Assembly (NCBI GenBank): GCA_029778945.1
Contig: JAKPBN010000444.1
Location: 1-64,000 of the forward strand
DNA: 64,000 bases
Source of the DNA: Spirochaetota bacterium
Lineage (GTDB): Bacteria; Spirochaetota; Spirochaetia; Treponematales; Rectinemataceae
Direction of reading: 5' to 3'
Shown here: positions 1-64,000 of the stretch, one piece after another
How positions within the stretch are numbered: the first letter of the stretch is position 1
Layout of the letters: each line of letters opens with the position of its first letter
Made by a program: the position numbers and the translations under genes
The notes under the pieces: model-generated
Seen by the model: only the letters and a program-made list of their open reading frames with translations
Told to the model about the DNA's origin: nothing
Databases searched by the model: none

Positions 1-282
1 CTCTTTGTCCTCGAGAGCGCCCTCCTCGCGGCCCTCTTTTCCCTCGCCGGGGCCGCCATCGGCGCCCTGGCCTCCCTCCTCGTTCGGGCGGCGATCACCT
101 TCCCCGCGGGAGGCAACCTCGCTATCCTCCTCGATTCGGGCCACCTCGCCCTGGAGCCCCGCCTGGGGGACATGGGCCTGATCATCCTTGGCATCACGCT
201 CTACGCGGCCTTCTTCTCCTGGCTCCCCGCCCGGCGGGGTGGACGGATCAGCCCCGTCCAGGCCCTCACCTCCACCTTCTGA
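1..282 (+). CDS. ABC transporter permease, FtsX-like, C-terminal fragment
   Basis: The window opens inside a gene; 93 codons are visible before the TGA at 280-282. The fragment has a hydrophobic helix at the start, a periplasmic-looking stretch, a second helix (residues ~60-75), and then a basic tail ending PARRGGRISPVQAL. That tail is the hallmark of the last cytoplasmic end of FtsX/MacB/LolE-type permeases (PARRAARxxPVEAL). The next gene, 13 bp downstream, is LolA-like, so this permease probably belongs to an export or lipoprotein-sorting operon with the two following genes. The N-terminal part lies outside the window, so the substrate cannot be told. Confidence 0.8.
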   Translation, partial: LFVLESALLAALFSLAGAAIGALASLLVRAAITFPAGGNLAILLDSGHLALEPRLGDMGLIILGITLYAAFFSWLPARRGGRISPVQALTSTF

Positions 283-295
283 CAAGGAGTATTCC

Positions 296-1090
296 ATGAA
301 ACACCAGCATCGGGCCCTCGGCCCCTCCCTATCCGCCATCCTGGCCCTTGCGGCCTTTTCCCTCCTGGCCCCGGCCCTAGGCGCCCAGGCAAAGGCGACC
401 GATCCCAAGGCCGCGGCCCTTGTGACCGCCTTTGAGGACAAGACCAACCTCGAGGGCCTCGATGTGACCTCGACCTTTACCCTGGTCCAGAAAAAGGAGG
501 GCGAGGCCGACCGGGTCCTCCGCATCCAGATCTACCGTAGGGACTCGGCGGACACCTTTACCCTGGTCTTCCAGTACCCGGATTCCGAGAAGGGCAAGGG
601 CTATTGGAGGAGCAAGGATGACCTCTATCTCTACCTGCCCTCAACCCGGGAATTCGTCTACCGCAACCGCAAGGACGATGTGGGCGGCTCCGACGTCAGG
701 GCCGACCTCTTTGGCAAGTCCAACCTCCTCGGCCAATATGCCGCGAGCCTCGCCGGGACGGCCAAGGTCGCCAACTGGGACTGCGACGTGGTCAGGCTCG
801 ATGCCCTGAAGCTCGATGTCGCCTATCCCATCCAGAAGTGGTATTTCCGCAGGACCGACGGCCTCGCGGTCAAGGTGGACAACTACTCGGCCGGGGAGAC
901 CCTTCTCCGCACCTCCTACTACGTGGACTACAAGCGCTTGGATGGGGGCAAGTACCTCTTCACCAAGCTCCTGGCCGTGGATGCCCTGGAGAAGGGCCAG
1001 AAGACCTTTCTCACGAACGAGGGCATCTCGACGGACAAGATCCGCAACTACATCTTCTCCAAGGCCTTTCTCGAGGAACAGTCCCGCTAA
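296..1090 (+). CDS. Outer-membrane lipoprotein-sorting protein (LolA-like)
   Basis: 264 residues from the ATG at 296, which has AAGGAG 6 bp upstream; an in-frame upstream ATG at 188 lies inside the preceding permease gene and is rejected. A signal peptide is clear (residues 1-30, ending ALGAQA). The mature part is beta-rich, with motifs such as YWRSKDDLYLYLPSTREF and DLFGKSNLLG seen in the LolA-like family of outer membrane lipoprotein-sorting proteins, which bind acyl chains or hydrophobic cargo in the periplasm. It sits between an FtsX-type permease and an outer-membrane barrel, an arrangement common in export operons. The cargo is unknown. Confidence 0.75.
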   Translation: MKHQHRALGPSLSAILALAAFSLLAPALGAQAKATDPKAAALVTAFEDKTNLEGLDVTSTFTLVQKKEGEADRVLRIQIYRRDSADTFTLVFQYPDSEKGKGYWRSKDDLYLYLPSTREFVYRNRKDDVGGSDVRADLFGKSNLLGQYAASLAGTAKVANWDCDVVRLDALKLDVAYPIQKWYFRRTDGLAVKVDNYSAGETLLRTSYYVDYKRLDGGKYLFTKLLAVDALEKGQKTFLTNEGISTDKIRNYIFSKAFLEEQSR

Positions 1091-1102
1091 GGGGGGAGTG
1101 CC

Positions 1103-2374
1103 ATGCTAGAACCACGCGGAATCGCAAGCCTTGCCCTGGCCGCCGCCATCGCCTGCCTGCCCCTGGCCGCCCAGGCCGAGGGGGATGATCCCTTTGCCCC
1201 CGGGGCCTTTGACTCCGCCGTCTCCTCAGGCGGCTCGGGCGCCGCCGGGGCCGGCGGGATGGCCCCGACGGCCCCAGGCTCGGCCGTGGCCAGGACGGAA
1301 TACCTCCTCGGGGGCTCGGCCCTCGTCCAGGCCGGGGCCACCCTGCCCCAGGGCCTGGGCGGCTACGCCGCGACCTCCTTCGCGGCCGGCAAGGCCTTCG
1401 CCAAGGTCAGTGTCCCCGACTACGGCAGCCTGTATATTGCGTATAACTTCTATATTCCCTTTCTCGAGGCCCTAGGCGGCCCGGACTACGCCGCCCTCGT
1501 TCCCCCTCTTGCCCTGGGCACGCCCACCTGGACGGTGGCCGAGGCCCACTACAGTTTTGATATCTCCAAGCGCCTCTTTGTCCGCCTGGGCAAGCAGCTC
1601 ATCTCCTGGGGACCCTCCCTGGTCTGGAACCCCGTGGACTTTATCAATCCCCAGAAGGCCGACGCCTTTTCCTCCGTGGACCTTCGGGCCGGGAAGCCGG
1701 GCCTGAGGCTCCATGCGCCCCTGGGGTCGGCCAACGTCTTCGCCTTTCTGGACTTCTCGGGCCTCGTGTCCGGGTCGAGCGTCAATAGCCTTGGGGAGGG
1801 CCTGGGCTACGGCCTCCGGCTGGACACCACCCTGGGCGGCTTTGAGCTGGGCCTTACCGGCTATGGCGGGGCCTCGAGCCAGGCCAAGCTCGGCCTGGAT
1901 TTCTCCGGCTACCTCCTGGGCTTTACGGCCTACGGGGACCTGGCCTGGGCCCCGGGCTATGACTCCTATGAGCAGAGCCTCAAGGCCGGCCTTGGCCTTT
2001 CCCGGACCCTGGGGGAGCTCAAGCGCCTCAGCCTCTCCGCCGAGGCCTATTGGCAGTCCGACGGAAAAGACCTTACAGGGGATTCGACGACTATGGCCAC
2101 GAAGCCATCCCTCTACATGGGAGCCTATTACGCCTATGCCGCCCTGGAGGCCAAGGAATTCCTGTCCCCCGACCTGACCAGCAAGGTCTCGGTCCTGGCC
2201 AACCTCTCGGACTATTCCTGGCGCCTCCGCCTCGATGAGAGTCTGGCCCTGCCCCGGGCCGTTCCCCTCACCTTGAGCCTCTCCTACTCTGGGGGAGGGG
2301 CGGCCAAGGAGTTCACCTATCAGGCCGGGGATGGAAACCTTTCCCTGGGCATCAGGACCCTGATCTCCTTCTAA
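1103..2374 (+). CDS. Outer-membrane beta-barrel protein
   Basis: 423 residues; ATG at 1103 preceded by a G-rich Shine-Dalgarno (AAGGGGGGAG). A signal peptide (cut near AAQA, residue ~25) is followed by a Gly/Ala-rich linker and then alternating Gly/Tyr/Leu beta strands. The protein ends in phenylalanine (LISF), the usual C-terminal signature for barrel insertion. The stretch RLGKQLISWGPSLVWNPVDF resembles the R-G-Q-W-G...P-D segment of DUF1302-type barrels. It follows a LolA-like gene by 12 bp and is probably the outer-membrane component of the same system. Channel or adhesin roles cannot be separated from sequence. Confidence 0.7.
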   Translation: MLEPRGIASLALAAAIACLPLAAQAEGDDPFAPGAFDSAVSSGGSGAAGAGGMAPTAPGSAVARTEYLLGGSALVQAGATLPQGLGGYAATSFAAGKAFAKVSVPDYGSLYIAYNFYIPFLEALGGPDYAALVPPLALGTPTWTVAEAHYSFDISKRLFVRLGKQLISWGPSLVWNPVDFINPQKADAFSSVDLRAGKPGLRLHAPLGSANVFAFLDFSGLVSGSSVNSLGEGLGYGLRLDTTLGGFELGLTGYGGASSQAKLGLDFSGYLLGFTAYGDLAWAPGYDSYEQSLKAGLGLSRTLGELKRLSLSAEAYWQSDGKDLTGDSTTMATKPSLYMGAYYAYAALEAKEFLSPDLTSKVSVLANLSDYSWRLRLDESLALPRAVPLTLSLSYSGGGAAKEFTYQAGDGNLSLGIRTLISF

Positions 2375-2400
2375 AGCCCCAGGCTCGGGGCGGGGGGAGG

Positions 2401-2432
2401 CAGGATATAGTTGACCCCTCAACTATATCCTG
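2401..2432. repeat. Perfect 14-bp inverted repeat upstream of the exporter gene
   Basis: CAGGATATAGTTGA (2401-2414), a CCCC loop, then the exact complement TCAACTATATCCTG (2419-2432). It lies 27 bp after the barrel gene's stop and 36 bp before the exporter start. GC-rich flanks extend the pairing imperfectly (GGGGCGGGGGGAGG left, GCCTCGCCCC right). No T-run follows, so it is either a factor-dependent terminator or an operator for the exporter. The arm contains TAGTTGA, the same word repeated after the exporter's own stop. Confidence 0.6.
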
Positions 2433-2468
2433 CTACCTTCTGCCTCGCCCCCAGCCAAGGAGCCCCCC

Positions 2469-3878
2469 GTGGACCAAGAACTTTCCAAGGGCCGAAGGAA
2501 TCTCATCCTCATAAACGCCTGCGTCATGACCTTTATGGCCACGATCGACGGCTCCATAGTCAACATAGCCCTGCCCACCATCGCCGCCTCCCTGGGGGTG
2601 GGCATCTCCGCCGTCCAGTGGGTGGTGACCACCTACCTCCTGGCGGTCTCGTCTCTCCTCCTCGTCTGGGGCCGCCTCTCGGACCTCCATGGGCGCAAGC
2701 GCTTCTTTGGGGCCGGCCTGGGGGTCTTTACCCTGGGCTCCCTCCTCTGCGGCCTGGCGACGAGCCTCCCGGTCCTGGTGGCCGCCCGGGTTGTTCAGGG
2801 CATTGGCGCCTCCATGGCCATAGCCCTGGTCCAGGGCATCGTCACCTCTGCCTTCCCCCCGGCCGAGCGGGGCAAGGCCCTAGGCTTTATCGGCTCTGTG
2901 GTGGCCGTTGGCAGCCTCGTGGGACCGAGCCTGGGAGGGGTCCTCGTGGCCCTGGCGGGCTGGCGGGCGATCTTTTTCATCAACGTCCCCATCGGCCTCA
3001 TAGGCATAGCCCTCACGATCCTCAACCTGCCCGAAAGCCGGGGCAGGAAGGGGGAGGAGGCCTTTGCCTGGTCCGGGGCCCTCTTCCTCTTTTTCGCGAT
3101 TGTGTCCTTCTTTGGGGCCATGCTCGCCTTCCAGGAGGGAGCCCTCCCTGGGCCCGCATCCCTGGCTCTCCTCCTTTTGGGCATACTCCTTTTCCTGGGT
3201 TTCTTGAGGACCCAGAGGAGGCCCTCGCCCCTGGTGGACTCGAGCCTCTTCTCCTCCCGGATCTTCACGATGGGGGTGATCGACTCCAGCCTCTCCTATG
3301 TGGCCATGTTCTCCTATACCTTTTTCATGCCCTTCTATCTCCAGACCGAGAGAGGCCTCACGGTCCTGGCCGCGGGGGCCCTCATGTCCCTCTTTCCCCT
3401 GGTCACGGCCTTCCTGGCGCCCCTGGCCGGGGCCCTCTCGGATCGCATAACCTATCGGCCCCTGACGATCGCGGGACTGGGGCTTTCGGCCCTGGGCCTG
3501 GGCCTCCTGGCCACCCTGGGCAGCGCGACATCCCTGGTCGGCATAGGGGCCGTGATTGTCCTCCTGGGGATGGGCTCGGCCCTCTTCCAGTCCCCGAACA
3601 ACTCGAGCGTGATGGGCTCGGTGCCCCGGGACAGGCTGGGGATAGCGGGAAGCCTCAACTCGTTTTTCCGCAACCTGGGCATGGTCACGGGCACGACCCT
3701 GGCGGTCAGCCTCTTTTCCCTTGTCACCCAGGCGAGGATGGACAGCGTCGCCTCGGGGGGCATCGACGCCTCGCTGTTCCTGCGGGGCTTCCGGGTGGTC
3801 GTCCTCGTGGCGTCGGGCTTTGCCCTTCTAGGGGCGGCGGGGGAGGTGTTTGGGAAGAGGGGGGGAAGTAAGAAGTAG
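2469..3878 (+). CDS. MFS exporter, DHA2 (EmrB/QacA-like) family
   Basis: 469 residues from a GTG start at 2469 with AAGGAG 7 bp upstream. The protein is almost wholly hydrophobic helices, about 14 as in drug:H+ antiporter family 2. DHA2-type signatures include MATIDGSIVNIALPTIAASL in helix 1, WVVTTYLL, and GRLSDLHGRKRFF (MFS motif A). Helix 5 has VGPSLGGVLV (motif C, diagnostic of antiporters). It would expel a hydrophobic compound through the inner membrane; the upstream LolA-like and barrel genes could form the rest of the path, though the intervening palindrome argues for a separate transcript. The substrate is unknown. Confidence 0.85.
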   Translation: MDQELSKGRRNLILINACVMTFMATIDGSIVNIALPTIAASLGVGISAVQWVVTTYLLAVSSLLLVWGRLSDLHGRKRFFGAGLGVFTLGSLLCGLATSLPVLVAARVVQGIGASMAIALVQGIVTSAFPPAERGKALGFIGSVVAVGSLVGPSLGGVLVALAGWRAIFFINVPIGLIGIALTILNLPESRGRKGEEAFAWSGALFLFFAIVSFFGAMLAFQEGALPGPASLALLLLGILLFLGFLRTQRRPSPLVDSSLFSSRIFTMGVIDSSLSYVAMFSYTFFMPFYLQTERGLTVLAAGALMSLFPLVTAFLAPLAGALSDRITYRPLTIAGLGLSALGLGLLATLGSATSLVGIGAVIVLLGMGSALFQSPNNSSVMGSVPRDRLGIAGSLNSFFRNLGMVTGTTLAVSLFSLVTQARMDSVASGGIDASLFLRGFRVVVLVASGFALLGAAGEVFGKRGGSKK

Positions 3879-3970
3879 TTGAGTAGTTGAGTAGTTGAGT
3901 AGTTGAGTAGTTCAGTTCTCTCACTCATCCACTCATCCACTCACACTCACACTCACACTCACACTCACAC
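3876..3970. repeat. Simple-repeat hairpin between convergent genes
   Basis: Five 8-bp units TAGTTGAG (3876-3915, the last with one change) start exactly at the exporter's TAG stop. They are followed by two ACTCATCC units (3923-3938) and five ACTCAC units (3939-3968) that run into the azlD stop codon. The two halves are imperfectly complementary (10 of 12 pairs over one stretch), so both transcripts could fold here. It probably acts as a bidirectional terminator or an all-frame stop cassette between convergent genes. Confidence 0.7.
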
Positions 3971-4285
3971 CACTCTTATCATCACCATATAGAGAACCGT
4001 GCCGACTCCGATGCTCAGGAGGACATTGCGCCGCCATAAGTGGAGGCCCGCGGTGACCGCCACCGAGACGAGCTCCGCCAGGCCCCAGGGGGCCTTGGAG
4101 AAGTCGATGCCCTTGAGGCCGTTGAGCACCAGGATCGTCATGATCATGGGGGGCATGTAGCGCTGGAGGTAGTCCAGGACGGCCGGGGGCTTGCGGCTGC
4201 GGAAAAACAGGAAGGGCGCGGCCCGGCAAAAGAGGGTGACAAGGCCCATCACGAGGGCGGCCGCAAGGACATAGCCCAGGCTCAT
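3965..4285 (-). CDS. azlD: Branched-chain amino acid exporter small subunit AzlD
   Basis: 106 residues with four hydrophobic segments, the size and layout of AzlD/YgaH. The conserved CRAAPFLFF segment and YMPPMIMTILVLNGL match the family. It overlaps the start of azlC by 4 bp (ATGA), the normal two-gene export pair. Its TGA stop is built from the CACTCA repeat that separates it from the convergent exporter gene. Confidence 0.85.
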   Translation of the reverse strand: MSLGYVLAAALVMGLVTLFCRAAPFLFFRSRKPPAVLDYLQRYMPPMIMTILVLNGLKGIDFSKAPWGLAELVSVAVTAGLHLWRRNVLLSIGVGTVLYMVMIRVV

Positions 4286-4983
4286 GAAAGCCTCCTTCGG
4301 AGGAGGAGGATCCCCCCGATGGATAGGAGGATCGCCACGAGGAGGAGGTTGGTGGGGCCCACGGCCAGGTAGGCTAGGACCGTCGCCAGGCCGGCGATGA
4401 TATAGGGCGCCGGCCGCTTGACCGTGTGTATCTGCTCCACGAGGAGGACCACAAAGAGGGAGGTCAGGGCAAAGTCCAGGCCCCGGGTGTCAAAGTGGAT
4501 AAGGCCTCCCAGGAGGGCTCCCAGGGTCGTGCCTCCGACCCAGTAGGATTGGTCCAGGGCCGAGACGGCCAGGTAGAACTCCTCCTTCTGGGACTCTGTG
4601 CTGCCCGCCGGGGCTTCCATAGTGGTCAGGAGCCCATAGGTCTCGTCCGTGAGGGCATAGATCAGGTAGGGCTTAAAGCGCCGGGCGGTCTTGAAGCGCT
4701 CCAGGAGGGAGAGGCCATAGACCATGTGGCGGGCATTGAGCACCAGGGTCAGGACGGCGATCTCAAGGTAGCCCGTGCCCGCCGATAGCAGGCCCAGGGC
4801 CATAAACTGCGCCGCCCCGGCATAGACCACCACCGACATGAGGGGGGCCATCCACCAGGGCAGGTCGGCCTTGACGAGGAGGAGGCCAAAGGCCAGTCCT
4901 ATGGTGAGATAGCCCAGAAACACCGGCAGGCTGGCTCTCAACGCAGCCTTGAGGATTGTGGAAGGTCTACGGCTTCTGTGCAT
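4282..4983 (-). CDS. azlC: Branched-chain amino acid exporter large subunit AzlC
   Basis: 233 residues with a basic N-terminus and about seven hydrophobic helices. Family motifs are visible: LPVFLGYLTIGLAFGLL near the start, YAGAAQFMALGLL, and NARHMVYGLSL, with TDETYGLL following. AzlC and AzlD form an inner-membrane exporter of leucine, isoleucine, valine and analogues. The two genes overlap and are certainly co-translated. No Lrp/AzlB-type regulator is adjacent. Confidence 0.88.
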   Translation of the reverse strand: MHRSRRPSTILKAALRASLPVFLGYLTIGLAFGLLLVKADLPWWMAPLMSVVVYAGAAQFMALGLLSAGTGYLEIAVLTLVLNARHMVYGLSLLERFKTARRFKPYLIYALTDETYGLLTTMEAPAGSTESQKEEFYLAVSALDQSYWVGGTTLGALLGGLIHFDTRGLDFALTSLFVVLLVEQIHTVKRPAPYIIAGLATVLAYLAVGPTNLLLVAILLSIGGILLLRRRLS

Positions 4984-5088
4984 AGGAACGGAATATACCT
5001 TGGAGGCCGGCCATGGAGCAAGGCCTTACCTTGACAGGGGGGGCCTCCTCCCCCAAGAATGCCAGCGCGTCATACGGAGGGCGCCAGC

Positions 5089-5550
5089 ATGGCCAGCATA
5101 GTCACCAAGGTCCTCGGCATCATTATCCGGCCCGATCTAGCCCTTTTTGTCGAGGAGGGCTTTGACTCCGTGGAAAAGGAAAACTTCTATAGGCCCCTGG
5201 GGGGGAGCATAGAGTTCGGGGAGCGGAGCGAGGCTGCCCTGGCCCGGGAATTCCAGGAGGAGCTCGGGGCCGAGCTTGTCGACCTGCGTCCTTTTGGGGT
5301 CCTGGAGAACATCTTTACCTACGAGGGCGAGGAGAGGCACGAGATCCTCTTTCTCTATTCCTGCGGCTTCCGGGATGACGCCTTCCTGGAGAACAAGGCC
5401 TACAAGATCCAGGACGGGAAGAGGGCCGAGTACACGGCCTCGTGGATGGCCTTCGAGGACTGGTCCACGGGGCGGAGGCATGTTGTGCCCGACGGCCTCG
5501 TGGACATGCTCAAGCAGGCGGTCCAGCTCTACGAGAAGCCCGATCTGTAG
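5089..5550 (+). CDS. Nudix hydrolase
   Basis: 153 residues from the ATG at 5089, chosen over the in-frame ATG at 5059 because GGAGG lies 8 bp upstream. A complete Nudix box is present: GGSIEFGERSEAALAREF followed by QEELGAEL, giving the G-x5-E-x7-RE-x-x-EE-x-GU pattern that binds the metal-pyrophosphate. It would hydrolyse a nucleoside diphosphate linked to another moiety; the substrate cannot be predicted from this. It converges on the next gene with only 3 bp between stops. Confidence 0.85.
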   Translation: MASIVTKVLGIIIRPDLALFVEEGFDSVEKENFYRPLGGSIEFGERSEAALAREFQEELGAELVDLRPFGVLENIFTYEGEERHEILFLYSCGFRDDAFLENKAYKIQDGKRAEYTASWMAFEDWSTGRRHVVPDGLVDMLKQAVQLYEKPDL

Positions 5551-5553
5551 GCC

Positions 5554-7212
5554 TTAGCTGTTGGCGGCCTTGAGGAGCTCGTCTTCCCAGAAGCTCACCG
5601 GATAGCGCTCGGGCTTGGGCGGCGGGGGAGGGTTGTCCCTCTCCCATTCCCGCCTGCGCCGGGCCCGGAGGTATTTGTCCGCCACGCTGGGGAAAAGCTC
5701 GAGGAGGAGCTCCTCCTTCTCGTTCTGGGCCAGCCTCTGCTTGCCCGCCTCGGGGACCTCGGGGTTGGGCTGCTTGCGGTACTTGGAGACATCGTAGGCC
5801 GTCTCCTCCCGTATCCCGCAGATCCTTTCCCGGAAGCCGGGATCGACCGGCCAGGGAGTATGGCCGTAGCTGCCCTTGACGAGCTCGCTGAAGTTCTTGG
5901 ACACATTGGTGTAGAAGGGCTTGCCCTGGGCGCGGTCGACCACGCAGTTGACCGCCTGGACCCCGACGATCTGGCTCGTGGGAGTCACGAGGGGAGGCAC
6001 GCCGCAGTCCAGGCGCACCTCCGGGACGGCGGCGAGGACTTCCTGGAGCCTGTCCCCGAGCTTGGCCTCCTCGAGCTGGGCGAGCATGTTGGTGTACATG
6101 CCCCCGGGGATCTGGGCCCGGCGGACCGCCTCGTCCGGGGCGGGATAGTTGAAGCGGGCCTCGATCCTGTGGCAGAGCTCGAGGACCTTGTCGGTCTTGC
6201 CCCGCTGGGCCTCCTCGACGGCCCCGTCAAAGAGGGCGGCGTCCTCCGGGGGGAGCTTGTGCCGGGAGAGGTCGATGACCGGCGGGTTGTTGTCCGGATA
6301 CTGGTCGAACTTGGCGAGCTCGGCGCGGATGAGGCGGAGCTCCCGGTCCATGGCCCCCACGGCGGCCCGGTCGACCCCGGTCTCCAGGCCCAGGCGGTCC
6401 GCAAAGAGCTGGACGATCTCATAGGCCACATGGGCGGGGCCCCCCGACCAGGCCAGGGCCGTGGTGTCCACAATGTCGACCCCGTTGACCATGGCCATCA
6501 GGATCGTGGCCGTGCCGTAGCCCGGGGTGCAGTGGGTGTGGAGGTCGATCGGGATCCCGACCTCGGCCTTGAGGGCCTTGATCAGCCTGGCCGACTCCTC
6601 GGGGTCCACGAGGCCCGCCATATCCTTGATCGTGATCATGTCGGCCCCGAGGCTCTCGAGCTGCCTGGCCTTGTCCACATAGTAGCGGATGGTGAACAGG
6701 TCCTTGGGCAGGCGCCGGCCCTTGAGGAAGGCCCGGAAGCGCTCGGCCCGGGGGAAGTGGGGATCGACGGTGTAGCAGACCGCGCAGTCGGCCAGGCCGC
6801 CGGCTTCCTTCACGGCCCTCATGGACGAGGTCATGTTGTCTATGTCGTTGAGGGCATCGAAGATCCGCATGATGTCGACCCCGGAGGCCACGGCGTTGCG
6901 GCAAAAGCCCTCGATCACCGAGTCCGGGTAGGGGGTATAGCCAAAGAGGTTGCGGCCCCTCGAGAGGGCGGTGAGCTTGGAGCTTGTGCCTATGGAGGCC
7001 TTTATCTTCTCCAGCCTGTCCCAGGGATTCTCGTCGAGATAGCGCATCACCGAGTCCGGCACGGCTCCACCCCAGACTTCCATCGCGTAGAAGCCCGAGT
7101 TCTTGTAGAAGGGCAGGACCCGGTCCACCTGGGCTTGGGTCATCCGGGTAGCGAATTGGGACTGCTGGCCGTCCCGAAGGGTGAGATCCCGGATGAGTAG
7201 TCGCTTGGCCAT
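5554..7212 (-). CDS. Pyruvate/oxaloacetate carboxyltransferase subunit (transcarboxylase 5S / OadA-like)
   Basis: 552 residues. An HMGL-like TIM barrel carries the expected ligands: RDGQQSQ (metal-binding Asp), MRIFDALND, IKDMAG (the lysine that becomes carboxylated in this family) and DLHTHCTPGYG (two histidine ligands). The C-terminal half is the conserved carboxylase domain (IPGGMYTNMLAQL, VTPTSQIVGVQAV). There is no biotin attachment domain, unlike full-length OadA, so it needs a separate carrier such as the one at 17087. With the 12S-like subunit at 15200 it would complete a methylmalonyl-CoA:pyruvate transcarboxylase; an oxaloacetate decarboxylase alpha role is the alternative. Confidence 0.85.
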   Translation of the reverse strand: MAKRLLIRDLTLRDGQQSQFATRMTQAQVDRVLPFYKNSGFYAMEVWGGAVPDSVMRYLDENPWDRLEKIKASIGTSSKLTALSRGRNLFGYTPYPDSVIEGFCRNAVASGVDIMRIFDALNDIDNMTSSMRAVKEAGGLADCAVCYTVDPHFPRAERFRAFLKGRRLPKDLFTIRYYVDKARQLESLGADMITIKDMAGLVDPEESARLIKALKAEVGIPIDLHTHCTPGYGTATILMAMVNGVDIVDTTALAWSGGPAHVAYEIVQLFADRLGLETGVDRAAVGAMDRELRLIRAELAKFDQYPDNNPPVIDLSRHKLPPEDAALFDGAVEEAQRGKTDKVLELCHRIEARFNYPAPDEAVRRAQIPGGMYTNMLAQLEEAKLGDRLQEVLAAVPEVRLDCGVPPLVTPTSQIVGVQAVNCVVDRAQGKPFYTNVSKNFSELVKGSYGHTPWPVDPGFRERICGIREETAYDVSKYRKQPNPEVPEAGKQRLAQNEKEELLLELFPSVADKYLRARRRREWERDNPPPPPKPERYPVSFWEDELLKAANS

Positions 7213-7242
7213 TGTGCCTCCCTGGTACTGAAATTCACTTTA

Positions 7243-7272
7243 AGTATATAGGGCAAGGAGGCCTGGCTTCAA
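7243..7272 (-). promoter_or_regulatory. Putative sigma-70 promoter of the 5S/OadA-like gene
   Basis: On the minus strand, TTGAAG (7272-7267), an 18-bp spacer, then TATACT (7248-7243), about 30 bp before the ATG. The gene has a GGGAGG ribosome site. The 144-bp gap to the upstream iclR gene is AT-richer than its surroundings, as expected of a promoter. Confidence 0.5.
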
Positions 7273-7356
7273 TCCTTTATGACATTATTCGCAATATTGT
7301 CTGGAGATTTTATTGGCAGCGGCTTCCAATGTAGGCTGCAGCCTGCCGCGGGCGGC

Positions 7357-8088
7357 CTAGCGGCGGCCCAGTCCCTCGGATATCAGATCCGCGTATTTCT
7401 TTACCTTGGCTATCTTATCGTCAAAGCCCGGCCCCTCGAAGCGGACCGAGGGGCCCGACATGGCCAGGGCAGCCACGACTTCCCGGCGGGCGTCCAGGAC
7501 GGGGGCTGATATCGAGGTGACCCCTTCCTCCCTCTCTCCGAGGCTCACGGTGTAGCCCGAGCGGCGGAGCTCGGCCAGGGCTTCCTCGGTGGTAAAGGGG
7601 TCGGTCCTGAGGAAGTCCCGGCGCCTCTCCTCGGAGAGGTAGGCCAGGAGAACCCTCCCTGCCGCCCCCCGGGTGAGGGGATGGCGGTCCCCCACATTGA
7701 TGACCCGGCGCAGGGGCCGGCTGGACTCCACGGCCTCGATGCAGGCCCTTTCCCGATCCTGGACCACATAGAGGCTTACTCCCTCGTCGTAGATCCGGTT
7801 CAGGTCCTCCATGAGGGGCCTGGCGACCTTGCGTATGTCCACGCTCGTAAAGCCCAGGGCCCCTATCTGGGCAAGCTTGGGCCCCAGGGCATAGCGCTGG
7901 TTGTCCCGGCCCCGGGAGAGATAGTTCCGCTTTTCCAGGGTGGCCACAAGGCGCGATGTGGTGGACATGGAGAGGTTGATGCGCTTGGCCAGGTCGGTGA
8001 GGGAAAGCTCCAGCTGGCCTGGCCCGAAGCAGTCGAGGATGTCCAAAGCCCTATCCACGGCCCGGACCGAGCCATCCTTTTCGGTCAT
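7357..8088 (-). CDS. IclR-family transcriptional regulator
   Basis: 243 residues from the ATG at 8088 (GGGAGG upstream); a longer in-frame reading to 8232 would cross the promoter and an operator and is rejected. The N-terminal winged helix-turn-helix (LSLTDLAKRINLSMSTTSRLVATL) is followed by the IclR effector domain (GPKLAQIGALGF, LTRGAAGRVLLAYL, GVTSISAPVLD). Such regulators bind small carboxylates or aromatic acids. It is divergent from the kor-mcm operon. A repeated CCA-N5-TGG motif overlaps its own -10 box and the kor promoter region, so autoregulation and control of the carbon operon are both likely. Confidence 0.88.
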   Translation of the reverse strand: MTEKDGSVRAVDRALDILDCFGPGQLELSLTDLAKRINLSMSTTSRLVATLEKRNYLSRGRDNQRYALGPKLAQIGALGFTSVDIRKVARPLMEDLNRIYDEGVSLYVVQDRERACIEAVESSRPLRRVINVGDRHPLTRGAAGRVLLAYLSEERRRDFLRTDPFTTEEALAELRRSGYTVSLGEREEGVTSISAPVLDARREVVAALAMSGPSVRFEGPGFDDKIAKVKKYADLISEGLGRR

Positions 8089-8134
8089 TCTGTCAGCCTC
8101 CCTTCCAGCGCCAGGGGGTCCATGGAATGGATTA

Positions 8135-8150
8135 CCACCTGATGGAATCA
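8135..8150 (+). promoter_or_regulatory. IclR operator-like site A
   Basis: CCACCTGATGGAATCA. The core CCA-N5-TGG is followed by AATCA. The site shares 18 of 22 positions with site C when flanks are included (both start GATTACC) and matches site B in inverted orientation. It overlaps the iclR -10 box. Confidence 0.55.
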
Positions 8151-8174
8151 TAGCATGCGCAGGAATACTGTCAA
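8147..8174 (-). promoter_or_regulatory. Sigma-70 promoter of the iclR gene
   Basis: Minus-strand TTGACA (8174-8169), 16-bp spacer, TATGAT (8152-8147). The -10 box overlaps operator-like site A, which is the layout of an autorepressed gene. The leader to the ATG at 8088 is about 50 nt. Confidence 0.65.
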
Positions 8175-8306
8175 TAATCGCCGTATGCTTTTCCGGGGTC
8201 TCGAGGATGAATTCGATATTGTCCCTTAACAAGAAGGGAAAGCGGTGATAAGATAGGCTAGGGACTCGAGACCTGGGCCCAAGCCAGGCCGGGCAATACC
8301 TGATTA

Positions 8307-8322
8307 TGATTCCATTAGACGG
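8307..8322 (-). promoter_or_regulatory. IclR operator-like site B
   Basis: Plus-strand TGATTCCATTAGACGG. Its complement, CCGTCTAATGGAATCA, matches sites A and C. It faces site C across 19 bp, upstream of the kor promoter region. Confidence 0.5.
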
Positions 8323-8341
8323 GATGAATGCCTTGTGATTA

Positions 8342-8357
8342 CCATCTAGTGGAATTA
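8342..8357 (+). promoter_or_regulatory. IclR operator-like site C
   Basis: CCATCTAGTGGAATTA, the best palindrome of the three copies (CCA-N5-TGG). It overlaps the -35 position of the most likely kor promoter, where an IclR protein could either activate or block RNA polymerase. Confidence 0.55.
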
Positions 8358-8371
8358 TTGATGCATATACT
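8343..8371 (+). promoter_or_regulatory. Putative promoter of the kor-mcm operon
   Basis: TATACT at 8366-8371 is a good -10 box, but the -35 position (CATCTA, 8343-8348) is poor and lies within operator site C. That suggests activator-dependent transcription. An alternative reading is TTGTGA (8333-8338), 17 bp, TATTGA (8356-8361). The leader to korD would be about 160 nt; it holds no gene I can support. Confidence 0.35.
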
Positions 8372-8535
8372 CTCCCATTGGACAGAGAGGGAAGTGCCCC
8401 TTGTCTTTGCCAGAGGCGAGGCCATGATGTATGCTCAAGGAAGCGCCCTTTCCAGCCACCTTATTCCGTAGGCCGAAACCCGCCAACGGCGCCCCCAGGG
8501 CCCCGAAAGCGGAATCATGTACGAGAGTGAAGGAT

Positions 8536-8805
8536 ATGAGCGAACAGAAGAAAAGCTATTCCCATGTGATCCGGGAGAGATGGTGCAAGGGCTGCGGCAT
8601 CTGCGTCGCCTTCTGTCCCAAGAAGGTCCTGGCCCTCAAGAATGGAAAGGTGGTCGCCGAGCGTCCCGAGGACTGCATCGGCTGCAGGATGTGCGAGTAT
8701 CGCTGTCCTGACCTGGCCATCGAGATCCACGAAGTCCAGGATGCCGCCACGTCCGGGGCCGAGCTTGTCGATCCCGCCCTGCCACCGGAGGCCCACCATG
8801 CCTAA
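8536..8805 (+). CDS. korD: 2-oxoglutarate:ferredoxin oxidoreductase, ferredoxin subunit
   Basis: 89 residues from the ATG at 8536 (GAAGG just upstream; the longer in-frame frame from 8431 is non-coding leader). Two [4Fe-4S] motifs are intact: CKGCGICVAFCP and CIGCRMCEYRCP. It is the delta/ferredoxin-like subunit that carries electrons between the TPP site and free ferredoxin. It is first in the order D-A-B-C, with the next gene starting 8 bp before its stop. Confidence 0.88.
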   Translation: MSEQKKSYSHVIRERWCKGCGICVAFCPKKVLALKNGKVVAERPEDCIGCRMCEYRCPDLAIEIHEVQDAATSGAELVDPALPPEAHHA

Positions 8806-9952
8806 CACAGTCAAGCTCATGCAGGGCAACGAAGCCTGCACGGTCGGGGCCCTCGCCGCCGGCCTGCGCTTCTACGCCGGCTACCCCATAACGCCCTCCA
8901 CCGAGATCGCCGAGCTCTGCGCCGAGGAGCTTCCCCGGGTCGGCGGCTCCTTTGTCCAGATGGAGGACGAGATCGGCTCCATCGCAGCGATCATCGGCGC
9001 CTCCCTCACGGGCAAGAAGGCCATGACCGCCACGAGCGGCCCGGGCTTTTCCCTCATGCAGGAGTGCCTGGGCTACGCCTCCCTCTGCGAGATCCCCATT
9101 GTCATCATCAACGTCATGCGCATGGGGCCCTCGACGGGCATGCCCACGAGCCCGGCCCAGGCTGATGTGATGCAGGCCCGCTGGGGCACCCATGGCGACC
9201 ACCCCATCATCGTCCTGGCTCCGGGCAATGTCCGGGAGTGCTTCGAGCTCACCCTGCGGGCCTTTGACCTCTCGGAGAAGTACCGGGTCCCCGTGATTGT
9301 CCTCACCGACGAGGTGATCGGCCACATGCGGGAAAAGGTCGAGCTGCCCGATCCCTCGACGGTGAGGCCCCTGAAGCGGGCCGCCCCCAAGAGCCCCGCG
9401 GGCTACAAGCCCTACGCGGCCGACCCCAACGGGGGAGTCCCCCTGATGGCCCCCTTCGGCCAAGGCTATCGCTGGCATGTGACCGGCCTCTTCCACGACG
9501 AGTCCGGGGCCCCCTCGGGCAAGGCCGACGTGGCGGACAAGCTTATCCGCCGCCTGGCCGCGAAGATCGAGAACAACGTGGACGACATCTGCGAGTACTC
9601 GGGCGAGGGCCTCGAGGACTGCGACATCGCCGTCGTGGCCTTTGGCGCCTCGGCCATGTCCGCCCTCTCGGCGGTCCGCAAGGCCCGGAAGGCCGGGATC
9701 AAGGCCGGGCTCTTCAGGCCCCGGACCCTCTGGCCCTTCCCTGAGAAGGCCCTGAGGGAAGTCGCCGGCCACGCCTCCACCATCATCGTGCCGGAGATGA
9801 ACCTGGGCCAGATCGCCCTCGAGGTCGAGCGCATCGCCTCCTGCTCCTCCAGGGTCATCCGCCTCGGGAAGGTCAACGGCGAGCTCTTCCGGCCGGAAGA
9901 GGTATTCCAGTCCATCATGAGCGCAGCGAACGCTGGCGAAGGGGCCAAGTGA
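8798..9952 (+). CDS. korA: 2-oxoglutarate:ferredoxin oxidoreductase, alpha subunit
   Basis: 384 residues; ATG at 8798 with GGAGG 6 bp upstream. The N-terminal pyrimidine-binding domain is recognisable: YAGYPITPSTEIAE, MEDEIGSIAAIIGAS, TSGPGFSLMQE. KorA-type GHMREKVELP follows. The length and the separate gamma gene match the 2-oxoglutarate (KorA) rather than the fused pyruvate enzymes. Catalyses, with KorB, the reversible CoA- and ferredoxin-dependent conversion of 2-oxoglutarate to succinyl-CoA and CO2. Other 2-oxoacids cannot be excluded. The stop overlaps the korB start. Confidence 0.87.
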   Translation: MPNTVKLMQGNEACTVGALAAGLRFYAGYPITPSTEIAELCAEELPRVGGSFVQMEDEIGSIAAIIGASLTGKKAMTATSGPGFSLMQECLGYASLCEIPIVIINVMRMGPSTGMPTSPAQADVMQARWGTHGDHPIIVLAPGNVRECFELTLRAFDLSEKYRVPVIVLTDEVIGHMREKVELPDPSTVRPLKRAAPKSPAGYKPYAADPNGGVPLMAPFGQGYRWHVTGLFHDESGAPSGKADVADKLIRRLAAKIENNVDDICEYSGEGLEDCDIAVVAFGASAMSALSAVRKARKAGIKAGLFRPRTLWPFPEKALREVAGHASTIIVPEMNLGQIALEVERIASCSSRVIRLGKVNGELFRPEEVFQSIMSAANAGEGAK

Positions 9953-10812
9953 TGCCCGAGACCCTCAGCTATTTCCGGCAGGAGCGCCTGCCCCATATCT
10001 GGTGCCCCGGCTGCGGCCACGGCACGGTGACCACGGCCCTCGTCCGGGCCATAGACAAGCTGGGCCTGGACAAGAACAAGGTCTGCATCGTCTCCGGGAT
10101 CGGCTGCTCCTCCCGGGCCGTGGGCTACCTCGACTTTGACACCCTCCACACGGCCCACGGCCGGGCCCTGGCCTTCGCCACGGGGATCAAGCTCGCCCGC
10201 CCCGACCTCAAGGTCATCGTGATGACCGGCGACGGGGACTGCACGGCCATAGGCGGCAACCACTTCATCCACGCCGCCCGGCGCAACATCGGGATCACCA
10301 CAATTGTGATGAACAACGAGATCTACGGCATGACAAGCGGCCAGTACTCCCCCATGACCCCCAAGGGCATGCTGGGGACGACGGCCCCCTACGGCAACGC
10401 CGAGAGGCCCTTTGACCTCTGCGAGCTGGCCAAGGCCGCCGGAGCCACCTATGTGGGCCGGGGGACCTCCTACCACGTGACCCTCCTCCAGGACCTGATC
10501 GAGAAGGCCCTCCACAACGAGGGCTTCTCCGTGGTCGAGGCCATCACCCAGTGCCCCACCTACCTGGGGCGCAAGAACAAGATCGGCGGGCCGGTGGAGA
10601 TGCTCAACTGGATCAAGGACCAGACGGTCAACGTCAAGGCCGCCGCCGCCCTGCCCAAGGAGAAGCTCGAGGGCAAGTTCCTCATAGGGGAGCTCCACAA
10701 CGCCCCGGCGCCCGAATACGCCGCCGAGTACGCCGAGCTCACCCATCGCGTCCAGTCCAGTTTCGACAACTTCAAGGGAGGGCTCTGGGAATGCGCGTCG
10801 AATTCCGACTGA
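9952..10812 (+). CDS. korB: 2-oxoglutarate:ferredoxin oxidoreductase, beta (TPP) subunit
   Basis: 286 residues from the ATG at 9952, overlapping the korA TGA. The thiamine diphosphate-binding signature is intact (VMTGDGDCTAIGG ... NNEIYGMT), and the N-terminal HIWCPGCGHG and GIGCSSR cysteines are those of KorB/PorB. The protein is the catalytic partner of KorA. Its last 22 bp overlap the start of korC. Confidence 0.88.
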   Translation: MPETLSYFRQERLPHIWCPGCGHGTVTTALVRAIDKLGLDKNKVCIVSGIGCSSRAVGYLDFDTLHTAHGRALAFATGIKLARPDLKVIVMTGDGDCTAIGGNHFIHAARRNIGITTIVMNNEIYGMTSGQYSPMTPKGMLGTTAPYGNAERPFDLCELAKAAGATYVGRGTSYHVTLLQDLIEKALHNEGFSVVEAITQCPTYLGRKNKIGGPVEMLNWIKDQTVNVKAAAALPKEKLEGKFLIGELHNAPAPEYAAEYAELTHRVQSSFDNFKGGLWECASNSD

Positions 10813-11361
10813 GCGGATCCGGAGGCCAGGGCCTCCTCCTCGCGGGCATCGTCCTCGCCGAGGCCGCCATCATTGAGGGCAAGAACGCCGTCCAGACCCA
10901 AAGCTACGGGCCCGAGGCCCGGGGCGGCTCGAGCAAGGCCGAGGTGGTCATCTCCGACGAGGACATCGACTACCCCAAGGCGATCGACCCCGACTTCCTC
11001 CTTGCCCTGACCCAGGAGTCCTACCGGACCTACGGGGCCCTCCAGGGCCAGGGCCTGATTGTCGTGGACTCCTCGGTGGAGCTCTCCAAGGACATCACCG
11101 CCAGGACCATCGTGGTGCCGATCCTCAAGACCGCCAAGGAGGACCTGGGCAAGGGCGTCGTGGCCAACATCGTGGCCCTGGGCGTCCTAGGGGGCCTCTC
11201 CGAGGTGGCTAGCCCGGACAACCTGGAGCGGGCCGTCAGGGCCCGGGTGCCCAAGGGCACGGAAGACCTAAACCTAAAGGCCCTGAGGGCCGGGATCGAG
11301 CTGGCCAAGAAGGCCCATGTGGCCTGGAAGCCCAGGGATCTCTTTGACGCAGGAGAGCACG

Positions 11362-11369
<8 letters not shown>
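10791..11369 (+). CDS. korC: 2-oxoglutarate:ferredoxin oxidoreductase, gamma subunit
   Basis: 192 residues; ATG at 10791 inside the end of korB, with GGGAGGG upstream. The family pattern is clear: [40 protein letters not shown] and [11 protein letters not shown]. This domain binds CoA and closes the active site in OFOR enzymes. It overlaps the mutase gene by 8 bp, so kor and mcm are translated as one unit. Confidence 0.87.
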
Positions 11370-13029
<1,660 letters not shown>

Positions 13030-13045
13030 TAGAGACAAAGAGAAA

Positions 13046-13210
13046 TTAGCCACAGAGGCACAGAGGCATAGAGGGGGAGGCAGGGGAGAGAGGAATTAAG
13101 AGAAGGGGATTTTTAGGAAATGGGGTGAGAAAAAAGGATCGACTTCTTTTTAATCATCAAATTTCTTGATACTTATTTCTTTCTCTGTGCCTCTGTGCCT
13201 CTGTGGCTTA
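13046..13210. repeat. 165-bp AT-rich imperfect palindrome (MITE-like)
   Basis: The outer arms are 28 bp each (13046-13073 and 13183-13210) with 26 of 28 complementary, built on the word CACAGAGGCACAGAGG. The interior is A/T- and purine-rich, unlike the surrounding ~65% GC coding DNA. One translation of the right arm gives the peptide SHRGTEAQR, which I recall as a frequent spurious peptide in environmental genomes. No transposase or clear target duplication is seen. It sits inside an operon, between the two mutase subunits. Confidence 0.7.
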
Positions 13211-13248
13211 CCTTCCTTCTTCCTCTCTCCTCTTTCTTGGAGGAAGTC

Positions 13249-13647
13249 ATGGAAAAGAAGATAAGGGTCCTAGTGGCCAAGCCGGGGCTTGATGGGCACG
13301 ACCGGGGCGCCAAGGTGATAGCCAGGGCCCTGCGGGACGCGGGGATGGAGGTCATCTACACGGGCCTCCGCCAGACCCCTGAGCAGATCGTCCAGGCAGC
13401 CATCCAGGAGGACGTGGACGTCGTCGCCATGTCCATCCTCTCGGGGGCCCACAACCACCTTTTCCCGAGGGTGACCGAGCTCCTGGCCCAGAAGGGCGTG
13501 GACGATGTCCTCGTGATCGGAGGAGGCGTCATCCCCGAGGATGACTACGACTTCCTCAAGTCCAGGGGCATCGGGGCCGTCTTTGGCCCCGGCACGCCCA
13601 CCAAGTCCACCATCGATTTTATCCGCAACAACCTGAAGCGCGCCTAA
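13249..13647 (+). CDS. Methylmalonyl-CoA mutase, cobalamin-binding subunit
   Basis: 132 residues from the ATG at 13249 (TTGGAGGAAG upstream). The B12-binding DxHxxG motif is present as LDGHDRGAK (D15, H17, G20); H17 would be the lower axial ligand. SILSGAH and [11 protein letters not shown] complete the Rossmann-like cobalamin fold. It partners with the catalytic chain at 11362 as in two-chain mutases of archaea and some anaerobes. MeaB follows 11 bp later. Confidence 0.92.
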
Positions 13648-13658
13648 GGCTCGTGGTC

Positions 13659-14750
13659 ATGGCTGGGGTCGAGGAGGTCGCCGCGAGGATCATGGCGGGG
13701 GAGATGCGCTCCCTCGCCCGCCTGATCACGGCCCTGGAAAACGGGGATCCTGCGGCCATCCCCCTCATGAAGGCCCTCGCGGGCCAGCCGAGAAGGGCCC
13801 AGGTCGTGGGGATCACCGGTCCCCCGGGCTCGGGCAAGTCTACCCTTGTGGACAAGCTTATCGCCGTCCTCCGCTCCCGCAATCTCAAGGTAGGCGTCAT
13901 AGCCGTAGATCCCTCAAGTCCCTTTACCGGGGGGGCTATCCTGGGGGACCGCCTGCGCATGAACGTCCATGCCACCGACGAGGGCGTGTTTATCCGCAGC
14001 CTCGCCTCCCGGGGCAGGCTCGGGGGGCTCACCAGGGCCACCATGTCCGCCGCCCGGGCCCTGGACGCCGCGGGCTATGACATCATCCTTGTGGAGACCG
14101 TGGGCGTGGGCCAGTCCGAGGTCGAGGTGATCGAGGTCGCGGACACCGTCGTCCTCGTGGCCGTGCCCGGCCTGGGGGATGACATCCAGGTCAACAAGGC
14201 CGGGGTGATGGAGATAGGCGACCTCTTTGTGGTCAACAAGGCCGACCGGGACGGGGCAGACCGGGTGGTCCGGGAGATCCGGACCATGCTGGAGACCGCC
14301 GCGGCCCTCAAGCGCAACAGCCTCTCCGAGGTGGCCCCGGTGGACACCCTCGTGGGCCGGGCCGGGACCGAGCTCCGGAGCCACCACGGCCTTGGGCAGG
14401 ACTTCGACCTTGAGGCCCACCTCGCCCTCGGCCCGGCGCCGGCGGATTATGCGCTCCCGCCGGTCGTCAAGACCGTGGCCGAGACCGGCGAGGGCGTCGA
14501 GGCGGTCCTCGACCTCATCCTGGCCCACTTCCATGCCCAGCGGGAGAGCGGGGCCCTCGAGCTTCGCCGCCTCAAGGGGGCGAGGAGGGAAATCCGCAAC
14601 CTCCTCCACGAGGACCTCGACCGGGCCCTCTCCTTAGAAGCCCTGGGCCGCCAGGAGGAAGCGCTCGCCCTGGACCTGGCCAGGGGCAAGATCGACACGC
14701 AAGGGGCGGCCGAGAGCCTCTCGGCCGCACTCAGGAAAGGGGGATATTGA
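13659..14750 (+). CDS. meaB: Methylmalonyl-CoA mutase-associated GTPase MeaB
   Basis: 363 residues from the ATG at 13659, which has AAGG at a normal distance; GTG at 13653 is the alternative. G-protein motifs are complete: P-loop GPPGSGKST, VDPSSPFTGGAILGDR, VETVGVGQSE (Walker B with switch) and NKAD. The C-terminal helical dimerisation arm is present. MeaB gates loading and release of adenosylcobalamin and protects the mutase. Immediately follows the B12 subunit and overlaps the epimerase start (TGATG). Confidence 0.92.
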   Translation: MAGVEEVAARIMAGEMRSLARLITALENGDPAAIPLMKALAGQPRRAQVVGITGPPGSGKSTLVDKLIAVLRSRNLKVGVIAVDPSSPFTGGAILGDRLRMNVHATDEGVFIRSLASRGRLGGLTRATMSAARALDAAGYDIILVETVGVGQSEVEVIEVADTVVLVAVPGLGDDIQVNKAGVMEIGDLFVVNKADRDGADRVVREIRTMLETAAALKRNSLSEVAPVDTLVGRAGTELRSHHGLGQDFDLEAHLALGPAPADYALPPVVKTVAETGEGVEAVLDLILAHFHAQRESGALELRRLKGARREIRNLLHEDLDRALSLEALGRQEEALALDLARGKIDTQGAAESLSAALRKGGY

Positions 14751-15157
14751 TGAAGGTAATCTGCATCGATCACATCGGGGTGGCCGTCGAGAGCCTCGCC
14801 GAGTCGCTCAAGGTCTACGAAGGCATCCTCGGGCTCGAGCTCCATGGCACTGAGACCGTGGCCGAGCAGAAGGTGACCACTGCCTTCCTCCCCGTGGGTG
14901 ACACCGAAGTCGAGCTATTGGAGTCCACCGACCCCGAAGGGCCCATCGGCAAATTCATCGCCGCCAAGGGCCAGGGCATGCAGCACATAGCCTTCCGGGT
15001 GGAGAACATCGACGAGGCCCTGGCCGAGCTCAAGGCCAAGGGCGTCCGCCTCATAGACGAGGTGGCGCGCTACGGTGCCGGAGGGGCCAGGATAGCCTTT
15101 ATCCACCCCAAGGCCACGAATGGGGTCCTTGTCGAGCTCTGCGAACGTAGGGCATAA
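14750..15157 (+). CDS. mce: Methylmalonyl-CoA epimerase
   Basis: 135 residues from the ATG at 14750, overlapping the meaB stop. Two VOC-fold repeats carry the metal ligands: His8 in IDHIGVAV, His in MQHIAFRVEN, and Glu in VLVELCE. It interconverts (R)- and (S)-methylmalonyl-CoA, linking the mutase to the carboxyltransferase encoded next. Confidence 0.9.
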   Translation: MKVICIDHIGVAVESLAESLKVYEGILGLELHGTETVAEQKVTTAFLPVGDTEVELLESTDPEGPIGKFIAAKGQGMQHIAFRVENIDEALAELKAKGVRLIDEVARYGAGGARIAFIHPKATNGVLVELCERRA

Positions 15158-15199
15158 TACTGACACATCTTTGAATTCTGTAAAGGGTGGTTAGAGGAT

Positions 15200-16744
15200 A
15201 TGCAGGAAAAGATCGACCAGCTCTCTGAACGCCGAAAGAGGATCCTCGAGGGTGGCGGAGCCAAGCGTATCGCCGCCCAGCACGAAAAAGGCAAGATGAC
15301 CGCCCGAGAGCGCATCGAAGCCCTGCTGGACACGGGGTCCTTCACGGAGATAGACGCTTTTGTGGAGCATCGCTGCACCGACCTGGGCATGGACGAGGTC
15401 AAGGCGCCTGGCGAGGGCGTCGTGACCGGCTATGGCACCGTGGGCGGCCGCCTCACCTATGTCTTTGCCCAGGACTTTACCGTGATCGGCGGCTCCCTTG
15501 GGGAGGCCCATGCCAAGAAGATCACCAAGGCCATGGACATGGCTATCAAGGTGGGCGCCCCCTGCATCGGAATCAACGATTCCGGCGGGGCGAGGATCCA
15601 GGAGGGCGTCGATGCCCTCTGCGGCTACGGCGAGATCTTCTACCGCAACGTGGCGGCCTCGGGGGTGATCCCCCAGATCTCCGTGATCATGGGCCCCTGC
15701 GCCGGCGGGGCTGTCTACTCCCCGGCCCTCACGGACTTTGTCTTTATGACCGAGAAGACCGCGAACATGTTCATCACCGGTCCCCAGGTCATCAAGGCCG
15801 TCACCGGAGAGGATGTCTCCGCCGAGGCCCTGGGCGGCGCCCTTGTCCACGCCGGCACGAGCGGGGTGGCCCACTTCACCTATCCCGACGAGGCCTCGAC
15901 CATAGCGGGGATCAAGAAGCTCCTATCCTTCCTCCCCCAGAACAACGTCGAGGATCCGCCCCTGGCCAAGACCCAGGACGCGCCCACCCGCCGGGACGAG
16001 GACCTGGCCAAGATCATCCCCGATTCCTCCAACAAGCCCTATGATGTCAGGGACGTGATCCGCCGGGTCTTCGACGCCGGGGACTTCCTCGAGGTCCAGC
16101 CCCTCTACGCGATGAATATCGTGACCTGCTTCGCCCGCCTCGGCGGCCGCTCGGTGGGCGTCATCGCCAACCAGCCCAAGGTCATGGCCGGTGTCCTCGA
16201 CATCAACGCCTCGGACAAGGCCTCGCGCTTTATCCGCACCTGCGACGCCTTCAACATCCCCCTCGTGACCCTCACGGACACCGCGGGCTACCTCCCCGGC
16301 GTCGGCCAGGAGCACGCCGGAGTGATCCGCCATGGGGCCAAGCTCCTCTACGCCTATTCCGAGGCCACGGTGCCCAAGCTCACGGTCATCCTCCGCAAGG
16401 CCTATGGCGGAGCCTACATCGCCATGTGCTCCCGCCACCTCGGGGCCGACCAGGTCTTCGCCTGGCCCTCGGCGGAGATCGCCGTGATGGGTCCCGACGG
16501 GGCCGCCAACATCATCTTCAAGAAGGAGATCGATGAGGCCGCCGACCCCGCGGCCGCCCGCAAGGACAAGATCGCCGAGTACAAGGAGAACTTCGCCAAT
16601 CCCTACAAGGCCGCCTTGAGGGGCTATGTGGACGATGTGATCGACCCCGCGGACACGAGGCAGCGCCTCGTGGGTGCCCTGGCCATGCTTCTTGGGAAGC
16701 GGGTCCAGAAGCCCGTGCGCAAGCACGGCAACTTCCCGGTCTAG
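15200..16744 (+). CDS. Methylmalonyl-CoA carboxyltransferase (12S / MmdA / PccB-like)
   Basis: 514 residues. This is an acyl-CoA carboxyltransferase with both crotonase-like halves: INDSGGARIQEGVDAL and MGPCAGGAVYSPALTDF in the N-half, then LTDTAGYLPGVGQEH, KAYGGAYIAMCSRHLGAD and AVMGPDGAANIIF in the C-half. Such subunits move CO2 between methylmalonyl-CoA and biotin. Context decides the role: it could be the 12S subunit of transcarboxylase, the alpha subunit of a Na+-pumping methylmalonyl-CoA decarboxylase, or propionyl-CoA carboxylase beta. No biotin carboxylase and no MmdB/OadB membrane subunit is in the window. A 5S-type partner at 5554 favours transcarboxylase. Confidence 0.88.
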   Translation: MQEKIDQLSERRKRILEGGGAKRIAAQHEKGKMTARERIEALLDTGSFTEIDAFVEHRCTDLGMDEVKAPGEGVVTGYGTVGGRLTYVFAQDFTVIGGSLGEAHAKKITKAMDMAIKVGAPCIGINDSGGARIQEGVDALCGYGEIFYRNVAASGVIPQISVIMGPCAGGAVYSPALTDFVFMTEKTANMFITGPQVIKAVTGEDVSAEALGGALVHAGTSGVAHFTYPDEASTIAGIKKLLSFLPQNNVEDPPLAKTQDAPTRRDEDLAKIIPDSSNKPYDVRDVIRRVFDAGDFLEVQPLYAMNIVTCFARLGGRSVGVIANQPKVMAGVLDINASDKASRFIRTCDAFNIPLVTLTDTAGYLPGVGQEHAGVIRHGAKLLYAYSEATVPKLTVILRKAYGGAYIAMCSRHLGADQVFAWPSAEIAVMGPDGAANIIFKKEIDEAADPAAARKDKIAEYKENFANPYKAALRGYVDDVIDPADTRQRLVGALAMLLGKRVQKPVRKHGNFPV

Positions 16745-16755
16745 GGGGCGCCGCC

Positions 16756-17076
16756 ATGGGCAATTCCGTCTTTGACCTGGTCGGGCTGGGCCTTGCGGTC
16801 CTCGCCTTCCTCGCCGTCCTCTATCTCATGCCCACCGTCGCCCGCCTGGTGCGCAAGGCCGACCCGACCCTGTCCGGGGCCGGCGCCTCCGGCACGCCAG
16901 GGGAGGCCAGCCCCGAGCTCATCGCCGTGATCGCCGCGGCGGTGGCCGCGGCCAGTGGCATGGGAGTCAACGAATTCCGCGTCGTGGGCGTCAACCGGGT
17001 CGAAGGCTCGGGCAGCTTCAACACCCCAGTCTGGGGCCATATCGACCGCTTCGCCCGGCAGTCGAACATCCGCTAG
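16756..17076 (+). CDS. OadG/MmdD-like membrane-anchor subunit
   Basis: 106 residues. One N-terminal transmembrane helix (residues ~6-28) is followed by a Pro/Gly/Ala linker and a C-terminal segment (ELIAVIAAAVAAASG ... FNTPVWGHIDRFARQSNIR) typical of OadG/MmdD subunits that tie carboxyltransferase to the membrane. It lies 11 bp after the carboxyltransferase gene and 10 bp before the biotin carrier gene. In Na+-pump decarboxylases this subunit docks the membrane pump OadB/MmdB, which is not seen here. Confidence 0.7.
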   Translation: MGNSVFDLVGLGLAVLAFLAVLYLMPTVARLVRKADPTLSGAGASGTPGEASPELIAVIAAAVAAASGMGVNEFRVVGVNRVEGSGSFNTPVWGHIDRFARQSNIR

Positions 17077-17086
17077 GAGGAAGAGC

Positions 17087-17488
17087 ATGAAACGATATCG
17101 CATAACCGTGAATGGCCAGAGCTATGATGTCGCCGTAGAGGAAGTCGCCGGCGGCACCGCCTCCCATGTCCCCAGCCCCGTGGCGGCCGTCCCCGCCCCG
17201 ACGCCTGCGGCTGCCGCCGAGGTCTCCGCCGCCCCGGCGCCTGCCCAGGCCGTGGTCTCCGCCGGCGTGGCCGGAGCCACCTCGGTCCGGGCTCCCATGC
17301 CCGGCACCGTCCTGTCCTTCAAGGTCAGCGCGGGCCAGCAGGTCAAGCGCGGGGATGTCATCCTCCTCCTCGAGGCCATGAAGATGGAGAATGAGATTGT
17401 CGCCGCCTCGGACGGCACCGTCGCCGCCCTGAGGGTGGCCGCAGGCGCCGCGGTCAACACGGGGGATCCCCTGGTCGACATCGTCTAG
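17087..17488 (+). CDS. Biotin carboxyl carrier protein (1.3S / MmdC-like)
   Basis: 133 residues; start at 17087 with TAGGAGG upstream. A short N-terminal domain (MKRYRITVNG) and an Ala/Pro linker precede a biotinyl domain with EAMKMENE; Lys99 is the biotin site. The layout is that of transcarboxylase 1.3S or decarboxylase gamma subunits. It carries CO2 between the carboxyltransferase at 15200 and a partner, most simply the 5S-type protein at 5554, which lacks its own biotin. Last gene of the operon. Confidence 0.9.
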   Translation: MKRYRITVNGQSYDVAVEEVAGGTASHVPSPVAAVPAPTPAAAAEVSAAPAPAQAVVSAGVAGATSVRAPMPGTVLSFKVSAGQQVKRGDVILLLEAMKMENEIVAASDGTVAALRVAAGAAVNTGDPLVDIV

Positions 17489-17510
17489 GCCACGAGCTTC
17501 CTGAATGGAG

Positions 17511-17548
17511 AGGCCGGCCCTGGGCATTGCCCGGGGCCGGCCTTTTTT
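17511..17548 (+). terminator. Rho-independent terminator of the kor-mcm-carboxyltransferase operon
   Basis: The 14-bp arms 17512-17525 and 17529-17542 (GGCCGGCCCTGGGC and GCCCGGGGCCGGCC, one G-U pair) enclose an ATT loop and are followed by six T residues (17543-17548). It ends the roughly 9 kb transcript begun at korD. Confidence 0.9.
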
Positions 17549-17587
17549 ATGCCCTCTACTTTGGCTTGACCGCGCCAGGTCCAGGGC

Positions 17588-18508
17588 CTAGCGGCGCCTG
17601 CCCTTGGCCTTTCCCTTGCCCTGGGCGGCCGGCTTGCCGGAGGCCTTTGCGGGCGCCGGGGCGGCTTTTCCGGGTAGGAAGGCCAGGGCCGCGCAGGCCA
17701 GGGCCGTGGCCAGGAGGACGAGCTGGAAGACCGTCATCCCCAGGAGGGCCGTGCCATCGTGGTCGGCCCGGAGGAACTCGAGGGAAAAGCGGATCACCGA
17801 ATAGCCCCCGAGGAGGCCGAGGAGGGACAGGCGCCCGCCCTGGGCCCCAGGCTTTTTTCTCTGGAGGAGGAGGATAAGGCCCAGGAGGATGAGGTCCAGG
17901 GCGGCCTCGTAGAGCTGGGTGGGATGCATGGGAAGGGAAAAGGCCGATTCCGGGCCCACGAGACCGCGCTCGCTGCACCATTCCCAGGCGAAGGAGGAGA
18001 GGGACCTGTCTGTCCTAAAGCTTGGGAGCCTGAGGGCGTAGCGGGGAAAGGCCACGGCCCAGGGCAGGCTCGAGGGAGCCCCAAAGGCGTCACCATTTAG
18101 GAAGCAGCCGATCCGTCCCACGGCCTGGCCCAGGAGGACTGCCGGGGCTGTGGCCGCGGCGACCGTGGGGAAGTCTACCTTGGCTATTCTCGAGGCCAGG
18201 TAGCCGCCCAGGGCTCCAAAGGCAATGCCTCCGCTGACCGAGAGGCCCCCCTGCCAGAAGCGGAAGAACTCCAGGGGATCCCCGAGGAGGACCCCGGGGT
18301 TCCAAAAGATAAAGTGGGAAAGCCGGGCTCCCAGGATAGCTCCGAGGGCCACGAGGAGGAAAAAAGTCTCCAGGGCCCGGTCCGGGAGTCCGGCCCGCCG
18401 CCAGCGCCTCGCGGCCCAGATCCCGGCCACCAGGAAGGAGATCATAAAGTACAGGCCTTCGTAGAAGGGCATGAGGCGGGACCCAAGGCTGATTGTCAGG
18501 GGGAGCAT
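17588..18508 (-). CDS. lgt: Prolipoprotein diacylglyceryl transferase
   Basis: 306 residues. It has about seven membrane helices and the Lgt signature GRIGCFLNGDAFG, with HPTQLYEA and ARLSHFIFWNP also conserved. It transfers diacylglycerol from phosphatidylglycerol to the lipobox cysteine of prolipoproteins. The C-terminus has a Lys/Ala/Pro-rich tail (~30 residues) not needed for the fold. It is divergent from the deacetylase gene. Confidence 0.92.
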   Translation of the reverse strand: MLPLTISLGSRLMPFYEGLYFMISFLVAGIWAARRWRRAGLPDRALETFFLLVALGAILGARLSHFIFWNPGVLLGDPLEFFRFWQGGLSVSGGIAFGALGGYLASRIAKVDFPTVAAATAPAVLLGQAVGRIGCFLNGDAFGAPSSLPWAVAFPRYALRLPSFRTDRSLSSFAWEWCSERGLVGPESAFSLPMHPTQLYEAALDLILLGLILLLQRKKPGAQGGRLSLLGLLGGYSVIRFSLEFLRADHDGTALLGMTVFQLVLLATALACAALAFLPGKAAPAPAKASGKPAAQGKGKAKGRRR

Positions 18509-18600
18509 GGGTTTTTATAGCACGGGCAGCGAGGAATCCACAAGCTATGGTCCGCAGGGCCCTTGTCTCTCCCCCGGGCCTTCTGCTAAACAGAGTTGCG

Positions 18601-19500
18601 ATGGCCCACATGCAGAGCACCAGGACAGGCGGAGGCCGGGGCCTTAGGACCCTCGGGGCTATCCTTTTCGCGAGCCTCCTCCTCCCATCCGGCCTAGTCG
18701 CCCTCCAGCCCCCCCAGCCAGCCTGGGGAGCCGAGGATGGGGATAGCCCCTCCCTCGTCCTGGCCGCCTGGACCGGAGACATCCGGCCCCTGCCCGATCC
18801 CACGGCCTTCCGGGACCGCGCCCTGGTCCTCTGCTGGCACACCTTCCTGGGCGCTTCCTCGGTGGACACGGACTTTTCCAAGGTCGAGGTGGCGGCCCAG
18901 CTCGATGCCCTCCAGGCCCTGGGCTATCGCTTTGTCGACCTCGAGGATGCCCTGGCCGGCCGGATCGAGGGCCACCTCAACCTTGTGGCCACGATGGATG
19001 ACGGCCACCGATCGGTTCCCTCGGGTGTGGAGGGAGTCTTCCTCCCCCGGGGCATCAGGCCGGCCCTATTTATCTATCCCGCCATCATCGGGTCCATACC
19101 CAGCGCCATGGATGACGAGGGCCTCCGCCGCCTCCAGGCCGAGGGCCTCATGGTGGGCGCCCACGGCTACCACCACCTTTTTGTGACCGAGGACCTGTAC
19201 AAGAGCAGCCGGGCGGATTTTGAGAAGGAGATCTTCAAGGCCAAGGACAAGACCGAGGCCCTTTCCCGCCTCCCCGTCCTGATCTACGCCTATCCCTATG
19301 GGGCCTATTCCCCCATCACCATCACCGAGGTCGCCCGGGCGGGCTATGCCTGGGGCCTGGCCGTTCGCCCGGGCTTTGTCTATGCCGAGCCCAGCCTAAA
19401 CCAGCCCTATGAGCTGCCCCGCCTCGTCGTGACCCGGGCAAACTGGAAGGACATCTACGCCCTCCTGGAGCGCAATGCCCTCTCCCCAAGCGGACAGTAA
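18601..19500 (+). CDS. Polysaccharide deacetylase family protein, exported
   Basis: 299 residues from the ATG at 18601; the start is uncertain because no strong ribosome site is visible and in-frame ATGs exist at 18547 and 18610. A signal-peptide-like helix (LGAILFASLLLPSGLVAL) is followed by a NodB-type fold: LVATMDDGHRS gives the metal/catalytic aspartates and GAHGYHHLF the histidine pair. The IYAYPYGAY segment also fits. It probably removes acetyl groups from a cell-surface or peptidoglycan sugar. Confidence 0.75.
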   Translation: MAHMQSTRTGGGRGLRTLGAILFASLLLPSGLVALQPPQPAWGAEDGDSPSLVLAAWTGDIRPLPDPTAFRDRALVLCWHTFLGASSVDTDFSKVEVAAQLDALQALGYRFVDLEDALAGRIEGHLNLVATMDDGHRSVPSGVEGVFLPRGIRPALFIYPAIIGSIPSAMDDEGLRRLQAEGLMVGAHGYHHLFVTEDLYKSSRADFEKEIFKAKDKTEALSRLPVLIYAYPYGAYSPITITEVARAGYAWGLAVRPGFVYAEPSLNQPYELPRLVVTRANWKDIYALLERNALSPSGQ

Positions 19501-19516
19501 AAGCCGCCTTTAGGGG

Positions 19517-19690
19517 GGTGGGGACCGGGGAGGGAAACCTTTAGCGGTGACAAAGGTTCCCCTCCCCGCAAAAAAAGGCACGCTTTGGAAAGGTGGGGAC
19601 CGGGGAGGAGAACCTTTGGCGTCTACAAAGGTTCTCCTCCCCGCAAAAAGAAAAGCCCCCCGTGTGAGGAGGGCACAACGGGGGGCAAAG
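19517..19690 (+). repeat. Tandem pair of hairpins plus a third hairpin, possible structured RNA
   Basis: Two ~60-bp direct repeats begin GGTGGGGACCGGGGAGG (19517 and 19592). Copy 1 pairs 19527-19542 with 19552-19567; copy 2 pairs 19602-19618 with 19626-19642 perfectly (17 bp). Between copies one stem position changes G-C to A-T with pairing kept, while loops differ. Each ends CCGCAAAAA. A third hairpin (19655-19662 with 19679-19686) follows. No gene is seen in 19501-19937. Terminator array, small RNA or leader of the ankyrin gene are all possible. Confidence 0.55.
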
Positions 19691-19937
19691 GTCTGCTCAT
19701 AGCCCGTCCGGCACCGGGGAGGGGGAGGCCGGAGGGCAGGTAAAACAAATGATGCTTTTCAAAATATATCCAAAGAGTCCAATAATGTCAATATACCCGG
19801 AACCCAATCCGCAGGGGAGGCCTAATACCCGAGGCCCTGGGTGCCGACATTATACCAGGGAGTCCAGGATCCCCTAATCCCGGGAGGTCAGCTAGCTTGA
19901 GTCTGCGGTGCAATAGTACGGGCAAGGAGCGGGGCGA

Positions 19938-20846
19938 GTGAACGTCGCCGTCCTGGCCCGCCCCGAGGAAGTGGGAGAGCTCGTCTCCGTCCTGGGCATA
20001 CTCCAGCGCCTCAACGTGCCCGCCTTTGGCCTCAAGATCCGGGAAAACTGGGAAAAGATGGACAAGCCTAGCCTCTCTTCGCGGATCCAGAAGGCCAGCC
20101 ACCTCCTCGTGGTGGCCAAACGCGAGCTTGCGGAGGAGGCCTGGTTTGTCTTTGCCGCGGGCTTTGCCCTGGGCAAGTCGGCCCGGCTCTGCCTTTTCCG
20201 CCTCGAGGCCACCTGGAATCCCCCGGCCTTTCTCCAAGGCAGCCCCATCCTGGACAGCCTGGCCGAGCTTGAGGAATTCTACCGGATCGAAAAATTCGAC
20301 TGGGAAAGCCAGGAGCAGCGCCACCTGGCCCGCTCGAGCCTCCTCGAGTTGGGCATCTCCACCCATGCGGAGTCCCTGGCCACCTGCATCGCGGAAGGGG
20401 ATCTGCGGGCCGTGGAGCTATTCCTCAAGGCCGGCTTTTCCTCCAACTCCCGGAACAAGCACGGGGTGCCGGCCCTCTGCCTGGCCGCCCGGTCCAAGCG
20501 CCTGGCCGTGGCCGAGCTCCTTCTGGGCTTTGGGGCTGATATCGACCTCCAGGGCGAGGACCGGGGCTATTCCGCCCTCATGGATGCCGCGATGGTCGGC
20601 TCCGTGGAGTTCGTCGAATTCCTCCTTGCCCGGGGGGCCAATCCCAATCTCCAGAGCAAGGATGGCCAGACCGCCCTGGTGATAGCCGTGGGCAGGACGG
20701 ACATCCCCATGGCCGGCCTCCTCCTCAAGGCCGGAGCGGATCCGGAAATCCAGGACAAGCTCGGCCTCTCGGCCCGGAAGTACGCCAAGCTCTTCAACAA
20801 TCCCGACCTCCTCTCCCTCTTCCCTCCATCGTCCGGCCCTGGATGA
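19938..20846 (+). CDS. Ankyrin-repeat protein with TIR-like N-terminal domain
   Basis: 302 residues from a GTG at 19938 with AAGGAG 8 bp upstream. The C-terminal half (about residues 140-290) contains four ankyrin repeats; DLRAVELFLKAGFSSNSRNKHG and VEFVEFLLARGANPN are typical. The N-terminal ~115 residues resemble a flavodoxin-like TIR/SEFIR-type fold: a first strand MNVAVLARPEE, then SRIQKASHLLVVAKREL and EEAWFVFAAGFALGKS. That assignment rests on pattern only, and I cannot identify a catalytic glutamate with confidence. There is no signal peptide, so it is cytosolic. Confidence 0.7.
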   Translation: MNVAVLARPEEVGELVSVLGILQRLNVPAFGLKIRENWEKMDKPSLSSRIQKASHLLVVAKRELAEEAWFVFAAGFALGKSARLCLFRLEATWNPPAFLQGSPILDSLAELEEFYRIEKFDWESQEQRHLARSSLLELGISTHAESLATCIAEGDLRAVELFLKAGFSSNSRNKHGVPALCLAARSKRLAVAELLLGFGADIDLQGEDRGYSALMDAAMVGSVEFVEFLLARGANPNLQSKDGQTALVIAVGRTDIPMAGLLLKAGADPEIQDKLGLSARKYAKLFNNPDLLSLFPPSSGPG

Positions 20847-20928
20847 ATTCCCGTCTGGCCATGCGTTGGGCGAAAGCATTCATTGCGCCGCCATCGCGCC
20901 TGCGGTATCTTGTGCCCGGAGGTGGCCC

Positions 20929-22905
20929 GTGATCAGCATAGAGGCGGCCCGGGACGGCTTTGTCGTCTCCGTGGGTGGGCAGAGGCTCCTAGTCCATGGC
21001 AGGCGCAGCCCCTGCATAGAGATCGGCCGGGCGGAGATATCCTTCCACCGCGGCAGGGGCGGCCTTTGCGCGCGGCGCAAGCGCTCATCCTGGCTGTCCC
21101 TCCGGGACTTTTCCGTGATCACCAACGGCCCCGAGCTCACGGTGATCGAGTTTGGCGGAATCCTGCGCATGTCCTTCCACCGGGAGGAGGAGCTCCTCCG
21201 GCTGGGCTTTGAATGCTCTGACCCCTCCTGGAACCTCTTTCGCATCCGCCTCCAGGCCCAGGCGGGGGAGCATATCTACGGCCTGGGGGAGGGGGGGGCA
21301 CCCCTCGACCTCAAGGGCAGGTCCAAGGCCCTCTGGGTCGCCGAGAAAGGCCGTCTCCATGGGGGCAGGGGAGGGCGCCTGGCCGCCCAGTTCCGTCCCG
21401 GGGCAAGCGGGGAAAAGGGCTTTGCCCTGCCCATACCGGCCTTTGTCTCCTCCAGGAACTATTGGTGCGCCCTGGACAGCCCCGCCTGGTCGGTCTTCGA
21501 TTTCCGCCGCCGCTCGACCACTACCATAGAGACCTGGACCCTTCCCTCCTCGATCATCGTGGGCTCCCGGCCAACTGCCCCTGAGACCGTACGGGAGCTC
21601 CGGCGGGTCCTCGGGGCCCAGCCCCTCCTGCCCTCCTGGATCTTCGATGGCATCTGCCTGGGCCTGGGCCCGGGCGCCATGGCGGAGGAGCTCGACGCGG
21701 CCCTGGCCGCAGGGGTCAAGCTCTCCTCGGTCTGGACCGATGGCCTCGAGGCCGGCAAGCCTGGCGCGGCCTTCCTCCGGCCCTCCTGGGACTGCGCCGC
21801 CGGCCCGGCCTTCGAGCGGGACCTGCGGCCCCTGGTCAGGCTCTGGCGGGAGCAAGGGATCCGCTGGCTGGGCTTTGCCGATCCCTATCTTGACCGCCAG
21901 GGTCCCCTCTATGCCGAGGCCAGCTCGAAGGGCTGGCTCGTGAAGTCGCCCTTAGGCGGGGACTATATCCTTCCGGTGGCGGGAGGCCACCTGGCCCTGG
22001 TCGACCTCACCCACCCGGCGGCCAGGGCCTGGCTCAAGGGCCTCCTCGCCTCAAGCCTCCTCGGCCTCGGGGCCGCAGGCTGGCTCGCCGATTCCGGAGG
22101 CCTCCTCCCGGCGGACGCCGTCCTCCATTCCGGGGCGGATGCCCGCCTGGTCCATAACCTCTGGCCCCTTCTCTGGGCCGGCCTCTCCAACGAGCTGATC
22201 CAGGAATCGGGCAAGGCCAGGGCGCTCTTCTTTGCGATGCGCTCGGGCTGGCTGGGCTCGGGGGCCTTCCTCCCCGCGGTATACGCCGGGGAGCGGAGCC
22301 TGGGCTTTGGGGCCGAGGACGGCCTTCCCGGCCTTGTCCCCGCTGCCCTCTCCCTCGGCCTTACGGGCATCTCCGCTTTTCATGCCGAGGTCGGGGGCAG
22401 GAAGCTAGGCCAGGCCAGGCAGGGCAAGGCCAGGGAATGCCTCTGGCGCTGGATGGAGCTCGCGGCCTTTTCCCCGGTCTTCCGCAGCCGCAGCCCCGGG
22501 GCGGGAGACTCGGATTTTCTGGTCCACCTGGCCCGGATGTCCGACATCCATGCGGCCCTCAAGCCCTACCACGAGACCGTGGCCGCGGAGGGCCAGAGCC
22601 TGGGCCTCCCGGACATCAGGCACCCCTACCTCCACTACGAGGCCGAGGAGGAGCTCCATCGCCGGGATTGGCAATACCTTTACGGCCGGGACCTCCTCGT
22701 GGCCCCCTCCCTGGCCGCGGGGGCCGAGCTCACCGAGGTCTACCTCCCCGCCGACGACTGGGTCCATCTCTGGTCCTCAAGGAATTTCCACGGAGGCCTC
22801 GTGACCGTGGACAGCCCCCTGGGCTTCCCCGCCGTCTTCTACCGCTCCTCCTCGCCCTTTGCCGCCCTCTTCGACTCCATCCGCCGCACCGCGAGGCGGC
22901 TCTGA
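20929..22905 (+). CDS. Glycoside hydrolase family 31, YihQ-like
   Basis: 658 residues from the GTG at 20929 (GGAGG 6 bp upstream). The C-terminal two thirds closely follow E. coli YihQ (sulfoquinovosidase) as I remember it: GWLADSGGLLP (nucleophile D388), HNLWPLLWA, LVPAALSLGLTG, and a final YLPADDWVHLW ... FPAVFYR. The acid/base position differs: YAGE (E455) where YihQ has WAGD. The substrate-pocket WAQDW segment of YihQ is VWTDGLE here. It should be an alpha-glycosidase, cytosolic by lack of signal peptide, but sulfoquinovose specificity is not supported. Confidence 0.8.
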   Translation: MISIEAARDGFVVSVGGQRLLVHGRRSPCIEIGRAEISFHRGRGGLCARRKRSSWLSLRDFSVITNGPELTVIEFGGILRMSFHREEELLRLGFECSDPSWNLFRIRLQAQAGEHIYGLGEGGAPLDLKGRSKALWVAEKGRLHGGRGGRLAAQFRPGASGEKGFALPIPAFVSSRNYWCALDSPAWSVFDFRRRSTTTIETWTLPSSIIVGSRPTAPETVRELRRVLGAQPLLPSWIFDGICLGLGPGAMAEELDAALAAGVKLSSVWTDGLEAGKPGAAFLRPSWDCAAGPAFERDLRPLVRLWREQGIRWLGFADPYLDRQGPLYAEASSKGWLVKSPLGGDYILPVAGGHLALVDLTHPAARAWLKGLLASSLLGLGAAGWLADSGGLLPADAVLHSGADARLVHNLWPLLWAGLSNELIQESGKARALFFAMRSGWLGSGAFLPAVYAGERSLGFGAEDGLPGLVPAALSLGLTGISAFHAEVGGRKLGQARQGKARECLWRWMELAAFSPVFRSRSPGAGDSDFLVHLARMSDIHAALKPYHETVAAEGQSLGLPDIRHPYLHYEAEEELHRRDWQYLYGRDLLVAPSLAAGAELTEVYLPADDWVHLWSSRNFHGGLVTVDSPLGFPAVFYRSSSPFAALFDSIRRTARRL

Positions 22906-22955
22906 TCTCCCCTGGGGGTGAGCTGGGGGTCCCGGCCGCCACCGTCCTTGCCCTG

Positions 22956-23738
22956 GTGGGCAACTTTCTCCTATCCCTGGGCATGGTCCTCCAGAAGCGC
23001 AATGTCTCCTGGCTCGATGCGGGCCGAGGCTGGCGGCGCTTCGCGAGCCCGGCCTTCGCCGGCTGGCTTGCGGGCTTTGTCCTCATGAACCTGGTGACGG
23101 TCTTTAACTATCTGGCCCTCCTGGGCCTACCGGCCAATCTAGTCTCCGCCCTGATCGGCTCCAGCGTGGCCTTTACGGCCCTCCTTACTGCCCTGGTCCT
23201 CAAGAGGCCCCCGGACCGGCGGGAAGTCCTCTGGTCGACCCTCCTCTTTGCCGCCCTGGCCTTCGCGGGTCTCCGGGGAGGACGGCCTGGGAGGAGCATC
23301 GACCTAGGGGCCCTGGTCGCCTTCCTCGCCCTCCCCCTCATCCTGGGCGGGGTCCTCCTCGTCTGGCGCCAGCGCCGGCCCCAGCGGCGGGGACGGGGCC
23401 TGGCCGTCCTCCTGGCCGCGGTCTCTGGCAGCCTTGGGGGCTACATGGTCCTCCCCATGAGGGCGGTCCAGATCGTCTCGGGTCCGGACATCCTGGCCTG
23501 GTTCGGGACTCCCTACCTCTACTTCTACCTGGCCGCGGGAGCCTCGTCCTTTGTCCTCCTGCAGCTGGCCTACAAGGATGGGGAGCTTGCGGCGGTGTCC
23601 CCGGCCTACTACGGCATCCAGGTCCTCTGGCCGGCCCTGGCGTCCTATGCCGTTCTGGGCACAGCTTTTGACCCCCTCCAAGTAGGCGGTCTTGCCCTGG
23701 TGGCCCTGTCGGTGTGGATGATCGCGAAGGGAAGGTGA
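22956..23738 (+). CDS. DMT-superfamily permease (EamA/NIPA-like)
   Basis: About 260 residues with eight to nine hydrophobic helices in two halves, as in drug/metabolite transporters. The start is doubtful: the first helix (VGNFLLSLGMVLQKRN) needs the GTG at 22956 or an upstream CTG at 22923; the ATG at 22983 would truncate it. LLGLPANLVSALIGSSVAFTALL and a late YYGIQVLWPALASY fit the fold. It follows the GH31 gene closely. The substrate is unknown. Confidence 0.6.
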   Translation: MGNFLLSLGMVLQKRNVSWLDAGRGWRRFASPAFAGWLAGFVLMNLVTVFNYLALLGLPANLVSALIGSSVAFTALLTALVLKRPPDRREVLWSTLLFAALAFAGLRGGRPGRSIDLGALVAFLALPLILGGVLLVWRQRRPQRRGRGLAVLLAAVSGSLGGYMVLPMRAVQIVSGPDILAWFGTPYLYFYLAAGASSFVLLQLAYKDGELAAVSPAYYGIQVLWPALASYAVLGTAFDPLQVGGLALVALSVWMIAKGR

Positions 23739-23880
23739 GTGTGGGGACGAGCGTGAGTGTGAGGTGTGAGTGTGAGTTATGAGTGGGAGTAGGAGTTGAG
23801 AGAAAGGCGCTCTTATATGCCCTCTCTCTCCCTCACACTCACACTAATTACTCACACTAATTCCTCACACTATCCCTCTC
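23736..23880. repeat. GTGTGAG/CTCACAC hairpin repeat between convergent genes
   Basis: Left half (23736-23800) is made of GTGAGTGTGAG and GTGTGAGTGTGAG variants beginning at the permease TGA. The right half (23826-23870) is made of CTCACACTCACAC variants and runs through the ispDF stop. The halves can pair over more than 13 bp. It resembles the element at 3876-3970 in position, composition and use of its units as stop codons. Confidence 0.7.
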
Positions 23881-25049
23881 AACAACACCGCCGCCTGGGC
23901 CTCGATGGCCCGGCCCTCCCCCGTGGCGTTCACGCCCTCGCTGGTCTTGGCCTTGAAGGAGACTGCCTCCAGGGGGAGCCCGAGTAGGCCCGCAAGGGAA
24001 GCCCTGATGGCCTCCCGGTGGGGGGCCAGGCGGGGCCGCTCCAGGATCACTGTGGTGTCCAGGTTGACCGGGGCCCAGCCCGCGGCCCCGACCAGGTCCA
24101 TCACCGCCGCCGTGAGCAGCTTCGAGTCGGCGTCCTTCCAGCGGGGATCCGAGGGCGGGAAGTGGCTGCCTATGTCCCCCAGGGCCGCCGCCCCGAGGAG
24201 GGCGTCGATCACCGCGTGGAGGAGGACGTCACCGTCCGAGTAGGCGACTTCCCCGGCCTCGGCCTCGATCTCCACCCCCCCGAGATAGAGCTTCCTGCCC
24301 GGGGCAAGGCGGTGGAGGTCCCAGCCCTGGCCTATGCGCAGGCGGGCCTGCTGCTCCGCCGGCAGGTCGGCGGCAAAGGTTATCTTGCGGTTTTCCACGT
24401 CTCCCTCCACCCAGGCAACCCTGCCCCCGTAGGCGGCCCAGAGTTCGGTATCGTCCGTGCAGGCAAGGCCTTCCGCGGCGGCCCGGCGGTGGCGGTCGAG
24501 GAGGGCCGGAAAGGCAAAGCCCTGGGGGGTTTGGGCTCCCCCTAGGCTCGCCCGGGGGGGATGGCCCTCCACAAGCCCATCCAGGCCCTTCTGCTTGGGC
24601 GTATCCGTCAGGGGCACGAGGGGGAGGGCGCTGCCCTGCCGGTCCGTGGCCTCGATCACCCGGGCCACGAGGGCCGGGCTCGCCCAGGGCCTAGCCCCGT
24701 CATGGACGAGGACTATGTCCGCGTCACTGCCCTTTTCGCCCCGCTCAAGGGCTAGGCGCTCGAGGCCCAGCCTCACGGAGTCCTGGCGGCTTTCCCCCCC
24801 GGCGACTATGGCCAGGCGGCCCTCCAGGGCTCCAAGGCTGGCCGGGGAGAGGGCGGCCTCCAGCTCGGCAAGGCCCGAGGGGGGAGCGGTTATCACCACA
24901 AAAAAGAGGTCAGGGAGCTTGAGGAAGGGCCTTAAGGCCGAGTCGAGGACAGAGCCAGTCCCCAGGCTGAGGAGCTCTTTCTTGGCAGGGCCAAAGCGGG
25001 AGGATCGCCCAGCGGCGGTGAGGACCAGATAGATGCCCCGGGCTTTCAT
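23865..25049 (-). CDS. ispDF: Bifunctional IspD/IspF (MEP pathway)
   Basis: 394 residues. Residues 1-~235 are IspD (cytidylyltransferase): TAAGRSSRFGPAKKELL, LVHDGARPW, and ENRKITFAADL. The rest is IspF (2,4-cyclodiphosphate synthase): GQGWDLHRL with the Asp/His metal ligands, SDGDVLLHAVIDALLGA, GDIGSHFPPSD, and SEGVNATGEGRAIEAQA. The fusion performs two non-consecutive steps of isoprenoid precursor synthesis. It lies 18 bp after carD on the same strand; I recall the same pairing in treponemes. Confidence 0.93.
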   Translation of the reverse strand: MKARGIYLVLTAAGRSSRFGPAKKELLSLGTGSVLDSALRPFLKLPDLFFVVITAPPSGLAELEAALSPASLGALEGRLAIVAGGESRQDSVRLGLERLALERGEKGSDADIVLVHDGARPWASPALVARVIEATDRQGSALPLVPLTDTPKQKGLDGLVEGHPPRASLGGAQTPQGFAFPALLDRHRRAAAEGLACTDDTELWAAYGGRVAWVEGDVENRKITFAADLPAEQQARLRIGQGWDLHRLAPGRKLYLGGVEIEAEAGEVAYSDGDVLLHAVIDALLGAAALGDIGSHFPPSDPRWKDADSKLLTAAVMDLVGAAGWAPVNLDTTVILERPRLAPHREAIRASLAGLLGLPLEAVSFKAKTSEGVNATGEGRAIEAQAAVLLRGIV

Positions 25050-25067
25050 GGCTCTGCCGCGGGCGGT

Positions 25068-25568
25068 CTAGCTTTCCAGCCGGGCCCTGATGAGCTCGGC
25101 TATCTCGTCCTTGGGCTTGTTGAGGGAGAAGGATATCTCGTCCTGGAGGAGGTTCAGGGCCGAGTCGTAGAGCTTGCGCTCCAGGATGGGCAATTCCTTG
25201 ATCTTGGACCGGTGGTAGAGGGAGCGGACCACCGAGGCTATGTCGATCACCGAGCCCTTCTTGAGGAGGTCCAGGTTCATCTGGTAGCGGAGCTTCCAGT
25301 CCGAGGGTATGGGGGCATATTCCTCAGAGATGAAGTTGAGGGCCTTCTCCGCCTCGGCCTTGGGCACAATGGCCCGGATCCCGAGCTCTATGGCCTTGTC
25401 CACGGGGACCATCACGGTCATGTCCGAGAACTCAAGGTAGATTGTGTAATAGAGGATCGTCGAGTCCTTGAAGGTCTTTTCACGGATCTCCAAGATTTTG
25501 CCAACCCCCTGGCTGGGGTACACGATACGCTGTTCAGCCTGGAAATCCGTTTTTCGAGCCTTGTCCAT
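25068..25568 (-). CDS. CarD-like RNA polymerase-binding regulator
   Basis: 166 residues from the ATG at 25568. The N-terminal CarD/TRCF RNA polymerase-interaction domain is clear (QRIVYPSQGVGKILEI, TIYLEFSDMTVMVPVDKA), followed by the helical DNA-binding part (WKLRYQMNLDLLKKGS, SVVRSLYHRSK, ERKLYDSALNLLQDEIS). CarD/CdnL proteins stabilise the open promoter complex. The promoter's -10 box ends only 8 bp before the ATG, so the message should be leaderless or nearly so. Probably co-transcribed with ispDF. Confidence 0.88.
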   Translation of the reverse strand: MDKARKTDFQAEQRIVYPSQGVGKILEIREKTFKDSTILYYTIYLEFSDMTVMVPVDKAIELGIRAIVPKAEAEKALNFISEEYAPIPSDWKLRYQMNLDLLKKGSVIDIASVVRSLYHRSKIKELPILERKLYDSALNLLQDEISFSLNKPKDEIAELIRARLES

Positions 25569-25576
25569 GGTCAAGT

Positions 25577-25605
25577 ATTATAGCTGGAAAGCGGCCTGGA
25601 GTCAA
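25577..25605 (-). promoter_or_regulatory. Strong sigma-70 promoter of carD, leaderless geometry
   Basis: Minus strand TTGACT (25605-25600), a 17-bp spacer, TATAAT (25582-25577). The carD ATG begins at 25568, so a start point 6-9 bp after the -10 gives a 0-3 nt leader. No Shine-Dalgarno is present, and the next in-frame ATG would delete part of the conserved domain. Confidence 0.75.
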
Positions 25606-25656
25606 AGGGGCGGCCTGGCCTTGTGGCCCGGCCCCTCCCTGCTCTAGAGTTGGCCC

Positions 25657-26364
25657 ATGACGACCCGCAGGCGCATCCTGACCCTCCTAGGCTTTCCGCT
25701 CTTTGTCCTCGCGACCATCGGCCTTGTCTGGGTCTTCCGGGACCAGTTCGTTTCCCTACTCAGGGATAGGGATGTCCTGCGATCCTGGATCCTGGCCCAG
25801 GGCGGCCTGGGGATCGCGGCCTTCCTGGGCCTCCAGGCCCTCCAGGTGATCCTCTTTGTCCTGCCCGGAGAGATCGTCCAGGTCGCCGGGGGCTATGTCT
25901 TTGGCCTCTGGGGAGGGACCCTCCTCTCCCTTCTGGGCATAAGCCTGGGGGCCTTGGTCAACTTCGCCGCCGGCCGGGTCCTGGGCCGGCCCTTTGTGGA
26001 GGCCCTCTTTGGGGCCGAAAAGACCGAGAGGCTTGCCCGGCTCTCCTCCTCGCCCCGGGCCGCGGCGGGCTTCTTTATCTTCTTTGCCGTCCCGGGCATC
26101 CCCAAGGATGCCCTCTGCTATGTGGCCGGCATGGCCAGGCTGGGCCTGCCCGCCTTCCTGGCCATCTCGACCCTCGGCCGCCTCCCGGGGATCCTGGGCT
26201 CGACCTACATGGGCTCGGCCTCCCAGGCGGGGGCCTGGAAGCCCGCCCTGATAGTCCTGGGCCTGGCCTGCGTCCTCTTTGCCCTGGGCCTGCTCTTCAG
26301 GGACAGGCTCGAGGCCCTGGTGGACGGCCTTGTCCGCAAGGGCCGGGGGACGGACCAGGAATAG
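25657..26364 (+). CDS. TVP38/TMEM64-family (VTT domain) membrane protein
   Basis: 235 residues with about six hydrophobic segments. The VTT domain signature is present: FVLPGEIVQVAGGYVFGLWGG, a Gly-rich LGALVNFAAGRVLGRP re-entrant region, and GIPKDALCYVAGMARL. These DedA-like proteins are thought to act as lipid scramblases or flippases. It has its own start 89 bp from carD on the opposite strand. Confidence 0.85.
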   Translation: MTTRRRILTLLGFPLFVLATIGLVWVFRDQFVSLLRDRDVLRSWILAQGGLGIAAFLGLQALQVILFVLPGEIVQVAGGYVFGLWGGTLLSLLGISLGALVNFAAGRVLGRPFVEALFGAEKTERLARLSSSPRAAAGFFIFFAVPGIPKDALCYVAGMARLGLPAFLAISTLGRLPGILGSTYMGSASQAGAWKPALIVLGLACVLFALGLLFRDRLEALVDGLVRKGRGTDQE

Positions 26365-26390
26365 CCAATTGGTATTATCCCGATTGGATC

Positions 26391-28181
26391 CTAGACGCTG
26401 AACTTGGCCGCGGCCTCCCTCACCTCGGCGATGTGGGTCGAGTTGAGGGAGGCGAGCTCGGTGGTCTCCACGACGGACTGGTTGATCTCCTTGGTCCCAA
26501 GGAGGATCTCGTCGTTGTTCCGCAGCACCACGGCGGTGGCGTCCTTGAGGCGGGTAAGGCCCCCGAGCATGGAGGCGTTGCCCGCCGCCATCTCCGCCGA
26601 ACCCGCCTCGATCTCCCCTGTCATGTCCCGGAGCCGAGCGAGGGCCTCGAGGAGGCCCCGGCCACCCTCGCGCTGCTCCTTCATCGCCGCCGCCATGGTG
26701 CCCACCGAGGCGTCGAGGCCCGTGGACTTCTCGAGGATGGAGGCAAAGGAGCCCACGGCGGACTCGGCGGCCCCCCGGACTTCCTCGATGGCCCCGGCGA
26801 CCCTCTCGAGGTTCGAGGCGATCTCCCCGGCCTGGTTGGTCGACTCCTCGGAGAGGCGCTGGATCTCGTCGGCGACCACGGCAAAGCCCTTGCCCGCCTC
26901 GCCGGCGTGGGCTGCCTCGATCGCGGCGTTCATGGCGAGGAGGCTGGTCTTCTCCGCTATGTCGGTGATGACCTTGGCGGCCTCCCCGAGGCTCTCGGAA
27001 TAGCGGACGATGGCGGCCACGGATTCGCCCACCTCGTCGATCCTGCCCTTGCCCTCCCGGCCCTGCTCGGAGAGGTCCTGGGAGGCCCGGTGGGCCTCCT
27101 CGGCGTCGCTGCCCACGGCCTCCATGGACCTGACCATGGAGGACACCGAGGCCGAGGACTCGGCCACGATGCTGGACTGCTCGGCTATCCGCGAGGTGAG
27201 GGACTCGATGTTCCGGGCAAGCTCCTCGATAAAGGCCGAAAGCTCCTCGACGGCGGCCGACTGCTCCCGCAGCTGGCCTCCCGAGGAGGCTATGTTGGCG
27301 TTGATCTCTATGACGGCGGCCCCGGTCTCATGGGTGGTCGAGGCCAGGGCCTGGCCCGTGGCGGAAAGGGAATCGATCCGCCCCTGGACCGTGGACACAA
27401 GGCCGCGCAGGGACTCCACGAGGCCATCGAGGCTCGCCGCCATCAGGCCCATCTCGTTCCCGCCCTGGAGCTCCGTGTGTCCCCGCAGGTCTCCGCCCCC
27501 GGTCCGCTCGACAAAGGCCCGGAGCCTGGCCAGAGGGCCCACGATGGCGGATATGGTCGAGGCCACGAGGCCGCCCACAAGAAGGATGATGAGGAGGGCC
27601 ACGATCACATAGAGGCGGCTGGCCTGGGAGATCGCCTCCCCGGCGGCGGTATAGGCCTCGTCCCCGGCGGTCGTCACAAGGTTGATCAGGTTCTTGCTCG
27701 AGCCGTAGAAGGCCCCAAAGCGCAGGTCCATCCCGGGCACCAGGATGCCCAGCTCCTTGGCCGGAGCCGAGGCCACCTGGCCCAGGACATCGAGGTAGTC
27801 CTGGGCCTGGGTCCTGAGGGAGTCCACGATCAGCTGCATCGCCGGATCCTTCGCCTCAAGGCCCTCGAGCTCCTTGAAGCTCTCCCTGGCGTTTTCCAGG
27901 GCATAGCCAAAATAGGACTGGGCCTCGTCCTTGCCTGCCGTGGCCTGGGAAGCCAGGAGCTTAAAGCCCGCGGCGTCCGCCGCGAAGGCCGCCATGGCCG
28001 TGTCCGCGGCTACCCTTTCCAGGCGGGTGTACTCGGTCTGGATGGTCCTGAGCTTCCCCGCCAGGGAGGCAAAGGACCGCTGGACCAGGAAGCCAAGGCC
28101 GAGCAGGGACACGAAGACGGCCAGGGCCAGGACTATCAGCCTCAGCCTTATGGATACGCGGAGCTTGCTCCGGATTCTCAT
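26391..28181 (-). CDS. Methyl-accepting chemotaxis protein
   Basis: 596 residues. Topology is standard: TM1 at ~11-34, a helical periplasmic ligand domain (~35-187, four-helix-bundle type), TM2 at ~188-212, a HAMP segment ([20 protein letters not shown]), and a long coiled coil. The signalling tip ([34 protein letters not shown]) matches the MCP hairpin that binds CheA/CheW. The ligand is unknown. Confidence 0.92.
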
Positions 28182-28288
28182 GGTTGCTCCTCCAAGAAAT
28201 GGCCGACGCGGCCGGGGGCCAGTGTCGCGGTCGGCCTCATCCTACCTCAGGTTTGGCGATTGTGGGAGGGGGGAGGGGACTTAAGGGA

Positions 28289-28316
28289 TTGACGCGGGGG
28301 CCTGGGAGTGTATAAT
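28289..28316 (+). promoter_or_regulatory. Sigma-70 promoter of asnB
   Basis: TTGACG (28289-28294), 16-bp spacer, TATAAT (28311-28316). The leader would be about 23 nt and contains GAAAGGA just before the ATG. Confidence 0.7.
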
Positions 28317-28345
28317 CAAGCAGATTACTGTAGAAAGGAACAACC

Positions 28346-30040
28346 ATGTGTGGCATACTCACTATCCTGGACATCAAGGGAAACCCCATTGAGCTCCGCA
28401 AGCTAGCCCTCTCCCATGTCAAAGCCCTGCGGCACCGGGGTCCCGACTGGTCGGGGATCTGGTCCGATGAAAAGGCCATTATCTGCCATGAGCGCCTCGC
28501 GATCGTCGATGTGACCCACGGCGCCCAGCCCCTGGTCGACACCAGGACGGGCCGGGTCCTTGCGGTCAACGGGGAGATCTACAACCACAAGGAGCTCTCC
28601 GCCGAGCTTCTCAAGAAAGAGCATGACTTCCAGACCGAGTCGGATTGCGAGCCCCTCCTCTACCTCTATGACGAGCACGGCCCGGACTTCCTAAAGCGCC
28701 TAAATGGGATCTTTGCCTTTGTGATCTACGACCCCGCGGCCAAGGACTTTTTCATAGCCCGGGACCACATGGGGATCAATCCCCTCTACTGGGGCCGGGA
28801 CGGGGAGGGGAACCTCTTTGTCTCCTCGGAGCTCAAGGCTATCCACGACCTCTGCCCCAAGGTCGAGGTCTTTCCCCCCGGCCACTACTACCGGGCCAGT
28901 GAGGGCAGGCTTGTGAAATGGTACGAGCCCAGTTGGGCCGCCCCGGGCTTTATCCCCTCCGGCGAGGCCGATCTAGGGAAGCTCCGGCAGGCCCTGGAGG
29001 ACGCCGTAGTCCGCCAGCTCATGTGCGACGTGCCCTATGGCCTCCTCATCTCCGGGGGCGTCGACTCCTCCATCGTGGCCGCCATCGCCGCCCGGCACGC
29101 GGAAAAGCGGGTCGAGACGGGGGGCCAGGAAAAGGCCTGGTGGCCCCGGATCCACTCCTTTTCCGTGGGCCTTCCGGACGCCCCGGACACCAAGTATGCC
29201 CGCCTCGTCGCCGAGGCCATAGGAAGCCAGCACCACGAGATCAACTTTACCATCCAGGAGGCGATCGACGCCCTCCCGGACGTCATCTGGCACCTGGAGA
29301 CCTTTGACGTCACCACAATCCGGGCGGGCACCCCCATGTACCTCATGTCCAGGAAGATCAAGGCCATGGGGATCAAGATGATCCTTTCCGGGGAGGGCTC
29401 GGACGAGATCTTTGGGGGCTACCTCTATTTCCACAAGGCGCCTGACCGGGTGGAATTCCACGAGGAGCTGGTGCGCAAGCTCGGCATGCTCCACCTCTAC
29501 GACTGCCTCCGGGCCAACAAGGTGACCGCGGCCTGGGGCCTCGAGGCCCGGGTGCCCTTCCTGGATCCGGAGTTCATGGACGTGGCGATGGGCATCGACC
29601 CCGCCCACAAGATGATCCACAAGGCGGGGCCCGGGGAGGCTCCCGGGTCGGGGCGGATGGAAAAGCACATCCTCCGGGCGGCCTTTGACGGCTGGGTGCC
29701 CAAGGAAGTCCTCTGGCGCCAGAAGGAGCAGTTTTCCGATGGGGTGGGCTATTCCTGGATCGACTCCCTCAAGGCCTACGCGGAAAGGGAAGTCAGCGAC
29801 TCGGCCATGGCCAATGCCGTCCATCGCTTCCCCAAGAAAACGCCCCAGAGCAAGGAGGCCTACCTCTATCGCGCGATCTTCGAGGGCCACTTTCCCAATC
29901 CCACCGCCGCCGACCTCGTGCCCGACGGCCCGAGCATCGCCTGCTCGACCCCCACGGCTATCCGCTGGGACGCCGCCTGGGCCAAGCTGGCCGACCCCTC
30001 GGGTCGCGCCGTCCGGGGAGTGCACGACCAGAGCGTGTAG
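28346..30040 (+). CDS. asnB: Asparagine synthase (glutamine-hydrolysing)
   Basis: 564 residues, near the usual AsnB length. The N-terminal class II glutamine amidotransferase domain begins MCGIL with the nucleophile Cys2, then NGEIYNHKEL and ESDCEPLLYL. The synthetase domain has the pyrophosphate loop LLISGGVDSSI and ILSGEGSDEIFGGYL. It makes asparagine from aspartate, glutamine and ATP. The last 12 codons and stop are repeated just downstream. A clear sigma-70 promoter precedes it. Confidence 0.93.
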   Translation: MCGILTILDIKGNPIELRKLALSHVKALRHRGPDWSGIWSDEKAIICHERLAIVDVTHGAQPLVDTRTGRVLAVNGEIYNHKELSAELLKKEHDFQTESDCEPLLYLYDEHGPDFLKRLNGIFAFVIYDPAAKDFFIARDHMGINPLYWGRDGEGNLFVSSELKAIHDLCPKVEVFPPGHYYRASEGRLVKWYEPSWAAPGFIPSGEADLGKLRQALEDAVVRQLMCDVPYGLLISGGVDSSIVAAIAARHAEKRVETGGQEKAWWPRIHSFSVGLPDAPDTKYARLVAEAIGSQHHEINFTIQEAIDALPDVIWHLETFDVTTIRAGTPMYLMSRKIKAMGIKMILSGEGSDEIFGGYLYFHKAPDRVEFHEELVRKLGMLHLYDCLRANKVTAAWGLEARVPFLDPEFMDVAMGIDPAHKMIHKAGPGEAPGSGRMEKHILRAAFDGWVPKEVLWRQKEQFSDGVGYSWIDSLKAYAEREVSDSAMANAVHRFPKKTPQSKEAYLYRAIFEGHFPNPTAADLVPDGPSIACSTPTAIRWDAAWAKLADPSGRAVRGVHDQSV

Positions 30041-30129
30041 GGCGCTGCCTTCCCGGCCGGGCGACCCGTGGTCGCGCCGTCCGGGGAGTGCACGACCAGA
30101 GTGTCTAGGGCGCTAGCTTCCCGGCCTGG
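30002..30129 (+). repeat. Imperfect 68-bp tandem duplication of the asnB 3' end
   Basis: Starting with GGTCGCGCCGTCCGG, the sequence at 30002 recurs at 30070 with about 60 bp aligned and only a few differences. Both copies encode GRAVRGVHDQSV plus stop; the two coding differences are synonymous (AGC/AGT, GTG/GTC). The second copy is outside the gene, and its stop CTAG also provides the stop of the convergent minus-strand gene. Confidence 0.8.
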
Positions 30130-32936
30130 CCCTCGGCCTCGTCGGCCACGGGTACCGGGGACCGGGACAGGGCGCCCTCGGGCCGCGGCCCCTCAGGCCG
30201 ACGGGCCGAGCGGGCCATGGCGGAAAGCCAGTCCCGGAATTCCGGCAGGGTGCCTGAGACGAGGCGGACGAGGTCTACCGCCATCTCCCGGTTGTGGCGG
30301 CCGATGGAATAGTCCACGAGGAGGCGGTCCAGGCGGTCGTCCCCGAGGATAGCCTGGAGGCGAACCAGGCTATCGTTGGCTCCCGGGCCCTCGGGCGCCT
30401 GGGAGCCGGCTATGCGGAGCCTCGAGGGCCGCAGGCGAGTGAGCATCGAGGACTCCAGGCCGAGGATTGCCCGCAGGGAATTCCTCTTGCGCGGCTCTTC
30501 CCGGAAGAGGTAGAGAAGGTCGAGGACGGCGATAGCCCTGTCCTCCTTCTTGCTCTCGATGATCCGGGGCACCATCTCCTCTACGTCCCTCCGCCTGAGC
30601 CTCATGGTCTTCAGGTACTTTGAGGAGCCTTCGATAAAGCCCGCCACCACATCGGACCAGATCTTGGACTGGACAATTGAGGGGATGCCCAGGCTGTTGC
30701 CCAGGGGGGCAAAGACCGTGGCAAAGGGCCAGGAGATGATGGTCCGGAAGAGGTTGGCCCGGATCACCCGGCGGTCAAAGCCCCGGAGCTTGTTGTGGCT
30801 GGCGATGTAGAGGCCGTTGGCAAAGCTGATAAAGAAGAACTTGGCGGCGTTGAACAAAAGCCCCGTGGCGGCCAGGGGCCAGAGGATGTCGAACTGGGCC
30901 TTGATAAAGCCCATGATGGGGACCGAGAAGCCCGTCCAGAACATCGACTGGGCCACGTTGGACCAGTTGACGCTCTTGGCGTGCCATTGCCGGATCCGGG
31001 CGCCCTTGACGGCCACGAGGTCGGCCAGGGTATTGCGGAAGCCCGTGATAAAGAGCCACAGGCAGGCATAGCCCACGCCGATAAAATGCTCGGCCACCGC
31101 AAAGCCCACGGCGATCATGAGGAGCTTCATGAGGCTGGGGTTGAGGTAGCGCAGGGCCCGGGCCGGGGGGATCACGGACTTGTCCGCGTCCTCCTCGTCC
31201 CCCAGGCGGTTCTCCACGCCCTCGGTGACCTTGCCCATGCAGAAGATGTCCACCTCGCCGTCCCTGCGGCCGGCCTCGGCCTGGGTGGCCTCGCCCTTGG
31301 AGAGGACCAGGCGGGAGACGGCCGCCGGCAGGGCGATGTGGTGGCGCCGCCAGCGCTTGCCGTACTTGCCCATGACGCTGTCCGAGCGGATAAAGCCCAT
31401 GCCCGGGATGTCGGGGCTCCGGCCCGTGGCGTCGCTCCCCAGGACGGGGACGAGGACGGGATGGCCCTCCCGCTGGGCCCTGCGGTTTTCCTCGTTGACA
31501 ATCCGGCAGAGCCGGGAGATCTCGTTCGGATCCCGGCGGACCGAGTCCCGGATGTTGTAGATCTCGATCTGGTCGATCTGGCCCCGGCCGGCCTCGATGA
31601 GGCGGGCGACTCGGCCGCAGCCGTGCTCCAGGGGTTGGATGAGCTTGAGCCTGCAGTCGCTCTGCCGCAAGATGCGCCGGAGCCTCGAGAGGTCGTCGAA
31701 GGCCGAGGCGTGGTCGGCCTCGGCGGGCTCCGGGAAAAACCGCCGCCGGAGGGACTCGGGGTTCATCATCCTGTACTCGACCCGGGCCTTGCCGTAGCGG
31801 GACTCGATGATCCCCAGGTCCCAGTCCGAGATGAGGCCATTGCGCCTGTCCCGCCGGGCCTTGGCCCTCTGGGCCTTGAGGTGGAGGACCCGGGCGAACA
31901 TGGCGGGCTTGTAGTATTGCCAGAGGAATTCCCCCAGGTGGGCCCGGTTCGCGCTCCGCAGGGGCACAAAGGCGGCGAGGTCCTTCATCCGGAGCCGGGG
32001 GATGCGGTAGATCTTGCGTTCCGGGAAGCCCTCGTTGAGCTCCGCGAGGGGGCCTTCATTGAAGGCGGCGATCATGCGGCGGAGGGCCTCGACCCGGCCC
32101 TGCTGGTCCTCCTCGAGGCCGGAGAGGAGGGGCTTGAGCTCCTTGCGGTGGGCGGCAAAGTAGTTCCGGACATCCTCGGCCCGGCGGGTCTCCGGGAGGA
32201 GGGCCATGAAGTGAAAGCGCTCGCCCTCGAAGTCCAGGCCTATTTCGATGCCGATGTTGACCTTGATGCCCACGACACGGCCGGCCTCGACGGCCTCCTC
32301 CATGGTCTCTATCGCCGTGGCCCCATTGTAGGCCAGGGTGATCTCGGACATGCCCTTGATAAAGGCGTCGATCAGGATCTGGGTGGGGTTCTTGCGGCCC
32401 TGGGTGGCCGTGTCATGGACGTGGAAGTCCCAGCCCGCGGCCAGGTCCTTGAGCCGCTTGCCTGTCTCGGGGAGCTCCACGAGGCCCAGGCGGTCGAGGA
32501 AGCGCCGGATCGTCTGGGTCTGGCCATAGGTCGAGGTCGAGAAATCCTGGAGGAGCTCGAGCTGGCGCCGCCGGTCGTCCCGGCTCTTGACGGCCTCCTT
32601 GATCAGGGCCATCTGGACCCGGGCCGTGTTGAGGGGCATATCCAGGGCCTGGGTGTGGAAGGAGGCGTCCACCATCATCTTCAGGGCCCGGAGCCTCTCC
32701 CGGGCGTGGCGGGAGTCCAGGTCCCGCAGCACCATGAGGTAGGCCTCCGCGATGGAGATCCTGCGCTTCTTGAACCAGCGGGCCACCCCAAGGGGATGGG
32801 AGCGCAGGTCGGGCTCGATCATCTCGGGCTGGTCGATCCGGGTGTTGAGGTCCCGGCGGAGCTTGTAGAGCTCCCCGGAAAAGCTGAGGGCCTCAAGGGC
32901 CCTGGAGTAGAGGCGGAGGATACTGGAGTTGGTCAT
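30105..32936 (-). CDS. Large membrane protein with split, degenerate PHP domain; function unknown
   Basis: 943 residues, not recognised as a named family. A PHP-type phosphoesterase pattern is visible in two pieces: WDFHVHDTATQGRKNPTQIL (H172, H174), GIEIG (E231) and RFHFMALLP (H242), then after ~200 residues EIYNIRD and VPVLGSDATGRSPDIPGMGF (D502). The canonical TDH is AYNG and SDAH is SDAT, so some metal ligands are lost. Residues ~600-765 hold several hydrophobic helices; the C-terminus is Arg/Pro-rich. AAGGA precedes the ATG. The 3' end overlaps a duplicated piece of asnB. Confidence 0.65.
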   Translation of the reverse strand: MTNSSILRLYSRALEALSFSGELYKLRRDLNTRIDQPEMIEPDLRSHPLGVARWFKKRRISIAEAYLMVLRDLDSRHARERLRALKMMVDASFHTQALDMPLNTARVQMALIKEAVKSRDDRRRQLELLQDFSTSTYGQTQTIRRFLDRLGLVELPETGKRLKDLAAGWDFHVHDTATQGRKNPTQILIDAFIKGMSEITLAYNGATAIETMEEAVEAGRVVGIKVNIGIEIGLDFEGERFHFMALLPETRRAEDVRNYFAAHRKELKPLLSGLEEDQQGRVEALRRMIAAFNEGPLAELNEGFPERKIYRIPRLRMKDLAAFVPLRSANRAHLGEFLWQYYKPAMFARVLHLKAQRAKARRDRRNGLISDWDLGIIESRYGKARVEYRMMNPESLRRRFFPEPAEADHASAFDDLSRLRRILRQSDCRLKLIQPLEHGCGRVARLIEAGRGQIDQIEIYNIRDSVRRDPNEISRLCRIVNEENRRAQREGHPVLVPVLGSDATGRSPDIPGMGFIRSDSVMGKYGKRWRRHHIALPAAVSRLVLSKGEATQAEAGRRDGEVDIFCMGKVTEGVENRLGDEEDADKSVIPPARALRYLNPSLMKLLMIAVGFAVAEHFIGVGYACLWLFITGFRNTLADLVAVKGARIRQWHAKSVNWSNVAQSMFWTGFSVPIMGFIKAQFDILWPLAATGLLFNAAKFFFISFANGLYIASHNKLRGFDRRVIRANLFRTIISWPFATVFAPLGNSLGIPSIVQSKIWSDVVAGFIEGSSKYLKTMRLRRRDVEEMVPRIIESKKEDRAIAVLDLLYLFREEPRKRNSLRAILGLESSMLTRLRPSRLRIAGSQAPEGPGANDSLVRLQAILGDDRLDRLLVDYSIGRHNREMAVDLVRLVSGTLPEFRDWLSAMARSARRPEGPRPEGALSRSPVPVADEAEGQAGKLAP

Positions 32937-32999
32937 GGGGCATCAGTCCTTAACCGTATTGTAACACGAAACTCACAGATGCGACAGGCTGGCCCGGGA

Positions 33000-35405
33000 C
33001 TAATCCTCGACCATGAGGACGGCCTGGCTCCGGGCCGCGGCCTCGGTCCTCCGGGTGATGAGGTTGGCCACATCCTCGATGGAGGCGGGCTTGAGGAAGT
33101 AGAAGCCCTGCATGTACTCGCATCTCCGCTCGGCGAAATAGGCCCACTGATCCTTGGTCTCTATGCCCTCGGCCACGATCTGGAGCTCAAGGCTGTGGCC
33201 CAGGTTGATGATGGCGTTGACAACCTTCTCGTTCTGCCTTTCCTCGAGGTTCATGACAAAGGATATGTCGATCTTGAGGACGTCCACCGGGAGGCGGGAG
33301 AGGTAGGCCAGGGAGGAATAGCCCGTGCCAAAGTCGTCCACCATGAAGGAGATGCCCGGGAGCCTCCGCTTGATCTCGATGATCTTGCCTATGGCGTCCT
33401 TGGTGTCCTTCATGATCGCCGACTCGGTGAGCTCCAGCTTGAGGGCCGAGGGGCGGAGGCCCGAGCGCAGGACCGTGTCGGTCAGGGTGTCCACGTAGTT
33501 GGGCTGGTCGAACTGCTTCGAGGACACGTTGACCGAAACATAGACATCGGTGTGGCCCAGGGCATGGAGGCGGCGGGCGTCGTAGCAGGCCCGCCTGAGC
33601 ACGAGGTCCCCCAGGGCCACGATCAGGCCCGTCTCCTCGGCCAGGGGTATGAAGACCGAGGGCGGGATCTGCTCGCTGGGCGAGCGCTTCCAGCGGACCA
33701 GGGCCTCCATGCCCTTGACCATGCCGTCGGCGGAGACGATGGGCTGGTAGGCCATGGAGAAGCCGCCCGAGCCCAGGGCCGCCTTCATCTCCTCCTCGAT
33801 GCGCCAGTGCTCGGTCGCCTTGGAGGAGAGGACGGGATCGTAGAGGGTCCAGCGGTTCTTGCCGCCCTCCTTGGAGCAGTACATGGCTATGTCGGCGCTC
33901 TTGGTGGCGTCCTCGAGGGTCTTGCCGTGGTCGGGGATTATCGCCACCCCTATGGACACCCCGACGCTGACCTTGTTGCCCACGCCCTCGCCCTTGGCGG
34001 GAGGCGTGGCCGAGGCCGCCCGCTTCTTGAGGTGATAGGGCTTGGCTATGCTCTCGAGGATGCGCTTGGCCACAAGGGTAGCGTCCTCATGTCCCCTGAC
34101 CCCCCCTATCACGACGACAAACTCGTCCCCGCCGAAACGGTAGGCCGAGTCCTTGTCCCGGAGGCATACCCGGATCCGGCGGCCCGTCTCCACGAGGAGC
34201 TCGTCCCCGGCGTCGTGGCCCAGGGTGTCGTTGATGCGCTTAAAGCCGTCCAGGTCGAGGAAGAGAACGGCCCCCCGGGCCTCGGAGTTCTTCTGGAGCT
34301 CCTGGAAGAGGGCAGTCATGTCCTCGTTGAAGAGGTCCCGGTTCCCCAGGCCCGTGAGCTTGTCGTGGTAGGCCAGGTGCCTGAGCTTGCGCTCCAGGGT
34401 CTTTCTCTGGGTTATGTCCCTGACCACGCAGGTGAGGGTCCTGCCCTTGTAGTCCTTGGAGTTGCCGAAGGACATCTCCATGGGCGCCACGCCCCTATGC
34501 TTGGTCGCCCCGAGGAATTCCAGGGTACGCTTGAGGCCGAGCCTCAGCCTGTCCTCGTCGTCGACGATAAAGTACTTGCGGAACTCCAGCTCGTGCATCG
34601 CATAGACCTCGGGGGGGAAGAGGCAGCTGAAGGGCTTGCCTATGAGGTCTTCCCGCTCGAAGCCGAAGGTGTTCTTGACACCGGTGTTGGCAAAAAGGAT
34701 ATTAAAGCAGTCGTCCAGCCTGAAGATGGCCTCGGTGATGGTCTCCGAGAGGGCCACATAGTGGTCCTTGCTCTCCTTGAGCTGCTCGAAGAGGACATGG
34801 TCAAAGGAGAGGTCCCGGATGAGGGCTATGACGGCGGGGCTGTCCCCCAGGCGTACCCCCGAGAGGAGGCAGTCCATGGAGAGGACGGTGCCGTCCCTCC
34901 TTTGGCCCCGGAAGGCGATGATGTCATCCTGGGAGGCAGGCCTGGGCTCGGAGATGGACTCGGAGAAGTTCTGGAGTTTTTCCTGGAAGGACTGGCGATA
35001 GCTCTCGGGGATGAGGGAATAGATGGGCGAGCCGATCAGCTGCTCCCGGGAATAGCCAAAGGTCCTGAAGAAGGACTGGTTGGCGACGATGATCGCCCCG
35101 CTTGTGGAGACGATAAGGACCGAGTCCGAGACTCCGTCGAGGAGGATCTCGAGGCTCGGGTCGTCCTCGGGCCCGGCATCTAGGCTTATGGCATAGCCCT
35201 GGACTATGCGCTCTATGAGCTGGGAAAAGATGGATTCCGAGGGGCGGGGGTCGGACGGGCCCTCGTCGGCGCCCTGGCTGTGGGCCGACCGGCCGTCCGG
35301 GGAGGGCAGGCCGTCGAAAATGCCCGAGAGACTCTCTGATGCCCCTTCTCCCCCTCCATGCTCGATGGACTTGAGGAGGTCGTGGACCGCGATATCTTTT
35401 TCCAT
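33000..35405 (-). CDS. PAS-PAS-GGDEF-EAL c-di-GMP protein
   Basis: 801 residues with no membrane helix. Two PAS domains (about 90-200 and 225-340; ILLDGVSDSVLIVSTSG and ALSETITEAIFRL) precede a GGDEF domain with an intact RFGGDEF and a ~20-residue Ala/Lys/Gly insertion after it. The EAL domain is intact in EALVRW, DDFGTGYSSLAYL and VAEGIET, so both cyclase and phosphodiesterase activities are possible. A cytosolic sensor of redox or ligand is likely. It lies 63 bp upstream of the PHP-like gene, same strand. Confidence 0.9.
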   Translation of the reverse strand: MEKDIAVHDLLKSIEHGGGEGASESLSGIFDGLPSPDGRSAHSQGADEGPSDPRPSESIFSQLIERIVQGYAISLDAGPEDDPSLEILLDGVSDSVLIVSTSGAIIVANQSFFRTFGYSREQLIGSPIYSLIPESYRQSFQEKLQNFSESISEPRPASQDDIIAFRGQRRDGTVLSMDCLLSGVRLGDSPAVIALIRDLSFDHVLFEQLKESKDHYVALSETITEAIFRLDDCFNILFANTGVKNTFGFEREDLIGKPFSCLFPPEVYAMHELEFRKYFIVDDEDRLRLGLKRTLEFLGATKHRGVAPMEMSFGNSKDYKGRTLTCVVRDITQRKTLERKLRHLAYHDKLTGLGNRDLFNEDMTALFQELQKNSEARGAVLFLDLDGFKRINDTLGHDAGDELLVETGRRIRVCLRDKDSAYRFGGDEFVVVIGGVRGHEDATLVAKRILESIAKPYHLKKRAASATPPAKGEGVGNKVSVGVSIGVAIIPDHGKTLEDATKSADIAMYCSKEGGKNRWTLYDPVLSSKATEHWRIEEEMKAALGSGGFSMAYQPIVSADGMVKGMEALVRWKRSPSEQIPPSVFIPLAEETGLIVALGDLVLRRACYDARRLHALGHTDVYVSVNVSSKQFDQPNYVDTLTDTVLRSGLRPSALKLELTESAIMKDTKDAIGKIIEIKRRLPGISFMVDDFGTGYSSLAYLSRLPVDVLKIDISFVMNLEERQNEKVVNAIINLGHSLELQIVAEGIETKDQWAYFAERRCEYMQGFYFLKPASIEDVANLITRRTEAAARSQAVLMVED

Positions 35406-35494
35406 TAGACGCCTTCCGTGGCAACTTTATGAACTCTTTCAGGCTATGCGCACTGGCCCAGGCTGTCAAGATGCGATATACGCGCCGGCAAGCC

Positions 35495-36259
35495 CTAGGA
35501 ATGGTCCGTGGGCTCCCCTTCCTTCCAGAGATTGGATCCCCCCGAACCCGAGAAGGCAAAGGGATTGTAGGAATCCACCCCGACCACATCCTTGGCCTCC
35601 TGGGCCTTCATAAGCCTGCAGGCCAGGACGGTGAGGGGCGTGAGGAGGGTCTCGATCCCCACCTTGATGGCCCACTGGGAGAGGATGAGGCTCGGGACCA
35701 GGCTCTTGGGAAAGATGCCAGCCAGGCAGGCCACGCCGACAAAGAGGCCCGTGTCCACAAGCTCCCCGGCGAGGGTCGAGGCGATAGTGCGGAGGGGAAG
35801 CCAGCGGTGGCCCGGGTCCCAGGTGACCATCCAGCTCTTCATCCTGGAGATAATGAAGTCATTTGTAAAGGAGCCAAACCAGAAGCCCACGAGGGAGGCG
35901 AGGACGAGGCCGGGCACCGAGCCCAGGACGGTCGCGAATTCCCTCTGGGTCGCAAAATCCGGGGCGTGGGGCATGGCCACCGCGGCGCTGAAGATGAGGG
36001 CCCCCAGGGCATTCATCCCAAAGCCATACCAGATCACCCTCCGGGAGGCCGCAAAGCCAAAGACCTCCGTGAGGACATCCCCGAAGATATAGGTCAGGGG
36101 AAAGAGGAGCAGGGTTCCCATGTCCATGGAGATCGGCAGGCTCCCGATCTGGAGGGTGAGGAACTTCTGGGAGACAATGTTGCTGACGAGGATAAGGCCG
36201 ACAAAGGCGGCGATGACGGGCTCGAGCAGGCTAAAGGACCTGCCCTTCTGGGTGCTCAT
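35495..36259 (-). CDS. Queuosine precursor transporter (VUT family, YhhQ-like)
   Basis: 254 residues from the ATG at 36259, which has GGAGG 4-5 bp upstream; a longer frame to 36352 is rejected. About six hydrophobic helices carry the family pattern NIVSQKFL, TYIFGDVLTEVFGF and SFTNDFIISRMK. These proteins import preQ0/preQ1 for queuosine tRNA modification. No riboswitch was recognised upstream. Confidence 0.85.
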   Translation of the reverse strand: MSTQKGRSFSLLEPVIAAFVGLILVSNIVSQKFLTLQIGSLPISMDMGTLLLFPLTYIFGDVLTEVFGFAASRRVIWYGFGMNALGALIFSAAVAMPHAPDFATQREFATVLGSVPGLVLASLVGFWFGSFTNDFIISRMKSWMVTWDPGHRWLPLRTIASTLAGELVDTGLFVGVACLAGIFPKSLVPSLILSQWAIKVGIETLLTPLTVLACRLMKAQEAKDVVGVDSYNPFAFSGSGGSNLWKEGEPTDHS

Positions 36260-36480
36260 GGGACCTCCACTAGTTTTCGCTTCTATGGGCGCAGGAGTGG
36301 CTTTCGAACTGCGCCGGTGCGTGGCCATCCTTGTACCATGCCAGGGGGCCAAGGGACAATGAGGGAAGCCCCTCCTCTCTGCGCCCCAGGGCTCCCGGAT
36401 CCCCGCTTGACCCCGGGGCGGCCCTGACCCAGACTGGCCCGGGGTTTTCCCTTGAAGGAATCCACTCCAAGGAGGCTTTG

Positions 36481-37644
36481 ATGGATTTAAAAGAACGCTC
36501 CTCGATCATGGGTGATGGGCCTCGGCTCGCCCTCTACCTCTTTCCGATCCTTGGCTTGGCCATCCTGGCCACGATCCTCCTCCCGGGAGCCTTTGCCTTC
36601 GCGGGGAGGCTCTACGGCCTAGCCTATGTGGCGGGCATCGTGCTCGCCGTCCTGGGCCTCCTCTTCCAGGCCTCCTCGGCCTATGTCCTCATCTCCTCCT
36701 ACAGGGCCGGGAGGCTCGCCACCCGGGGCTCCTACGGCCTGTGCCGGCATCCCATCTTCTCCTGGTGGATCTTTTCCGTCCTCCCGGCCCTGGCCCTGAT
36801 CCTCAACTCCTGGCTCTTCCTCGCCGTGGCCGTCCTTTTTCGCGTCCTCTCCGGGAGCCTGGCCCGGAAGGAGGAAGCCGAGCTTGGGGCCCTCTTTGGC
36901 CTTGACTATGAGACCTATCGGGCCAGGGTGAGGGCCTTCCTGCCCCTGCCCAGGCTGAGGCCCTTCACGGGCCGGCGCCTCCTCAAGGCCCTGGCCTCCC
37001 TGGCTGTCCTTGGCCTCCTCTGCCTGGCCATCTTCCTTGGCCTCGCGCGGCCCCTGGTGCTTCGCCTTGGAGCGACGAGGGCTGAGGCCCAGGCCCCCAT
37101 GGCCGGAGACACTTACATCTCCCCGGCCGCCCCTCGCTATACCCAGGCCATAGACATCGACGCCAGGCCCGAGGAAGTCTGGCGATGGCTCGTCCAGGTG
37201 GGCTATAGGCGGGCGGGCTGGTATAACCTTGACGGGATCAACCGCCTGGCCGGGGCGGACTACTTTTTCGAGGGCGGGGCCTCGGCCCGGCGCATAATCC
37301 CCGAGCTCCAGGGCCTTGCGGTCGGGGACAAGGTCCACCTTGTACCGCCCTTGGGCATGGCCGTCGTCGAGCTGGTCCCGCCCCGGAGCCTTGTCCTCGT
37401 GGCCGATCCCGGCCACAAGGGCGGGGACAATGTGGCCTGGACCTTTGCGGTCGCGCCTCGGCCCGATGGGGGCTCCCGCCTCTACAGCCGCTTTGCCTCG
37501 ACGACCCAGGGTCCCCCCGCGATCCAGGCCCTGATGGCCTTTATCAACGATTTTGGCGGGGCCACCCTCCAGCAGCCCGCCATGCTCTGGGGCCTCAAGC
37601 TCCGGGCCGAGGGCCGGACCATGCTGCGCGCCAAGGCTCCCTAG
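36481..37644 (+). CDS. ICMT-like membrane methyltransferase fused to SRPBCC domain
   Basis: 387 residues from the ATG at 36481 (AAGGAGG upstream). Residues ~1-165 have four to five helices and the isoprenylcysteine/phospholipid methyltransferase signature [12 protein letters not shown] ... [21 protein letters not shown] further helix (~180-205) leads to a C-terminal SRPBCC/polyketide-cyclase-like ligand-binding domain ([21 protein letters not shown] ... [11 protein letters not shown]). The fusion is unusual; it suggests methylation or handling of a hydrophobic ligand at the membrane. One base separates it from the LOG gene. Confidence 0.7.
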
Positions 37645-37645
37645 C

Positions 37646-38221
37646 ATGATCAGCTCAGTCTGTGTCTTCTGCGGCTCCAGCACGGGGGCGAGGCCCGCCT
37701 ACGAGGCCGCCGCGGCCGCGACGGGAAGGGAGATCGCCCAACGCGGGCTCCGCCTGGTCTACGGCGGGGGCAATGTGGGCATCATGGGCGCCCTGGCCAG
37801 GGCGGCCCTGGACGCCGGAGGGGAGGTCCTCGGGGTCATACCGAGGAAGCTCTATGAGCTCGTCGACCATGTGGAGCTCACCCGCCTCGTCGTCACGGAG
37901 GACATGCGCGAGCGCAAGGCCGCGATGGCCGAGGCCTCGGACGCCTTTATCGCCCTCCCGGGGGGCCTGGGCACCTTCGAGGAGCTCTTCGAGGTCTGGG
38001 CCTGGCGCCAGATCGGCTACCACCGGAAGCCCGTGGGCCTCCTCGAGGTGGAGGGCTTCTACGCGCCCCTTCTCTCCTTCCTCTCCCGGGCATCCTCGGA
38101 GGGCTTTATCAAGGCCCGCCACCTGGAGGACCTGGTCGTGGCCGGGGAGCCGGGCCTCCTCCTCGACCGCCTCGCCGAGGCCAAGCCGCCATTGCCCAAG
38201 CACCCCGAGCGCAAAGCCTAG
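37646..38221 (+). CDS. LOG family protein (TIGR00730-type nucleotide phosphoribohydrolase)
   Basis: 191 residues from the ATG at 37646. Rossmann-like, with the diagnostic [15 protein letters not shown] and [16 protein letters not shown] motifs of LOG enzymes. These split ribose 5-phosphate from AMP or cytokinin nucleotides; in bacteria outside plant association they usually act in nucleotide salvage. The stop of the upstream fusion gene is 1 bp away, so translation is coupled. Confidence 0.88.
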
Positions 38222-38244
38222 GCGCCAGGGCCGCGCCTCATCGG

Positions 38245-38262
38245 CCCTTGACGAGTCAAGGG
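38245..38262. promoter_or_regulatory. Perfect palindrome at the ribosome site of the chemoreceptor-like gene
   Basis: CCCTTGAC-GA-GTCAAGGG. The right arm contains AAGGG, the best Shine-Dalgarno for the GTG at 38269. It could be a DNA operator or a hairpin that hides the ribosome site. Confidence 0.4.
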
Positions 38263-38268
38263 CTTATC

Positions 38269-39654
38269 GTGGAATCTCCTCGGATGGCAGAAAGCGGCGA
38301 CCGGCGGATCGTGTTTCGCTATTTTATCTACTCCCTGGGTTTTGGCCTCCTCATGGGCGTGGCCTTTCCCGTCTATGCGGCCTTCTTTGTGGTCTACCCC
38401 ACGCCGAGGGCCCGGCTGATTTTCACCGGGGGCAGTGTCCTTGCGGGCATCCTTGTGGGCCTGGCCTCCTATCTGATCGGCAAGCTGACTATCCTCAGGA
38501 TCATCGACTCCGTGGCCGATCGCCTGGGCGAGCTGTCCCGCTCCGAGGGCGAGGTGGGCCAGGCCCTCGACCTGGTCTCCTCGGACAGCCTGGGTCGTCT
38601 AGCGGCTAACTTCAATGCCTTCCTGGCCAAGCTCGGGCGCATGCTCTCGGGCCTGGACGCCGTGGCCCAGCGCACCCAGGAGGTGGGCTTCGAGCTTGCG
38701 GCGAACACCACGGAGACCTCGGCGGCCTCGGAGCAGATCTCCCGCCACATGGAGATGATCCACGCGGAGACCGACATCCTCCTCCAGGAAGTCGAGAACG
38801 TCAGCTGGGCCCGGGAGGCGATCCGCGCCTCGGCCGCCACCGTGTCCGCCAATATCGACCGCCAGTCCGAGTCCCTCACGGTCCTTGGGGCGAGCATCGA
38901 GCGCACGGTCGAGGACTTCCGCTCCATCTCCACGGTGACCATGGACCAGACCAAGTCCATCGTGGCCTCGGTGGGGGAGTCGGGCCGGGACCTGGAAGGG
39001 GTGGCCAAGGTGGCCGGCAAGATCCGGGAGGTCTCCGTGAGCGTGGCCGACATAGGCAGGCTCACCGCCGCGATCAAGGAGACCGCCGAGCGCATCACGA
39101 TCCTCGGCCTCAACGCGGCCATCCAGGCATCCCACGCCGGCCCCGCCGGCAAGGGCTTCGCGGTGGTGGCCGGGGAGATCCGGGCCCTCTCCGTCCTGGC
39201 CAGCCGCAACTCCGAGGAGATCGGCGCGGGCCTTGCGGCCATGGAGGGCCTCGTGGCCGACGGGGTCAGGCTCTCGGAGTCCACCGAGGCCAGGCTCTCC
39301 ACCCTCTTCGAGGGCATAGGCCAGAGCGCCGTGGCCATCAAGGAGGTCTCCGAGCGCTTTGAGGCTTTTATCGCCAAGACCGAGTCCATGCTCCTGGCCC
39401 ACAACGCCCTCGTCAAGGTGACCATCGACGTCACGGAATCCATGATGGGCATGCGGGACAACACGGACGTGATCGAGAATTCGGTGACTATCCTCCTCGA
39501 CACGGCGACCCACTATCGCCAGGCCATAGACGAGGTGGCCCAGGGGATCAGCGAGATAGCCGTGGATGTGGCCCACCTCAACAAGGTTAGCGGAATCAAC
39601 TCGGAGAACACCCAGGCCCTCAAGGCCGAGGTGGGGCGGTTCAGGGCAGGCTAG
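38269..39654 (+). CDS. Chemoreceptor-like protein with no periplasmic sensor domain
   Basis: 461 residues from the GTG at 38269 (AAGGG 6 bp upstream); ATG at 38284 is the alternative. Two adjacent N-terminal helices (~15-35 and ~45-70) leave almost no periplasmic domain. A HAMP-like linker and a long coiled coil follow. The signalling tip is divergent: [34 protein letters not shown], compared with the usual LLALNAAIEAARAGE. It may sense a cytosolic or membrane cue. Confidence 0.8.
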   Translation: MESPRMAESGDRRIVFRYFIYSLGFGLLMGVAFPVYAAFFVVYPTPRARLIFTGGSVLAGILVGLASYLIGKLTILRIIDSVADRLGELSRSEGEVGQALDLVSSDSLGRLAANFNAFLAKLGRMLSGLDAVAQRTQEVGFELAANTTETSAASEQISRHMEMIHAETDILLQEVENVSWAREAIRASAATVSANIDRQSESLTVLGASIERTVEDFRSISTVTMDQTKSIVASVGESGRDLEGVAKVAGKIREVSVSVADIGRLTAAIKETAERITILGLNAAIQASHAGPAGKGFAVVAGEIRALSVLASRNSEEIGAGLAAMEGLVADGVRLSESTEARLSTLFEGIGQSAVAIKEVSERFEAFIAKTESMLLAHNALVKVTIDVTESMMGMRDNTDVIENSVTILLDTATHYRQAIDEVAQGISEIAVDVAHLNKVSGINSENTQALKAEVGRFRAG

Positions 39655-39731
39655 GGACGGTTTGCTTTCTGCCCTCCGGGGAGCTAGATTATAGCCTGCG
39701 GCATGAGCCGGAATGGGGATTTCCAAGCCAT

Positions 39732-42047
39732 ATGAGAGCCTCCCGCCTGAATTTAGCCAAGGACCTGCTTTCCACCCTCCTGCTTGTGGTCTTTGTCCTG
39801 GCGGCTGTCTTTGGCCTTATCCCCTCGATCCAGGACCACCAAGCCGCGGTCCTCCGGGCCCAGTATATCGACGAGCAGAGGCGCCTGGTGAGCCAGGCGG
39901 TCGTCAACGCCGGCGAGCGGATCCTGAGGATGGAGCGTGTCCTCCCGGCCCTCGGCCTTGATCCCCGGAAGGCCCAGGCCCTCATCCTCCAGGCCCTGGG
40001 CTCGGAGCGCTTTGGGCTGAACGGCTACGGCTATTTCTTCATCTTTGACCGGGACGGGACCATGCTCCTCCATCCGGTTTTTCCCGAGCTCGAGGGCCGC
40101 AAGCTGGACAGCATCCTCTCCGCTGATGGCGCCAACATGGGCAAGGTCTTTTCGGCAGTCCTCGACCAGGCCGACTCGGGCTTTGCGACCTATCTCTGGG
40201 CAGCCCCGGGCATGCTCAAGGCCGAGCCCAAGACCAGCTTTGCCCTCAGGATCCGAAGCCTGGGCTGGACCATTGTCTCAGGCTTCTACGACTCCGACCT
40301 CGAGGCTTCCCTGGCCGCCTACACGAGGATAGCCGGGGAAACCCAGGGGCGGATCCAAGCCACGGCCCTGGGCCTCCTTGGAGCCTGCCTCGTGGTCCTC
40401 ATCGTCCTCTCCCGCCTGGCCCAGTCGAGGATCAAGGGCATAGAGGGCAGGCTCAGGATGCAGATCCTCAACCTGGAGCAATACAAGCTCATCCTGGACG
40501 AGTCTTCCATAGTCTCCCGGACCGACACCTGTGGGGTGATCAACTATGTGAACGACAAGTTCACCCAGGTCACGGGCCATTCCCGGGAGGCCGCCCTGGG
40601 GCACAAGCACAATATCGAGCGCCACCCCGACACCCCCCTCGCGGTCTTCCGGGACCTCTGGGAGACCAGCACCTCGGGCCGGGTCTGGGACGGGGTGATC
40701 AAGAACCTCAAGGCCGACGGGACCAGCTACTACAAGCACGCCACAATCGTGCCCCTTCTCGACGAGTCCGGGCGCATTGTCGAATACCTGTCCTCGGGCC
40801 AGGACGTGACGGCGATCCTCGAGGGCCGGCGGGCCCTGGAAAGGGCCTTCCTCACCGATCCTCTCACGGGCCTCGGCAGCCGCATCCGGCTCCTTCGGGA
40901 CCTCGAGGATTGCGGGGATGCCTCGGTGGCCCTCCTGGACATCGAGGGCTTTTCCGCCCTCAACCAGGCCTTTGGCTCCTCCGAGGGCGACTTGGTGCTC
41001 AAGCAGCTTGCCTCCCGCCTCCTCGACTTTGGCCGGGCCCAAGGCATGTCGGCCTACCGCATCTGGGCAGACACCTTTGCCCTCCTCGAGCCCTCGGAGG
41101 GCCGGGGGGATTTTGGGGAGAAGGTCACGGGCCTGGCGGTCCGCCTGGGCTCGGAGTCCTTTGACATGGGGGGCAACAAGGTTCCCCTTATTGTCCATGC
41201 GGGCATCTCGATCCGCGGCAAGGATCCCTTCCTCTACGCCGACCTGGCCCTAAAGCGGGCCAAGGCCAGCCATCGCATGGTCAGCGTCTTTGGGGGGGCC
41301 GAGGCCGAGGCCCCCGGGGACAGCCTGGGCAACCTGAGGATCCTCGCGAGCCTTCACGAGGCCCTGGAGAGGGACCGCATCTACCCCGTATTCCAGCCCA
41401 TCCTCGACGTGGCTTCGGGCAGGATCGGCAAATACGAGTGCCTGATGCGGATCGAGGACGCCGAGGGCGGAACGATCATGCCCGACGCCTTTATCCAGAT
41501 CAGCAAGAAGACCAACCTCTACCGCCGCCTCACTCACTCGATGCTCGAGAAGTCCATCGAGGCCTTCCGCCACCTGGACCACGAATTCTCCATCAACCTC
41601 ACGGTCGAGGACCTGATGACCCGGGAGACTATCGACTACCTCGTGGAGGAGGCCGAGCTCAAGGGGGTGTCCGGGCGCCTCTTCGCGGAGATAGTCGAGA
41701 CCGAGGAGCTCCGGGACCTCCCGGACGCCCTGGTGTCCATCGACCGCCTCAGGCAGGCCGGGATGGGGATAGCCGTGGATGACTTTGGCTCGGGCTATTC
41801 CAATTTCGAGTATCTGCTCAAGCTCAAGCCGGACTACATCAAGATCGACCGGGTGATCATCCAGAACCTCCTCGCGGACGACCGCGCCCGGGACATGCTC
41901 GCCTCCATCGTGGGCTTTGCGGGCAAGTCGGGGATAAGGACCATCGCCGAGTATGTGGACTCCCAGGCCCTGATGGACGAGGTTGTCCGCCAGGGCGTGG
42001 GCTTTGTCCAGGGCTGGTTTGTGGGCAAGGCCTCGCGGACGATCTAG
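39732..42047 (+). CDS. Cache-PAS-degenerate GGDEF-EAL phosphodiesterase
   Basis: 771 residues. TM1 (~8-30), a single Cache domain (GYGYFFIFDRDGTMLLHP), TM2 (~210-230), then a PAS domain (SRTDTCGVINYVNDKFTQVTG). The GGDEF motif is replaced by WADTF, so it should not make c-di-GMP. The EAL domain reads ECLMRI, NLTVEDL, EIVETEEL, DDFGSGYSNFEYLLKL and AEYVDS; the key acidic residues remain, so phosphodiesterase activity is plausible. Its stop overlaps the convergent reductase stop within a CTAG. Confidence 0.88.
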   Translation: MRASRLNLAKDLLSTLLLVVFVLAAVFGLIPSIQDHQAAVLRAQYIDEQRRLVSQAVVNAGERILRMERVLPALGLDPRKAQALILQALGSERFGLNGYGYFFIFDRDGTMLLHPVFPELEGRKLDSILSADGANMGKVFSAVLDQADSGFATYLWAAPGMLKAEPKTSFALRIRSLGWTIVSGFYDSDLEASLAAYTRIAGETQGRIQATALGLLGACLVVLIVLSRLAQSRIKGIEGRLRMQILNLEQYKLILDESSIVSRTDTCGVINYVNDKFTQVTGHSREAALGHKHNIERHPDTPLAVFRDLWETSTSGRVWDGVIKNLKADGTSYYKHATIVPLLDESGRIVEYLSSGQDVTAILEGRRALERAFLTDPLTGLGSRIRLLRDLEDCGDASVALLDIEGFSALNQAFGSSEGDLVLKQLASRLLDFGRAQGMSAYRIWADTFALLEPSEGRGDFGEKVTGLAVRLGSESFDMGGNKVPLIVHAGISIRGKDPFLYADLALKRAKASHRMVSVFGGAEAEAPGDSLGNLRILASLHEALERDRIYPVFQPILDVASGRIGKYECLMRIEDAEGGTIMPDAFIQISKKTNLYRRLTHSMLEKSIEAFRHLDHEFSINLTVEDLMTRETIDYLVEEAELKGVSGRLFAEIVETEELRDLPDALVSIDRLRQAGMGIAVDDFGSGYSNFEYLLKLKPDYIKIDRVIIQNLLADDRARDMLASIVGFAGKSGIRTIAEYVDSQALMDEVVRQGVGFVQGWFVGKASRTI

Positions 42048-43009
42048 CGGGCCTCCCGGGAAAGCCGGTCCAGGCTCGTGAGCTCTGCGGGGCTGAGGCG
42101 GAAGCCCATGGACCCCGCCGCCTCCTTCGCCTGGCCCGGCCGCGAGGCTCCGGGTATGGCGACCACCGTCTCCCCCCAGAAGCTCACGAGCCAGTTGAGG
42201 GCCACCTGGCTGGCCGTGGCTCCATGCTCGTCCCCGATGCGCCGCAAGGCCTCGATGAGGGGCCTGGTCCTTGCCAGAGTCTCGGGTCCCAGGGCCGAGG
42301 TCATTCTCCTGCCCCGGCTCACCTGGGCGATTGTCCCCGGATCGTCATGGAAGCGCCCCGTGAGGATGCCCTGGGCCAGGGGAGAATAGGCTATGAGGCT
42401 CACGCCCAGGCGCCGGGCCGTCTCCAGGAGGCCCTTTTCCTCGGCGGAGCGGTCGAGGAGGCTGATCCTCACCTGGTTGGACACAAGGGGGACGCCTCGC
42501 TTGGCCAGGACCTTGTGGGCCTCCTCCATCGCGGCGGCGGAGAAGTTGCTCACCCCTACGGCCTTGACCTTGCCGGCCTCGACGAGGTCAGCCATCGTGT
42601 CGAGCTGGGCCCGCACCGAGGAGAGGCTGAAAGGCTGGTGGATCTGGTAGAGGTCGATGGGCCAGGGCGCCAGGCATTCCAGGCGCTTTTCGATTGTCCT
42701 GCCGATATTGCCCGCCGTCCTGAGGAGGGGCCACCATTTGGTGGCCACCCTGACCGAGCCCGGGGCCACCTTGAGGGCCGTGAGGGCCCCCGCGAGACAG
42801 CGCTCGGAATTACCCCGGCCGTAGATCTCCGCCGTGTCAAACCAGCTTATGCCCCCATCCAGGGCCGCCTTGACCACCGCCGTGGCCGCCTCGTCGTCCA
42901 GGCTCTTCCAGAAGCCGCCGATAAGCCCCTTGCCCTTGCTGAACTGCCAGGTGCCAAGGCCGATCGGCGTTATCTCTATATCGCTCTTTCCCAGTCTGCG
43001 CTTATCCAT
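42044..43009 (-). CDS. Aldo/keto reductase
   Basis: 321 residues from the ATG at 43009, which has GGAAGG upstream; the longer frame to 43099 is rejected. Family motifs are intact: WFDTAEIYGRGNSE (Asp and Tyr of the catalytic tetrad), VATKWWP (Lys), LYQIHQP (His), GVSNFS, and IPGASRPGQAKEAAG near the NADPH site. It reduces an unknown carbonyl. Closest in style to the YhdN/Tas group. Confidence 0.9.
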   Translation of the reverse strand: MDKRRLGKSDIEITPIGLGTWQFSKGKGLIGGFWKSLDDEAATAVVKAALDGGISWFDTAEIYGRGNSERCLAGALTALKVAPGSVRVATKWWPLLRTAGNIGRTIEKRLECLAPWPIDLYQIHQPFSLSSVRAQLDTMADLVEAGKVKAVGVSNFSAAAMEEAHKVLAKRGVPLVSNQVRISLLDRSAEEKGLLETARRLGVSLIAYSPLAQGILTGRFHDDPGTIAQVSRGRRMTSALGPETLARTRPLIEALRRIGDEHGATASQVALNWLVSFWGETVVAIPGASRPGQAKEAAGSMGFRLSPAELTSLDRLSREAR

Positions 43010-43206
43010 GGTTGTGCCTTCCTTTATAGCTAGAAGATACTCATGCCTCCGCTCCCGGCCAAGGCCGGGGGAAAGGAGTTGACTGATCCCGGACACCAAG
43101 GCATCCGCGGCCTTCCCTAAGTTTTGTGTCTATAATCTCTTGTATCTCCATTTCGCTCGGGGTAAAGTATTTTTATTTCGGCCCCAGGCCCAGGTGTGGA
43201 GAGACT

Positions 43207-44574
43207 ATGTCCGAAGATACTATAGATAGAAGGGCTATGAGGGCGGCGATGTTTGAGGAGTACTTCAACGCCGCCCCGGTAGGTCTTCTGATCTACAATA
43301 GCGAAGGCGAATATCTTGACACCAACCCCGCCACCTGCCGGATGCTGGGCTATACCCGGGAAGAGCTCCTGTCCCTGACCATAAAGAACCTCCTTGTGCC
43401 CGGCGCCGAGGAGGCCCACCGGATCTCCTTTGCCCGGCTAAAGGCCGCGGGCTCGGCCTCCGGGGAGAGGTCCATGCGCAGGAAGGACGGGACAAGGATC
43501 GAGGTGATGACCCACTCCATCGCCATCTCCGAGGGCCGCTTCCTGGCCTTCTGCAGCGACCTTTCCCCCCAAAGGACAGCCGAGCGCCGGGGGGGCCTCT
43601 ACCATGACGCGATGGAATCCCTCGAGCAGGCCGTGATCATCGCCGACCTCTCGGGGGCCATCATCGAGGTGAACCGGGCCTTCTGCGAGCTCTATGGCTA
43701 TTCCACCCAGGAGGTCCTGGGCAAGAATCCCCGGATCCTCAATCCCAGCCGCTCGGCCTACATCGACCTGGGCTATACGGGAGAGGAGTATGACCAGCTG
43801 TTCCGGGGCCTCTGGGAGAGCATCAGGGACCCTCTGCGGGGCTCCTGGAAGGGCACCGTCGTCAACCGCAGGAAGGACGGCAACCTGGTCTGGGCAAGCC
43901 TCCAGATCGACACGATCCATGACGAGGCCGGCCAGGCCCTGGGCTATGTGGGCCTGCCCTTTGACATCTCCGAGTCCAGGCGCAAGGAAAAGCTCAGCAA
44001 GGTCGAGCTCTACTCGACGATAGCCGCCCTCGCCGACCTCCGGGACAACGAGACGGGGGGCCACATGAAGCGGGTGGGCCTCTTCACGAAGCTCCTGGCC
44101 AAGGCCCAGGGCATGCCTAGGCAGTATTGTGACGATATCGAGTTCTTCGCCCCCATGCACGACATTGGCAAGGTGGGCATCCTCGACTCCATCCTCCTGG
44201 CCCCCCGCAAGCTCAGCCCCGAGGAGTTCGAGGAGATGAAGGTCCATACGGTCCTGGGCCACAATATCGTGAAGGGCAAAAAGGAGCTGGAGATGGTCTC
44301 GGCCATCACCCTAAGGCACCATGAGCGCTGGGACGGCTCAGGCTATCCCGGTGGCCTGGCCGGGGAGGACATCCCCCTCTCGGCCCGGATCACCGCGGTG
44401 GCCGATATCTACGATGCCCTGAGGAGCGCGCGGCCCTACAAGCGGGCCTGGTCCCACGAGGAGGCGGTCGCGGAGATCCGCGCCATTAGCGGCCGCCACC
44501 TCGATCCCGGCCTCGTGGACTTTTTCCTGGGCCTGGCCTCGACCTTCGAGATGGTCTACGCCCGGATCAAGTAG
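43207..44574 (+). CDS. PAS-PAS-HD-GYP c-di-GMP phosphodiesterase
   Basis: 455 residues from the ATG at 43207 (GGAG upstream). Two PAS domains (about 15-130 and 140-265) precede an HD-GYP domain with HDIGKVGILD, HHERWDGSGYPGGL and ARITAVADIYDAL. All metal-binding and GYP residues appear intact, so hydrolysis of c-di-GMP is expected. No membrane helix: a cytosolic sensor. The 3' end overlaps the convergent gene by 19 bp. Confidence 0.9.
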   Translation: MSEDTIDRRAMRAAMFEEYFNAAPVGLLIYNSEGEYLDTNPATCRMLGYTREELLSLTIKNLLVPGAEEAHRISFARLKAAGSASGERSMRRKDGTRIEVMTHSIAISEGRFLAFCSDLSPQRTAERRGGLYHDAMESLEQAVIIADLSGAIIEVNRAFCELYGYSTQEVLGKNPRILNPSRSAYIDLGYTGEEYDQLFRGLWESIRDPLRGSWKGTVVNRRKDGNLVWASLQIDTIHDEAGQALGYVGLPFDISESRRKEKLSKVELYSTIAALADLRDNETGGHMKRVGLFTKLLAKAQGMPRQYCDDIEFFAPMHDIGKVGILDSILLAPRKLSPEEFEEMKVHTVLGHNIVKGKKELEMVSAITLRHHERWDGSGYPGGLAGEDIPLSARITAVADIYDALRSARPYKRAWSHEEAVAEIRAISGRHLDPGLVDFFLGLASTFEMVYARIK

Positions 44575-45728
44575 GCCAGGGCCTCCCCGAGGGGGCGGGC
44601 CTCGAGGCTCTTCCCCGTGGACATCATGAGGCCTAGGTCCTCCAGCTTGCGGATCGAGTCCTCCACCTCAAAATCCACCTCCCTCCCCAGGCTCTCCCGG
44701 AAGTGGGCCTCGATCGCCCTGTCAAGGCTGGGGAGGTCCCAGGTCCGGCCCTTCCCGGCGGCCAGGAAGGCATAGCCCAGGAGGACCTCCTTGCACTCCT
44801 CCTCCTCGGCCTCGTCCATGAGGTAGGTGTAGACCCCGGAGTTGTTGTCCAGGTTCTGGAAGTAGAGGCTCTCGGTCAGGGACTTGAGGTATTTCTCCAC
44901 CGTGGTGCGATAGCTGAGAAAGCCCTTGAGGGCCACCCCAAAGAGGCCTCCCACCAGGGCCCAAAAGCCCAGCTGGCCCAGGAGGCCCAGGGCGCTCCCA
45001 TGGCCCAGGACATAGCCCACGATCTTGTAGAGGGAGGAGCTGAGGCCCGCGGCCAGGGGCAGGACGACCTTGAGCTTGTCCAGGGGCCGGATCCTGATAT
45101 CCGCGTCCGGAAAGAGCATCTCCAGGTCGACGGTGGGCACGTTCTTGAAGAGCTTGAGGTAGACCTTGTCGCTGCGGTACCTGCCCTGGCTCCGGTGCCC
45201 GTCCTGGCGCCCGTCCCGGGGGGCATCCCTCAGCTTGAACACCAGGACAACCTGGCGGAAGACCGAGTATTCAAAGCGCCGCTTTAGGAAGAAGGTCTTC
45301 TTGACGCTGGCCTCCGGGTATTCTCCCCGGCTGTAGAGGGCCAGGTCCTCATAGTCCCCTAGCTCGACCCTGAGCTGGAGGCCCCAGGGGGAATTCTTGG
45401 CAAAGGCCTCCTGGAGCCTCTCCCGGCTGATCTCGCGATAGTTGGCGCTGACCAGGGCCTTGCGGACCCCCTCGATCACCGTGCCGGCCTCTGCCCCCGT
45501 GGCCTGGGCCGAGACCCCGGGGATGGGCATCGAAGTCCTGTCCGGGTCGAGGACGGCATAGGAGGCCTTCCAGCGCCCGAGGTCCTCGTGGAAGCGGCGG
45601 TGGTAATGGGCCTCGACGAGGGCCGCCAGGTTGAGGAAGGCCGCCCGCTCCCGGCCCTCAGGGAAGAAAGCCGCAAGATGTCCCACGAGGTCGGATCGGG
45701 AGAAGGGGATGGAGTTGTCGCTTTTCAT
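44556..45728 (-). CDS. DUF3754 (TMEM143-like) membrane protein
   Basis: 390 residues from the ATG at 45728. The family core is visible: VYLKLFKNVPTVDLEMLFPDADI followed by DKLKVVLPLAAGLSSSLYKIVGYV and a second helix pair (ALGLLGQLGFWALVGGLFGVALKGFLSY), then YFQNLDNNSGVYTYLMDEAEEEE. DUF3754 proteins have no known biochemical role; the human relative TMEM143 is mitochondrial. It is 4 bp from the YhcH-type gene and probably in one operon with yhcH-araD. Confidence 0.7.
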   Translation of the reverse strand: MKSDNSIPFSRSDLVGHLAAFFPEGRERAAFLNLAALVEAHYHRRFHEDLGRWKASYAVLDPDRTSMPIPGVSAQATGAEAGTVIEGVRKALVSANYREISRERLQEAFAKNSPWGLQLRVELGDYEDLALYSRGEYPEASVKKTFFLKRRFEYSVFRQVVLVFKLRDAPRDGRQDGHRSQGRYRSDKVYLKLFKNVPTVDLEMLFPDADIRIRPLDKLKVVLPLAAGLSSSLYKIVGYVLGHGSALGLLGQLGFWALVGGLFGVALKGFLSYRTTVEKYLKSLTESLYFQNLDNNSGVYTYLMDEAEEEECKEVLLGYAFLAAGKGRTWDLPSLDRAIEAHFRESLGREVDFEVEDSIRKLEDLGLMMSTGKSLEARPLGEALAYLIRA

Positions 45729-45732
45729 GGGC

Positions 45733-46191
45733 CTAGACCTCAACCTTGACCACGATCTTGCGCATAGCCTGCCTGGCCCGGGCCTCGCAGCCGGGCTTAT
45801 GGGCATCCTGGGGAAAGAAGACCGCCACCCGGCCGGGCACCAGGGGCAGGGCCAGCTCCAGGCCCCTGGCCTTGCCCAGGAAGCCAATGTCGCGCTCCTC
45901 GTCAAAGGCTTCCCGGGGCTCGAGCTCCGAGAGGGGCACGGCGTAGCAGACTTCCTCTCCCGAGAGGGCAAACTGGATGTCGATATAGCGCCTATGGCAC
46001 TCATAGTCGGCGGTCTCGGGCTTCTTGGTCTCGTAGGCCTGGACCAAGACGATGACCTTCTCCCCATCGATGGGATATCTGCCCGGCTCTAGCTTGCCCA
46101 GGTCCCGGCCCTCGAGATAGTCGATCGCCGTGTCCAGGTTCCTGAGGAGGCCCTTGTAGCGGCCTAGGGCGGAAAGCCTGTCATAGATCAT
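45733..46191 (-). CDS. YhcH/YjgK/YiaL family protein
   Basis: 152 residues. A cupin-type protein with the DUF386 pattern: [17 protein letters not shown], a conserved [13 protein letters not shown] and [14 protein letters not shown] with the metal-binding His. Members such as NanQ and YiaL act in sugar-acid or sialic acid use, probably as anomerases or isomerases. Its start overlaps the end of the araD-type gene by 4 bp, which fits a sugar-phosphate route. Confidence 0.88.
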
Positions 46192-46898
46192 AGTCCTGTC
46201 TCCTTGGCCTGCCCCTGGCCATAATAGGCCTTGGCTCCATGCTTCCTGAGGTAATGCTTGTCCAGGAGGACTTTCTGCATGGGGGCGATGCCGGGGTTGA
46301 GGCTCCGGCAGTGCCAGGCCATCATCGCGACCTCCTCCAGGACGACGGCGTTGTGCACCGCCTCCAGGGGATCCCTGCCCCAGGTGAAGGGGCCGTGGCT
46401 GTGGACGAGCACCCCGGGCATCTGCATTGGATCCAGGCCATTGAAGCGCTCAATTATGACGGTCCCGGTCTCCTTCTCGTAGGCCCCCTCGATCTCCTCC
46501 TTGGCCATGGGCCGAGTGCAGGGGACCTCACCATAGAAGTAGTCCGCATGGGTGGTGCCGTAGGCGGGTATGCCCAGGCCGGACTGGGCAAAGATCGCGG
46601 CCCAGCGGCTGTGGGTGTGGACAATCCCGCCCAGGCCCGCAAAAGCTTTGTAGAGCTCCAGGTGGGTCGGCGTGTCCGAGGAGGGCTTGAGCCTGCCCTC
46701 GACCGTCCGGCCCTCGAGGTCCACCACCACCATGTCCGCAGGCCCCATGGCCTCGTATTCGACCCCCGAGGGCTTGATCACCACGAGGCCCATGGCCCGG
46801 TCGATGCCCGACACATTGCCCCAGGTAAAGGTGACGAGGCCGTGGCGCGGGAGCTCCAGGTTGGCCTTGAGCACGAGGCTCTTCAACTCTTCAAGCAT
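46188..46898 (-). CDS. L-ribulose-5-phosphate 4-epimerase (AraD/UlaF/SgbE-like)
   Basis: 236 residues from the ATG at 46898, chosen over the GTG at 46904 because AGGA sits 7 bp upstream. Class II aldolase/epimerase motifs: [31 protein letters not shown], and the zinc histidines in HTHSRWA and [10 protein letters not shown]. It converts L-ribulose 5-phosphate to D-xylulose 5-phosphate. No kinase or isomerase for that pathway is visible here, so a different C5/C4 phosphate substrate remains possible. Confidence 0.85.
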
Positions 46899-46919
46899 AT
46901 GCACTTCCTTAAGGACCGA

Positions 46920-47579
46920 TTAGGCCTCTAGGGGCCGTCCCCGATAGGCCTGGACGTTATAGAAGAAATCCAGGGCCGCCCGCTTGCAGTTCTGGATATG
47001 GGACCTCATGGCCTCCTCGGCCTTGTCCGTGTCCCTCTCGACCAGGAGATCGAGGATCTCGAGGTGCTCCTTGCAGGCATCGTGGAGCTTCACCTCGCCC
47101 TGCCTCGAGGAAATGATGACCCGGGTGTTCTCATCGAAGACCTTGCGCATCATGTCCACGATAAAGCGGTTGCCGCAGCCCTCGATGATAAAGAGGTGCA
47201 TGGCCATGTCCAGGCGGAAGTCCGCCCTTACCTCGGCCTCCTTGCCCAGGAATTTGCTCCGGTAGGCCTCGAGCTCCTCCAGGGGGAGGGTGGGGCAGGC
47301 CATCCTAAGGGCGAGGGGCTCGATCTCCAGGCGGACCTGGAAGATCTGGCGCACATCGTTCAGGGAGACATCGGTGACATAGATGCCCTTCTTGGGCAGG
47401 ATCTTGATAAAGCCTTCCTGCTCGATCCGGGTGAGGGCCTGGCGGATGGGGGTGCGGCTAAAGCCAAGCTCGGCGGAGAGCTGGGCCTCGTTCAGCATCG
47501 TCCCGGGGCGGTAGACGCAATTTATGAACCTGTCGCGAAGGATATCGTAGGCGAGATTTTTCAGGTCTCGGTTTGTCAT
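46920..47579 (-). CDS. GntR-family regulator with FCD domain
   Basis: 219 residues from the ATG at 47579, which has GAGGA at a proper distance; ATG at 47588 abuts that site. The winged helix (LSAELGFSRTPIRQALTRIEQEGFI) precedes an FCD effector domain (VRLEIEPLALRMA, FRLDMAMHLFIIEGCGN, CKEHLEILDLLVERDTDKAEEAMRSHI) with the Asp/His metal-ligand pattern. FCD proteins commonly sense carboxylates or sugar acids. It is divergent from the galB-galC-tct run and upstream of araD-yhcH on its own strand, so it could control both. Confidence 0.88.
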   Translation of the reverse strand: MTNRDLKNLAYDILRDRFINCVYRPGTMLNEAQLSAELGFSRTPIRQALTRIEQEGFIKILPKKGIYVTDVSLNDVRQIFQVRLEIEPLALRMACPTLPLEELEAYRSKFLGKEAEVRADFRLDMAMHLFIIEGCGNRFIVDMMRKVFDENTRVIISSRQGEVKLHDACKEHLEILDLLVERDTDKAEEAMRSHIQNCKRAALDFFYNVQAYRGRPLEA

Positions 47580-47806
47580 TGTTCCCATTCCTCGTTCTTT
47601 AGATAAACGAAGTATACAACAGGAATTTCCCCTTCGCAATGCTAAATGGGCGACTAATCCCGGCTTGGACATAAGGTATTCCCTAGTTTCCGGCCGTGGC
47701 TCTTCCTAGCCTGCCATGGGCAGCACGGGGAAGCCCCCGCACATTTTTTCCTCAGCCTTGCCTCTAATTTATGGTCAGGCAAAAAATAAGCGATCGCCTA
47801 AAAACA

Positions 47807-47859
47807 TTGACACCCCACAGAATTGTGCTACTCTAGTGTTGAACAAAGTGATGAACACT
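47807..47859 (+). promoter_or_regulatory. Putative promoter and inverted-repeat operator of the gal-like/tct operon
   Basis: TTGACA (47807-47812), 16-bp spacer, TACTCT (47829-47834). Directly downstream, AGTGTT (47835-47840) and AACACT (47854-47859) form an inverted repeat across the expected start point, a usual place for a repressor such as the divergent FCD protein. The rest of the 332-bp gap 47580-47911 is AT-rich and holds no gene I can support. Confidence 0.5.
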
Positions 47860-47911
47860 TATGCATCCAAATAGCTTGGGCTAGGCAAGCAGCCAGGCCC
47901 GACAGGTGGGA

Positions 47912-48613
47912 ATGATGGCCGAGACGAGAGCAGCGATCCGGGGGATATCCTCCATGGCAACCCGCCTCCTCCTGGAAGAGTTGGTGGCTAGGCATAACCG
48001 AGGCTCCTCCCTCCCGGTGCGCATAGAGTCCGTGGGCGGGGTGGATGCGGCCAAGCGGGTTGTCGCCGGAGAGGCCTTTGATCTCGTGATCCTGGGCTCC
48101 GAGGCCATCGACAAGCTTATCTCCTCGGGCCATGCCCTTGAGGGCAGCAAGGTGGACTTGGTGCGCTCCGGGGTGGCGGTCGCGGTCCGGGAAGGCACGG
48201 CCAAGCCTGATATCTCCACCGTCAAGGCCCTTAGGGAAACCCTTCTGGCCGCACCCAGCATCTCCTATTCGACCGGCCCCAGTGGCCTGGCCCTGGCCAG
48301 GCTCTTCCAGGATCTGGGCCTCGGGAAGACCCTGGAGTCCCGCATTATCCAGCCTCCCCCGGGGATCCCCGTGGGAAGCCTTGTGGCCCGGGGCGAGGTG
48401 GCCCTGGGCTTCCAGCAGCTGAGCGAGCTCATGCACCTCGAGGGCATCACGGTCCTGGGGGCCTTGCCCGCGGAGATCCAGATCATCACCACCTTTTCTG
48501 GAGCCCTTTGCCCGGCCACGAAAAACGCCGAGGCCGCCCGGGCCTTCCTGGCCTTCCTGGCCTCCCCCGAGACCGCCGAGGCCAAGGTCCGCCAGGGCAT
48601 GGAGCCGGCCTAG
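47912..48613 (+). CDS. ModA-like substrate-binding domain protein without signal peptide
   Basis: 233 residues; start among GTG 47906, ATG 47912 and ATG 47915 is uncertain. The fold is a type II periplasmic binding protein (RIESVGGVDAAKRVVAGEAFDLVILGSEAIDKLISSG, YSTGPSGLALARLFQDLGL, GEVALGFQQLSELM, FLAFLASPETAEAKVRQGMEPA), closest to molybdate-binding proteins. No N-terminal hydrophobic segment is present, and no ABC permease is near. It probably acts in the cytosol, perhaps as a sensor or carrier for the organic acid degraded by the following genes. Confidence 0.7.
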   Translation: MMAETRAAIRGISSMATRLLLEELVARHNRGSSLPVRIESVGGVDAAKRVVAGEAFDLVILGSEAIDKLISSGHALEGSKVDLVRSGVAVAVREGTAKPDISTVKALRETLLAAPSISYSTGPSGLALARLFQDLGLGKTLESRIIQPPPGIPVGSLVARGEVALGFQQLSELMHLEGITVLGALPAEIQIITTFSGALCPATKNAEAARAFLAFLASPETAEAKVRQGMEPA

Positions 48614-48671
48614 AAAACGCGCGAATAATCCGGGCCGCCTAAGGCGGCCTCGGACCATGGAGGATAGATAG

Positions 48672-49397
48672 ATGGAACGGAAGAGAATGCTGGTGATAAG
48701 CGCCCATGCGGCCGACTATGTCTGGAGGGCCGGCGGGACCATCGCCTCCTATATCGATGGCGGCGCGGAAGTCTGCCTCGTCGTCCTCTCCTTTGGGGTG
48801 AGGGGGGAGTCCAACGACCTGTGGAAGGGCGAGGGCCAGACCGCGGCCAAGGTCGCCGAGATCCGCAAGGGCGAGACCCTGGCGGCGGCGGCCATCCTTG
48901 GCCTCAAGAATGTGGAGTTCTGGGACTTCGAGGACTATCCCATGGACTTTGGCCGGGAGAGGCTCGACAGGCTCACCACGACCATCAGGCGCTTCCGCCC
49001 CGATGTCGTCCTGACCCATGGGCCCAAGGATGCCTTCAACCCCGACCATGAGGGAGTCTCCGACGCTGTCTTCCAGGCCTGCGTGATGGCCAACTCCGCC
49101 GGAGCCCAGTACGACGGGCTTCCCGTCACAAAGCAGATGGCGATCTTTGGCTTTGAGCCCCACCAGACGGAGATCAGCGACTTTAGGCCCGGCACGATAA
49201 TCGACATCTCGGCCACCTTCGAGAGAAAGAAGGCGGCCATGGCCTGCTTCAAGGCCCAGAAGCACCTGATCGAGTATTACACGATGCGCGCCCTCATGCG
49301 GGGCAACCATGCGCGCAGGATCTCGGGCAACCAGGAGTATGTGGCCGCCGAGTGCTTCTCCAACTTTTTCCCCACCGTCCGCGGGGAGTTCGTGTGA
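48672..49397 (+). CDS. 4-oxalomesaconate hydratase-like protein (GalB, PIG-L family)
   Basis: 241 residues; ATG at 48672 with GGAGGA upstream. The N-terminus reads ISAHAADYVWRAGGTIA, the variant of the PIG-L AHPDDE metal site (H12, D15) that I recall for Pseudomonas GalB. FGVRGESNDLW, DLxDYP-like FEDYPMDF, DxxNPDHEGV and FEPHQTEI also fit. GalB adds water to 4-oxalomesaconate to give 4-carboxy-4-hydroxy-2-oxoadipate, the substrate of the aldolase encoded next with a 1-bp overlap. Confidence 0.82.
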   Translation: MERKRMLVISAHAADYVWRAGGTIASYIDGGAEVCLVVLSFGVRGESNDLWKGEGQTAAKVAEIRKGETLAAAAILGLKNVEFWDFEDYPMDFGRERLDRLTTTIRRFRPDVVLTHGPKDAFNPDHEGVSDAVFQACVMANSAGAQYDGLPVTKQMAIFGFEPHQTEISDFRPGTIIDISATFERKKAAMACFKAQKHLIEYYTMRALMRGNHARRISGNQEYVAAECFSNFFPTVRGEFV

Positions 49398-50119
49398 TGG
49401 AGCGCTATGTGGTCCGGAACATCGACAGGCCCCCCCAGGAGCTCTGCGCCGAGCTCGGCCGCCTTGGGGTAGCCACGGTCTATGAGGCCCAGGGCCAGAC
49501 CGGCCTCATGGATGACCGGATGCGGCCGATCCAGCAGGACGCCTCGGTCTGCGGCCCCGCGGTGACGGTCATCTGCCCGGCGGGGGACAATCTCATGCTC
49601 CATGCCGCCGTGGAATGCTGCCAGCCGGGGGATGTGGTGGTAATCACCACCGAGGGCGAGTCGAACAAGCACGGGATGATGGGCGACCTCCTGGTCCAGA
49701 GCCTCCTAGCCCGAGGAGTCCGGGCCGTGATCATGGACGCCGGGGTCAGGGACACGGCCAGGCTCCGGGAGATGGGCTTTCCGGTGTGGACCACCTCGGT
49801 GGCCTGCACGGGAACCACCAAGTCCAAGGCCGGCTGGGTAAACGCCCCCGCGGTCTGCGCCGGGGTGATTGTCGAGGCCGGGGACCTGATTGTCGCCGAC
49901 GACGACGGGGTAGTGGTGGTCAAGAGGCAGGATGCCTCCAAGGCCCTCGAGGCCTCCCTTGCCCGGGAGAAGAAGGAAGAGGGGACCCGGGCGAAGATAG
50001 CCGCAGGCCAGCTCGGGGTCGACTTCTACGGCTTCCGGGAAGTCCTGGCCAAGCTCGGGGTCAAGTACTACGATGACGAGAAGGGACGCAGGGCCAGCCT
50101 CCCGGGGGAGGGGAAGTGA
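49397..50119 (+). CDS. 4-carboxy-4-hydroxy-2-oxoadipate aldolase (GalC/LigK/RraA-like)
   Basis: 240 residues from the ATG at 49397 (GGGGAG upstream). It is RraA-fold, with the D-x20-R-D motif of genuine class II HMG/CHA aldolases intact: Asp97, then Arg118-Asp119. This separates it from non-catalytic RraA. It would split 4-carboxy-4-hydroxy-2-oxoadipate into pyruvate and oxaloacetate. The neighbour on one side is the matching hydratase and on the other a dehydrogenase; stops and starts overlap, so the three are co-translated. Confidence 0.85.
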   Translation: MERYVVRNIDRPPQELCAELGRLGVATVYEAQGQTGLMDDRMRPIQQDASVCGPAVTVICPAGDNLMLHAAVECCQPGDVVVITTEGESNKHGMMGDLLVQSLLARGVRAVIMDAGVRDTARLREMGFPVWTTSVACTGTTKSKAGWVNAPAVCAGVIVEAGDLIVADDDGVVVVKRQDASKALEASLAREKKEEGTRAKIAAGQLGVDFYGFREVLAKLGVKYYDDEKGRRASLPGEGK

Positions 50120-51009
50120 CCGCTCCTCGACTGGGATTCATCGGATTTGGGGAAGCCGCCTTCCATATCGCCAAGGGCCTCACCGGGGCCGGACTTGGGG
50201 GGATCAAGGCCTTTGACCTGATGGCCAGCGACCCCGGGCTTGGGCCCCTCGTGGCCCAGCGGGCGGCCGGAGCAGGCGTGGCCCTCCTGCCCAGCCTGGC
50301 CGAGCTCCTGGAGTCCTGTGACCTCGTCCTCTGCGCCACAAGCGCCAAATACGCCCTGGCCATCGCCCGGGAGGCCGCGGCCTCGGTCCATCCGGGCCTG
50401 GTCTACGCCGACCTCAACAGCGCCTCCCCGGGGACCAAGAAGGACATCGCCGCCCTCATGGCCACGGCGGGGGCCCTCTTCGCGGACGTGGCGGTGATGG
50501 AGCTTGTCCCCCCCCACGGCCACAAGGTGCCCCTCGCGGTGAGCGGAACCGGGGCCAGGGCCTTCCTGGAGGGGCTCACGCCCTATGGGATGAGGATCAG
50601 CCTGATCGAGGGCGAGGCGGGCTCCTCCTCAGCCCTCAAGATGCTCAGGTCCATCTTCATGAAGGGGATGACGGCCCTCCTCCTCGAGACCCTCACGGCG
50701 GGCAGGAAGGCCGGCGTGGACAGGCAGATCATGGAGTCCATCTCCGCCACCATAGGGTCCCGGCCCCTGGAGGAGACGGCCACCATGCTCATCACGAGGA
50801 CGGCCATCGCCGCCGAGCGCCGGGTCGCCGAGATGGGGGAGGTCCTGGATACCCTGGCGGAGATGGGCCTGGACTCCACGGCCAGCCAGGCCACAAAGGC
50901 GAAGCTCCAGGCCCTGGCCGAGCTCGACCTGCGGGCCAAGTTCGGCTCAAGCCCGCCGGAGACCTACACCGCTGTCTTGGACGCTATTTTGGAGAAGACC
51001 GGCCGCTAG
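50116..51009 (+). CDS. NAD(P)-dependent dehydrogenase with DUF1932 C-terminal domain
   Basis: 297 residues from a GTG at 50116 overlapping the aldolase stop (GTGA), with GGGGGAGGGG upstream. The N-terminal Rossmann domain (LGFIGFGEAAFHIAKGL) belongs to the 6-phosphogluconate/3-hydroxyisobutyrate dehydrogenase superfamily; the C-terminal helices (SALKMLRSIFMKGMTALLLE) are DUF1932. The substrate is unknown; by context it may reduce or oxidise a C6-C7 hydroxy- or keto-acid feeding the hydratase. Confidence 0.8.
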   Translation: MTAPRLGFIGFGEAAFHIAKGLTGAGLGGIKAFDLMASDPGLGPLVAQRAAGAGVALLPSLAELLESCDLVLCATSAKYALAIAREAAASVHPGLVYADLNSASPGTKKDIAALMATAGALFADVAVMELVPPHGHKVPLAVSGTGARAFLEGLTPYGMRISLIEGEAGSSSALKMLRSIFMKGMTALLLETLTAGRKAGVDRQIMESISATIGSRPLEETATMLITRTAIAAERRVAEMGEVLDTLAEMGLDSTASQATKAKLQALAELDLRAKFGSSPPETYTAVLDAILEKTGR

Positions 51010-51037
51010 AGGCGACCGCATCAATTAGGAGGATACT

Positions 51038-52033
51038 ATGAGAGGCATCAATCTCCGGAGGGCCCTTGCGGCCCTGGTCCTGGCGGCGGTCGCGGGCGGC
51101 GGCGCCCTTGCGGCACCCAGCTATCCTGTGAAGACCATCACCTTTGTGGCTCCCTCCGGGGCCGGCGGGGCCTTTGACATGGCCCGCAGGGCCATCACCA
51201 AGGCCCTGACGGACACCAAGATCGTCGACCAGCAGATGCTCGTCGAGGCCCGGCCCGGCGGGGGCGGCTCGGTCTTCCTGGCCGAATATGTCCTCCAGGA
51301 CATCAAGAACGACTACAAGCTTTTCCTGACCTCCCCCACGATGCTCATCAACAACCTGAAGAAGGAGGGCAACTCCCCCTTCACCTACAAGAATGTCACG
51401 CCCCTGGCCCAGTTCTTTGTGGACTACGCGGTCATAGCCGTGCCCGCCAACTCCAAGTACAAGGACGTCAAGGCCCTCTTTGCGGACATGAAGAGCGATC
51501 CCACCAAGATCTCCGTGGTGGGTGGCTCGGGGCCCGGGGCTGTCGACCACCTGGCTTTCCTCCTCCCGGCCTTCAAGTCCGGGGTGGATCCCAAGCGGGT
51601 CAAGTACATCTCCTATGACGGCAAGGCCGAGGCCATGGCCGCCATCCTGGGCGGAAACGGCGACGTGCTCACGAGCGTCACCGCCTCGGTGTCCGAATAC
51701 CTCGAGGCCGGAAAGATCCGGGTCCTGGCGGTCAACGCGCCCCAGCGCCTGGGCGGGGTCTTCAAGAATGTCCCGACCCTCAGGGAGTCCGGGATCCCCG
51801 CGGATTTCGTGATCTGGCGTGGCGTCTTTGGGCCGCCCCAGATGAGCGCCGCCGCCAAGGCCTACTGGATCGACGCCTTCACCAAGCTCTCCAAGACCGA
51901 TCTCTGGACCCAGGAGCTGGCTAAGCGCGGCTGGGACGCGGAGTTCCTGGCCGGTGATGCCTTTACGAAAAACCTTGACCAGCAGAACAAGGACCTCTCC
52001 GAGCTGCTTACCGTCCTAGGCATGGCCAAGTAG
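51038..52033 (+). CDS. tctC: TTT transporter solute-binding protein (TctC/Bug family)
   Basis: 331 residues with a signal peptide (~1-26, ending ALAA); AGGAGG upstream of the ATG. Bug-family motifs: YPVKTITFVAPSGAGGAFD, ARPGGGGSVFLAEYV, and SVVGGSGPGAVDHLAF. It captures a carboxylic acid in the periplasm for TctBA. It is downstream of the aldolase operon with a 28-bp gap, suggesting the ligand is the acid that those enzymes process. Confidence 0.87.
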   Translation: MRGINLRRALAALVLAAVAGGGALAAPSYPVKTITFVAPSGAGGAFDMARRAITKALTDTKIVDQQMLVEARPGGGGSVFLAEYVLQDIKNDYKLFLTSPTMLINNLKKEGNSPFTYKNVTPLAQFFVDYAVIAVPANSKYKDVKALFADMKSDPTKISVVGGSGPGAVDHLAFLLPAFKSGVDPKRVKYISYDGKAEAMAAILGGNGDVLTSVTASVSEYLEAGKIRVLAVNAPQRLGGVFKNVPTLRESGIPADFVIWRGVFGPPQMSAAAKAYWIDAFTKLSKTDLWTQELAKRGWDAEFLAGDAFTKNLDQQNKDLSELLTVLGMAK

Positions 52034-52050
52034 ACTTACCCCATGCCACT

Positions 52051-52095
52051 GGAGGTCCCAGGCCTGGCCATGCCAAGCCTGGGCCTCCTCCTTTT
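52051..52095 (+). other. Stem-loop between tctC and tctB
   Basis: GGAGGTCCCAGGCCTGGC pairs with GCCAAGCCTGGGCCTCC across a CAT loop (one bulge, one mismatch), followed by TTTT at 52092. A likely attenuator or RNA-stability element that keeps the binding protein more abundant than the membrane subunits. Confidence 0.6.
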
Positions 52096-52121
52096 ACCAT
52101 ACCCATCCGGAGGCAATCTTG

Positions 52122-52595
52122 ATGAACAAGCGATTCGATATACTGGCGGGAGGGGCCTTCATGGCCATCGGGGCCTTCTTTGTGACCGCGAGCAGGGGCA
52201 TCACAAAGAGCTCCTATGGCAGCAATGTCGGGCCTGCTGTCTTTCCCACGATCCTCGGGTCCTTGCTCATCCTCCTTAGCCTCATGGTTGTCTACAAGGC
52301 CTTGGCCTCGGGCAAGGCCACCAAGAGCGGCTCGATCAGGGACTACGGGCGCCTAGCCATCCTGATCCTGGCCACAATTGTCTATATCCTCCTATTCAGG
52401 CCCCTGGGCTATGTGATCTCCACCTTCATCTACCTTTCCTTTGTCTTCCAGTTCATGGAGAGGAAGCGGCTGCTGTCCTCCCTCCTGATCTCAGCGGGCT
52501 TTTCCGTGGCCGTATACGCCGCCTATGTCGGGCTATTCCAGGGCAACCTTCCGCCCTTTCCGGAATTCCTGACCGCCCTCTTCGCAAGGAGCTGA
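52122..52595 (+). CDS. tctB: TTT transporter small membrane subunit (TctB)
   Basis: 157 residues from the ATG at 52122 (GGAGG 8 bp upstream). Four hydrophobic helices with the TctB pattern GPAVFPTILGSLLILLSL in helix 2 and a late RPLGYVISTFIYLSFVF. It pairs with TctA, whose start follows 2 bp after this stop. Confidence 0.85.
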   Translation: MNKRFDILAGGAFMAIGAFFVTASRGITKSSYGSNVGPAVFPTILGSLLILLSLMVVYKALASGKATKSGSIRDYGRLAILILATIVYILLFRPLGYVISTFIYLSFVFQFMERKRLLSSLLISAGFSVAVYAAYVGLFQGNLPPFPEFLTALFARS

Positions 52596-52597
52596 CC

Positions 52598-54124
52598 ATG
52601 GATACCCTACACTACCTGGCCATGGGCTTTTCCCAGGCCCTCCAGCTCCACAACATCCTGTTCTGCTTTATCGGGGTGTTTATCGGCACCGCCGTGGGAG
52701 TCCTCCCGGGCATCGGCCCCTCGAGCGGCACCGCCCTCCTCATACCCATCACGGCCTCGGTGACCAGCCTCCTAAGCCCGGAGAGCGCGGCGACAAGCGC
52801 GATCATCATGCTGGCCGGGGTCTTCTACGGGGCCATGTACGGCGGCTCCACGACGAGCGTCCTGATCAACACCCCCGGGGAGTCGGCCTCTGTTGTCACC
52901 TGCCTGGATGGCCACCAGATGGCCAAGAAGGGCCGGGCCGGGGCTGCCCTGGCCATAGCGGCCATCGGATCCTTTATCGCCGGCCTCTTTGCCCTTGTGA
53001 TGCTCGTCCTCCTCGCCAAGCCCCTCGCGGACGTGGCCCTCCGCTTCGGCCCGAGCGAGTATTTTTCCCTCGTGGTCCTCGGCCTGGCCGCCCTCACGGG
53101 CCTGGCGGGGAAGTCCATGCCCAAGGCCCTCATCATGCTTGTCATGGGCCTCCTCCTGTCCACGGTCGGGATAGACACCGTGTCTGGCTCGGAGCGCTTT
53201 GCCTTTGGCATCCCCATCCTCTACCAGGGCTTTGACTTCATAACCATCGCCGTGGGCATGTTCGCCCTGGGCGAGGTCTTCCGCTCGATACTCCAGTGGG
53301 ACTCGAGCGCCCAGGATTTTCCCAAGATCGGCCGCATCCTTCCGACCCGGGAGGACATGAGAAGGTCCTGGAAGCCTATCGCCCGGGGCTCGGTGATGGG
53401 CTTTTTCCTGGGCATCCTCCCCGGGGCGGGGGCAACCCTCTCCTCCTTCCTCTCCTACACCACGGAGAAGAAGCTCTCCAAGCACCCCGAGGAATTCGGC
53501 CATGGGGCCATCGAGGGGGTGGCTGGCCCCGAGTCGGCCAACAACGCCGCCGCCGGTGGGGCCCTTATTCCCCTTCTTGCCCTGGGCATACCCTCCTCGG
53601 CCACCACCTCGGTCCTGATGGGCGCCTTCATGATGTACAATGTCGCCCCGGGGCCCCTCCTTTTTGACAAGCATCCCCTCGTGGCCTGGGGCGTCATCGC
53701 CTCGATGTTCCTCGGGAACCTGATGCTCCTCATCCTCAACATGCCCCTCGTGAAGATCTTCGCCAAGCTCGTGGAGGTCCCTGCCAAGTACCTCCTGCCT
53801 ATCATCATGGGGATCTGCGTGTTTGGGATCTATGCCGTCCAGGGCAATGTCTTTAACCTCTTGGTCATGCTTTTCTTTGGCGTGGCGGGCTTTTTCCTTG
53901 TGGCCAACGACTTTCCCGCGGCGCCCCTGGTCCTGGGCCGGGTTCTTGGGCCCATGCTGGAGAACAACTTCCGCCGGGCCCTCACGGGCAGCAACGGCGA
54001 CTATTCGGTCTTTATCACCCGGCCGGTTTCGGCTATCCTCCTGGCCGTGGCCTTACTCTGGATAGTCATCCCTGTTATCCTCAAGATGCGGGGCCGGAAT
54101 GTGCTGACCAGCGACGAAAAATAA
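52598..54124 (+). CDS. tctA: TTT transporter large membrane subunit (TctA)
   Basis: 508 residues, about twelve helices. The TctA signatures are clear: GVLPGIGPSSGTALLIPIT, FYGAMYGGSTTSVLINTPGE, LGILPGAGATLSSFLSY and LALGIPSSATTSVLMGAFMMY. It moves the substrate bound by TctC, driven by an ion gradient. Ends 51 bp before the regulator gene. Confidence 0.92.
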   Translation: MDTLHYLAMGFSQALQLHNILFCFIGVFIGTAVGVLPGIGPSSGTALLIPITASVTSLLSPESAATSAIIMLAGVFYGAMYGGSTTSVLINTPGESASVVTCLDGHQMAKKGRAGAALAIAAIGSFIAGLFALVMLVLLAKPLADVALRFGPSEYFSLVVLGLAALTGLAGKSMPKALIMLVMGLLLSTVGIDTVSGSERFAFGIPILYQGFDFITIAVGMFALGEVFRSILQWDSSAQDFPKIGRILPTREDMRRSWKPIARGSVMGFFLGILPGAGATLSSFLSYTTEKKLSKHPEEFGHGAIEGVAGPESANNAAAGGALIPLLALGIPSSATTSVLMGAFMMYNVAPGPLLFDKHPLVAWGVIASMFLGNLMLLILNMPLVKIFAKLVEVPAKYLLPIIMGICVFGIYAVQGNVFNLLVMLFFGVAGFFLVANDFPAAPLVLGRVLGPMLENNFRRALTGSNGDYSVFITRPVSAILLAVALLWIVIPVILKMRGRNVLTSDEK

Positions 54125-54175
54125 AAACAGCCGGGGCGGCGGGGACCGCCCCTGAGCGGGCGACAGGAGACGTGC

Positions 54176-54817
54176 TTGCATAACCAGACCAACCAGGCCT
54201 ATCAGGCCATCCGCGACGGGATTCTTGAGGGCCGCTACAAGCCCTCGGCGAGCCTGACCGAGCTAAGCCTGGCCCAGGAGCTGGGCGTGAGCCGGAACAC
54301 GATCAAGAAGGCCCTGCTCAAGCTTGAGAGCGAGAACCTGGTGCTGATCGAGGACAACAAGCGGGCGATAGTGCGCTCCTTCTCTGTGGAGGAGGTCCTC
54401 CAGTATCTGCGGGTCAGGGAGGTCCTCGAGGGCCTTGTGATCCGGGAGGCCCTGCCCCTGATAGGCGACGCCGAAGTGGAGGAGATGGCCTCCATCCTCG
54501 CGGGGATGGAGACCCTCCTTGGCGCAGGGGACCTCAAGGGCTATTCCGAGGGCAACTGGCGCTTCCACGCGGTCATCTACCGGACCTGCCCCAACCGTCC
54601 TGCGGTCGACCTGGTCCTCTCGATCAAGAACCAGCTAAAGCGCTACAACGTCAAGACGATCTTTATCCAGGGTCGAGGCGCCTCCTCCTACGGGGAGCAC
54701 CATGCGATCCTGGAGGCCGTGAGGCTGAGGGATGTCGATGAGGCCGAGCGCTGCATCCGCCGGCACATAGCGAGCATGCGCGAGGTGATCACCCGGTATT
54801 ACGAGCTCCTGTTCTAG
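54176..54817 (+). CDS. GntR-family regulator (FCD-type), TTG start
   Basis: 213 residues from a TTG at 54176 with AGGAGA 6 bp upstream. The helix-turn-helix (LSLAQELGVSRNTIKKALLKLESENLV) is followed by a helical effector domain of the FCD type (YLRVREVLEGLVIREALPLIGD, GNWRFHAVIYRTCPN, HHAILEAVRLRDVDEAERCIRRHI). It is the last gene of the galB-tct run and probably a second, local regulator. A GGGGCGG/CCGCCCC hairpin without T-run lies in the 51-bp gap before it. Confidence 0.85.
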   Translation: MHNQTNQAYQAIRDGILEGRYKPSASLTELSLAQELGVSRNTIKKALLKLESENLVLIEDNKRAIVRSFSVEEVLQYLRVREVLEGLVIREALPLIGDAEVEEMASILAGMETLLGAGDLKGYSEGNWRFHAVIYRTCPNRPAVDLVLSIKNQLKRYNVKTIFIQGRGASSYGEHHAILEAVRLRDVDEAERCIRRHIASMREVITRYYELLF

Positions 54818-54821
54818 GGCC

Positions 54822-57053
54822 CTAGGCCCGCCCGCCAACCGGCAAGCGAATCGTAAAGCAGCTGCCCTGGCCGGGCTCGCTCTCGACTTCTATGCTGCCC
54901 CCATGCTGCCTCATGATGGCATAGGAGACCGCCAGGCCCAGGCCCGTGCCCTTGCCTATCTCCTTGGTGGTAAAGAAGGGCTCGAAGATCCGCCCCAGGG
55001 TCTCCGGGGCTATGCCGGATCCGGAGTCCCGGAAGGAGACATAGATCCAGCCCGCCTCGGCCCAGGACCTGATCCCGATCTTCCCCTTCTCCGGGATGGC
55101 CTGGATGGCGTTGACGAGGATGTTGAGGAAGACCTGGTTGAGCTGGCCCTGGTTGCAGGACACGGCCGGCAGCTCCCCCAGCTCCGCAGTGAGCTCGATC
55201 TTGTATCGCATCTCGTTGGCGGTGATCTTGAGGACGCTCTCCACGAGGCGGTTGATGTCCACGATCTCCGAGGCGTCGCTGGAGCGGGCGAAGGACCTAA
55301 GCTCGTTCACGATGTTCTTGACCCTCAAGGCCCCGTCGATGGTGTCCTTGAATAGGTCCTCCCCGTCGGAGAGCATAAAGTCGACATCCAGCTCCTTGCG
55401 CAGGCCGTCCACGTCGGCGCGGCCCTCCTGGCCCGCCGAAAGGGCCGAGACAAAGCGGGTCATGCGCCTCCAGTAGTCCTTCATGGTCTCGACATTGGAC
55501 ATCACAAAGCCCATGGGATTGTTGATCTCGTGGGCGACCCCGGCGGCGAGCTGGCCGATGGAGGCCATCTTCTCCTGCTGGGTGATCTGGATATAGGCCT
55601 TGTTGAGCTCCTCGTTGGCCGTCTTGAGCTCCCTCGTCCGCAGCTCGACCTCGCCCTCGAGGCCCGTGTAGAGCTTGGCCAGCTCCTGGGCCATGGCCCC
55701 GAAGTTGGAGTAGAGGAGGCTGACCTCCTCGATATCCGAGCCGGAGCTCTCGAGGCTAAAGGTGCCGGGGCTCGTCCGCATCTCCGTGCTCTTGCCCGCC
55801 AGGAAGATGATGGGCCTTGAGATGCGGTCCGCGACCCTGCGGGCCCGGTGGAGGAGGAGGGCAAAGAAGACGGTGTAGAAGGCCAGCATGGAGAGGAAGG
55901 CGATATAGCCGAACCTCTTGGCCAGGGCGTCGAGCCTGACTATGGGGGCCCTCACAATGGCCTTGTCGACGAGGGTCATCATGTGCCAGCCCGTGCTCTC
56001 GATGATCGAGTCCGTGAGGAACCAGGTCTTGGCCCCGATGGTAAAGTCCTGGACAAGGCCTCCGGCGCTGAAGACCTCACTGATCTGGGCCGCCACCCCC
56101 GGGTCCTTGTTCTTGAAGAGGTTGAATTCCTCGGGCTTGACCGTGTCCTCCTTGACCGTGGACTTGTAGACCTGGGCCCTGAGCTCCTTGAGGCCCAGGG
56201 CCGACTCTATGGGCTCGGGCATGGCTATTATCACCCCTGCCTTGTCGACCAGGAAGGCCGAGCCCTCCCAGGGCAGGGAAAGATCCAGTATGTTCTTTAC
56301 AATGCTGTCTATCGTGACGTCTATGCCTGTGACCCCCTCGAGGGTCTTGCCCCGGTAGATGGGGACGACGCAGGAGGCCATCCAGCCCTGGCCTGCGGGA
56401 TCGAGGTAGGTGTCGGTCCAGATGGGCTGCCGGGAGGGGTTATGGGCCGAGTCGGCGGTGTAGTAGAAGTTGAAGCTCGGGATGTCCATATGGGGGTCAA
56501 AGACCGTGTAGACCTTGGGCAGGAAGGGGTAGTAGCGGCACATCGAGTCATAGGAGTTGAAATACACGGCGACAATCTTGGCGTCCGACTCCTGGACGGC
56601 CTTGAAGAGGGGATCGAAGGCCTCGGTGGCCCTGGCCTTGGCCCGCTCAGGCATGCCTATTCGGGTGTCCGAGGAATACCAGAGGGAGGAGCCTCCATTG
56701 TCCCGGGTCTTGTAGAAGACCCCATTGGGGGCAAGGCCGAAGCTTGGCTCGCCTGCGGGCAGGGGGAAGGACTCTGGACTGGAGAAGAAGCGCATGCCCT
56801 CCTTCTGGAGGATTCCTGAGAGCCTCTCGATGCCCTCGACCTGCCGGACTATGTTCTTGGCTTCCCGGCTCGCTATCTCTCCTATGTTGCGGCTGGCCTC
56901 CTCGTCGATGAGGCTGATCGAGGAGCCCTGGATGTAGCTTGTGATGCCAAAGTACATCCCCAGGAGGGCCAGCTCGATCACTACGATGGGTATGAAGGCC
57001 GCCCTGCGGTACTCGAGGAAGATCAGGTCCTTGATCGACCGGCGCTTTCCCAC
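54822..57053 (-). CDS. Membrane sensor histidine kinase with Cache domain
   Basis: 743 residues. TM1 (~17-38), a large double-Cache-type periplasmic domain (~40-375; [27 protein letters not shown]), TM2 (~385-405), then a HAMP-like/coiled-coil linker. Kinase core: [20 protein letters not shown] (H box), [16 protein letters not shown] (N box), [20 protein letters not shown] and [14 protein letters not shown]. Its partner is the adjacent response regulator 2 bp upstream, whose reading frame is broken. The neighbouring TRAP operon may be the target. Confidence 0.9.
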
Positions 57054-57055
57054 GG

Positions 57056-57720
57056 CTAGCCCTTGCTGCCTGAGGCTTCCCAGGAATAGAGGTCCTTGGC
57101 TCCCGAGGAGATCTTGACCGTGACTCGCTCTATGCTGGTCCTGGCCGCCTCCAGCTCGTTCTTGAGGCCGGCCAGGCAGCCCTCCACCAAGTCATGGCAG
57201 CGCACAATGTCCTCGTCCCTCTCGGCGTCGTTCTCAAAGTCCACAACGAGGTCGATCTTCTCTGGGCTGCCCTTGATGTGGAGGTCGACCCTGGCCATGG
57301 TCTGGAGGGACTTCACGAGCTGGAGGACTATTTCGGAAGGGATATCGGCCTCCCTCTGGTCTATCAGGGAGGCCACGAGGCTCCGCAGTTCCTCGTTGTC
57401 CCAGGGCTTGGGCAGGAATTTTGACACATTGGCCTGGTTGATGGCTCCCACAATGCTGTCAAAATCGCTATAGCCCGAGAGCATGACTCGTATTGTCCGG
57501 GGATACCTGTCCTTGACTATGCGGAGGAGCTCCGTCCCCCCATGTTGGGCATCCTCTGGTCTGAGATGATGACATCAAAGGGCTCCGCCTCCAGGAGCTT
57601 GAGGGCCGTGGCGGCGTCTATCGCCGTGGTGACCTTGTAGGCCTCGGACCTTAGCACCCGCTCGAGGCTGCGGAGGACGCTTTCCTCGTCATCGACCAAT
57701 AACAGCTTGAATGGGCGCAT
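57056..57720 (-). pseudogene. Response regulator split by a single-base frameshift
   Basis: The N-terminal part (57720-57517) has the receiver fold: LLLVDDEESVLRSL (D10, D11), ISDQRMPNMGG (phospho-acceptor D54). The frame then breaks in a run of six G (57541-57536, minus strand); reading one base back continues TELLRIVKDRYPRTIRVMLSGYSDF and FLPKPW (conserved Lys) through 57056. The C-terminal ~100 residues match no output domain I know. The break fits an assembly error, a G6/G7 slippage switch, or -1 frameshifting at G-GGG-GGA. It precedes the kinase gene by 2 bp. Confidence 0.8.
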
Positions 57721-57954
57721 AGGCTTTTAGCCTCCCCGGCAAGTATAGGCCGGGGTATCCGTCCTTGCAATGAACTGTCCTGGGCCTAGGGGCCGCGAAT
57801 CCAGCTTGACGAAATGGCGCTTGGGGCCGAGTCTGGGTCTGCACCCGCGGGGAGCCCCTTTTTTGCCCTCGACTTTTTTCTTGACAAATTGGGGAAAGGC
57901 CGCAGAATGTACTTGATTCACCGAATACGTTCTATGAAAGTCAAGGAGGAGATT
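57721..57954 (+). promoter_or_regulatory. Divergent intergenic region with putative dctP promoter
   Basis: Between the response regulator and dctP. TTGACA at 57881-57886 is a perfect -35 box, but the matching -10 position is weak (GAATGT, 57905-57910), suggesting an activated promoter. Upstream, GGGGC (57823-57827) pairs with GCCCC before six T residues (57859-57864), which would act as a plus-strand terminator although no plus-strand gene precedes it. The dctP ribosome site AAGGAGG is at 57943-57949. Confidence 0.4.
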
Positions 57955-59011
57955 ATGTTGACAGTTGGTCGCCTTGCCAAAGGAAGCCAGTCACGGTCCT
58001 TCAAGGCCGGTAGCCTCGTCCTGCTAGCCGTGCTCCTGTTCGCCGCTGCGGCTCCCGTTTACTCCCTCCCAGACTAAGGAGGTCAAGCTCCGCTATTCCC
58101 TCCTCTGGCCCGCTACTCACCCAATGACCAAGCTCGCTGGCGAGTGGGGAGCCGCTGTCGAGGCGGCCACCTCCGGCCGCGTCAAGGTCACCCTTTTCCC
58201 CGGCAATACCCTCACCCCGCCCATGCAGGCCTATGACAATGTGGCCAAGGGCATCGTCGACATGGCCGGCTGCCTCCTGGCCTACGCCCCTGGGCGCCTG
58301 CCCCTCTCCGAGGTCCTCCAGCAGCCCCTCGGATACAAGAACGGCTACCAGGCGACCACCCTCGCGAACGCCTTCTACAAGAAATTCCTGCCCAAGGAAT
58401 TCAATGACGTCCAGGTCATGTACCTCCATGGCGCCGCCCCTGGCTTTATCATGACCAAGAAGGCCGTGACCTCCATCAAGGACGTGAAGGGCCTCCGGAT
58501 CAAGGCCAATGCCGAGAACGCCGACATCGTCACCAACCTCGGCGCCGCCCCGGTCACCATGCCCGTCAGCGACGCCTACGACTCGGTCCAGCGCGGCGTC
58601 ATAGACGGCACCCTCTTCCCCATTGAGGCCCTCCAGGGCTACAAGATCGGCGAGGTCGTCAAGACCGTCATCCAGGACTACGGCATGTCCTACATGACCT
58701 CCATGTACGTCATCGTGAACAAGGACAAGTGGAACTCCATCGACCCCGCGGACCGCAAGGCCATTGAGAAGATCAATGACGAGTGGGTCGAGAAGACCGG
58801 CAAGCTCTGGGTCGAGCTCGACGCCAAGGCCAAGGACTTCGCCGTGAGCAAGGGCGTGACCTTCCTCGAGGTCTCGGCCGCCGACCAGGCCGCCACCGCC
58901 GCCATTATGAGGCCCATCCTGGACTCCTATGTGAAGATGGCCAATTCCAAGGGCCTGCCCGGCGACGCGGCCCTCAAGTTCTGCCTGGACTTTATCAAGA
59001 ACAGCAAGTAA
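57955..59011 (+). pseudogene. dctP: TRAP transporter solute-binding protein, frameshifted after the signal peptide
   Basis: ATG at 57955 with AAGGAGG upstream begins a signal peptide (AGSLVLLAVLLFAAAAPVYS). The frame hits TAA at 58075-58077. Reading one base further on restores KEVKLRYSLLWPATHPMTKL and the full DctP fold to 59011 (FPGNTLTPPMQAYDNVAKGIVD, GLRIKANAENADIV, GAAPVTMPVSDAYDSVQRGVIDG). A single-base insertion near 58068-58077 would explain this. It is real damage, a consensus error, or less likely programmed shifting. The ligand is probably a carboxylate. Confidence 0.82.
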
Positions 59012-59022
59012 GCGCTCTCAAG

Positions 59023-59050
59023 GGCTTCCCCCCCATCGCGGGGGGAAGCC
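59023..59050 (+). other. Stem-loop between dctP and dctQ
   Basis: Perfect 11-bp stem, GGCTTCCCCCC (59023-59033) and GGGGGGAAGCC (59040-59050), six-base loop, no T-run. Probably stabilises the upstream dctP message or attenuates reading into dctQM, as at the tctC-tctB junction. Confidence 0.65.
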
Positions 59051-59120
59051 AGTCACAACATATCCGCAGGCCCTGGTGGCCAAATCCGCACAACAAGACC
59101 CGCGGTTCGAGGGGACGAAG

Positions 59121-59624
59121 ATGAAGCATTTCCAGAGGTTCATCAAGGGCACGGACCTTGTGCTCTATTCGATAGCAGGCGCGGTGCTGATTGGCCTCGT
59201 GCTGATAACGCTCTGCGATGTGATCCTGCGCAATTTTGGCCATCCCATCACGGGCTCGATGGAGATCATCCAGTACGGCGGAGCCATTGTCTTTGCCTTT
59301 GCCGTCCCCTTCGCCACCACCCTGGGCGCGCAGATCATCGTGGACATCGTCACGGAGAAGCTGAGGCCCGGAGCCCAGCGCGTCATGTCGATCATCACGA
59401 GGATTGTCGGGGTCCTCCTCTTCCTCTTTGTCTCCTACAACTTCTACCTCTACGGCCTGGATGTCAGACGGACCGGCGAGCTCAGCGCCTCCTTCAAGAT
59501 CCCCTACTATCCGATCGTCTTCGCCATGGCCTTTAGCTTCCTCTTCCAGGCCCTTACCGTCCTGCTCGACCTGATCAACACACTGCGCGGCGCCGAAACC
59601 GGAGCTGAAGGAGAGGGGAAATGA
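59121..59624 (+). CDS. dctQ: TRAP transporter small permease subunit (DctQ)
   Basis: 167 residues from the ATG at 59121 (GAGGGG 6 bp upstream); an earlier in-frame ATG at 59076 lacks a ribosome site. Four helices with the DctQ pattern: VLITLCDVILRNFGHPITGSME, FAFAVPFATTLGAQIIVDIV and a final YYPIVFAMAFSFLFQAL. Its stop overlaps the dctM start by 4 bp. Confidence 0.87.
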   Translation: MKHFQRFIKGTDLVLYSIAGAVLIGLVLITLCDVILRNFGHPITGSMEIIQYGGAIVFAFAVPFATTLGAQIIVDIVTEKLRPGAQRVMSIITRIVGVLLFLFVSYNFYLYGLDVRRTGELSASFKIPYYPIVFAMAFSFLFQALTVLLDLINTLRGAETGAEGEGK

Positions 59625-60931
59625 GCTCTGAAGTCCTCGTCGGCATCATCGGCATAGTGGCGATGCTCCTTCTTTTCATGACCGGCCTCGAGATGGCCTA
59701 TTGCATGGTCTTGGTCGGCTTCTTCGGCTTCACGACCCTCATGTCCTTCATTCCCGCCTCGAACCTGGTGGTCAAGGACTTTTTCGACGCCTTCACGACC
59801 TACAGCTATACGGTCATACCTCTTTTCGTTCTGATGGGCGAATTCGCCGCGAACACGAACATAGCCAAGCGACTCTATGCCGGCGCCTACAAGTGGTTTG
59901 GCCATGTCCCTGGCGGCCTGGCCATGACGACCGTCGTAGGGGCCACCGCCTTCAAGGCGATGTGCGGCTCGACCCTCGCCACCGTGGGAACCTTCGCCGG
60001 CCTCGCGATCCCCGAGATGGACCGCTTCGGCTACAAGAAGGAGCTCTCCGCGGGCACCGTCGCCTCGGTAGGGACGATCGGCATGATCCTGCCCCCAAGC
60101 ACGGTCCTGATCCTCTATGGCCTCATCTGCGAGCAGTCGATCGGCCGCCTCTTCCTGGCCGGCATCATGCCCGCCCTCATGATCGCCTTCCTCTTTATGC
60201 TGGTCATCGCGGCCTGGGTCATGATCAAGCCGAATGTCGCCCCCCGGGGAGAGAAGTCTTCCTGGATCGAGCGCTTCAAGGCCCTGCCCGAGATGCTCGC
60301 GGTCCTCGTGGTGTTCGGCATCGTCATCGGCGGCATGATGTTCGGCTACTTCAGCCCTACCGAGGCCGGCACGATCGGCACCGTTGCGGTCTTCCTCCTG
60401 GCCCTGGTCCGCAGGGAAGTAAGCCTCACGATGATCAAGAAGTCCGTCAAGGGCGCGCTCAAGACCGCGGTCATGACCCTCATGCTGATCGCCGGCTCCT
60501 CGATCTTTGGCCACTTCCTCACGATCACCGAGATCCCCTTCCGCGCCGCGGATTGGGCGGCCTCCCTTCCCTTGCCCGCCTGGTCCATCATGGTCGTCAT
60601 CATCGTGATCTACCTTGTGGGCGGCTCCATCATGGACGACCTGGCCTTCATGGTCCTCGCGACGCCGATATTCTTTCCCACGGCCCTGGTCCTTGGCTTC
60701 GATCCGATCTGGTTTGGCATCATGGTCTCCATCACCCTCATGATCGGGGGCCTCATCCCGCCCGTCGCCCTGTACGTGTTCATAACCGGAAATATAACGG
60801 GCATACCCTTCAAGACAATCTACAAGGGGGTAGTCCCCTACCTGGGGGCCTTGGTTGTCGCCCTCATCTTGATCTTTGTCTTCCCCGAGATCATCACCTG
60901 GCTGCCGGACAAGCTGATGGGAAAGATGTGA
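59621..60931 (+). CDS. dctM: TRAP transporter large permease subunit (DctM)
   Basis: 436 residues, twelve or so helices. DctM motifs: PLFVLMGEFAANTNIAKRLY, GGLAMTTVVGATAFKAMCGS, GTVASVGTIGMILPPSTVLILYG and FSPTEAGTIGTVAVF, with GGLIPPVALYVF near the end. It carries the ion-coupled transport path for the acid bound by DctP. Confidence 0.92.
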   Translation: MSSEVLVGIIGIVAMLLLFMTGLEMAYCMVLVGFFGFTTLMSFIPASNLVVKDFFDAFTTYSYTVIPLFVLMGEFAANTNIAKRLYAGAYKWFGHVPGGLAMTTVVGATAFKAMCGSTLATVGTFAGLAIPEMDRFGYKKELSAGTVASVGTIGMILPPSTVLILYGLICEQSIGRLFLAGIMPALMIAFLFMLVIAAWVMIKPNVAPRGEKSSWIERFKALPEMLAVLVVFGIVIGGMMFGYFSPTEAGTIGTVAVFLLALVRREVSLTMIKKSVKGALKTAVMTLMLIAGSSIFGHFLTITEIPFRAADWAASLPLPAWSIMVVIIVIYLVGGSIMDDLAFMVLATPIFFPTALVLGFDPIWFGIMVSITLMIGGLIPPVALYVFITGNITGIPFKTIYKGVVPYLGALVVALILIFVFPEIITWLPDKLMGKM

Positions 60932-60941
60932 GGCAGAGGCG

Positions 60942-61892
60942 ATGGACGGCATGAGGGATGAAAAAGGCGGACGGGACCCCGATTCCGCGCGCGGCATCAC
61001 CTTCTCCGTCCTCGTCTATGTGATCTGGGGGGCGATGCCGGCCTATTGGAGGCTCCTGGGCCACATCGTCCCCGCGACCATCCTTGCCCATCGAGCGATC
61101 TGGTCCTTCGTCTGTCTCGGGATCATCATCGTCCTCACCCGGAGGATGGCGCCGGTGAGGGCGGCCTTGGGGGACAAGCGGAAGCTGGGCCTCCTCCTTG
61201 TCGCCAGCGCGGCTCTTCTCGTCCAGTGGGTCGCTTACATGGTCGCGGTCGACACGAGGCATCTCCTCGACCTCAGCCTGGGCTACTACATATTTCCCCT
61301 GGTCGCCGCCCTCCTGGGAAGGCTTGTCCTGGGGGAGGCCATCACGAGGCGGCAGGGCATCGCCCTGGCCTTGGCCGGGATCGGTGTCCTCGCCAAGATC
61401 ATCGAGCACCGGAGCGTACCCATCCTTGCCCTGGTGCTCGCGGTCTCCTTCTCCCTCTACGGCATGGTGAAGCGGAGGATCGGCCTCGAGCCCCTTAGCG
61501 CGGTCTTTCTCGAGAGCCTCATCCTCCTGCCTCTGGGCCTGGGCTATGCCGCTTATGCCGAGGCCGCCGGACGGGGGTATCTGAGTGTGGGCGATATGCG
61601 ATCGACCTTTCTTCTCATCGGCGGAGGAGTCCTGACAGCCCTGACCCTCGTGCTCTTCGCGGCGGGGGCCCGGCGCATACCGATGTTTCTCCTGGGGCTC
61701 CTCCAGTACATATCTCCGACCATGGTTCTCCTCCTGGGCCTCGTGGTCTACGGGGAGGCTGTGGCGACAGTCGACTGGATCCTCTTTGGCCTTGTCTGGC
61801 TGGCGATCCTTGTCTCCACCCTCCCTGGCATAAAGGCCGTTTCCGGACGGTCTGGCAGGGCGGGGCAAGGCAGGCTAGTCGATAAAGGTTGA
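60942..61892 (+). CDS. rarD: RarD-like permease (EamA/DMT superfamily)
   Basis: 316 residues with ten helices. The RarD pattern is strong: YVIWGAMPAYWRLLGH, ILAHRAIWSFV, LLVQWVAYMVAVDTRH, LGYYIFPLVAALLGRLVLGE and GLLQYISPTMVLLLGLVVYGE. The transported compound is not known for most RarD proteins. It follows dctM by 10 bp, so it may share the operon. A promoter for the next gene starts within its stop codon. Confidence 0.87.
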   Translation: MDGMRDEKGGRDPDSARGITFSVLVYVIWGAMPAYWRLLGHIVPATILAHRAIWSFVCLGIIIVLTRRMAPVRAALGDKRKLGLLLVASAALLVQWVAYMVAVDTRHLLDLSLGYYIFPLVAALLGRLVLGEAITRRQGIALALAGIGVLAKIIEHRSVPILALVLAVSFSLYGMVKRRIGLEPLSAVFLESLILLPLGLGYAAYAEAAGRGYLSVGDMRSTFLLIGGGVLTALTLVLFAAGARRIPMFLLGLLQYISPTMVLLLGLVVYGEAVATVDWILFGLVWLAILVSTLPGIKAVSGRSGRAGQGRLVDKG

Positions 61893-61927
61893 CAGTTTTT
61901 TCTGCTGGGGCTAGACTGAACGCGTTC
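61889..61927 (+). promoter_or_regulatory. Sigma-70 promoter with palindromic operator, upstream of the FAD oxidase gene
   Basis: TTGACA (61889-61894, including the rarD TGA), a 17-bp spacer, TAGACT (61912-61917). GAACGCGTTC, a perfect palindrome at 61918-61927, covers the expected start point. The FAD-oxidase operon therefore has its own, probably repressed, promoter. Confidence 0.65.
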
Positions 61928-62006
61928 GGTGAACTAACTACATCCATATCATGTTTGCGGACAGCGGCTTATGCCGATGCGAATCTTTATTTCATGGGGG
62001 TGGAGA

Positions 62007-63485
62007 ATGGCAAGCCTCTCAACACAGCTCGCCGGGATTGTCGGGAAGGAGAACCTCGCCGAAGATCCCGCGACGCTCGACCTATACGCGAGAGACTCCA
62101 GTTTTGCGGAGCCGATTCGCCCACGCTATGTGGTCAAGGTCAAGGACGCAGACCAGGTCCAGCGGATCGTCAAGTTGGCGAATGAGACGAAGACGCCTAT
62201 CGTGCCGGTGAGCTCCACGGGGCCGCGGCACAATGGTGACACGGTCCCCAGCGTCCCCGAGTCCATCATCGTGGACCTCTCGGGCATGAAGCGGATCATC
62301 AGCATCAACCGCCAGCAGCGGGTTGTGATCGTCGAGCCCGGGGTAACCTATGGCGAGCTCCAGCCCGCCTTGGCGGCCGAGGGCCTCACCCTCTCCCTGC
62401 CCCTGGCCACCAAGGCCGGCAAGTCCGTCGTGGCGAGCGTCCTCGACCTCGAGCCCCGGCTCAACGCCCTGCACCAGTGGAATTTCATCGATCCCCTGCG
62501 CTGCACCGAGGTGATCTGGGGCGACGGCAACCGAATGTATACCGGCGAGGCCGGCGGCGGCCCCCTTGATGTGGAGAAGCAGCAGGCCGGCGAGCGCTGG
62601 CAGGTGAGCGGCACTGGCCCCATGATGCTCGATTTCTACCGCCTCCTCACGGGCTCCCAGGGCAGCATGGGCATCGTGACCTGGGCCTCCCTGAAGTGCG
62701 ACGTCCTCTCCCCTGAGCGGGACCTCTGCGTGGTCCCCGCGGAAAAGGCGGAGGATCTTGTCGATTTCCTCTACCGCGTGACCAGGCTCCGCCTCGGCGC
62801 GGAGGCCCTCCTCGTCAACGCCGCGACCCTGGCATCCCTCCTTGGCAAGGACCCCGCCGAGATCTCCGCCCTGGCCCGGAGCCTTCCGGCCTGGATGGCC
62901 CTCATCGGGATCAACGGGCAGTCGATCCTGCCTGAGATGCGCGCCGCCGCCCACATCGCCGACATCGGAGAGATCGCCCAGCAGTTCGGCCTCAGGATGG
63001 TCGATTCCCTGCCTGGCATCCCGGGGAAGAGGATCCTGGAAAAGCTGACCGAGCCCTCGGGCAAGGTCTTCTGGAAGGACTGCCTCAAGGGGACAAGCGC
63101 CTCTCTCTTTTTCACCACGACCCTCGACTCGGCGGCCGACTATATCTCCACCGTCCAGGGCCTTGTCGCGGCCCAGGGCTGGAATCCCGCGGAGATCGGC
63201 GTCTATGTCCAGCCCCAGAACATGGGGACGAGCATCCAGCTCGAGTTTATCATCCCCTACAACTCGGCCGACCGCGTCGAGGCGGACCGGGCCAAGCGCC
63301 TCTTCACCGAGGCGAGCGTCGCCTGTGCCCGGAAGGGCGCGTATTTCCTGCGGCCGCACGGCATCTGGGCGGCTCTCCAGCTCAACAAGGACGTCCAGTC
63401 CGCAGCGCTGCTGCGCAGGATGAAGGGCGTATTCGACCCAAACAACATCATGAACACCGGCAAGCTCGGTCTACAGGGGGCATGA
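62007..63485 (+). CDS. FAD-binding oxidoreductase (GlcD/VAO-type PCMH domain)
   Basis: 492 residues from the ATG at 62007. The FAD domain has PRYVVKVKDADQVQRIVKLANETKTPIVPVSST and PESIIVDLSGMKRI ... VIVEPGVTYGELQPAL, the standard PCMH pattern; LTGSQGSMGIVTWASLK is the second FAD-contact region. The C-terminal substrate domain ends FDPNNIMNTGKL, typical of glycolate/lactate-type dehydrogenases. It should oxidise a 2-hydroxy acid or a related compound and pass electrons to the Fe-S protein encoded 1 bp downstream. Confidence 0.83.
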   Translation: MASLSTQLAGIVGKENLAEDPATLDLYARDSSFAEPIRPRYVVKVKDADQVQRIVKLANETKTPIVPVSSTGPRHNGDTVPSVPESIIVDLSGMKRIISINRQQRVVIVEPGVTYGELQPALAAEGLTLSLPLATKAGKSVVASVLDLEPRLNALHQWNFIDPLRCTEVIWGDGNRMYTGEAGGGPLDVEKQQAGERWQVSGTGPMMLDFYRLLTGSQGSMGIVTWASLKCDVLSPERDLCVVPAEKAEDLVDFLYRVTRLRLGAEALLVNAATLASLLGKDPAEISALARSLPAWMALIGINGQSILPEMRAAAHIADIGEIAQQFGLRMVDSLPGIPGKRILEKLTEPSGKVFWKDCLKGTSASLFFTTTLDSAADYISTVQGLVAAQGWNPAEIGVYVQPQNMGTSIQLEFIIPYNSADRVEADRAKRLFTEASVACARKGAYFLRPHGIWAALQLNKDVQSAALLRRMKGVFDPNNIMNTGKLGLQGA

Positions 63486-63486
63486 G

Positions 63487-64000
63487 ATGGCACTCACGGA
63501 TTTTAGGCCGATGGAGGAACGCTGCAGCTCCTGCCTTGGCTGCAAGTGGATTCCCTTCGACAAGGTAAAGAGCCTCAGGTTCGGGGAGAACTGCCCGAGC
63601 ATCTCCTATGGCAACTTCAACGCGTATTCCGCCCGGGGGCGCTTTGTGCTCGGCCTCGCCCTCCAGACGGGAGACGCCGATCTCTCGGAGACGACGACCG
63701 AGGTGATCCAGAGCTGCATGTCCTGCGGCGCCTGCGACGTGGCCTGCAAGGTCACCCGCTATAACCTTGAGCCCCTTGACCACAACATCGAGCTCAAGGC
63801 CCACGCGATTGCCGCGGGCAAGGTCCATCCCGAGCAGAAAAAGATCATGGATGCCCTGTCCAAGGAAAAGACCATGATCCCAGGGAAGTCCAAAGCCGAT
63901 AGGCTCGCCTGGGCCGAGGGCCTCGGCCTCAAGGACCTGAGCAAGACCAAGGGCGAGGTCCTCTTTTTCGCGGGCTGCAAGTACAGCTACGACCCGGCCC
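63487..64000 (+). CDS. Fe-S oxidoreductase (GlcF/HdrD-like), truncated by window end
   Basis: 171 codons are visible. Cysteine clusters CSSCLGC and CMSCGACDVACK indicate [4Fe-4S] sites, the first shorter than a standard ferredoxin motif. The sequence at the window edge, LFFAGCKYSYD, starts a CCG-type domain. With the FAD protein it would form a GlcDF-like membrane-associated dehydrogenase. The C-terminus is outside the window. Confidence 0.75.
   Translation, partial: MALTDFRPMEERCSSCLGCKWIPFDKVKSLRFGENCPSISYGNFNAYSARGRFVLGLALQTGDADLSETTTEVIQSCMSCGACDVACKVTRYNLEPLDHNIELKAHAIAAGKVHPEQKKIMDALSKEKTMIPGKSKADRLAWAEGLGLKDLSKTKGEVLFFAGCKYSYDPA

Follow-up and report, generated by a model that had tools for sequence, protein, structure and literature searches.

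One of the closest known systems is the gallate pathway encoded by galBCD in Pseudomonas putida KT2440 and Pseudomonas sp. NGC7, as set out in the available part of its description (PMC12314914). For the CHA aldolase LigK/GalC, the accessible portion of the literature names Arg-123, Asp-124 and Glu-199, together with their neighbours, as key residues (PMC5065237). On the transport side, several possible importers of protocatechuate have been tested in Vibrio natriegens; one of them was a TTT carrier, and its deletion had no effect, according to the part of that report at hand (PMC13253662).

The spirochaete run described here lies at 47906-54817 on the plus strand of the window, by which we mean the whole 64,000-nucleotide stretch of DNA that was analysed. 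The run and its divergent neighbours comprise the following genes:

47906..48613 (ATG 47912), +, SBP_11/ModA-like protein, 235 aa (Pfam SBP_11 145.2 bits)
48672..49397, +, GalB-type hydratase with PIG-L fold, 241 aa (PIG-L 97.7 bits; 5cgz E 7.6e-53)
49397..50119, +, LigK/GalC-type aldolase, RraA-like (3noj E 7.3e-68)
50116..51009, +, DUF1932 beta-hydroxyacid-dehydrogenase-like protein, 297 aa (Pfam DUF1932 50.9 bits; 3qsg E 1.2e-49)
51038..52033, +, TctC, periplasmic receptor of a tripartite tricarboxylate transporter (Pfam TctC 80.1 bits)
52119..52595, +, TctB, small membrane subunit (Pfam TctB 79.6 bits)
52598..54124, +, TctA, large membrane subunit (Pfam TctA 530.4 bits)
54176..54817, +, GntR/FCD transcriptional regulator, last in the run (Pfam FCD 94.5, GntR 56.2 bits)
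46920..47672, -, second GntR/FCD regulator, divergent (Pfam FCD 81.1 bits)
46188-46904, -, AraD, following the second GntR/FCD regulator on the same strand

Intergenic distances within the run range from -4 to 85 bases; the ATG of LigK, whose open frame starts at 49352, overlaps the stop codon of GalB. The DUF1932, TctC, TctB, TctA and GntR/FCD proteins all score above their Pfam cut-offs, and the transporter is complete. The hydratase, the aldolase with its D-x20-RD motif, the DUF1932 protein and TctCBA, which the original prediction had named, are thus all present, with catalytic residues intact. Of the two FCD/GntR regulators it had also assigned to the run, the one at 54176-54817 lies inside, but the other falls outside on the minus strand and may instead be part of the AraD operon next to the run. 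The ModA-like first gene had been left unnamed, the start given earlier corresponding to the ATG at 47912. On our reading, which we hold with even confidence for and against, the run is an import-and-split operon that takes up 4-oxalomesaconate (OMA) or a tricarboxylic acid like it and breaks it down to pyruvate and oxaloacetate, with the ModA-like protein taking part as an isomerase.

Predicted activities of the core enzymes

GalB belongs to the PIG-L fold, with P. putida GalB as its nearest solved structure; in the structure search, the 4-oxalomesaconate hydratase 5cgz was the best match by far (182.4 bits, runner-up chain 44.6 bits). Residues H10, A12, D13 and H123 (5cgz numbering) are kept in 52 of 52 hydratase sequences, the window's among them, and positions of the H10, D13 and H123 type are those we take to be metal ligands. 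At the first Asp of the PIG-L deacetylase motif HPDD, read in the alignment with 8bgn, GalB has Ala. In the tree, the window hydratase groups with Bacillota hydratases, in the same clade as hydratases from loci that carry DUF6282. Judged from these sequence features, GalB is a predicted OMA/KCH hydratase.

The best structural match of LigK was the CHA aldolase 3noj (E 7.3e-68). It passed the NCBIfam model NF006731 (289.2 bits, cut-off 179) and stayed under the cut-off of TIGR02798, which carries the same enzyme name (254.3 bits, cut-off 304.5). The D-x20-RD motif is intact, and the window protein is identical at E36, H75, G101, D102, R123, D124, G144, K147, R195 and E199, with Gln at position R40. 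It is a predicted CHA aldolase.

The aldolases of related loci in Bacillota and spirochaetes vary more widely. They are 51-61% identical to the window's in only 5 of 41 loci and 28-38% identical in the other 36, so the core of the module is not clearly fixed to CHA. The operon might accordingly serve another branched C6-C8 oxo/hydroxy polycarboxylate, such as a plant lactone acid or one of the 4-hydroxy-2-oxoglutarate type; DUF1932 would then oxidise a hydroxy acid to give the compound on which hydratase and aldolase act. This would fit the pairing of DUF1932 with RraA-type aldolases on Rhizobium and Priestia plasmids, where a GalB relative was not found, and the cleavage of HMG by the aldolase as well, as given in the accessible part of the source (PMC5065237). 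We nevertheless consider it unlikely, as the window aldolase falls in the close group (61% identical to that of the Clostridia locus L009 and up to 54% to LigK of proteobacterial plasmids) and many columns of the GalB alignment agree with the P. putida enzyme.

Ring cleavage, tautomerase and oxygen use

Within the run, neither the Pfam results nor the search for relatives revealed a ring-cleaving dioxygenase: LigA, LigB, LigI, LigJ and LigC queries had no relative there, and there was no class I (VOC) dioxygenase relative. The genome bin consists of 504 contigs, with a completeness of 94.7% and a contamination of 6.55%, so that absence of a gene from it is not proof. No LigA-domain dioxygenase was found in the bin or in any of 18 further GalB-bearing genomes, while the control plasmids matched (2/2); this bin-wide absence covers LigA-domain enzymes only. 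The evidence supports the proposal that the run encodes the lower part of a gallate/protocatechuate-type pathway along with a dedicated importer, in a bin where no LigA-domain dioxygenase was found. Similar layouts exist on a Rhizobium plasmid and among the DUF6282-GalB loci, 43 of 44 of which had no LigB, GalA or VOC relative in the stretch examined.

LigAB/GalA, LigI, LigJ and GalD had been singled out as genes to look for in the rest of the genome. Besides the missing LigA domain, the bin holds two class III proteins of the LigB family, both DODA/YgiD-like (the second copy judged by eye) and both adjoining MFS-like carriers. For the copy that was compared with the PDB, all four matches were 4,5-DOPA dioxygenases or YgiD, and an assignment of the bin's LigB-family proteins as LigB/GalA was rejected. 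The ring-cleaving dioxygenase elsewhere in the genome that would speak against the original prediction is therefore present in a weak sense, as two DODA/YgiD-like proteins, but not as a LigB/GalA-like one. The PrpF-type tautomerase GalD/LigU (PF04303) had no match in the bin, in a search in which only 2 of 14 controls matched. One Amidohydro_2 protein (the LigI/LigJ family) scored above the cut-off; it lies beside an ABC-permease-like gene (by eye) and in the PDB matches only a protein without known function (E 2e-5). DUF6282 is absent from the window run, and its model (PF19799) had no match in the bin or in any control, so that the latter absence is not firm.

The anaerobic setting assumed for the pathway is not supported. 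Genes for a haem-copper oxidase (COX1) and for cytochrome bd are present in the bin, and strict anaerobiosis was rejected. Three further members of the family have this COX1 at 79-83% identity. Speaking against the rejection, a match of such kind is missing in 26 of 30 family genomes, including the only relative of the same genus. The terminal oxidases make O2-dependent aromatic cleavage in the same cell possible. An ordinary aromatic pathway could then be at work: gallate or protocatechuate would enter through TctCBA, a VOC or DODA-like dioxygenase encoded elsewhere would open the ring, and the operon would finish the degradation when O2 is present. The position of both DODA-like proteins next to carriers is compatible with this, and VOC dioxygenase relatives do occur in GalB-LigK-GalD clusters (Agrobacterium, two Rhizobium, Thioclava, Roseibium, a Paracoccaceae) and in the GalB loci of Heyndrickxia, Tetragenococcus and Thermus. 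Yet the run has no dioxygenase, a LigA domain was not found in the bin, we know of no DODA/YgiD-like enzyme that produces OMA, and a LigB-family match is lacking altogether in 23 of 40 GalB-bearing genomes. We therefore regard an aromatic substrate as possible, though rather doubtful.

The ModA-like protein and the third slot

The first protein of the run scored 26.9 bits against the modA model (cut-off 62.5), no N-terminal signal sequence is visible in it (by eye), and Pfam models revealed no ABC permease or ATPase in the run. It thus lacks the secretion signal, the ABC partners and the modA score of a molybdate-binding ModA, and was rejected as a transport component. A single-sequence structure model (mean pLDDT 38.4) was set aside. 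The protein is 65.3% identical to one encoded in a Diaphorobacter PCA 4,5-cleavage operon, and PCA 4,5 and gallate operons with such a protein had no GalD relative in the stretch examined. In Sphaerotilus, the gene adjoins only a LigJ relative, LigK not being found within 9 kb; viral contigs held no relative. A Pseudomonas aconitate isomerase may be ModA-like, and the idea of an isomerase with this fold leans on that example. We read the ModA-like protein as a candidate cytoplasmic isomerase that would replace the oxalomesaconate tautomerase without being related to it.

The distribution of partner genes is consistent with such a role. We examined 80 loci (the window, L009-L059, L070-L077 and L085-L104). 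Three of these (L076, L077 and L096) have no relative of either GalB or LigJ and were left out, so that the count covers 77. GalD occurs in 13 of the 77, a ModA-like protein in 9, DUF6282 in 44 and none of the three in 11, and no locus has two of them together. Each locus is a limited stretch in which partner genes farther off would be missed, some of the 11 stop at or near GalB (e.g. L014, L053), L017 and L055, equal in length and with identical hydratases, are apparently one contig, and L010/L011, L045/L047 and L070/L072 are near copies. Among L070-L104 and the window (26 loci with a hydratase), the 9 ModA-like and 13 GalD loci do not overlap (Fisher two-sided p 0.00046), a value to be taken as a rough guide because six of the nine were picked via the ModA-like protein, a seventh (L104) was included knowingly, and the loci are related. 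The exclusion of DUF6282 partly reflects shared descent, as it is nearly confined to one hydratase clade.

DUF6282 is an amidohydrolase-fold protein encoded upstream of GalB in the Clostridia relative. Structure comparison of its model (mean pLDDT 93.2) gave dihydroorotase, phosphotriesterase homologue, TatD, dipeptidase and lactonase chains as best matches (Z 18.7-20.4). Since these spread over several enzyme kinds, the model gives a clear fold class but not a reaction. No LigI or LigJ was among the 50 structural matches listed, which excludes neither, and a PDB profile search yielded a single match, to a binding protein (E 0.0046), which we regard as chance. Of the 44 DUF6282 loci, 27 have a TRAP carrier relative; a relative of the run's GntR/FCD regulator is present in 38 of 51 related loci.

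At the level of the phylum, the hydratase was detected in 6 of 392 genomes, this one counted (E <= 1e-25), and by this sequence measure it is rare but not unique. The expectation that the pathway is undescribed in spirochaetes agrees with our finding no paper that joins oxalomesaconate and Spirochaet, but the gene itself is not peculiar to this genome. Several of the GalB-bearing Bacillota and spirochaetes come from animal guts, according to their record titles.

The phylum sample includes 4 further genomes of this family; the hydratase and the ModA-like protein are both missing from them, and their affinities are mosaic, the hydratase pointing to Bacillota and the ModA-like protein to Betaproteobacteria (65% to plasmid relatives). 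Together with the contamination of the bin, this could indicate that the run is a piece of a degradation operon, gained horizontally and in part without use, or that it results from faulty binning. Against this, the frames are open and tightly packed, similar layouts occur in distant bacteria, and the GC3 of the run genes (0.81-0.90) lies inside the range of other window ORFs (0.74-0.94), which were chosen partly by GC3 itself. We judge a fragment or artefact to be highly improbable.

Proposed route and its possible spread

The import-and-split operon draws its support from the gene order, the intact hydratase and aldolase residues, and the fact that neither a LigA-domain dioxygenase nor a PrpF-type tautomerase was found in the bin. 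TctCBA would import a tricarboxylic acid of the OMA kind, the ModA-like protein, probably cytoplasmic, would isomerise OMA in place of the missing GalD/LigU, GalB would act as the hydratase, and LigK would cleave CHA to pyruvate and oxaloacetate; DUF1932 could carry out a supporting redox reaction, and the FCD regulators could sense an acid. On this reading the imported compound may be a preformed acid and not an aromatic acid. Against the proposal stand the terminal oxidases and the two DODA-like proteins of the bin, the incompleteness of that bin, the TIGR02798 score below its cut-off, the lack of effect of deleting the TTT carrier in Vibrio natriegens, the VOC dioxygenase in a Roseibium cluster (L102) and the Sphaerotilus gene with only a LigJ relative beside it.

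Comparable sets of genes are found in many Bacillota and in further spirochaetes, so that the open-chain acids left over when aromatics are degraded may serve as food in their own right. We tentatively suggest, with more doubt than belief, that both groups share an O2-independent module, made up of a hydratase, a pyruvate aldolase, an importer and one further protein, which scavenges ring-cleavage acids that aerobes leak, such as OMA or 2-pyrone-4,6-dicarboxylate. One of three unrelated proteins would take this third slot: GalD, a ModA-like binding protein turned isomerase, or DUF6282, an amidohydrolase, as isomerase or lactonase. If so, functions would follow for DUF6282 and for the 'molybdate' protein of protocatechuate operons (pcaT), and aromatic breakdown would partly continue outside the ring-opening aerobe, in Bacillota and spirochaetes with a dedicated route for open-chain acids.

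Comparison with known systems

With Pseudomonas galBCD, as far as it is covered by the available part of the source (PMC12314914), the run shares a GalB-type hydratase and a GalC-type aldolase within one operon. It differs in that neither GalA nor a PrpF-type GalD was found in the bin, and in having the ModA-like protein, DUF1932, TctCBA and a GntR/FCD regulator, where the Pseudomonas gal genes have the LysR-type GalR. The plasmid-borne PCA 4,5-cleavage operons of Acidovorax and Diaphorobacter (L070, L072) have the same order of ModA-like protein, hydratase, LigK and DUF1932, but their hydratase is LigJ-type, and they continue with LigI, LigA, LigB and LigC relatives, none of which is in the spirochaete run. 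On the Rhizobium daejeonense plasmid (L091), the order is GalB-LigK-DUF1932-TctA-TctC-TctB-GalD, with the same enzymes and transporter type and no dioxygenase relative within 8 kb (plasmid sequence only); it has GalD instead of the ModA-like protein and LysR instead of FCD. An unannotated Sinorhizobium plasmid carries the same gene set. A comparable GalB-LigK-GalD-Tct cluster in Roseibium (L102), in contrast, does hold a VOC dioxygenase.

The Clostridia locus L009 reads DUF6282-GalB-LigK-TctC-(TctB-like)-TctA-DUF1932-FCD. More generally, the DUF6282-GalB-RraA/LigK loci of Bacillota and spirochaetes resemble the run in hydratase clade, in the presence of an importer and mostly in the FCD regulator, whereas they have DUF6282 in place of the ModA-like protein, mostly the distant aldolase (28-38% identical), and TRAP or Tct carriers. 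The spirochaete operon is a novel version of an already known pathway.

Gene run and surroundings

The eight genes of the run are separated by intergenic gaps of -4 to 85 bases. All genes named in the original prediction were recovered; the ModA-like gene had been absent from that list.

Features of the run and its surroundings
47906-54817, + strand: SBP_11/ModA-like, PIG-L, RraA/LigK, DUF1932, TctC, TctB, TctA and GntR/FCD genes, in this order
46188-47672, - strand: second GntR/FCD gene and AraD, upstream of the run
45733-47672, - strand: probable divergent sugar operon with FCD regulator, AraD (above the NCBIfam cut-off) and, by eye, a YhcH/YjgK-like protein
58124-60931 and 61971-64000: TRAP-type carrier, then apparent FAD-linked oxidase and Fe-S protein (by eye)

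The upstream GntR/FCD-AraD pair is probably part of a separate sugar operon that shares its intergenic space with the run. By eye, the adjoining TRAP carrier, FAD-linked oxidase and Fe-S genes suggest further small-acid catabolism.

Hydratase and aldolase

In a search of solved structures, the PIG-L protein matched GalB of P. putida (5cgz) with 182.4 bits, against 44.6 bits for the second-ranked chain, which is a deacetylase. An alignment of the window hydratase with those of 51 related loci showed residues H10, A12, D13, R17, R42, E44 and H123 (GalB numbering) to be kept in 52 of 52 sequences, the first Asp of the HPDD motif of PIG-L deacetylases falling at the position of A12. In a tree, the window hydratase groups with sequences from Bacillota and spirochaetes in a supported clade, apart from the proteobacterial GalB group.

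The aldolase matches 3noj (E-value 7.3e-68), scores over the cut-off of model NF006731 and under that of TIGR02798, and retains the D-x20-RD motif as well as Arg-123, Asp-124 and Glu-199, whose roles are described in PMC5065237.

Ring cleavage and oxygen use

The bin, i.e. the genome assembly containing the window, comprises 4.07 Mb in 504 contigs (94.7% complete, 6.55% contamination). The claim that a ring-cleaving dioxygenase is missing holds for LigA-domain enzymes: none was found in the bin or in 18 further GalB-bearing genomes, with 14 standard controls silent for this family and both protocatechuate plasmids, used as positive controls, detected. The bin does have two genes of the LigB family, near-identical by eye and each adjoining an MFS-like carrier; the copy searched matched 4,5-DOPA dioxygenases and YgiD in the PDB. 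These duplicate pairs of a DODA/YgiD-like extradiol dioxygenase and a carrier (contigs C176 and C71, loci L001 and L002) would be paralogues or reflect a mixed-strain bin. PrpF (GalD/LigU) was not found in the bin. Its one Amidohydro_2 protein over the cut-off adjoins an ABC-permease-like gene; in the PDB it matched, weakly, just one protein, which is uncharacterised.

The presumed anaerobic lifestyle was not borne out, as the bin encodes COX1 (541 aa, E-value 3.3e-143), with neighbors that by eye resemble genes for COX3, SCO and cytochrome c; it also encodes cytochrome bd subunit I. The haem-copper oxidase and cytochrome bd genes lie on contigs C169 and C462 (L078, L079). Within the family, three further genomes, each from another genus, encode a COX1 with 79-83% identity; by this sequence comparison the oxidase therefore seems to be a trait of the lineage and not a contaminant, and a strictly anaerobic lifestyle should not be assumed. 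No such match occurred in 26 of 30 family genomes, including the one same-genus relative. The main rival explanation, import of an aromatic acid whose ring is cleaved by an enzyme encoded elsewhere, may hold but seems to us the less likely one.

Class I VOC dioxygenases matter in this context: genes related to them occur within GalB-LigK-GalD clusters of Agrobacterium, Rhizobium, Thioclava, Roseibium and a Paracoccaceae. On Agrobacterium, Rhizobium and Paracoccaceae plasmids (L097, L099, L103) the VOC gene lies between GalB and LigK and possibly encodes a class I gallate dioxygenase; in L097, a tannase gene is close by.

An exchanged position

GalB or LigJ was present in 77 of 80 loci, accompanied by GalD in 13, the ModA-like protein in 9, DUF6282 in 44 and none of these in 11, the loci being partly related or near copies and some having been chosen through the ModA-like protein. 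Within the stretches examined, no two of the three shared any of the 77 loci. The simplest reading is that the ModA-like protein performs the GalD step. A relative of LigB, GalA or VOC accompanied 9/13 GalD, 6/9 ModA-like, 1/44 DUF6282 and 2/11 remaining loci. Since the predicted structure of DUF6282 is an amidohydrolase barrel, this protein could alternatively hydrolyse 2-pyrone-4,6-dicarboxylate, like LigI, instead of performing the GalD step.

From the gene content we infer that, most likely, TctCBA would import an acid of the 4-oxalomesaconate type, which would be isomerised by the ModA-like protein, hydrated by GalB and cleaved by LigK to pyruvate and oxaloacetate, with DUF1932 in an accessory role. 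PMC12314914 covers the GalD, GalB and GalC chemistry in P. putida KT2440 and in strain NGC7.

Distribution and comparison with known systems

Among 392 genomes of the phylum Spirochaetota, six contain the hydratase (E ≤ 1e-25) and one, the window's own, the ModA-like protein (E ≤ 1e-15). A scan of named genomes yielded 46 hydratase loci, judged by record title to be mostly from Clostridia and other Bacillota, but also from Treponema and other spirochaetes, with a recurring neighborhood of DUF6282, GalB, RraA/LigK aldolase, TRAP or Tct carrier and FCD regulator. A plasmid locus of Neorhizobium sp. NCHU2750 (L093) combines GalB and LigK with LysR, an MFS carrier and a ModA-like relative (40%). 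It adjoins genes with an opine-transport annotation, and neither a GalD relative nor a dioxygenase relative lies within 8 kb.

Among PMC papers under CC0, CC BY or CC BY-SA licenses, a set outside which most subscription papers fall, we found none combining '4-oxalomesaconate hydratase' with 'tripartite tricarboxylate transporter' or 'oxalomesaconate' with 'Spirochaet', and no mention of DUF6282. In Vibrio natriegens, a carrier of the TctCBA type was examined for protocatechuate uptake, and its deletion had no effect (PMC13253662).

In at least 14 of 40 plasmid records among the matches listed, the ModA-like protein and LigK share a run (10 established by match coordinates, 4 at individual loci); in Sphaerotilus, only a LigJ relative adjoins the ModA-like gene. 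The protocatechuate operons of Diaphorobacter and Acidovorax plasmids read ModA-like, LigJ, LigK, DUF1932, LigI, LigA, LigB, LigC, and the protein also occurs in plasmid records of the Arthrobacter keyseri protocatechuate operon and of Caballeronia and Burkholderia gallate operons. It appears to have a counterpart in pcaT of Pseudarthrobacter Sphe3, labelled an ABC-type molybdate transport system in a figure legend of PMC8431788. A Rhizobium daejeonense plasmid carries GalB-LigK-DUF1932-TctA-TctC-TctB-GalD. The Clostridia locus L009 (DUF6282, GalB, LigK, TctC, TctA, DUF1932, FCD, with a small gene in the place of TctB) has the gene set of the run, but with DUF6282 instead of the ModA-like protein. 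The enzyme families of the run are already known; what is new is their coupling to an importer in the absence of the usual dioxygenase, together with the exchange at one position.

Follow-up and report, generated by a model that had tools for sequence, protein, structure and literature searches.

The response regulator gene described here lies on the minus strand between positions 57720 and 57056 of the window, by which we mean the whole 64,000-nucleotide stretch that was analysed. In the deposited sequence its open reading frame switches at a run of six G residues (57541–57536), where the minus strand reads ATG GGG GGA CGG AGC TCC TCC GCA TAG and the first frame ends at the stop codon 57519–57517. 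A second frame continues from 57535 as TELLRIVKDRYPRTIRVMLSGYSDF, passes through a KPW motif and runs up to the stop codon at 57058–57056. An intact histidine kinase gene follows the regulator. The features of the regulator and kinase genes are these:

57517–57720, minus strand: response regulator, upstream piece (open reading frame), 67 residues ending MPNMGGRSSSA before the stop; matches PF00072 positions 2–57
57536–57541, minus strand: run of six G residues, the point of frame change, read from the sequence
57056–57535, minus strand: response regulator, downstream piece in the other frame, carrying the remaining receiver and the C-terminal region; matches PF00072 positions 59–110 and is colinear with relatives of 227–232 residues
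54822–57053, minus strand: histidine kinase (dCache, HisKA and HATPase_c by Pfam), an intact open reading frame with a GTG start

The receiver profile PF00072, diagnostic of a CheY-like response regulator, extends over both pieces and is cut precisely at the break: the upstream piece matches profile positions 2–57 (E 9.7e-14) and the downstream piece positions 59–110 (E 9e-4), such that the two halves abut. The downstream piece retains the receiver hallmarks MLSGYSDF and KPW. A preliminary description of this DNA had placed a frame break at the G6 run; the split of the Pfam match at this point, and the continuity of relatives across it, confirm that assignment. Past the receiver, the C-terminal region (window positions 57056–57450) has no Pfam match; stand-alone regulators from other phyla (L033–L036) have tails of like length. 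The kinase GTG codon (57053) lies 2 nt past the regulator stop, a geometry that makes translational coupling of the two genes possible and, judged from their spacing, plausible. The kinase had been described as dependent on the regulator for such coupling; the 2-nt gap allows it, but the kinase carries its own AAGGG 6 nt upstream of its start, so that such dependence is at most a possibility.

The closest full-length relatives, from Desulfobacter vibrioformis (L033), Omnitrophota (L034 and L036) and a further locus (L035), share 43–53% identity over the receiver, and all are continuous proteins. In D. vibrioformis the regulator gene adjoins a histidine kinase gene. Each of the 79 distinct homologous receivers at the loci that we fetched is continuous through the MPxMxG motif; none has an X_XXY_YYZ heptamer at this motif position, and no relative examined keeps a G tract there. 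Searches of the same family, the phylum and public genomes found no case in which the slippery site is conserved. Within the same genome, a paralogue (L002) encodes MPNMGGQELL with GGC GGC, and the assembly holds no second copy or allele with a longer tract or an intact frame. A genome of the same genus (G001) has no close counterpart, its best regulator match being 39% and no kinase match appearing at a cut-off of 1e-60. In another genome, G008, the TRAP operon is present and no regulator or kinase was found; there the contig runs for 855 bp upstream of the dctP match before ending. Because the relatives are continuous and none of the 79 receivers has the heptamer, the regulator was most likely a continuous gene ancestrally; of the sequences examined, this one alone has the slippery site.

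Three elements around the break resemble parts of a −1 frameshifting signal:

57535–57541, minus strand: heptamer G_GGG_GGA, fitting X_XXY_YYZ in the upstream (zero) frame, read from the sequence
57522–57534, minus strand: CGGAG-CTC-CTCCG hairpin, 0 nt past the heptamer, −5.2 kcal/mol (z −0.43), encoding part of T-E-L-L-R
57552–57557, minus strand: Shine–Dalgarno-like GAGGA, encoding part of the conserved Q-R-M, recognised by its spacing and found likewise in 8 of 79 homologues

Programmed −1 ribosomal frameshifting at G_GGG_GGA would restore the full-length regulator, with the 67-residue protein as the default product. The heptamer does sit in the zero frame exactly at the frame change (57541–57535), and the fit to X-XXY-YYZ that had been pointed out earlier is borne out. 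However, loss of one G from ATG GGG GGG ACG, which encodes the conserved Met-Gly-Gly-Thr, gives rise to G_GGG_GGA automatically. A slippery-looking heptamer is thus to be expected at any base loss from Met-Gly-Gly codons and lends recoding little support. Across the predicted coding segments of the window there are 73 in-frame X_XXY_YYZ heptamers and 12 further in-frame G_GGG_GGN heptamers, all of them in intact frames. In Escherichia coli, moreover, GGN codons shift less readily than UUN and AAN, and G_GG.G_GG.U gave the lowest value measured by Sharma et al. (PMC4066793).

The GAGG and AGGA of the Shine–Dalgarno-like element lie 12 and 11 nt before the second base of the motif, inside the stimulatory range of 6–17 nt, and the same spacing recurs in about 10% of the homologues, as by chance. 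The hairpin noted in the preliminary description exists directly after the heptamer, but it is weak: 55 of 200 shuffled sequences fold as well, and the longer downstream region also folds no better than shuffles (z −0.23). Roughly 9.5% of in-frame positions, in a gene set that includes some spurious open reading frames, have a 5-bp hairpin within the next 10 nt. By the empirical criteria of Sharma et al. (PMC4066793), a structure should begin 4–10 nt downstream and reach at least 7.6 kcal/mol; the hairpin here begins at 0 nt and has 5.2. The regulator site has in common with IS3-family and dnaX-type −1 signals an X_XXY_YYZ motif, an upstream Shine–Dalgarno-like element and some downstream structure, and differs from them in its low-efficiency GGN heptamer, a hairpin both too close and too weak, and its lack of conservation in relatives (PMC4066793). 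Lone breaks of this kind have been treated by the authors of GeneTack as indels or sequencing errors (PMC3711429); like their singleton frame transitions, the present break is isolated and absent from homologues, while differing in that it sits in a draft genome of unspecified read type. The signs of programmed frameshifting are weak, and we consider it very unlikely, the least credible of the readings discussed here; the preliminary description, which had listed it as an option, is not upheld on this point.

A second single-base frame break, missed in that description, lies some 530 bp away from that in the regulator, in the divergent plus-strand dctP gene for a TRAP solute-binding protein, and it alters how the remaining options are to be weighted. 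The TRAP genes are arranged as follows:

57955–58077, plus strand: dctP, upstream piece, with start and signal peptide and then a stop; its start region resembles that of the intact relative in G008 (L129)
58124–59011, plus strand: dctP, mature part of the TRAP solute-binding protein in another frame (PF03480), 79% identical to a 343-residue G008 protein
59076–60931, plus strand: dctQ and dctM, TRAP permease subunits, intact by open reading frame and Pfam

A ribosome-binding-site-like sequence, the start at 57955 and the signal peptide of dctP share one frame, which ends at the stop at 58077; the mature protein is encoded in another, and the break is located near 58060–58077. The G008 counterpart (L129 15803–14772) is intact. 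Pairwise dN/dS values for the broken dctP and its neighbours range from 0.09 to 0.17 (0.14 for dctP against G008), so any real break must be recent.

In search of other breaks, 227 kb of the same genome was scanned with a codon-usage model that includes frameshift states. The genome is a draft of 504 contigs, 94.7% complete with 6.55% contamination. Its output comprised 65 ordinary gene junctions, and four further events were flagged. Besides the regulator, its calls in the window were ordinary gene junctions, except for one start at 22891; there (22891–22960) the downstream gene has no obvious ATG, GTG or TTG start near the upstream stop, and either an unusual start or a small indel could account for it. 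On the sampled contigs the scan flagged one junction of ambiguous nature in L106 and a histidine kinase on contig C375 (L121 4422–6790), a third single-base break, where HATPase_c (E 2e-26) is read in a different frame from HAMP and HisKA. Of 120 simulated single-base indels, 111 were recovered before filtering; after it the figure was 73 of 150, about half, and the dctP break, which we found by eye, was missed. With filtered recovery at about half and dctP missed, the rate is a lower bound: the 227 kb holds at least three breaks, dctP included, and probably more.

A further reading is phase variation, in which the length of the G tract would change by one base and so toggle the regulator on and off. 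There is precedent in Bordetella pertussis bvgS, which switches between C6 and C7 (PMC1891110); there, as here, a short G/C run within a two-component gene differs by one base and the functional product is lost, and loss of the regulator could perhaps be tolerated. For bvgS, however, both alleles were demonstrated in isolates (PMC1891110), whereas the regulator here is represented by a single consensus without a second allele and has non-tract breaks nearby, that in dctP included. The tract is just six bases long and is conserved in no relative, and longer runs are nothing unusual in the intact genes around it: the intact frames of the window contain 14 G/C runs of 7–8. We regard phase variation of the tract, which nothing but the short G6 run suggests, as improbable, and the broader proposal, that an environmental bacterium uses a slipping G6/G7 tract to turn a two-component regulator beside a TRAP uptake system on and off, as more improbable still. 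Across the window, GGGGGG runs number 79, about a quarter of the 307 expected from dinucleotide shuffles.

Two causes of a simple indel are left to be weighed. In the one that we favour, with rather better than even confidence, the regulator is an ordinary continuous gene from whose G run one base was dropped by a consensus or assembly error; the heptamer and hairpin would then be by-products of encoding the receiver motif D-x-R-M-P-x-M-x-G-T-E-L-L in G-rich codons. Several breaks in the draft, together with the coding character kept in both broken genes, favour such an error. Against it, the 14 intact runs indicate no systematic shortening of long G/C runs, and neither the dctP nor the C375 break lies at a long homopolymer. 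Real decay of the TRAP/two-component locus could equally leave two adjacent genes broken.

Next in rank, and rather unlikely, is a recent real inactivating single-base deletion, either a strain polymorphism or the onset of decay of the TRAP/two-component locus, which would cut the regulator short after about 60 residues and leave it inactive. The regulator and dctP, apparently one functional unit, are both broken within about 530 bp, and few other breaks were flagged in the 227-kb scan. Yet the kinase gene, dctQ and dctM are all intact, the broken genes still appear to be fully coding, with dctP–dctM strongly constrained, and the same kind of break occurs elsewhere in the draft, on C375. We infer a technical cause rather than a real mutation. 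The preliminary description had put a consensus error first; with intact relatives and other single-base breaks in the genome, such an error, or failing it a simple indel, is now the best-supported option.

A single-base loss without programmed meaning fits everything described here. The frame break is probably an artefact, pointing to an ordinary indel or consensus error and not to a built-in frameshift or on/off device. Annotation of this genome would, on this account, wrongly call three genes truncated: the regulator and dctP at this locus, and the histidine kinase on another contig.
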